A stretch of 21,738 nucleotides of DNA from a virus. Positions 1 to 21,738 of the stretch are shown here, piece by piece; positions within the stretch are counted from its first letter, which is position 1; each line of letters starts with the position of its first letter. The notes beneath the pieces were generated by a model. That model saw nothing but the letters and a program-made list of their open reading frames with translations. It was not told the origin of the DNA and ran no database searches. Both the position numbers and the translations under genes were made by a program. Location of the stretch: IMG/VR virus record IMGVR_UViG_3300025099_000166, positions 1 to 21,738 of that record; one strand, given 5' to 3'.

Positions 1-211
1 TAATACTAAAAGAGCATTAATTACTTTTCAAGATTATGCAGCTAGTGGTCATGGTCAGGGTATTGTTTTTTCTCCAGCAGGTACTGAAGACCTCACCATA
101 GGACAACAATATTTTGTACAAACAGATGGAACATTAGGTACTAGCGCAGATGATCCATCGGTAATCGCAGGAACTGCAATAGGTGCTAGTGATATAATTG
201 TGAAAGGATAA
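1..211 (+). CDS. Fibre-like structural protein, C-terminal fragment (5' end outside window)
   Basis: The frame is open from base 2 to a TAA at 209-211, giving the last 69 residues of a protein that begins upstream. The final ~35 residues (QQYFVQTDGTLGTSADDPS, then VIAGTAIGASDIIVKG) are almost identical to the C-termini of the two complete fibre-like proteins downstream, so this is a third member of the same local family. The part before that module does not show the propeller-type repeat of the paralogs, so the missing body may differ. A role as a virion surface or tail-fibre component is inferred from the paralogs and from their place before internal-virion-type genes. Its terminal Lys-Gly codons (AAAGGA) serve as the ribosome-binding site of the next gene. 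Confidence 0.75.
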   Translation, partial: NTKRALITFQDYAASGHGQGIVFSPAGTEDLTIGQQYFVQTDGTLGTSADDPSVIAGTAIGASDIIVKG

Positions 212-218
212 TACACAA

Positions 219-476
219 ATGGCTAAGACAATAACAGAGAACTCAACTAAACTAAGTAAATATGTATTCGCTGATGATAAACCAGTGACTATGGGATCTG
301 ACATGATCACTGTTGGTAGTGATCCAGTAGATTTCTACATAGCGGATCTTAACAGTAGCAATGCAACAATGCATGAAGATGTAACTGCACCTGATGGTTG
401 GTCAGGTAACAAACACTTCTTTGATGGAACCAGTTGGACTAACAATCCTAATTGGGTAGATCCAGACGCTGAGTAA
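219..476 (+). CDS. Small conserved-type phage protein (85 aa), unknown function
   Basis: This 85-residue, acidic, soluble protein has no membrane segment or signal peptide. It starts at an ATG 7 bases after the previous stop, preceded by AAAGGA. The C-terminal half is rich in Trp, Asn and Asp (DGWSGNKHFFDGTSWTNN, ending NPNWVDPDAE). From memory, similar short proteins with the pattern N-S-S-N-A-T...D-G-T-x-W...NPNWVDP sit beside tail-fibre or structural genes in marine phages; a search would be needed to confirm this. It lies between two members of the fibre-like family, 8 bases before the next ORF, so a role as a companion of the fibre (a virion decoration or assembly protein) is plausible but only inferred. 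Confidence 0.7.
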   Translation: MAKTITENSTKLSKYVFADDKPVTMGSDMITVGSDPVDFYIADLNSSNATMHEDVTAPDGWSGNKHFFDGTSWTNNPNWVDPDAE

Positions 477-484
477 GGATTACT

Positions 485-1972
485 ATGCGTATAGTCGGTA
501 ATAACCCACAACTATCTAGGCAGACACAAGGTACAGCATCAGGTGCTATTACTGGTGGTAAGCCTGTGCTTGTGAATACTGATGGTACTGTAAGTGAGAT
601 TAGTGCAACTGCTGTAGCAGTAGATGCTTCTGTTGGATCAGCAACGGCTTTTGAGGCAGCACAAGTTGGAGTAATGGATGCAGTATTTGATCCTGACCAA
701 AATAAAGTTGTTATCGTTTATCCAGATGTAGGTAATAGTGGTTATGGTACAGCTATTGTAGGAACAATAAGTGGTACATCAATTAGCTTTGGAAGTCCTA
801 CAGTTTTTGAAAGTGCCAACCTCGCATCTACTTCTAAATCTGTATGTTACGATACCACTAATAATAAGGTAGTTGTAGTTTATAGAGATAGTGGTAATTC
901 AGGTTATTTAACAGCTAGGGTAGGAACAGTTAGTGGTACTGGTATTAGTTTCGGTACTGTTTCTGTTATACGTTCTACTCAAGCATACTTTACTAGTTGT
1001 GCATATCATGCTCAAGAAAATAAAATTGCAGCTGTATATCAAGATGCAAGTGCCAGTCAGTACGGATATATTATATCTTTTCCTGTATCAGGAACAGGCA
1101 TAGGAACAGTAGGAAATTATGCAGTTTTTTCTGATAATAATAGCGTTAATGCGTTATGGCATCCATCAGCTATAGTATACGACAGTAACGCAGAAGATCT
1201 TGTAGTTTTTTATTTAGATACTGCTAACAGCGACAGACTTACTGCAAAAGTTTGCCGTATAAATGGAACTAACTGGACTTTTGGTAGCGCAACAATAGCT
1301 GATTCGGGAACAAGTGGTGAATGGTCAACTGTTTTTGATAGCAATAGTAATAAAATTGTAGTTGTATATAGAGATCAGAATAACAATAACTATGGTACAG
1401 CTAAAGTAGGAACGGTTAGTGGAACATCTATAAGTTTTGGTAGTGGTACTGTTTTTGCAGTGCATGATACACCTAATTTTCAACGTATAGCTTTTGATAG
1501 CAATGTTAATAAAGTTATTATTCCTTATAGAGGTACAGGTAAAGGTAGAATAAATATAGGAACAGTATCGGGAACAGGTATTAGTTTCGATGGTGAAATT
1601 ATATATAATGATAATAATTCTTATTATGGTACAGCAGTTTTTGACAGTAACACTAATAAAACTGCTGTTATGTATATGGATTCTGGTAATTCAAATCATG
1701 GATACGCTTCTGTTTTTAGTCATGCTAGTACAACAACTAACTTATCAGCATCTACATCAGAATCATTCATAGGCTTTGCAGAAGATACAGTAGCTACTGG
1801 GCAACCTGTTACGATAAATACTAAAGGTGCTATCGATGAAAACCAGAGTAGCTTAACACCAGCCCAACAGTATTTTGTACAGACAGATGGTACGCTAGGT
1901 ACATCAGCAGATGATCCATCAGTCGTAGCTGGTACTGCCGTAACTGCAACTAAACTGATTGTGAAAGGGTAA
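485..1972 (+). CDS. Fibre-like protein with seven propeller-type repeats (paralog 1)
   Basis: A 495-residue protein in three parts. An N-terminal module (about 1-60) contains ASGAITGGKPVLVNTDGTVS. A central region (about 66-435) carries seven copies of a 50-57 residue repeat, and a C-terminal module (about 435-495) ends TKLIVKG. The repeat core is [FY]DSNxNKVVVVYRDxGNS followed by YGTAxVGTVSGTSISFG. Copies start near nt 681, 847, 1006, 1177, 1335, 1491 and 1640; copies 3 and 4 are the most divergent. Seven copies of about 52 residues, each with several short beta-strand-like segments, fit a seven-bladed beta-propeller. The N- and C-terminal modules resemble each other (GKPVLVN / GQPVTIN) and could pack together around the propeller. 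The start follows AAGGAT. The gene lies directly upstream of a second copy with the same layout. A virion receptor-binding or surface protein is the best reading; no known domain is recognised with certainty. Confidence 0.8.
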   Translation: MRIVGNNPQLSRQTQGTASGAITGGKPVLVNTDGTVSEISATAVAVDASVGSATAFEAAQVGVMDAVFDPDQNKVVIVYPDVGNSGYGTAIVGTISGTSISFGSPTVFESANLASTSKSVCYDTTNNKVVVVYRDSGNSGYLTARVGTVSGTGISFGTVSVIRSTQAYFTSCAYHAQENKIAAVYQDASASQYGYIISFPVSGTGIGTVGNYAVFSDNNSVNALWHPSAIVYDSNAEDLVVFYLDTANSDRLTAKVCRINGTNWTFGSATIADSGTSGEWSTVFDSNSNKIVVVYRDQNNNNYGTAKVGTVSGTSISFGSGTVFAVHDTPNFQRIAFDSNVNKVIIPYRGTGKGRINIGTVSGTGISFDGEIIYNDNNSYYGTAVFDSNTNKTAVMYMDSGNSNHGYASVFSHASTTTNLSASTSESFIGFAEDTVATGQPVTINTKGAIDENQSSLTPAQQYFVQTDGTLGTSADDPSVVAGTAVTATKLIVKG

Positions 1973-1977
1973 CAGAC

Positions 1978-3459
1978 ATGGTAGCATACGTTCCCCCTAA
2001 ACAAGCAGGAAAATATAAAGCTGTTGCATCTGGTGCGATTACAAATGGTAAGCCTGTAATTGTTAATAGTGCTGGTACGGTTAGTCAGGTTGCAGATAAT
2101 AGTATCGCGTTCAATATTGGTAGTAATTCTACATTTGAAAACGGTAATATGTCTGCTGGAAAACGATCATCAGATATGACGTTTGATAGCAATAGCAATA
2201 AAGTAGTTATTGTATATAGAGACAATGGTAATTCTAATTATGGGACTGCTGTTGTAGGAACAGTAAGTGGTACTAATATTAGTTTCGGAACTCCTGTTGT
2301 TTATAAAAGCGCACACGCAAAGTTTAGTTCTTGTTGTTTTGATTCTAATGCAAACAAAGTTGTTGTAGCATATTCAGACGGAGGGAATGTTAATGAAGGT
2401 CACGCCAAGGTAGGAACGGTAAGTGGTACTAGTATTAGTTTTGGGGCAGAAGCTACTTTTCTTAGTGACGGTTGTGAGTATATTAGTACAGCTTTTGATA
2501 GTAATTCAAATATTGTAGCAGTTGCTCATGTAAATAATGGAAATGCTAATTACGGAGAATTAAGATTAGGATTGGTAAGTGGTACAGATATAAGTTTTGG
2601 AACTAATCATCAATTTGAAACAGCAAGTACTTTACACGTACATTGCTCTTTTAACTCTACATCTAATAAACTGTTAATAGCATATGAAGATGTTGCAGAT
2701 GGACAAAAAGGTAAACATAGATGGGCTACTTTAAGTGAGAGTGGCGGGTCTACTAGTTGTAGTTTTGGCAGTGTTTTTACATTTGAAAGTGGTGAAGTTC
2801 GATGGATAAAAACTTGTTTTGATAGTGGAAATAATAAATCACTTATTTTTTATGATTACAAAGGAACCTCTCAGCAAGGTGCTTCTGTTGTAGTTACCTC
2901 TAATTCATCAGCAGGTTCAAGAGTAATTCTTACAGGTAGCGATACACTTAATGACAAACAATGGGTAGATGCATCATATAATGCAAGTACAGGAAAAGTA
3001 GTTGTACTTTATAGAGATTCAAATGATGTACTTAAAATAATAGAAGGTACTGTTTCTGGCACTAGTATTAGTTATGGAAGTGCAACAACAGTTAATGACA
3101 GAGTAGGCAGATTACCTATAAGTACATATGACAGTAATTCAAATAAAGTTGTCATAGGATATGCAGAAATTAATGATTCATCTGGACCTTTTGGTCAGGC
3201 TAATGTAGTTACTTCAGCCGTAACAGATCAAAACCTAACATCAGAAAACTACATCGGCATAGCATCAGGTGGTACATATGCTGATACAGCAGAAGCTACA
3301 ATAGATGTAGTTGGTACAGTAAACAAAGATCAAACATCACTAACAGCAGGTCAGACATACTATGTACAGAATGACGGTACGTTAGGAACAAGTGCAGATG
3401 ATCCTAGTGTAGTGGCTGGAACTGCAATATCTGCAACAGAATTAATTGTGAAAGGTTAA
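1978..3459 (+). CDS. Fibre-like protein with seven propeller-type repeats (paralog 2)
   Basis: A 493-residue paralog of the preceding protein with the same plan. The N-terminal module contains ASGAITNGKPVIVNSAGTVS. Seven repeats begin near nt 2181, 2338, 2493, 2650, 2818, 2978 and 3127. The C-terminal module contains TYYVQNDGTLGTSADDPSVV and ends in TELIVKG. The first repeat begins at about residue 68, as in paralog 1. Repeats 1-3 are close to the consensus; 4 and 5 are divergent and carry extra Ser, Gly and Cys. The terminal modules are far more conserved between paralogs than the repeats, as expected if the ends bind a common partner and the repeats face a variable target. The start is an ATG 5 bases after the previous stop, with AAAGGG as ribosome-binding site. 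The function as a receptor-binding or decoration protein is inferred. Confidence 0.8.
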   Translation: MVAYVPPKQAGKYKAVASGAITNGKPVIVNSAGTVSQVADNSIAFNIGSNSTFENGNMSAGKRSSDMTFDSNSNKVVIVYRDNGNSNYGTAVVGTVSGTNISFGTPVVYKSAHAKFSSCCFDSNANKVVVAYSDGGNVNEGHAKVGTVSGTSISFGAEATFLSDGCEYISTAFDSNSNIVAVAHVNNGNANYGELRLGLVSGTDISFGTNHQFETASTLHVHCSFNSTSNKLLIAYEDVADGQKGKHRWATLSESGGSTSCSFGSVFTFESGEVRWIKTCFDSGNNKSLIFYDYKGTSQQGASVVVTSNSSAGSRVILTGSDTLNDKQWVDASYNASTGKVVVLYRDSNDVLKIIEGTVSGTSISYGSATTVNDRVGRLPISTYDSNSNKVVIGYAEINDSSGPFGQANVVTSAVTDQNLTSENYIGIASGGTYADTAEATIDVVGTVNKDQTSLTAGQTYYVQNDGTLGTSADDPSVVAGTAISATELIVKG

Positions 3460-3465
3460 TGACTA

Positions 3466-3702
3466 ATGGAAGAAATATCGCCAGTAATTTTTTGGAATGT
3501 AGTACTAACGCTGGTTATTGGCCCAGCCATTTGGATGTTCAGGAATCTCATGGCAGAGGTTAAACGCATAGATATACTTCTGAATAGAACTAGAGAAGAT
3601 TACTCTACTAAGCAGGAGCTAAGAGAAGATATGAAAATGGTATCCGAAGCTCTACATAGGTTAGAAGATAAGTTAGATAAAGTATTAGAGAGAGGAAAAT
3701 AA
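3466..3702 (+). CDS. Small membrane protein with N-terminal helix and coiled coil (78 aa)
   Basis: Residues about 6-25 form one hydrophobic segment (VIFWNVVLTLVIGPAIWMF). They are followed by a charged, heptad-like stretch to the C-terminus (LREDMKMVSEALHRLEDKLD) that should form a coiled coil. This is the plan of a single-pass, membrane-anchored coiled-coil protein. Phage proteins of this shape include holin-associated and virion membrane-anchor proteins, but no specific family is recognised. The start is preceded by AAAGG within the last codons of the fibre-like gene. An overlapping ATG at 3459 in another frame was not chosen because it loses the membrane segment. The stop is 1 base before the next start codon. 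Confidence 0.7.
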   Translation: MEEISPVIFWNVVLTLVIGPAIWMFRNLMAEVKRIDILLNRTREDYSTKQELREDMKMVSEALHRLEDKLDKVLERGK

Positions 3703-3703
3703 A

Positions 3704-5179
3704 ATGCCCGCTAGAATGACTAGGGAAGAGTATAATGCAAGAAACTTAGCGTTAGATAATTATTTAAATACGCAAGGAGACGTTAATGCTGCTGCAATTC
3801 AAGATGCTGCAAACAAAGGTATTAGCCCAGAAAGTGTAGGACGAGAAAATTATGATAATGTTTTAAGAAATTTTGCTGTAGGACATATAACAACTAAAGC
3901 TATAAAAAATTCAGAAACCAGAGTAGATGCAGAAGGTAATGACATAATAGCTAATTTTGTTAGTTCACCTTCTGGAAGAAATATTAATTTAAGTATTATA
4001 GGTGCAGTAGATGCAGGTCAACCAGTATTTGAGTATGTTAATGTTGATTCTGCAACAGGTAATGCATTAACGCATTACGAAGGTGCAGGAGGAGGAGATC
4101 CAGATGTACCTTTATTAGGTTCTTTGCCTGATCCAACTATTCCTGATCCTTCTGATAATGGTGATGATGTTATTTATGGCCCACCTCCAGGTGATACTAG
4201 TGGTGGAATAATGTCAGGGCCAGTTGGATTAGAGGCAGGAGCATTAAATCCTGTAACTAGTTTAATTGGTACTCCAACTACTGCTCAAACTGATGCTAAT
4301 CAAACAACTCTTATGGGTCAAACAGCAGGATTAGCTACAGGTCAACAAGGTATAAGGGATATAGTAACTCCTTTAGGAGAACAAGTAACTGCATTAGATA
4401 CAAAAGTAACTCCTTTAGCATCAGATATAGGTACTGTTAAAACAGATGTTGGTGGAATTAAAACAGATGTTGGTACTGTTAAAGCAGGTGTAGGTGATGT
4501 TCAATCAGCAATAGGTACACCTGCTGAAGGACAAACATTACTTGGTGGACAGCAAGGTATTATGTCAGGTATTGGAACTGCTGGTACAGGACAAACAGAT
4601 TTATTTAAAGGTCAAGCAGATCTAACGGCAGGGCAGACAGGCATTCAATCTGCTATAGGAACTGCTGATCCTGAAATAGAACAACCTGCTACGTTATTTG
4701 AAGGACAAGCAGGATTGGCTGCAACTCAATCAGGTTTAATGTCAGGTCAAAGAGGAATAACTAGAGATCTAACAACAGAAATAGGTGATGTATCTTCTGC
4801 ATTAGGTAGTCAATTAGGGGCTTTCCGTACTGCTGCTGAAAATTATCAACGTGGTGCTACAACTCAACGTGGTGATATTCAAGGTACACAAAGAGCAAAT
4901 CAAGCTAATATGTTGTCACAAATACAAGGTGTAGCTCAACCGATAAATCGACAAGCAGAAGCACTAGCAAATCAAAGACAACGAGAAGCTGCTTCCTTTT
5001 CTGCATCTCAAGCTCCTTTACAAAAACAAATTGCTACGTTAACCGCAAATAATGCTAATCAGGCTGCTAATAATCAGCCGATAGGTCCAATGGGTCCAAT
5101 GGCAACTGACCCAAGAGATGCTTTAATTCAACAATTACTTACCAGAAATGCATCTCTGATGAATAACAGGCCAGTTTAA
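3704..5179 (+). CDS. Probable virion protein with Gly/Gln-rich imperfect repeats (491 aa)
   Basis: Not recognised as a known family. The N-terminal third (to about residue 130) is mixed. A Pro/Asp-rich linker follows (DPTIPDPSDNGDD region). The middle (about 190-370) is built of imperfect repeats of two kinds: hydrophobic heptad-like units (GTVKTDVGGIKTDVGTVKAG) and units with the signature GQxGI (TGQQGI, GGQQGI, AGQTGI, SGQRGI) alternating with SAIGT. The C-terminal quarter is Gln/Ala/Asn-rich and probably helical. The repeat style suggests an elongated rod or trimeric coiled structure, as in phage fibre shafts or internal virion proteins. The start is preceded by GAGAGG. It is followed after 12 bases by another large structural-type gene. 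Confidence 0.7.
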   Translation: MPARMTREEYNARNLALDNYLNTQGDVNAAAIQDAANKGISPESVGRENYDNVLRNFAVGHITTKAIKNSETRVDAEGNDIIANFVSSPSGRNINLSIIGAVDAGQPVFEYVNVDSATGNALTHYEGAGGGDPDVPLLGSLPDPTIPDPSDNGDDVIYGPPPGDTSGGIMSGPVGLEAGALNPVTSLIGTPTTAQTDANQTTLMGQTAGLATGQQGIRDIVTPLGEQVTALDTKVTPLASDIGTVKTDVGGIKTDVGTVKAGVGDVQSAIGTPAEGQTLLGGQQGIMSGIGTAGTGQTDLFKGQADLTAGQTGIQSAIGTADPEIEQPATLFEGQAGLAATQSGLMSGQRGITRDLTTEIGDVSSALGSQLGAFRTAAENYQRGATTQRGDIQGTQRANQANMLSQIQGVAQPINRQAEALANQRQREAASFSASQAPLQKQIATLTANNANQAANNQPIGPMGPMATDPRDALIQQLLTRNASLMNNRPV

Positions 5180-5191
5180 TAGGAGTTTATA

Positions 5192-7105
5192 ATGTCAGAT
5201 CCAAGAGCAGGTGATACTAGAATTAATCCAGATACAGGGATATATGAGTTTTTTGATCCAAATTTAGGGCAAGCTGGAGAGTTTAGTACTATCTCTAGAG
5301 ATAAACTAGATGATTTTGCAGGGTCAATTAAAGGAGGTATTCCTTCTAATTATGCTGGTTTTGCACCTGCACCTGAAGGACAACAAGCAACTATTGATCC
5401 TAATACAGGTCTTAAAGTATTCACTCCTATTCCAATAGATCCTGCAACTTTATCTAGTGAAGATTTACAAAGAGCAAGTAATATTGCTGCTTTAGAAAAT
5501 TTTATTGATCCTGCTACAGGACAAATTAGAGATGAGTTTACTGGTGGTGGTTTACCTAATATAGATGAGATACGTGACCAAGATCCTGCAACTTTTACAC
5601 AAACAATAGAAGCACTTAAAAGTAGAGAAAAAGGTAGACTAACAGGATTTAAAGGAGAGTTTACTGATTTATTTGGTGGGGATGCTTTAAAAGCATACCA
5701 AGGTGCAGTAGGAACTAGAGCAGGTTTTGTAGATCCTTATGGTCAAAAAACTCAGATAGGTATGCAAGAAGACCTATTTAAAAATCCTCAATCAGCTATG
5801 ATACAGGGTACTTTTGATGAACAAAAATATCTTAAAGATTTTCCTGATGTTGCAGAAGCAGTAAAAAGAGGTGACTTTGCATCAGGTAAAGCACATTTTG
5901 ATGCATTTGGTAAGAAAGAACTAAGAGATTCTTATTATAAAGGTGGTACTGTATTAGATCTAGAAGAGATACAAACTAAATCTGATGAGTTTTTAGATCC
6001 TAATGAGTATGATTTAGATCCTACTACAGGACAATTTCAAGCAGCTACAGGTACTACAGCAGATATACCAATGCCTACTAAGACAGATGAACAAAGTTTT
6101 ACTGCTGATACAAGTTTTGCTGACGTTCAGAAAGAAACTATGGTTGCAGCAAAGCAACAAGGGCTAACAGATATTGTTACAGCACAAACAGGGACAGTAG
6201 ATAAACAAGCTACCGTACAAGGTCAATTAGAAGGTTTGATGGCTCAGTTTGAAGGTGGTAAGGTTCCAGCATTTGCTGCTGGTGCTATTCGATTAGCTGA
6301 ACAAAGATTGGCTGCTAGAGGTATGGGTGCATCTAGTATGGCAGGGGCTGCTATCGTACAGGCTGCAATGGAAGCTTCTACACCTATAGCTGCTGCTGAT
6401 GCACAAACATATCGTAGTATGCAAGAGTTAAATTTAAATAACCAACAACAAGCAGAAGTACTTAATGCTCAGATGACTATGCAGTTAGATCTAGCTAATC
6501 TTAATAATGAACAACAAGCCAGAGTTACTAATACATCTAATAGGGTTCAATCATTATTTAGAGATCAGGCTGCTACAAATTCAGCTAAACAATTTAATGC
6601 AGCTAGTGAACAACAGAATGACCAGTTCTTTGCATCGTTATTTAATAACGCAAATCAGTTTAAAGCTGCTCAATCAAATGCTATGGAACAATTTAATGCT
6701 GGTCAAGAAAATGCTGTAGATCAGTTTAATGCTAGTCTACAAAACACTAGAGAACAGTTTAACGCAAAGAATGCAATCTTAATAGATCAGGCAAATGCAG
6801 TATATAAACGTAACGTAAATACAGCTAATACTGCTTTAAGAAATGCAGAGAATGAATTTAATGTTCGTAATTTATTTAATATAAGTCAAACTGCTCTCAA
6901 TAATCTTTTGCAAGAAGATAGAGATAAAGTTAATTTTGCAAGAGTTAATTCACTAAACGATACCGCTTTTAAAAACCAACTGGCTTTAACTTCATTTTCC
7001 TTTGATAGAAATTTAGAAGTATCAAAAGAAATTGCAAGAGGAGCGCAAAGAACAAGAATTGTAAATACAGTTGTAGGTGGTATTGTAGATACCGTATTTA
7101 GTTAA
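5192..7105 (+). CDS. Probable internal virion / DNA-ejection protein with 11-residue repeats (637 aa)
   Basis: A 637-residue protein with a clear AGGAG ribosome-binding site. Residues about 210-246 carry a motif of the type YLKDFPDVAEAV...HFDAFGKKELR. It resembles the 'YLxxNPDVxxAV...HYxxxGxxEGR' repeat known from alphaproteobacterial and phage proteins. Residues about 350-400 form an Ala-rich amphipathic helix (LAEQRLAARGMGASSMAGAA). From residue 467 to 576 there are ten consecutive 11-residue units, most starting with QF or QFNA (QFNAASEQQND, QFKAAQSNAME, QFNAGQENAVD, QFNASLQNTRE). Weaker ones continue to about residue 609. Eleven-residue periodicity is typical of right-handed coiled coils and of lipid- or DNA-associating amphipathic helices. 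The position between fibre genes and the giant 1297-residue protein, together with the helical composition, suggests an ejection or internal core protein. That function is inferred. Confidence 0.75.
   Translation: MSDPRAGDTRINPDTGIYEFFDPNLGQAGEFSTISRDKLDDFAGSIKGGIPSNYAGFAPAPEGQQATIDPNTGLKVFTPIPIDPATLSSEDLQRASNIAALENFIDPATGQIRDEFTGGGLPNIDEIRDQDPATFTQTIEALKSREKGRLTGFKGEFTDLFGGDALKAYQGAVGTRAGFVDPYGQKTQIGMQEDLFKNPQSAMIQGTFDEQKYLKDFPDVAEAVKRGDFASGKAHFDAFGKKELRDSYYKGGTVLDLEEIQTKSDEFLDPNEYDLDPTTGQFQAATGTTADIPMPTKTDEQSFTADTSFADVQKETMVAAKQQGLTDIVTAQTGTVDKQATVQGQLEGLMAQFEGGKVPAFAAGAIRLAEQRLAARGMGASSMAGAAIVQAAMEASTPIAAADAQTYRSMQELNLNNQQQAEVLNAQMTMQLDLANLNNEQQARVTNTSNRVQSLFRDQAATNSAKQFNAASEQQNDQFFASLFNNANQFKAAQSNAMEQFNAGQENAVDQFNASLQNTREQFNAKNAILIDQANAVYKRNVNTANTALRNAENEFNVRNLFNISQTALNNLLQEDRDKVNFARVNSLNDTAFKNQLALTSFSFDRNLEVSKEIARGAQRTRIVNTVVGGIVDTVFS
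6590..6919 (+). repeat. Ten tandem 11-codon (33-base) degenerate repeats
   Basis: Within the 637-residue protein the codons fall into ten uninterrupted units of 33 bases, each usually starting CA(A/G)TTTAA(T/C)GC (Gln-Phe-Asn-Ala). Units 1 and 3-6 keep Gln-Phe at positions 1 and 2 and Ala at position 4. Units 7-10 are more diverged. The repeat is visible mainly at protein level; DNA copies differ, so expansion is old or under selection for the helix pattern. Confidence 0.8.
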
Positions 7106-7116
7106 GGAGATAGATA

Positions 7117-7386
7117 ATGATACCAGCAATAGGAAAAGCTGTATTAGGTAAAATAGCTATGAGTGTATTTGATAAAAGAAAAAAAAGTGGTGGTTCAGCT
7201 TTTGCTCAAATGAAAACACCTAAAGTTTCCGTAGTATCTGGTGTTAAAAAACTATCAAGTGGAGCAAAATCAAGACCTGTAAGAGCATCTGGATCAACCA
7301 TATCTAAAAATAAAGGATTAATTGGTAATATAGCAGGTAAAGGTTCTATTAGAATGAAGGCAACATCAGGTCTAACCAGACTATAA
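7117..7386 (+). CDS. Small highly basic protein (89 aa), unknown function
   Basis: Preceded by AAGGAGATAGATA, a strong ribosome-binding site that fixes the start. The protein is rich in Lys, Arg, Ser and Gly (KKSSGG, VKKLSSGAKSRPVRASGS) with few acidic residues, so it carries a strong positive net charge. A short hydrophobic N-terminus (IPAIGKAVLGKIAMSVF) could be an amphipathic helix. No family is recognised. It is directly followed by a strongly acidic protein, so the two may bind each other or the basic one may bind packaged DNA; both ideas are inference. Confidence 0.65.
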   Translation: MIPAIGKAVLGKIAMSVFDKRKKSGGSAFAQMKTPKVSVVSGVKKLSSGAKSRPVRASGSTISKNKGLIGNIAGKGSIRMKATSGLTRL

Positions 7387-7400
7387 TAAAGGAAAATAAC

Positions 7401-8015
7401 ATGGCAATGGAAATGGAAGAAGATATCGCAGTAGAAGAAACTCCAGAAATGGAAGAAGATATCGCAGTAGAAGAAACTCCAGAAATGGAAGAGGATACTA
7501 CGAGTATGTTTGATGGGCCTATACCTGGAGCTTCCTTAACAGAAGAACTGGGTACGGAAGCGCATGAAAGACCACCAGTATTTACTGATCCTGATGAAGC
7601 ATATGAGTTTGTAATGAATAAGATTCAATCACCAGATGCTTTTGAAAGAATTATGATATCTGCTAAATTAGACATACCAGTTGAATTAACTGTTAGGGCT
7701 ATCGTATTCTCTGGTTGGGCTTTGGGTCAGTACACACATGAAATTATGATATTAATATTTGGTCCTGTATTTGATGCCGTGTTAGATCTATTAGATGAAC
7801 AAGATATACAATATATTGCTTTAGCAGAAAGAGCAGAAGATGAACAACTAGAAGAAGCTATGCAAGAATTAGAAAGATATGAAGAATTTAAATCGGATAC
7901 GAGTGTGGATTCTGAAGAAGCTGAAGAAGAACCCGAAATAGAGCCAGAGGAAGAATCTGAAGAAGAACCTGAAGTAGAAGTTCCTAATACAGGTTTAATG
8001 GGTAGGAGAGAATAA
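7401..8015 (+). CDS. Acidic protein with duplicated N-terminal repeat (204 aa)
   Basis: A start with AAAGGA upstream. Residues about 5-31 contain the same 12-residue unit twice (MEEDIAVEETPE), followed by a partial third copy. The centre (about 60-125) is an ordered, partly hydrophobic region (ILIFGPVFDAVLDLLDEQ). The C-terminal 45 residues are very Glu-rich and end in TGLMGRRE. The gene overlaps the next by one base (TAATG), so translation is probably coupled. Strongly acidic phage proteins in this position are often scaffold, chaperone or DNA-mimic-like; here it may partner the basic 89-residue neighbour. No function can be assigned. Confidence 0.7.
   Translation: MAMEMEEDIAVEETPEMEEDIAVEETPEMEEDTTSMFDGPIPGASLTEELGTEAHERPPVFTDPDEAYEFVMNKIQSPDAFERIMISAKLDIPVELTVRAIVFSGWALGQYTHEIMILIFGPVFDAVLDLLDEQDIQYIALAERAEDEQLEEAMQELERYEEFKSDTSVDSEEAEEEPEIEPEEESEEEPEVEVPNTGLMGRRE
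7413..7496 (+). repeat. 36-base perfect tandem duplication plus partial third copy
   Basis: The 36-base unit starting with the ATG at 7413 is repeated exactly at 7449. A third copy begins at 7485 and diverges after about 8 bases (one A to G change, then different sequence). It is in frame and encodes MEEDIAVEETPE twice. Exact identity of the two copies implies a recent slippage or duplication event, or a mutable length site. Confidence 0.9.
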
Positions 8016-9592
8016 TGGCAGAAATAAAAGAACAAAAACCACAAGGTATGATGAGTAAGCAAGAAGAGTCTGAAGATACTGGTTTTATTGCTCGTATGAT
8101 ACCTGATAAAAATGAAAGAAGGGCTACAGGTAGACTTATTGGTGATGCTTTAACTAGTCTTTCTACTATGTTTGGGTCTACTGCCACTCAATTAGGAGCT
8201 ATGAGAGAAGAAGAAGAAATTTCTGATGAAAGACAGGCTTTAGCTGTACAAGCAGCAGAAAATAGAATTGCAGTTGTAGGGGCAGAAAATAAAAAAAGAG
8301 CAAAAGGATTAGAAAAAATTCTTGATAGAAGACGAGTAGCACAAAATAATGCTCAAATATTTTTTGGTAATCCTATGTATAAAAAAGCAAAGAATAAAAT
8401 TATTGCATCTGGAAAAATAACACTAGAAGAATTTAATGCTTTAGAGAAAGATCCAGATATTCAAGCATCATTAGGTAAAACTTTTGGTATACTTAGTAAT
8501 ACCGAAAATCCACAGACTGCTGCTGCATCTTTAGTACAGAGGATGTATGAGGAAAAAGAAGATCCTAAAGTAATGTTATTTTCTAGATTTAAAGTTCCTT
8601 TTTATAAACAAGTAAAAACTACACTTGATCAACAAACTGAACAAGCATTAGGAGGTAAACCTAACTCTATTGCTGAAAATATAGATGCCAGAAGACCAGA
8701 GAAGATTCCTGGTCAAATAGCTAGTAAAGTAAAATTAAATCCAGACTACAAAGAAAAAGAAATGACTGGGGCAGGTAAAATATTTCCAGTACTAGACGGA
8801 TCAGGTGCGTTACGATTAGAAAGAGCCGTACAAGGTTTAATAGCATCTAATAGAGGATTAAAGTTAGTTTATCCTGAAGGAGATTTTTCAACGACTGCAA
8901 AAATATCGTCAGAAGGTACGACAGGTAGTAAAAACGATATTAGTTTTGGAACTAAAGCTATGGAATTAGCACGTTCTATGATTAATTCTGGATATAGTGA
9001 AACAGATGCAGATATACTGTACAGAGATGTTACATTAATTTTACAAAATGCTGCACCCAGAAATGAAGAAAGTGATACAGAACAAAAAGATTTTGAAAAA
9101 AGAGTAGATCAAATTAAACTTGAGTTATCAAAAATAGATAACAGATTTGAAAGAAAAGAAAAGATAGAACAATTAAAGAAAGGTGAAGGGCTACCTAAGA
9201 AAACAGATCCTGTTGTAACTACTGAAACTTTAGCTCTTTCTTTATTAGGATTATCATCAGATACGGAAGCACCTGAGTATTTAATTAATACTTATAACTC
9301 TGATCCAAATATAGAAAGAGTAGAAGATAATATTTACAATGTAACTGTTAAAAAGGGTACAGATAAATATCCAGCAGGTACAGTTGTAAGTATTAAAGTT
9401 GAAAGTGGAAAAGTAATAAGTATTACTGATACAAAACAAAAGGCAGATGTAGTACCATCAACTTATGAAGAGTGGAAAGCTTTACCAGAAGAAACAATAG
9501 AACAGCAAAAAGCTAAACGTAGATTTATAAATATAGAAGTAGTACGTAAAGGCATACAAGAAGAAAATAGAAAGAAAAAGGATCAGCAATAA
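8015..9592 (+). CDS. Probable internal virion protein (525 aa), unknown
   Basis: A 525-residue, Lys/Glu-rich, mostly helical protein without membrane segments or signal peptide. Its ATG shares one base with the stop of the previous gene and has AGGAG upstream inside that gene. A helical N-terminus (EISDERQALAVQAAENRIAV) is followed by a central ordered part, a charged linker at about 335-395, and a small beta-rich domain at about 430-480 (YNVTVKKGTDKYPAGTVVSI). No known family is recognised. It overlaps the 1297-residue gene by one base and belongs to the same late cluster, so an internal virion or ejection role is inferred from context only. Confidence 0.7.
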   Translation: MAEIKEQKPQGMMSKQEESEDTGFIARMIPDKNERRATGRLIGDALTSLSTMFGSTATQLGAMREEEEISDERQALAVQAAENRIAVVGAENKKRAKGLEKILDRRRVAQNNAQIFFGNPMYKKAKNKIIASGKITLEEFNALEKDPDIQASLGKTFGILSNTENPQTAAASLVQRMYEEKEDPKVMLFSRFKVPFYKQVKTTLDQQTEQALGGKPNSIAENIDARRPEKIPGQIASKVKLNPDYKEKEMTGAGKIFPVLDGSGALRLERAVQGLIASNRGLKLVYPEGDFSTTAKISSEGTTGSKNDISFGTKAMELARSMINSGYSETDADILYRDVTLILQNAAPRNEESDTEQKDFEKRVDQIKLELSKIDNRFERKEKIEQLKKGEGLPKKTDPVVTTETLALSLLGLSSDTEAPEYLINTYNSDPNIERVEDNIYNVTVKKGTDKYPAGTVVSIKVESGKVISITDTKQKADVVPSTYEEWKALPEETIEQQKAKRRFINIEVVRKGIQEENRKKKDQQ

Positions 9593-12500
9593 TGTCAAAA
9601 GAAAAATTGACAACTGAAGAATTTCTTAAAAATGAAGATTATACTGATGCTTTATTTGCCTATGGTAAAAGGCAAGGTAAAACCTTTGGTACTAAAACTG
9701 AAGCTTTAGAAAATTTCTTAGGTGATTACAGAGGAGTGCAGTCCAATACAGGTCTTGCTGTAATGTTTGCTAATGACGTAACTAATATTAGAGATGATGA
9801 AGAAAGATTAGAGTTAGGTCGATTATATAAAGCTGTAGATGAAGATCTAGAAGATTTTGCTGGTCAACAAAGCGGATTAGCAACAACAGCAGAATATATT
9901 GGTAAGGGTATACTAGACCCACTAAACATTTTAGGTTTTGGTGCAGGTACTATTGTAGGTAGGACAGTAGGTAAAGTAGCCTTAAACAGAATTATATCAA
10001 ATGCGTTTAAAGGTAATATATCAAAAGAAATATCTAAAGGTGCTGCGAAAAAAACTATTGGTTTAGGTGTAGGTATTGGAGGAGTTGAAGGTGTAGGTCA
10101 AGGATTATCTATAGAGAATGTAAAAGGTGAAGGTAAATTAGGTTATCAGGATGAAATAGATGCTGGTAATGTTGCTTTGATGGGTGGTATAGGTGCAGTA
10201 ACTGGTGGTGTGTTTGGTGGTTTAGGTGGTAGATCGGCTGCAAAACAACTAACAAAAGCAGGAGAGGTAATCCAAAAACAAGTAAAAACTATAGAAAATA
10301 CAGCCCAAGGTAAGGTTGCTAGATCAGCTAATATACAAAACTTTGTTAATAAACAAAAAGGTAATTTTAATCCTTTAAGTGTTGTAGGAACATACGTTAG
10401 ACCTACTAATAAAAAACAACAGCTAATAGATGAGCCTGAAAATTATGGTGAGTTTGGTCTTATTAAAAGTATTATAGATGGTAAGGCAGAAGTAGAGTTT
10501 TTACCCACTACTTTTGGTCAAACAAAAAATCCAAAAACAGGATTGTTTGATGAAAGAAAAACAACATTAGTAGAATTTAATAAAATTAAAGGTGTAAGTG
10601 AAGCAAATAAAAGAGCATACCAGAAAAAATTTGTAGATAAGTACGGTTTGTTTTTTAGTAAAGCTGATATTGAAAAAGGAAAAGAACTACTTAGAACAAA
10701 TTCTAATATATCTATTCCTGAATTAGATACTATTTTTGAAGTAGGTTTAAAACAAGAAGACTTTGAAAACGTATCATCTCTTGTTTTTGATACAGCTCAA
10801 AACTTTTTAAAAAATACTAAGATTGATCCAAATACTGCTTCAACAATAAGAGTAATTATGGATGATCCTATGAAAAGGATTTCTGAAAAGTTTGGTGAAT
10901 TAATACGTCTTGGAAATAAAGATAGAAATCTTTTAAGTAGTAGTATAGCAAATAATTTAGTTAGGTATAATCTAACACAAGAACAATTTTCTCATGCACT
11001 TTTAGCAGACATAAGTATAAGTATGACTAAAGGTGCAGAAATGTCTAGTATTAAAAAACTAGTGGATACTAATACTCGTATTGGTAACAAACTGGAACAA
11101 ATGGAAAAGAATTTAACACCTTCTCAAAGAAAAGTTTTTCAAGCAGTAAAAGAACAAAGAGAAGCAGAAAAAGATATAGCAGGTAAATTTAGTATTTTTG
11201 TTGATATATGGAGATCTTTTTTAGTTACACAACCTGCTACAACATTTCGTAACGTGTTTGGTTCTGCGTTACGAGTACCAGGTGAAACATTAGATATTGC
11301 TTTACAAAGTAGTAAATTTTTTACACAGTTTGAATCTAAAGCACTAGGTAAGAATATACCAGAACCAGATTTAAAAAATGAAAGTCTTTTACTAAGTAAA
11401 AATTTACTTAATCCATTAGAGCAAATTGAATTAGCACAAATAGTAGCTAAAGAGTTTCCTGAAGCCCAACGTAAAGTGTTTGATGTTTTTGATGATTACT
11501 TTGCTGTTACTTTAGGAGATGATAGCAAGGCAGGTGGGGTTCTAAAGAAACTTAGTTTTGCATCTAAATTAGCTAACGTAGCTAACAGAGCGCAAGATAG
11601 AGCAATTAAATCTGCTGGTTTAATGACAGAGTTAGACAATCAAGTTAAAACTGCTATTCGTAGAGGTGAAATTACAGACCCAAAAGTAAAAGGTATTACT
11701 GATTTAATTGAACAAAATAAATTAAATTTAGTAAACGATGAGATGATATCTAAATCATTACAGTTTGCATATAAATTAACCTATCAATCACGTAATGCTG
11801 GTGATGAAGTACTTGGTGTAGGTGGTTTAATAAATATTGCACAAAACACTCTTAACAGAATTGCAGTAGCAAAATTAGGTGTACCGTTTCCTAACTTCCT
11901 TATTAATGGTTTTGTGTATACGTTAAATAGAGGTATGGGTGGTGGTGCATTAAAAATGCTTTATAAAGGCGCACAAACTCTTGGGTATGATATATTTCCT
12001 CAAGCAGCTAAAAAAGAAAGAGAAAAAATAGATGATCTTACAGGAAAAATAAATGCTGCTGTAAAAAAAGGTATTAAAAGCCAAAAACAAAAAAATGATG
12101 TAGCTACTATGAGAAAAGAAGTAGCAGCTTTAGAAGCTAAAGCAGGTAAGAGATTACAAAATGTAGAACAATTTAGAAAAGGTTTTGTTGAGAGTGCTGA
12201 AGGTGCAGCTTTAATGTTTGCAGGATATGGTATAAGAGAAACAATAGGTGGTGCTAGATATGATGAACTAAAAATTGGTAATACTACTATTGATGTAGGG
12301 CCATTGTTTCCTTTAACACCATTTTTATGGTGGGGTGAAGTAATAAGAAGAAAACTTAATGATGAACCTATAGATGGAAAAATTATATCAGAAGGAGTGC
12401 AAGCTTTATCTGGACTTCAAGCAGATAGGGCAGGTCCATTTGCTAAATTTCTTGGGGGAACTTACCAATTTCTTAGAGATTTAAATACTGAAGATCCATT

Positions 12501-13485
12501 AGCAGCTAAAAAAACTGGTGAATTAGTAGGAGGGGCGATTGGATATATAGTTAAAGGATTTTACACTCCCTTTAAAGCAATTGATGACCTTGCTAAAGAT
12601 TTAGGACCAGCAGAATTACGGCAAAATTTTGAGAAAGGTTTTCAAGAGTTTATTACCGAAGAAGGTGATACGTATACAAAAGAAATGGCAAGAGGTGCAT
12701 TCAATGAATTTACTAGACAAATGTTTAGAGGTACTAGTTTTCAAACTGGTGTCTTTGGAGAAGAGTCTGCATCACGTCCATTGCAATCTGTAACTGGACT
12801 GCAACCAAAAACAAGAGTATTAACTTCTAGAAAACAACTCTCAGGTACAGCAGAAGGCCTTCCTAGAGGAAATTTAGGAGATGAAGTAGAGAGAGTAGGT
12901 ATAGATGCTTATAATTTAGAAGTTAGATCAGAAGTACCTGAATATACTTTTCAATATAAGAAAATACTAGGAGAGTTAGCTGAAAAAAATATCAAACCTT
13001 TAATTCAAACAGAGATATATAAAAAATTACCTATAGATGCACAAAAGGCAGCAATACTAGCTGAGTATCAAGGAGTAACTGGATTAAACGATGAAGAAAA
13101 AAATGCTTTAAGAGGTTTAGGTTTTAAATTTGATAATTTAAAAAAGGTTACTTCTGAAATAATAAAAACTAAGATGCCTTTCTTACATAATATGCATAAC
13201 TTTAGAAAAACATACACTAAAGAAGAAATAAGAAAACTTTATAGAGATAGAAAAGCGGCAGGTGATCCTATACCACAATTAAAATACGTAGGTGAGGAAA
13301 CTACAGATAGAGGTATTAACTATGCAGCAAAGGCACAAAATGATAAACTTAATGAATATAGAGCATTAATTAATGAAGATAGAAAACGTAGAAGTTTATT
13401 AGGAGGACGTTATACAATAGAAGGACAATCTTCAGGAATGAGAGAAGGTGGTTACGTAACTCAAATGAGTGCATTAGGATTATAA
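9592..13485 (+). CDS. Giant internal virion / ejection-type protein (1297 aa)
   Basis: The largest gene in the window. Residues about 100-215 are Gly-rich and hydrophobic (GILDPLNILGFGAGTIVG; GNVALMGGIGAVTGGVFGG), a pattern typical of membrane-penetrating segments in phage ejection proteins. Residues about 533-565 contain DIWRSFLVTQPATTFRNVFG. From memory, a 'PATTxRNV' motif of this kind recurs in large marine phage internal proteins. Another hydrophobic zone lies at about 870-915 (EGAALMFAGYGIRE, PLFPLTPFLWWGEV). The C-terminus is charged and ends in MREGGYVTQMSALGL. No convincing lytic transglycosylase or peptidase motif was seen. By size and position it resembles the large ejection proteins of T7-like phages (gp15/gp16 role), which form a channel for DNA entry; this is inference. 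The start overlaps the previous stop (TAATG). Confidence 0.75.
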   Translation: MSKEKLTTEEFLKNEDYTDALFAYGKRQGKTFGTKTEALENFLGDYRGVQSNTGLAVMFANDVTNIRDDEERLELGRLYKAVDEDLEDFAGQQSGLATTAEYIGKGILDPLNILGFGAGTIVGRTVGKVALNRIISNAFKGNISKEISKGAAKKTIGLGVGIGGVEGVGQGLSIENVKGEGKLGYQDEIDAGNVALMGGIGAVTGGVFGGLGGRSAAKQLTKAGEVIQKQVKTIENTAQGKVARSANIQNFVNKQKGNFNPLSVVGTYVRPTNKKQQLIDEPENYGEFGLIKSIIDGKAEVEFLPTTFGQTKNPKTGLFDERKTTLVEFNKIKGVSEANKRAYQKKFVDKYGLFFSKADIEKGKELLRTNSNISIPELDTIFEVGLKQEDFENVSSLVFDTAQNFLKNTKIDPNTASTIRVIMDDPMKRISEKFGELIRLGNKDRNLLSSSIANNLVRYNLTQEQFSHALLADISISMTKGAEMSSIKKLVDTNTRIGNKLEQMEKNLTPSQRKVFQAVKEQREAEKDIAGKFSIFVDIWRSFLVTQPATTFRNVFGSALRVPGETLDIALQSSKFFTQFESKALGKNIPEPDLKNESLLLSKNLLNPLEQIELAQIVAKEFPEAQRKVFDVFDDYFAVTLGDDSKAGGVLKKLSFASKLANVANRAQDRAIKSAGLMTELDNQVKTAIRRGEITDPKVKGITDLIEQNKLNLVNDEMISKSLQFAYKLTYQSRNAGDEVLGVGGLINIAQNTLNRIAVAKLGVPFPNFLINGFVYTLNRGMGGGALKMLYKGAQTLGYDIFPQAAKKEREKIDDLTGKINAAVKKGIKSQKQKNDVATMRKEVAALEAKAGKRLQNVEQFRKGFVESAEGAALMFAGYGIRETIGGARYDELKIGNTTIDVGPLFPLTPFLWWGEVIRRKLNDEPIDGKIISEGVQALSGLQADRAGPFAKFLGGTYQFLRDLNTEDPLAAKKTGELVGGAIGYIVKGFYTPFKAIDDLAKDLGPAELRQNFEKGFQEFITEEGDTYTKEMARGAFNEFTRQMFRGTSFQTGVFGEESASRPLQSVTGLQPKTRVLTSRKQLSGTAEGLPRGNLGDEVERVGIDAYNLEVRSEVPEYTFQYKKILGELAEKNIKPLIQTEIYKKLPIDAQKAAILAEYQGVTGLNDEEKNALRGLGFKFDNLKKVTSEIIKTKMPFLHNMHNFRKTYTKEEIRKLYRDRKAAGDPIPQLKYVGEETTDRGINYAAKAQNDKLNEYRALINEDRKRRSLLGGRYTIEGQSSGMREGGYVTQMSALGL

Positions 13486-13495
13486 GGAGAACATC

Positions 13496-13948
13496 ATGGG
13501 TGGATTCCCAATGGAAATATTTACGCTTCTAGCATCAACCGTACTAGGTGGTGTTATGAGCATATGGGGGCAAAACATTAAGTCTAAGCAAGAGGCTAAC
13601 AAAATGTATATAGCTGCCCTAACAGAAGAAAGCAAGATCACTGCTTCTGCAAGAGAACATGGTACAAAAGATGTACACTTTGCATGGACCAGGAGAATCA
13701 TAGCATTGGCTGCTGTATTCTCTATTATCGTGCTACCTAAGATAGTACCACTGATATATCCAGAACATCCTTGGATGGTTACTGTAGGTTATGCAGAGCT
13801 ACAAGGTGGGTTTATGAATTGGATGTTTGGCCCAGATAAGGCTATGATGTGGAAATCATTTCAAGGTTTTGTAATTACCCCATTAGATACAAACTTAGTC
13901 GCTGCAATCACTGGCTTGTATTTCGGTGCAGGGTTCACCAAAAGATAA
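13496..13948 (+). CDS. Three-segment membrane protein, possible holin (150 aa)
   Basis: Starts at an ATG with AAGGAG 6 bases upstream; a second in-frame ATG at residue 6 is less well placed. It has three hydrophobic segments: about 7-24 (IFTLLASTVLGGVMSIWG), about 67-88 (RIIALAAVFSIIVLPKIVPL) and about 133-147 (NLVAAITGLYFGAGF). A Lys/Glu-rich helix (25-60) lies between the first two. The layout resembles phage and gene-transfer-agent three-segment holin-like proteins and would fit the last gene of a late operon. No endolysin is seen in the window, so the holin reading is tentative; a virion membrane-interacting protein is the alternative. Confidence 0.65.
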   Translation: MGGFPMEIFTLLASTVLGGVMSIWGQNIKSKQEANKMYIAALTEESKITASAREHGTKDVHFAWTRRIIALAAVFSIIVLPKIVPLIYPEHPWMVTVGYAELQGGFMNWMFGPDKAMMWKSFQGFVITPLDTNLVAAITGLYFGAGFTKR

Positions 13949-13949
13949 A

Positions 13950-13967
13950 GGGGGAAATTAATCCCCC
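13950..13967. terminator. Bidirectional hairpin between convergent operons
   Basis: A GGGGGA stem (13950-13955) pairs with TCCCCC (13962-13967) around a 6-base AT loop, just after the stop of the + strand block and just before the stop of the - strand block. Read on the - strand it is followed by a T-rich stretch (TTTATCTTTT), so it should stop leftward transcripts best. On the + strand the following bases are less T-rich. Confidence 0.7.
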
Positions 13968-13973
13968 CAAGTC

Positions 13974-14300
13974 TTACTTACGCGAGTTAGCATTTAACTT
14001 TAATATTAACTCCGTATCTTTTTGAGTTTGTTTATCTCCTAGAGAACCTAATCTGTCCTGCACGATCTTGGGTAGTAATCCAAGAAATGCACAATTAGAT
14101 GCAGTTTCCATAGTTCCATAGGCATACTGATTACCTTTGCTATCTATATAGTTACCAGTAACATTATCATATGGGCATGAACTGTCGTGTACCCATTTCT
14201 TAACATCTGCATAACTAAAACCTATAGCAGTGATTAGCATTAATACAGTTATAGATAAACCTATTAGTAATTTTACTTTAGGACTATTTTCATTAATCAT
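13974..14300 (-). CDS. Membrane-anchored or exported small protein (108 aa)
   Basis: Residues about 10-30 form a single hydrophobic segment (VKLLIGLSITVLMLITAIGF) after a short charged N-terminus, so it is either a signal peptide cleaved near YADV or a membrane anchor. The rest (about 32-108) would lie in the periplasm. It includes two Cys (HDSSCPYD and ASNCAF) that could form a disulphide, and ends in a charged helix. The start overlaps the upstream gene's stop (ATGA), with GGAG in the last codons of that gene. Function unknown; envelope or lysis-related activity is possible given the neighbours. Confidence 0.65.
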   Translation of the reverse strand: MINENSPKVKLLIGLSITVLMLITAIGFSYADVKKWVHDSSCPYDNVTGNYIDSKGNQYAYGTMETASNCAFLGLLPKIVQDRLGSLGDKQTQKDTELILKLNANSRK

Positions 14301-14488
14301 TTCTTACTCCAATCTTCCACAATATAATCATACAACATATTTATCTCGTCCTGATCTTCTTCTATTATCTGGACTCGATCATTAGGCCAAGAATACTTTC
14401 TAGCATACTTCTTGGCATCTCTTAACAAAGCAAAACCATTACTGATTTTATTACCTTCTGGTTTTGTTACTACTACTTTATGGTACAT
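14297..14488 (-). CDS. Hypothetical small protein (63 aa)
   Basis: A soluble protein with many Lys, Asp and Glu residues and no membrane segment. It has a clear ribosome-binding site (GGGAGA, 7 bases before the ATG). It starts MYHKVVVTKPEGNK and has an Arg/Lys/Tyr-rich helix (DAKKYARKYSW) followed by an acidic stretch (IIEEDQDEINMLYDY). No family is recognised. It overlaps the next gene by 4 bases, suggesting coupled translation. Confidence 0.6.
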   Translation of the reverse strand: MYHKVVVTKPEGNKISNGFALLRDAKKYARKYSWPNDRVQIIEEDQDEINMLYDYIVEDWSKK

Positions 14489-14500
14489 ATCACATTCTCC

Positions 14501-14776
14501 CTACATTGTCAAGTGTATTCTGAATAAACTTGTCAGTAGCGTAGCTAGAGCAAATGCATTTATAACCATCAATGCCCTATCGTTCCATAACATTCCTACA
14601 ATTAACCAACCACCTATACCTATTGAATGGAAATACAGGTTCAATGGGTAGATGTTGTTGGCAGTTAGTACTGTAGAAACCATTAGTATTATACTCGATA
14701 TCCACTTGATATACCAATCAATGGTATATAGTGGGGTTTTGGTAATAATCTGTATTCCTTTGTGGTCTTTCCACAT
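14501..14776 (-). CDS. Small three-helix membrane protein (91 aa)
   Basis: Three hydrophobic segments lie at about 25-45 (WISSIILMVSTVLTANNIYP), 48-65 (HSIGIGGWLIVGMLW) and 68-86 (LMVINAFALATLLTSLF). The signature NIYPLN followed by W-N-D-R-A-L...N is, from memory, shared by a family of small membrane proteins in marine bacteria and phages, possibly the one catalogued as DUF6552; this identification is uncertain. The ribosome-binding site is weak (GAG before TAAAA). A weak terminator-like hairpin lies just upstream. Function unknown; it may alter the host membrane. Confidence 0.65.
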   Translation of the reverse strand: MWKDHKGIQIITKTPLYTIDWYIKWISSIILMVSTVLTANNIYPLNLYFHSIGIGGWLIVGMLWNDRALMVINAFALATLLTSLFRIHLTM

Positions 14777-14918
14777 TTTTTACTCAATTCTTAAAAAAAT
14801 GACCTCGTAGGATGAGGCAGAAGAGGGTGTAAGCAATGTCTCTGGTAGGTAGTGTCCAGATTTTACCTACATTCTCTCTAGCCTAGCTTAAAATGGCTCT
14901 CATAGGATTTGCCTTAAA
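14777..14918 (-). other. Non-coding gap with alternative hairpins
   Basis: This 142-base stretch is the longest gap in the - strand block. No ORF longer than 18 codons is seen on that strand. It contains two mutually exclusive hairpins: GTAGGT (14845-14850) with ACCTAC (14865-14870), and TCTGG (14841-14845) with CCAGA (14856-14860). A third small stem followed by a T run lies closer to the next gene. No good promoter was seen. Confidence 0.5.
14793..14817 (-). terminator. Weak terminator-like hairpin
   Basis: On the - strand, CCTC (14817-14814) pairs with GAGG (14806-14803) around a 7-base loop and is followed by TCATTTTTTT. The four-pair stem is short, so it is at best a partial terminator or attenuator between the exported 106-residue protein and the downstream membrane protein. 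Confidence 0.35.
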
Positions 14919-15239
14919 TTACCATCTAATATCGTCTTTTTTCTTCATAACTTCACCTGTAAACCCTGAATCTACCCAACATAGTAATTGAGAGTTTTCA
15001 GGACGTACAATTGCAGCAGTCCAGGTTCCAGATGTAGCATTGTTAAAGATAAATGTTACGTGTCCTCTGGCTGAGATTCCACGGAATACAATTTGTTCTC
15101 CGTGTTTATCTTGAATATACGTCTTAGCCTCTTCCAAACTTTTGCATCCTGATCTTTCTGGTATTTGACTGTACGATGCGGAAACATTGAACATAAACAA
15201 ACATAAACCAATTAAACCTCCTGTAAGTATTTTAGTCAT
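14919..15239 (-). CDS. Exported small protein (106 aa), unknown function
   Basis: It has a clear signal peptide: basic MTK, a hydrophobic core (about 4-20, ILTGGLIGLCLFMFNV), and a likely cleavage after SASYS. The mature part (about 80 residues) has two Cys (GCKSLEE and LLCWVD) that could pair, a central beta-rich segment (HVTFIFNNATSGTWTAA) and a basic C-terminus (KKKDDIRW). From memory, similar exported small proteins with a C-W pair are common in marine phages, but no function is known. Its AAAGGAGG ribosome-binding site is formed by the last codons of thyX, and its ATG comes 1 base after the thyX stop, so it is co-translated with the nucleotide genes. Confidence 0.7.
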   Translation of the reverse strand: MTKILTGGLIGLCLFMFNVSASYSQIPERSGCKSLEEAKTYIQDKHGEQIVFRGISARGHVTFIFNNATSGTWTAAIVRPENSQLLCWVDSGFTGEVMKKKDDIRW

Positions 15240-15240
15240 C

Positions 15241-15927
15241 TTAACCTCCTTTAAGGTTAGTTATTAGAGATATCCAACTTTCAGGAAACAATGGTAATAT
15301 AATGTCATGCCATTGACTTGCTAAATCTTGTATCTCTTGTTGTGCAGTAGATTCACTGCGTAAATTATATGCCCTAGCCCAAGCGTACAAAGATCCTGTT
15401 ACATAGTACTCAGTAAACGTAGACTGAGGTAGAACCATTCTAGCTTGTTCGGGACAAACATCCATACCTAGTAAATGTATATAAGTCCACTTAGCTTTAT
15501 TAATAGACTGCATATATTCATCTATCATAAGATGAGCAGGATTTATATTTACAATTTCATCTGATGAGCCTTGCTTCCTATCATCAGCTTTCTTTCTCCA
15601 TTCTTCTGGCACATAGAACTCAGGAAGATCATCTACATACCTTCTACTTATCTCATTGTAGCTAAACCCAATAGTATGTTTGAACCTTTGTCTAGCTACA
15701 AAAAGAGGAACTCTTTCTCGCATTGTTATTACGCAATGTGTAAAGGGTGTGAAGTGATCATTTCTTGCAAGGAAGTCTAATAACTTCTGATCTTTTGAAT
15801 TAAGAAACACACCCATCTCTGATACAGAGAACTTTGATTCTTTATTAAAACTAACCCTAGCTGCATTAACTACAGTAAGGTCTGTACCCATAGAATCTAC
15901 GAGTTTTGCCGTAAGTTGGCTAGGCAT
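15241..15927 (-). CDS. thyX: Flavin-dependent thymidylate synthase ThyX
   Basis: A 228-residue protein matching ThyX, which makes dTMP from dUMP using methylene-tetrahydrofolate, FAD and NADPH. Visible hallmarks are NAARVSFNKES near the N-terminus, HFTPFTHC (58-65), PLFVARQRFKH (74-84), NEISRRYV (91-98) with PEFYVPEEW after it, EQARMVLP (160-167), and AQQEIQDL near the end. The classical RHRX7S motif is changed: the RHR position reads KHT with one extra residue before NEIS. This matches a phage-type ThyX subgroup rather than a broken gene, since the rest is intact. The start has AAGGAG 8 bases upstream inside the RMF-like gene. It follows ribonucleotide reductase, so the pair supplies deoxynucleotides for phage replication. 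Confidence 0.93.
   Translation of the reverse strand: MPSQLTAKLVDSMGTDLTVVNAARVSFNKESKFSVSEMGVFLNSKDQKLLDFLARNDHFTPFTHCVITMRERVPLFVARQRFKHTIGFSYNEISRRYVDDLPEFYVPEEWRKKADDRKQGSSDEIVNINPAHLMIDEYMQSINKAKWTYIHLLGMDVCPEQARMVLPQSTFTEYYVTGSLYAWARAYNLRSESTAQQEIQDLASQWHDIILPLFPESWISLITNLKGG
15245..15252 (-). promoter_or_regulatory. Strong Shine-Dalgarno inside the thyX 3' end
   Basis: AAAGGAGG lies 5 bases before the ATG of the exported protein and at the same time encodes the C-terminal Lys-Gly-Gly of ThyX. It fixes the start at 15239. Confidence 0.8.
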
Positions 15928-16046
15928 CTATAGTACTCCTTATTGTAACCTCGTTGCCATTCCCTTGCTCTATCAGAAGTAGGAGGAAACGGATTGTTTT
16001 TGTTCCTCCTAAATCCGTTTCTACCTTGTTCTATAATATCCCTCAT
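15897..16046 (-). CDS. Ribosome modulation factor (RMF/CrpP)-like small protein (49 aa)
   Basis: A 49-residue basic protein starting at the ATG at 16046 (MRDIIEQGRNGFRRNKNNPF). The spacing Gly-x2-Gly...Asn-Pro-Phe...Ala-x-x-x-W-x-x-Gly-Tyr follows the RMF pattern (G-x2-A...CPY...W-x2-GW), and the length is close to RMF's 55 residues. RMF dimerises bacterial ribosomes during starvation; phage homologues are known as small RMF/CrpP-type proteins of unclear role. The frame stays open upstream into the RNR gene (ATG at 16112, TTG at 16133), but those parts do not look like RMF and have no better ribosome-binding site. It starts 19 bases after the RNR stop and overlaps thyX by 31 bases. The identification rests on pattern and size only. 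Confidence 0.6.
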   Translation of the reverse strand: MRDIIEQGRNGFRRNKNNPFPPTSDRAREWQRGYNKEYYRCLANLRQNS

Positions 16047-16065
16047 AGGAAAAGGATATCTTCTT

Positions 16066-17769
16066 TTATACGCCACAAACCCCTCCTGAGTTGGTAATTT
16101 CACAGATATCATGTGTCTCAACGGCTTCTTCAAACTCTGTTCCTAACTTATCTACTGCCTCACTGTAAGGTACTACAGAAAGAGGTTGACCACCACGGCA
16201 ACCATCTGGATACACTGTAAATCCACGTAGTCTATGTGCATATGATGCTAATGTATTAGCAAAATCACTTACAGTATCCTCATTATTAAATTTAGATCCC
16301 CAAGCAGGTAGATTAATAGTAGAACTAATAGACATATCTACATAATCCTGTACATCTGCCTGAAACTTTATCCTTCTCTCATAATCATCTGCTAAGTCTA
16401 GTGCAGATTCTATCTTATCAGGATCAGCATCATACATATCAATTAATTCTTGTGCTGCAGAGTCTACAACGTATTGATACTTCCATTTAGTACCACCTGT
16501 TAAGTATCTACGTTTGTAGGCTACGGCAAAGATAGGCTCTATTCCACTGGAGCTACCAGCGAGTATAGAAATACTACCAGTAGGAGCGATAGCGCGATTC
16601 GCAACTGGTCTTGATATGGATAACTCGTCAGCAAATTCCTTAGAGATGTTATCACTGACACCTTTATAGATTGACAACCACTTGTGTAGTTCTGGGGTAA
16701 CTTCATACTTCTCTCCTCGTTTAACTAACCATTCATGCATTCCCATAAGACCTAAACCTAGTCTTCTATTTTTTGCTCTAACCTGATGTACTTTAGCATA
16801 AGGTAGTTCTGCTCTTAGCGTACCACATATTAAGAATTTAGTACCCAGTTCAACCACTCTAGCAAGCTCTTGAAGTGAATCAATGCGTCCAAGGTTAATG
16901 CTCCCAAGATTACAAACATCACTATCATCAGCAGAAGTAACTTCGGTACAAGCATTTCTCAGGGTATCCTTTTCATTATCCATGAAGTTAAAGCTAAATC
17001 CAGGTTCAGCAGAAGTTAATGCCTGTTCAACATTCTTCAAGAACACTTCACCAACATCACCTGTCTTCCAGTAGTTCATTAACCATTCAGTATCATAATT
17101 AACACTGATGTTAGTCATATCTAATGGTGCGCGGAAGTTAAAGTCCTGTTCTTTAATATCTTTGAATGTAAACCCTGTAGTACCAACAGGCATATCATTC
17201 CAGTTCTTTGCTATTAAAAAGTAAGGTATATCATTATGTTTCCAGTTTAAGGAAGCGTACATGGCAGATCTACGAGATCCTCCCTGCATTACATTAGCAC
17301 CTATAGAGTTGATCATTTGCATCTTAGGAATAGGACCAGATGCTAGTCCACCAGATCCACCTAGAGATCTACCTGACTCACGATATACAGAATAGTCTAC
17401 TCCAATACCACCGCCTGTCATCAAACATGATTCTGCTTTCCAACTAAGGTTAGCCCAATCTTCTCTTGTATCTTCTTCAGCAGATAATAGAAAACAGTTA
17501 TTATAGAATCTTCTATCCCTCCCTGCATAGTAAATATATCTACCACCAGGAACAAACTTGAGATCTGTTATATACTTCTGTAGTTCTTTACGTTCTTCCT
17601 TACGCATCAGAGCTTCTTCACCTGCACGTAAGTTACCACATACATCTTCTACAAGTACTCTTGATAACTGCTCCCACGTATCGCAACCAGTATGCGAGTA
17701 TTTTAAGTTAAATATATCTTCAGAGAATTTGGATCTGAACATTGGATTCATGTTTGATTTAAATGACAT
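16066..17769 (-). CDS. nrdJ: Class II (B12-dependent) ribonucleotide reductase
   Basis: A 567-residue enzyme that reduces ribonucleotides to deoxyribonucleotides. Visible elements are FVPGGRYIYYAGR (72-84), the redox Cys92 in NNCFLLSA, MTGGGIGVDYS (117-127), the catalytic triad Asn272-Cys274-Glu276 (NACTE), the partner Cys286 in VCNLGSINL, APTGSISILAGSSSGIEP (395-412), and a C-terminal Cys pair (Cys556, Cys565) able to pass electrons. There is no N-terminal ATP-cone and no adjacent small-subunit gene, which points to the adenosylcobalamin-using class II type. It is shorter than bacterial forms (~700 or more), as usual in phages. The start overlaps the 58-residue ORF upstream by 11 bases, and a weak AAAGG lies 12 bases before the ATG. 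Confidence 0.9.
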   Translation of the reverse strand: MSFKSNMNPMFRSKFSEDIFNLKYSHTGCDTWEQLSRVLVEDVCGNLRAGEEALMRKEERKELQKYITDLKFVPGGRYIYYAGRDRRFYNNCFLLSAEEDTREDWANLSWKAESCLMTGGGIGVDYSVYRESGRSLGGSGGLASGPIPKMQMINSIGANVMQGGSRRSAMYASLNWKHNDIPYFLIAKNWNDMPVGTTGFTFKDIKEQDFNFRAPLDMTNISVNYDTEWLMNYWKTGDVGEVFLKNVEQALTSAEPGFSFNFMDNEKDTLRNACTEVTSADDSDVCNLGSINLGRIDSLQELARVVELGTKFLICGTLRAELPYAKVHQVRAKNRRLGLGLMGMHEWLVKRGEKYEVTPELHKWLSIYKGVSDNISKEFADELSISRPVANRAIAPTGSISILAGSSSGIEPIFAVAYKRRYLTGGTKWKYQYVVDSAAQELIDMYDADPDKIESALDLADDYERRIKFQADVQDYVDMSISSTINLPAWGSKFNNEDTVSDFANTLASYAHRLRGFTVYPDGCRGGQPLSVVPYSEAVDKLGTEFEEAVETHDICEITNSGGVCGV

Positions 17770-17935
17770 CGTTTACTACTACCTTTATATTATCTATAAC
17801 TATACCTTCCAGAGCATCTGAAACAGCAGATGATATTAACTCCTTCATGTCTTCTTCTAATCCTGCCTTACCATCAACAGGAACCCAACAGGCATCACTA
17901 TCTATCTGGGCGTTTATATAAATAGATACTACCAT
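17759..17935 (-). CDS. Small hypothetical protein (58 aa) between DUF6378-like gene and nrdJ
   Basis: An intact ORF from ATG at 17935 to TAA at 17759-17761, beginning MVVSIYINAQIDSDACW and ending IKVVVNDVI. It fills the only gap between two genes exactly, starting 6 bases after the upstream stop and overlapping nrdJ by 11 bases. This supports a real gene. The predicted fold is a beta strand, a short acidic helix (GLEEDMKELISSAVSDAL), then beta strands. The upstream GTGAGATAAT gives only a weak ribosome-binding site, so translational coupling is likely. No family is recognised. Confidence 0.65.
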   Translation of the reverse strand: MVVSIYINAQIDSDACWVPVDGKAGLEEDMKELISSAVSDALEGIVIDNIKVVVNDVI

Positions 17936-17941
17936 ATTATC

Positions 17942-18286
17942 TCACAATTGCCAATCTACTTCGGCTTCAACTTTAGCAAGAACCTCTTGTTGTCTGGCAG
18001 CTTCTAATTTAGTTGAGGCATCCATTGACCCTATCTCTCCTCCTAAACCTGCATAACCTGCTATATCAACCCAACTATCCTGATGATTAGGATTCTTAGC
18101 TAATCTTGCCATCTTAACCCATGCCATGCATAATGCTACATCTTCTCTGGTTACGTGCTTTTTTAATATGAGGCTCCATCCTTGCGCTATATCATTGAAG
18201 TTAGTAAATGCATCTCCGTACTCCTTATCTCTATCTCCTGTAATAAGTTCACTTGCTTTTTTTAGTATCACTTCTCTTGGAATCAT
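17942..18286 (-). CDS. DUF6378-like phage protein (114 aa)
   Basis: Contains the pattern GDRDKEYGDAFTNFNDIA (17-34), then W-S-x-I-L...TREDVALCMAWVKMARLA, and NPNHQDSWVDIAGYAGLGGE. This matches, from memory, the small helical phage family DUF6378. That family is often found near DNA-replication and nucleotide genes and has a MazG-like all-helical look; its activity is unknown. Conserved Asp, Glu and His residues (D18, D20, E22, D25; H in NPNHQDSW; D in WVDIAGY) could bind a metal, which would fit a nucleotide-processing role, but this is inference. The start shares one base with the upstream stop (TAATG), with AAAAGG upstream. Confidence 0.75.
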   Translation of the reverse strand: MIPREVILKKASELITGDRDKEYGDAFTNFNDIAQGWSLILKKHVTREDVALCMAWVKMARLAKNPNHQDSWVDIAGYAGLGGEIGSMDASTKLEAARQQEVLAKVEAEVDWQL

Positions 18287-18573
18287 TAGTGTACCTTTTT
18301 ATTAAAGTTTGCATAAACAACATTACCATTTACTTTTTCTATCTTTTGTAATGGTTGTACGTTTACATCTTTTAACCTAGTCTGTGCTTCAATAACTACA
18401 TTTTCAAGCATTGTTCTCATAGTAATACCTATCTCTTCCATCATACCTGAACAATTAAATGACCCATCATATATTTGAAGTTCGTTTCTTTCTGGATCAT
18501 AAGTACAGAATACACTATAGGTATTATCAGGTAGCATTACTTCATGTACTATTTCTTCTTCTTTGTCGGACAT
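18286..18573 (-). CDS. Hypothetical protein (95 aa)
   Basis: Starts at the ATG at 18573 with GGAG 8 bases upstream, inside the end of the nuclease gene. It is acidic at the N-terminus (MSDKEEEIVHEVMLPDN), then beta-rich (TYSVFCTYDPERNELQIYDG), then a helical segment (EEIGITMRTMLENVVIEA). No membrane segment is present and no family is recognised. It overlaps the preceding nuclease gene by 25 bases and the next gene by 1 base, so it is a tightly coupled member of the replication/nucleotide operon. Confidence 0.65.
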   Translation of the reverse strand: MSDKEEEIVHEVMLPDNTYSVFCTYDPERNELQIYDGSFNCSGMMEEIGITMRTMLENVVIEAQTRLKDVNVQPLQKIEKVNGNVVYANFNKKVH

Positions 18574-18968
18574 ACAGTTAACTCCATAAAATCATCAGCA
18601 TACATCAATGCCAATGGACGTTTTCGATCACCTTTTAATATTGCTACTGGTTTTGTAGCTTTCATCATATTAGTTTCAGCCTGTTCCAAAGCAGCATATA
18701 CAGCAAAGGATGATCTTGCTTTGCATTCAACTGTCCAAGGAAACAATCTACGTGCCAAAGGACTAAGACCTATATCAGGCCCATTAACTCCACCAGGAGT
18801 TGACGTAATATCATCATCCTCGACACCTTTAAGATGTTGTTGAAGGTAATTACGTACCCACTGTTGAAGCTTGCGTCCTTTGGCTTTCGCAGACGCTACA
18901 CTTATTCTACTTGAAGACCGTGTAGTGGTGGTAGGCATTTGCTGACTTTGATTTAGGGTTGCGTTCAT
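18549..18968 (-). CDS. PD-(D/E)XK-type endonuclease, resolvase-like (139 aa)
   Basis: After a Ser/Thr-rich N-terminus, residues 28-46 form a basic helix (KAKGRKLQQWVRNYLQQHL). Then come DDITSTPGG, GPDIGLSP with Asp65, and VECKA with Glu81 and Lys83. This D...E-x-K arrangement with the upstream helix is that of small PD-(D/E)XK nucleases such as Holliday-junction resolvases and phage endonuclease I. A later ALEQAE helix and VAILKGDRKRPLALM strands complete the fold. The likely role is cutting branched replication or packaging intermediates, or degrading host DNA. The start is uncertain: neither the ATG at 18968 nor that at 18938 has a good ribosome-binding site. The longer form overlaps the upstream nuclease by 62 bases. 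Confidence 0.7.
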   Translation of the reverse strand: MNATLNQSQQMPTTTTRSSSRISVASAKAKGRKLQQWVRNYLQQHLKGVEDDDITSTPGGVNGPDIGLSPLARRLFPWTVECKARSSFAVYAALEQAETNMMKATKPVAILKGDRKRPLALMYADDFMELTVCPTKKKK

Positions 18969-19767
18969 ACTTTAGATCAGGCCAACAAGTGTATCTAAAA
19001 CTACAGTAAGAGCAAGTCATACCTAATTTTCTATTACCTGTTGGTTTACGATAAAAGAACTCTTCCTCATCAGTAAATCCACGTACAAAGTTGTTTTCCG
19101 TGGCTTCTTTATAACGAGTTATCGTATCTTCTATCTTGTTAGTATAGCTTTCTTCATCATCAGGATCAGCTTGAACTATCTTCATGTCACCTGTTTCTTT
19201 GTTGATTGCTATCCAACCACCTGCCTTTATCTCTGGAGTCTCTTCTCGTTCAGCTTTAGTGTAACCAAACAACTGTGAGCAGTAACCAAAGTCATCATTT
19301 TGTTTCAATGCCTCATAAGAAGCGAACTTCTTTTCAAAGGCAAACCTTGACGCACTTTTAATATCCCACAAAGAGAAACCGTTACCATCTCTGATAACTA
19401 AGTCTAACTCTCCATTAATGTAATCTCCATCAGGAGTCTTATATCCTACTCTTTTGTTTAAGTCTACTATTTCTACTCCTGCTGCCAGTAGGATAGCAAC
19501 AGCAATAACTTCAGTCATATCACCGTATAACATTTTGATACGGAAAGAATTAGACTCAGGTGCTTTAGGCCAACCAAGCTTCTCAGCGTGTAGCTGACAG
19601 AATGGCTTACCTACCTGAGACATAGAGGGAAGTTTTGCTCCCCCCTTTCTCCTGAAGTTGAACTTACCTAGCTTACTATTAAACATCTGACTAGCACGAA
19701 ACACTATGTCATCTGGAATCTTAGGATCACCTGCTAGGTAAGAATCAATAGTTGTTTGTAGATCCAT
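18907..19767 (-). CDS. Cas4/RecB-like exonuclease with probable Fe-S cluster (286 aa)
   Basis: A PD-(D/E)XK exonuclease. Visible motifs are GELDLVI (catalytic Asp near residue 123), LWDIKS (Asp and Lys near 136-138) and the RecB-type QxxxY (SQLFGY, near 166-170). One Cys near residue 57 (GKPFCQLH) and three near the C-terminus in C-x2-C-x5-C spacing (CSYCSFRYTCW) match the four-cysteine Fe-S staple of Cas4 and AddB. The role is probably processing DNA ends for replication or recombination, or recycling host DNA. I chose the ATG at 19767, one base after the stop of the SSB-like gene. The frame also allows ATG at 19785 or GTG at 19800, but neither has a ribosome-binding site and coupling favours 19767. 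Confidence 0.8.
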   Translation of the reverse strand: MDLQTTIDSYLAGDPKIPDDIVFRASQMFNSKLGKFNFRRKGGAKLPSMSQVGKPFCQLHAEKLGWPKAPESNSFRIKMLYGDMTEVIAVAILLAAGVEIVDLNKRVGYKTPDGDYINGELDLVIRDGNGFSLWDIKSASRFAFEKKFASYEALKQNDDFGYCSQLFGYTKAEREETPEIKAGGWIAINKETGDMKIVQADPDDEESYTNKIEDTITRYKEATENNFVRGFTDEEEFFYRKPTGNRKLGMTCSYCSFRYTCWPDLKYERNPKSKSANAYHHYTVFK

Positions 19768-19768
19768 C

Positions 19769-20611
19769 CTAGAATGGGATCTCATCGTCAATGGTTGCAC
19801 CTACATCCAGATCAGTTTTTACCTGACTAGGAACCATATTCTCTCTCATCTTATCAGCTACTTGTTCATTCTCCATAGTGATAAGATCAGCAAAGTCTTG
19901 TAGATATCCTCTTGTAACATCAGTCAATGCTCTACGCTCATTAACCATAGGTGTATACTTCAACACAAAGTACTTATTAGAACCTGCTTTCTTTAGTTCA
20001 TAACCTATCTTTATATCACAATTAAAAGGCTCCATCTGATACTGCTTCTTAATGGAAGGTAGTAACTTACCAATCTCAAAGAAGTTTGATGGACCTAGCT
20101 TGATTCTAAATGGAACCTCATCAATCTCTACCTTCTCACCAGAGGCAGCAACAGGATTATCCATACGTATCAAACCAAAAAGGTTTCTACTTAACTTAGC
20201 TTTAGATGCAGTAGCATAGGCAATAGGATCAGAAGCACGTAGCTTCTCTCTTTCTGCATTGCTTACCCAACCACACTTATCTCCACCAAACCAATCCAAC
20301 GCTTTATTCTTAAAGCTCATAAAGTGTTGAGATATATTGGAGAACTTCTGAGAGTCTGGATCGTATACAGAAGTTTGCATAGTCTCTGCAAAGATCCTGA
20401 AGTAGGTATCTTTAGCAAAAACATCACCATGATCAGGATGATTCAATGCTATTGATGGTGCAGGAATACCCTCTACCATTTCTCCATTGTGTTCTGTGGT
20501 ATTGTCCTTGTTAATCCTGGCCCTTGCCAAGTTAGGTCCACTATCCATTGGGACAGTGTATAACATGGAAAAGTCAGTAGTATTTTCGTCTATCTTAATT
20601 AGTCCGTTCAT
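19769..20611 (-). CDS. Single-stranded-DNA-binding-like protein (280 aa)
   Basis: The start is the ATG at 20611 (MNGLIKIDENT) with GGAG 6 bases upstream. An in-frame TTG at 20623 lacks such a site and was rejected. The C-terminus ends DVGATIDDEIPF, the acidic tail ending in Pro-Phe that bacterial and phage SSBs use to recruit polymerase and nucleases. The body has basic and aromatic residues (FIGKLLPSIKKQY-type segments, KYFVLKYTPMVNERR) compatible with an OB-type fold, but the family was not identified. It is the first gene after a strong promoter and is directly followed by the exonuclease, which fits a recombination/replication pair. Assignment rests mostly on tail and context. Confidence 0.7.
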   Translation of the reverse strand: MNGLIKIDENTTDFSMLYTVPMDSGPNLARARINKDNTTEHNGEMVEGIPAPSIALNHPDHGDVFAKDTYFRIFAETMQTSVYDPDSQKFSNISQHFMSFKNKALDWFGGDKCGWVSNAEREKLRASDPIAYATASKAKLSRNLFGLIRMDNPVAASGEKVEIDEVPFRIKLGPSNFFEIGKLLPSIKKQYQMEPFNCDIKIGYELKKAGSNKYFVLKYTPMVNERRALTDVTRGYLQDFADLITMENEQVADKMRENMVPSQVKTDLDVGATIDDEIPF

Positions 20612-20617
20612 GTAAAA

Positions 20618-20621
20618 CTCC
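20618..20621 (-). promoter_or_regulatory. Shine-Dalgarno of the SSB-like gene
   Basis: GGAG lies 6 bases before the ATG at 20611. It decides this start over the in-frame TTG at 20623. Confidence 0.75.
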
Positions 20622-20640
20622 AATCATTAAATGAACAATG

Positions 20641-20669
20641 CTTATAACATAAAGTGGTTTATTTGTCAA
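20641..20669 (-). promoter_or_regulatory. Near-consensus sigma70 promoter for the SSB-to-exported-protein operon
   Basis: Read on the - strand: TTGACA (20669-20664, perfect -35), a 17-base spacer, then TATAAG (20646-20641, five of six matches to the -10). Transcription should begin around 20634, leaving a short leader before the ribosome-binding site at 20618-20621. The -35 box lies within the last codons of the HNH gene (Leu-Asp-Lys-stop). It is the only clear host-type promoter in the window and should drive the whole - strand block down to the hairpin at 13950. Confidence 0.75.
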
Positions 20670-21360
20670 GGTTATTTTTCTCCAATTCATAATAAAAATC
20701 TGCTATCTTATATAGTTCTTTTGATGTAGCTGTATTTTTTATTGTATTAGCTTTTACGGAAACTACAACTACATTATCTTTTGTATACTCTTTATTGTTA
20801 TCTATTCTATCGAAAGATAAATTCCAAGGGCTATTAATATTAAAAACAAATGGAACTTTATAAATAGGACACTTTAAATCTTTAGGTATTAAATCTAAAA
20901 TGTCTTCTGGTGTTAATTTGACAGATATATTATTTAAATTTTTTCTTCTTTTCGTATCTGCTATAAGTCTCTGTCTTCTTAAAGAAGCCCATTGTCTAGT
21001 AATATCTTTAAAAGATTCTACCTTTCTTATTATTTTTCTTCTTGCTTCTTTAGCTCTATTTCTTCTTTGCTTAACTTCTGGTTTTTGTCTGTATTTTCTT
21101 GCTGCTTCTTTACCCTCTGGACTTTGATTATATTCTTTTCTTTTTTGTTTACCCTCTGGACTTTGATTATATTTTCTTTTCTGTAAATTTATCTTTTCTT
21201 TAACTTCTGGTTTTTGTCTGTATTTTCGCATAACTTCATTGCGTTTTAATCTATTTTTAGAAATTTTATAGTATGCTTTATAATATTCTTTTGCATAATT
21301 TTTTTTTCTTTCTTTACGTTCTAGTTCATTATCTATTATCTCTAATTCATACTGTTGCAT
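20659..21360 (-). CDS. HNH-family endonuclease, probable free-standing homing type (233 aa)
   Basis: Starts at the ATG at 21360 (MQQYELEIID), 6 bases after AGGAGG; the longer frame reaching 21393 was rejected. Residues about 15-130 are very Lys/Arg-rich and contain short repeats in the order QKPEVK, NQSPEGK, NQSPEGK, QKPEVK, typical of DNA-binding arms in phage HNH proteins. The C-terminal domain has LKCPIYKVPF, then SFDRIDNNKEYTKDNVVVVS and KANTIKNTAT. These correspond to the S-x-D-R-I-D...GY...N-V...S...AN-x-x-K pattern of a phage HNH family. Such enzymes cut DNA at or near the site where their gene sits. It overlaps the polymerase gene by 14 bases, and its tail carries the -35 box of the next operon. 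Composition is more A-rich than its neighbours. Confidence 0.8.
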   Translation of the reverse strand: MQQYELEIIDNELERKERKKNYAKEYYKAYYKISKNRLKRNEVMRKYRQKPEVKEKINLQKRKYNQSPEGKQKRKEYNQSPEGKEAARKYRQKPEVKQRRNRAKEARRKIIRKVESFKDITRQWASLRRQRLIADTKRRKNLNNISVKLTPEDILDLIPKDLKCPIYKVPFVFNINSPWNLSFDRIDNNKEYTKDNVVVVSVKANTIKNTATSKELYKIADFYYELEKNNLDK

Positions 21361-21738
21361 TAAACTCCTCCTGATCCATCCAGTTACTTCCATGAGACAT
21401 TTCTACCTCAAGAGGAATGTAATCAGATAGACCAAATCGTTTTTTAGCTTCATCTTGTGCATCCAGGAGACACTGTGGGCCTATATCCTTAACTATATCT
21501 ATCTCATCTGGATGAGTATCTATGAGTACACTATCATGTACTGTATTAATTACAACACTTTTTAATCTTTTCTCTTTTAGTTTATTGAATAATAATATCA
21601 CACCTAATGGTACAATCTCTGCTGTAGCTACTGACTGTACAGGATAGTTTACTATCTGTGTTTTGAAGTTAGCATTACCTGATCTGTTTCTTTGGCAGTC
21701 AGGAAAACTAAACTGTCTACCTGTAGCAGTAGTAACTA
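21347..21738 (-). CDS. polA: DNA polymerase, family A, C-terminal part (5' end outside window)
   Basis: The frame is open from the window edge to a TGA at 21347-21349, giving the last 129 residues. The segment TQIVNYPVQSVATAEIVPLG matches the helix after the fingers of family A polymerases (N-Y-P-x-Q-x-x-A). VVINTVHDSVLIDTHPDE is palm motif C, with His-Asp and a Ser where most bacterial enzymes have Glu; Ser is seen in some phage enzymes. The C-terminus ends EMSHGSNWMDQEEFNATV. A short ORF beginning with GTG at 21601 is just the internal part of this frame. The fingers and exonuclease domains lie beyond the window. This is the phage replicative polymerase. Confidence 0.9.
   Translation of the reverse strand, partial: VTTATGRQFSFPDCQRNRSGNANFKTQIVNYPVQSVATAEIVPLGVILLFNKLKEKRLKSVVINTVHDSVLIDTHPDEIDIVKDIGPQCLLDAQDEAKKRFGLSDYIPLEVEMSHGSNWMDQEEFNATV
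21367..21372 (-). promoter_or_regulatory. Shine-Dalgarno of the HNH gene inside the polymerase gene
   Basis: AGGAGG ends 6 bases before the ATG at 21360 and lies in codons for the polymerase C-terminus (Gln-Glu-Glu). It settles the HNH start and shows that HNH translation is coupled to the end of polymerase translation. Confidence 0.8.

Follow-up and report, generated by a model that had tools for sequence, protein, structure and literature searches.

Exchangeable seven-bladed propeller rings on position-specific mounts: a proposed adhesin array of marine phages

Results

A propeller gene array at the edge of a viral contig

The window, i.e. the whole stretch of DNA analysed here, is an entire virus record of 21,738 bases whose genes are cut at both ends. 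Structural-type genes occupy the plus strand up to ∼ 13.9 kb and are followed by convergent replication genes on the minus strand. Two tandem plus-strand ORFs, P0001 and P0002, lie at its start (Table 1). They had been described in a first-pass annotation as two paralogs; the tandem pair is real but the array holds three genes. Judged by sequence, P0001 and P0002 are genes 2 and 3 of a three-paralog array whose gene 1 is cut by the window edge. Only the end of gene 1 is left, as ORF 2–211, and 'EDLTIGQQYFVQTDGTLGTSADDPSVIAGTAIGASDIIVKG' in this ORF resembles the position-1 mount of the related loci L047 and L049. The 85-aa ORF that separates genes 1 and 2 has copies in L065, L048 and L049 that are 94–96% identical, while the adjoining rings are 35–48% identical. 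It gave no family match and is possibly a chaperone or a mount partner. The 78-aa gene downstream of the array is outside the propeller system.

Table 1. Features of the propeller array and its immediate neighbours in the window.
Feature	Position (strand)	Length or residues	Assignment and basis
Propeller gene 1, end	2..211 (+)		C-terminal end of a putative third paralog, cut by the window edge; partial last blade and C-module HMM matches
Companion ORF	219..476 (+)	85 aa	Between genes 1 and 2; homologues in 57 loci
Propeller gene 2 (P0001)	485..1972 (+)	495 aa	Predicted ring of seven blades flanked by N and C modules; HMM repeats, AF2, Foldseek
P0001 N module	485..622 (+)	1–46	Putative position-2 mount; N-module HMM match; same-position best match in 98% of genes
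P0001 ring-closing (Velcro) outer strand	623..664 (+)	47–60	Predicted to complete blade 7; half-blade match to profile positions 38–51
P0001 blades 1–7	674..1744 (+)	64–420	HMM repeat matches at 64–112, 119–165, 169–220, 229–277, 281–328, 331–379 and 381–420
P0001 C module	1745..1969 (+)	421–495	C-module HMM match, 120.6 bits
Propeller gene 3 (P0002)	1978..3459 (+)	493 aa	N module, seven blades and C module, assigned by sequence repeats; HMM repeat matches at 66–113, 116–163, 167–218, 220–272, 275–310, 328–374 and 382–423
P0002 N module	1978..2115 (+)	1–46	Putative position-3 mount; N-module match; best-matching modules lie at position 3 in other arrays
P0002 C module	3235..3456 (+)	420–493	C-module HMM match, 125.4 bits
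Downstream gene	3466..3702 (+)	78 aa	96–97% identical in L049 and L065; marks close phage relatives

Two further genes of the window were noted in passing. A 1297-aa protein (9592–13485) is probably an internal virion protein; it weakly matches PHROG_342, a family of such proteins, and a tblastn search of cultured phages gave no match to it. The end of an ORF at 20659–21393, adjoining a DNA polymerase fragment, resembles by eye an HNH-type homing endonuclease.

Seven repeats and the closure of the ring

A repeat HMM of 52 positions (consensus EYISATFDSNANKVVIAYRDGGNSNYGTAVVGTVSGTSISFGSAVVFESAST) was built from twelve window repeats and refined on relatives. It found exactly seven repeats in P0001 and seven in P0002, with per-repeat E-values of 3e-7 to 6e-28, far beyond chance, and so bore out the first-pass reading of both ORFs as real, tandem genes that each carry seven ∼ 52-residue repeats (core DSNxNKVVVVYRDxGNS...GTVSGTSISFG). 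The repeat anchors begin at residue 68 in P0001 and residue 69 in P0002, close to the common start at ∼ 68 given earlier, and are spaced by 49–58 aa. The modules that frame the repeats are similar, as had also been noted: P0001 and P0002 are 41% identical over the N module and 58% over the C module, compared with just 21–31% in blades 3–6.

In P0001, the stretch ahead of blade 1 (residues 47–60) gives a match confined to profile positions 38–51, which correspond to the outer strand, and the match of blade 7 is confined to positions 2–41. The N-terminal half-blade was found in 66 of 100 seven-blade relatives. The last blade of the relatives mostly stops before profile position 46, blades 1–6 mostly at 49–52. 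An N-terminal half-blade combined with a shortened last blade points to classical strand-swap (Velcro) closure of a propeller, in the window proteins as well as in their relatives.

Fold prediction

AlphaFold2 was run on P0001 with a 92-sequence alignment and returned an all-β model with repeated strand sets (mean pLDDT 90.2, pTM 0.82). A Foldseek search of the PDB with this model gave only propellers among the matches listed, with good coverage of seven-bladed targets such as the PLL lectin 8q7u (TMq 0.54, TMt 0.74), WDR5 (TMt 0.71) and CIAO1 (TMt 0.70). The best viral matches in BFVD include proteins of 474 and 865 residues and the ICBM2 protein discussed below. For a 14-blade relative (L065:3137-5725) the AlphaFold2 model was confident over both sets of seven; its low pTM (0.51) is what two flexibly joined rings would be expected to give. 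The P0001 model supports a closed seven-bladed β-propeller. Structure prediction had been suggested at first pass for both proteins; that of P0001 yielded a propeller and not the solenoid or fibre shaft named there as the contrary outcome, and P0002 is predicted to be a propeller likewise, placed by its sequence repeats.

Searches of Pfam, PHROGs and PDB sequences with the window proteins gave no real family match, only weak scattered ones. The commonest Pfam match, Cyclophil_like2, was obtained for 36 of the 92 members and corresponds to single repeats. Nothing scored above the curated cut-off or was consistent across members, and the proteins thus belong to no existing Pfam or PHROG family. 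The fold is known; the architecture is unusual.

Repeat number is quantised in sevens

In scans of IMG/VR, P0001 as query recovered 110 relatives and the family profile at least 296. Repeats were counted in 271 complete frames from marine viral contigs, almost all of the sequences being metagenomic. Seven repeats were called in 204 of these frames and 14 in 47; one frame had 28 and another 20 (∼ 21). The span from N to C module is mostly 468–519 or 832–909 residues, and none was near the ∼ 530 residues expected for eight blades. Loci fetched after the HMM had been fixed showed the same pattern, with seven repeats in 94/118 and 14 in 13/118. In 14-repeat proteins the spacing from repeat 7 to repeat 8 is usually 60–99 residues, compared with 52 otherwise, and a closing strand of its own is present in the second ring. 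The series extends to single proteins of 1786 aa with three rings (about 3 × 7; L138:5014-10371) and 2353 aa with four (4 × 7; L089:3451-10509, on a contig labelled as a Euryarchaeota MAG).

Apparent exceptions were mostly traced to the calling procedure. Counts of 6, 8, 12 and 13 mostly go with double spacings (100–150 aa) or normal spans and were rejected as missed or doubled calls, and counts of 4 and 5 are an artefact of the ATG-only start rule, the full frames holding seven. The sole ORF that is truly one short is L132:5980-7281, whose six blades are mostly 94–95% identical in DNA; it may reflect assembly collapse of the repeat or a rare six-blade form. The free variation in repeat number that the first-pass annotation had set against a propeller was therefore not seen: counts are seven or multiples of seven, with one six-blade exception. 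When one genome per species was searched (243 pattern matches), only five relatives were found, all in MAG contigs, which we take to be mis-binned viral contigs and not host genes.

Modules follow array position, rings mostly do not

Among 55 interior runs (those with sequence on both sides), 40 contain three propeller genes, two contain four and 13 contain one; none contains two. A gap of ∼ 270 nt between genes 1 and 2, occupied in the window and its relatives by the 85-aa ORF, is present in 44 of 57 three-gene arrays. For the N and C modules of a gene, the best match in another phage lies at the same array position in 166 of 173 cases (96%); for rings the figure is only 86 of 205 (42%; ∼ 33% when permuted). 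The short length of the modules was considered as the cause of this position signal and rejected, since equally short pieces of ring give just 40–41%. These data are consistent with N and C modules acting as address-like, position-specific mounts. The small excess of same-position rings over the permuted value means that ring exchange would not be free.

Thirteen of the 30 ring pairs that are ≥ 80% identical cross positions, and cross-position pairs in different phages reach 81–98% identity; at ≥ 95%, eight pairs are same-position and two cross-position. Where cross-position pairs were checked, their modules are mostly closer to those of same-position genes than to those of the ring-sharing gene. 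For L014_2 and L066_1, for instance, the rings are 85% identical and the modules 0.57/0.60, compared with 0.65–0.85/0.92–0.96 for same-position modules. Along such pairs identity goes up just inside the N module and down at the C module. The converse is seen between the window and its close relatives, where identity is 0.85–0.90 (N module) and 0.91–1.00 (C module) in most cases and 0.35–0.48 in the rings, so that the earlier remark of conserved ends and diverged blades holds between phages (modules 0.85–1.00 in most cases). Set against L065 and L049, the 85-aa and 78-aa neighbours are 95–97% identical, most mounts 0.87–0.96 and rings 0.35–0.46; at position 2, L049 has two rings and the window a single one. 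We infer that whole rings are exchanged between three fixed mounts, with recombination as the suggested cause. Chimeric assembly of metagenomic contigs could mimic some of the swaps; each would need two breakpoints that respect the module borders.

The link between ring and position could also have been lost through fast evolution (saturation), with no cassette exchange, given that ring identity between phages is usually just 35–60% and a position signal could vanish over such distances. This seems unlikely, however, as the cross-position pairs persist at ≥ 80% identity and the modules of these ≥ 80% ring pairs mostly track position, not ring.

Variation within the blade

Near-identical blade pairs within one ring (n = 17) have 68 of ∼ 108 amino-acid-changing differences at positions 3, 19, 21, 25 and 51. 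In 242 close pairs, mostly between phages, replacement rates are highest at positions 51, 21 and 25, followed by 22, 45, 19 and 3. The overall pN/pS of these 242 pairs is 0.19, and the hot positions do not exceed 0.49 outside the small within-ring set. With the exception of 45, the variable positions correspond to the BC loop, its flank and the DA connection. The antiparallel four-stranded topology of a blade would place the BC and DA loops on one face of the ring. P0002 and a 97% identical relative, L062, differ by four ring replacements (residues 62, 84, 187 and 190), all of them in the BC loop/DA region. Mutation by a diversity-generating retroelement was considered, and the codon patterns in L132 do not support it: variable codons at position 21 include GAA, GTT and GGT, changes that are not adenine-specific.

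Tail association and host

The window proteins have no shaft, and the link to tail fibres comes from relatives. In L018 the ring is fused to a shaft that matches tail-fibre PHROGs, and in L089 to PHROG tail-fibre and connector families; fusions occur in other relatives as well. The arrays of L047 and L065 are preceded by tail and fibre-like genes, which in L047 are a fibre-like gene and one for a tail-type protein. The cultured cobavirus ICBM2 has its homologue, gene 49, close to the terminase, where it sits among genes labelled 'tail assembly chaperone', between the terminase and the genome end; this region is treated as the tail-fibre module in the cobavirus paper (PMC6775973). Single propeller adhesins of phages are known, namely phi11 gp45, PRD1 P2 and PhiKZ gp131C (PMC4901313). 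The fusions to fibre shafts, the gene neighbours and order, and this analogy suggest that the propellers are tail-associated, and we suggest that they are probably adhesin heads with a glycan ligand. Tail-fibre fusions, genome position and loop diversification suggest a role in receptor binding.

A marine alphaproteobacterium is a plausible host. The B12-dependent ribonucleotide reductase of the window (16066–17769) is 74% identical to that of Roseobacter phage CRP-3 and 72% to that of CRP-212; a propeller match was absent from the 49 kb of CRP-3 examined.

Discussion

We propose, with a probability of roughly 0.7, that closed seven-blade rings serve as exchangeable heads on position-specific, tail-associated mounts. 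The chain would run from the N module through the outer strand of blade 7 and the seven blades to the C module; on this course the two termini are expected to emerge at the same place and to make up a mount outside the ring. Position-specific mounts would keep each protein at its own place on a tail-associated structure, with the rings as interchangeable heads, sometimes two in series on one mount. Recombination within conserved sequence, just inside the N module on one side and where the C module begins on the other, would swap whole rings between positions and phages. On one ring face, the variable BC and DA loops would probably bind a cell-surface glycan or protein. A more far-reaching form of the model, to which we give somewhat less than even odds, is that marine podoviruses possess a combinatorial adhesin system in which three mounts, non-equivalent and locked to their positions, each bear one or two interchangeable closed seven-bladed rings. 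The rings would travel as complete cassettes from position to position and from phage to phage, and point changes would retune the hypervariable loops on one of their faces. The three mounts may form one heteromeric tail appendage.

The propellers might degrade glycans, as enzymes of the depolymerase or sialidase type, and not simply bind them. Sialidases and glycoside hydrolases are numerous among the Foldseek matches, a tail protein encoded upstream in L047 has a match to the endosialidase β-barrel Pfam PF12195, and known phage endosialidases contain trimeric propellers (PMC4901313). However, the (near-)invariant ring residues of alignment A1 (FD, K, SGT, FG) recur at equivalent blade positions. 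This alignment showed no conserved residue confined to one blade, which an active site would need, and an enzymatic role is less likely for that reason. Moreover, no enzyme family was matched at the curated cut-off, and sialidase propellers are six-bladed, unlike these seven-bladed rings. We therefore regard catalysis as improbable.

The same low standing applies to decoration of the capsid, proposed in the first-pass annotation, in which the proteins would be head fibres that aid loose sticking to particles or mucus-like polymers. Some phages do display adhesive domains on the head, and the N and C mounts of the window are small and lack a shaft. However, the propellers of relatives are fused to tail-fibre shafts, the L047 and L065 arrays follow tail and fibre-like genes, and ICBM2_49 is located in a tail-fibre module, all of which makes a head-decoration role less likely than the tail-associated heads we favour. 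An extended solenoid or fibre shaft, to be considered because fibre repeats often make shafts and the ORFs are fibre-like in composition, is refuted in silico and can be given almost no weight: strand-swap closure, AlphaFold2 and Foldseek are all contrary to it, and a shaft fits any repeat number, with no reason for the quantisation in sevens seen here (7 or 14 called in 251 of 271 frames, nearly all the rest being missed calls).

Exchangeable propeller heads have partial counterparts in known systems. The PLL family lectins of Photorhabdus (PLL, PHL, PLL2, PLL3) also form a seven-bladed ring of similar repeats, as reflected in the Foldseek match to 8q7u, and have multivalent sugar sites between blades (PMC6943638). 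They are, however, free proteins without phage mounts, their tryptophan-based W-motif is absent from the window repeat consensus, and neither phmmer nor a profile search of the PDB gave a match to them. PhiKZ gp131C (PDB 4GBF) is likewise a phage tail-associated seven-bladed propeller; it sits at the baseplate periphery and has been speculated to bind receptor (PMC4901313). It differs in being a single domain of a large myovirus protein, whereas the window family forms a three-gene array with swappable rings. In a search of PDB chains with profile A1 the only matches were two antibody light chains (E 0.22 and 0.43), so that no homology to 4GBF was found. The tail adhesin gp45 of Staphylococcus phage phi11 shares with the window proteins a propeller head closed by an N-terminal strand (PMC4901313), but has five blades, is encoded by one gene and forms a homotrimer with a helical stem; the PDB sequence search gave no match to it. 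Weak but real homologues with N and C modules are found in gene 49 of Lentibacter phage vB_LenP_ICBM2 (Cobavirus) and in Marine virus AG-345-O18, annotated as hypothetical or not at all. Both differ from the window family in being single genes with diverged blades (three or four by HMM), and the AG-345-O18 protein is a fusion with other N- and C-terminal parts.

Propeller heads on phage tails, as single examples, and the shuffling of tail-fibre parts were both already known; the present case joins the two at scale, in a family of hundreds of marine viral loci outside the coverage of Pfam and PHROGs. Here the unit of exchange would be a closed ring, its number quantised in sevens, while three mounts keep separate identities. 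If correct, this would account for shifts of receptor specificity in abundant uncultured ocean phages that leave tail assembly intact, whole-ring swapping being an economical way to alter what the virus binds. A further implication is a natural type of seven-fold binding scaffold in which each blade offers about five or six variable loop positions, and the evolution of propeller repeat units becomes testable in living populations.

The C module of some relatives contains inserted segments. A cupredoxin-like segment with a possible copper site (GHPFHF...YYCTVHGNGMG) is present within that of L033:7461-9245 and L047:11072-12838, and similar segments open the L089 and L138 fusion proteins; PHROGs labels segments of this kind tail fibre or connector. 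In L061:2470-4689 and L017:161-2413 the C module holds an unrelated propeller-like region of SMP-30/YVTN type with about five repeats.
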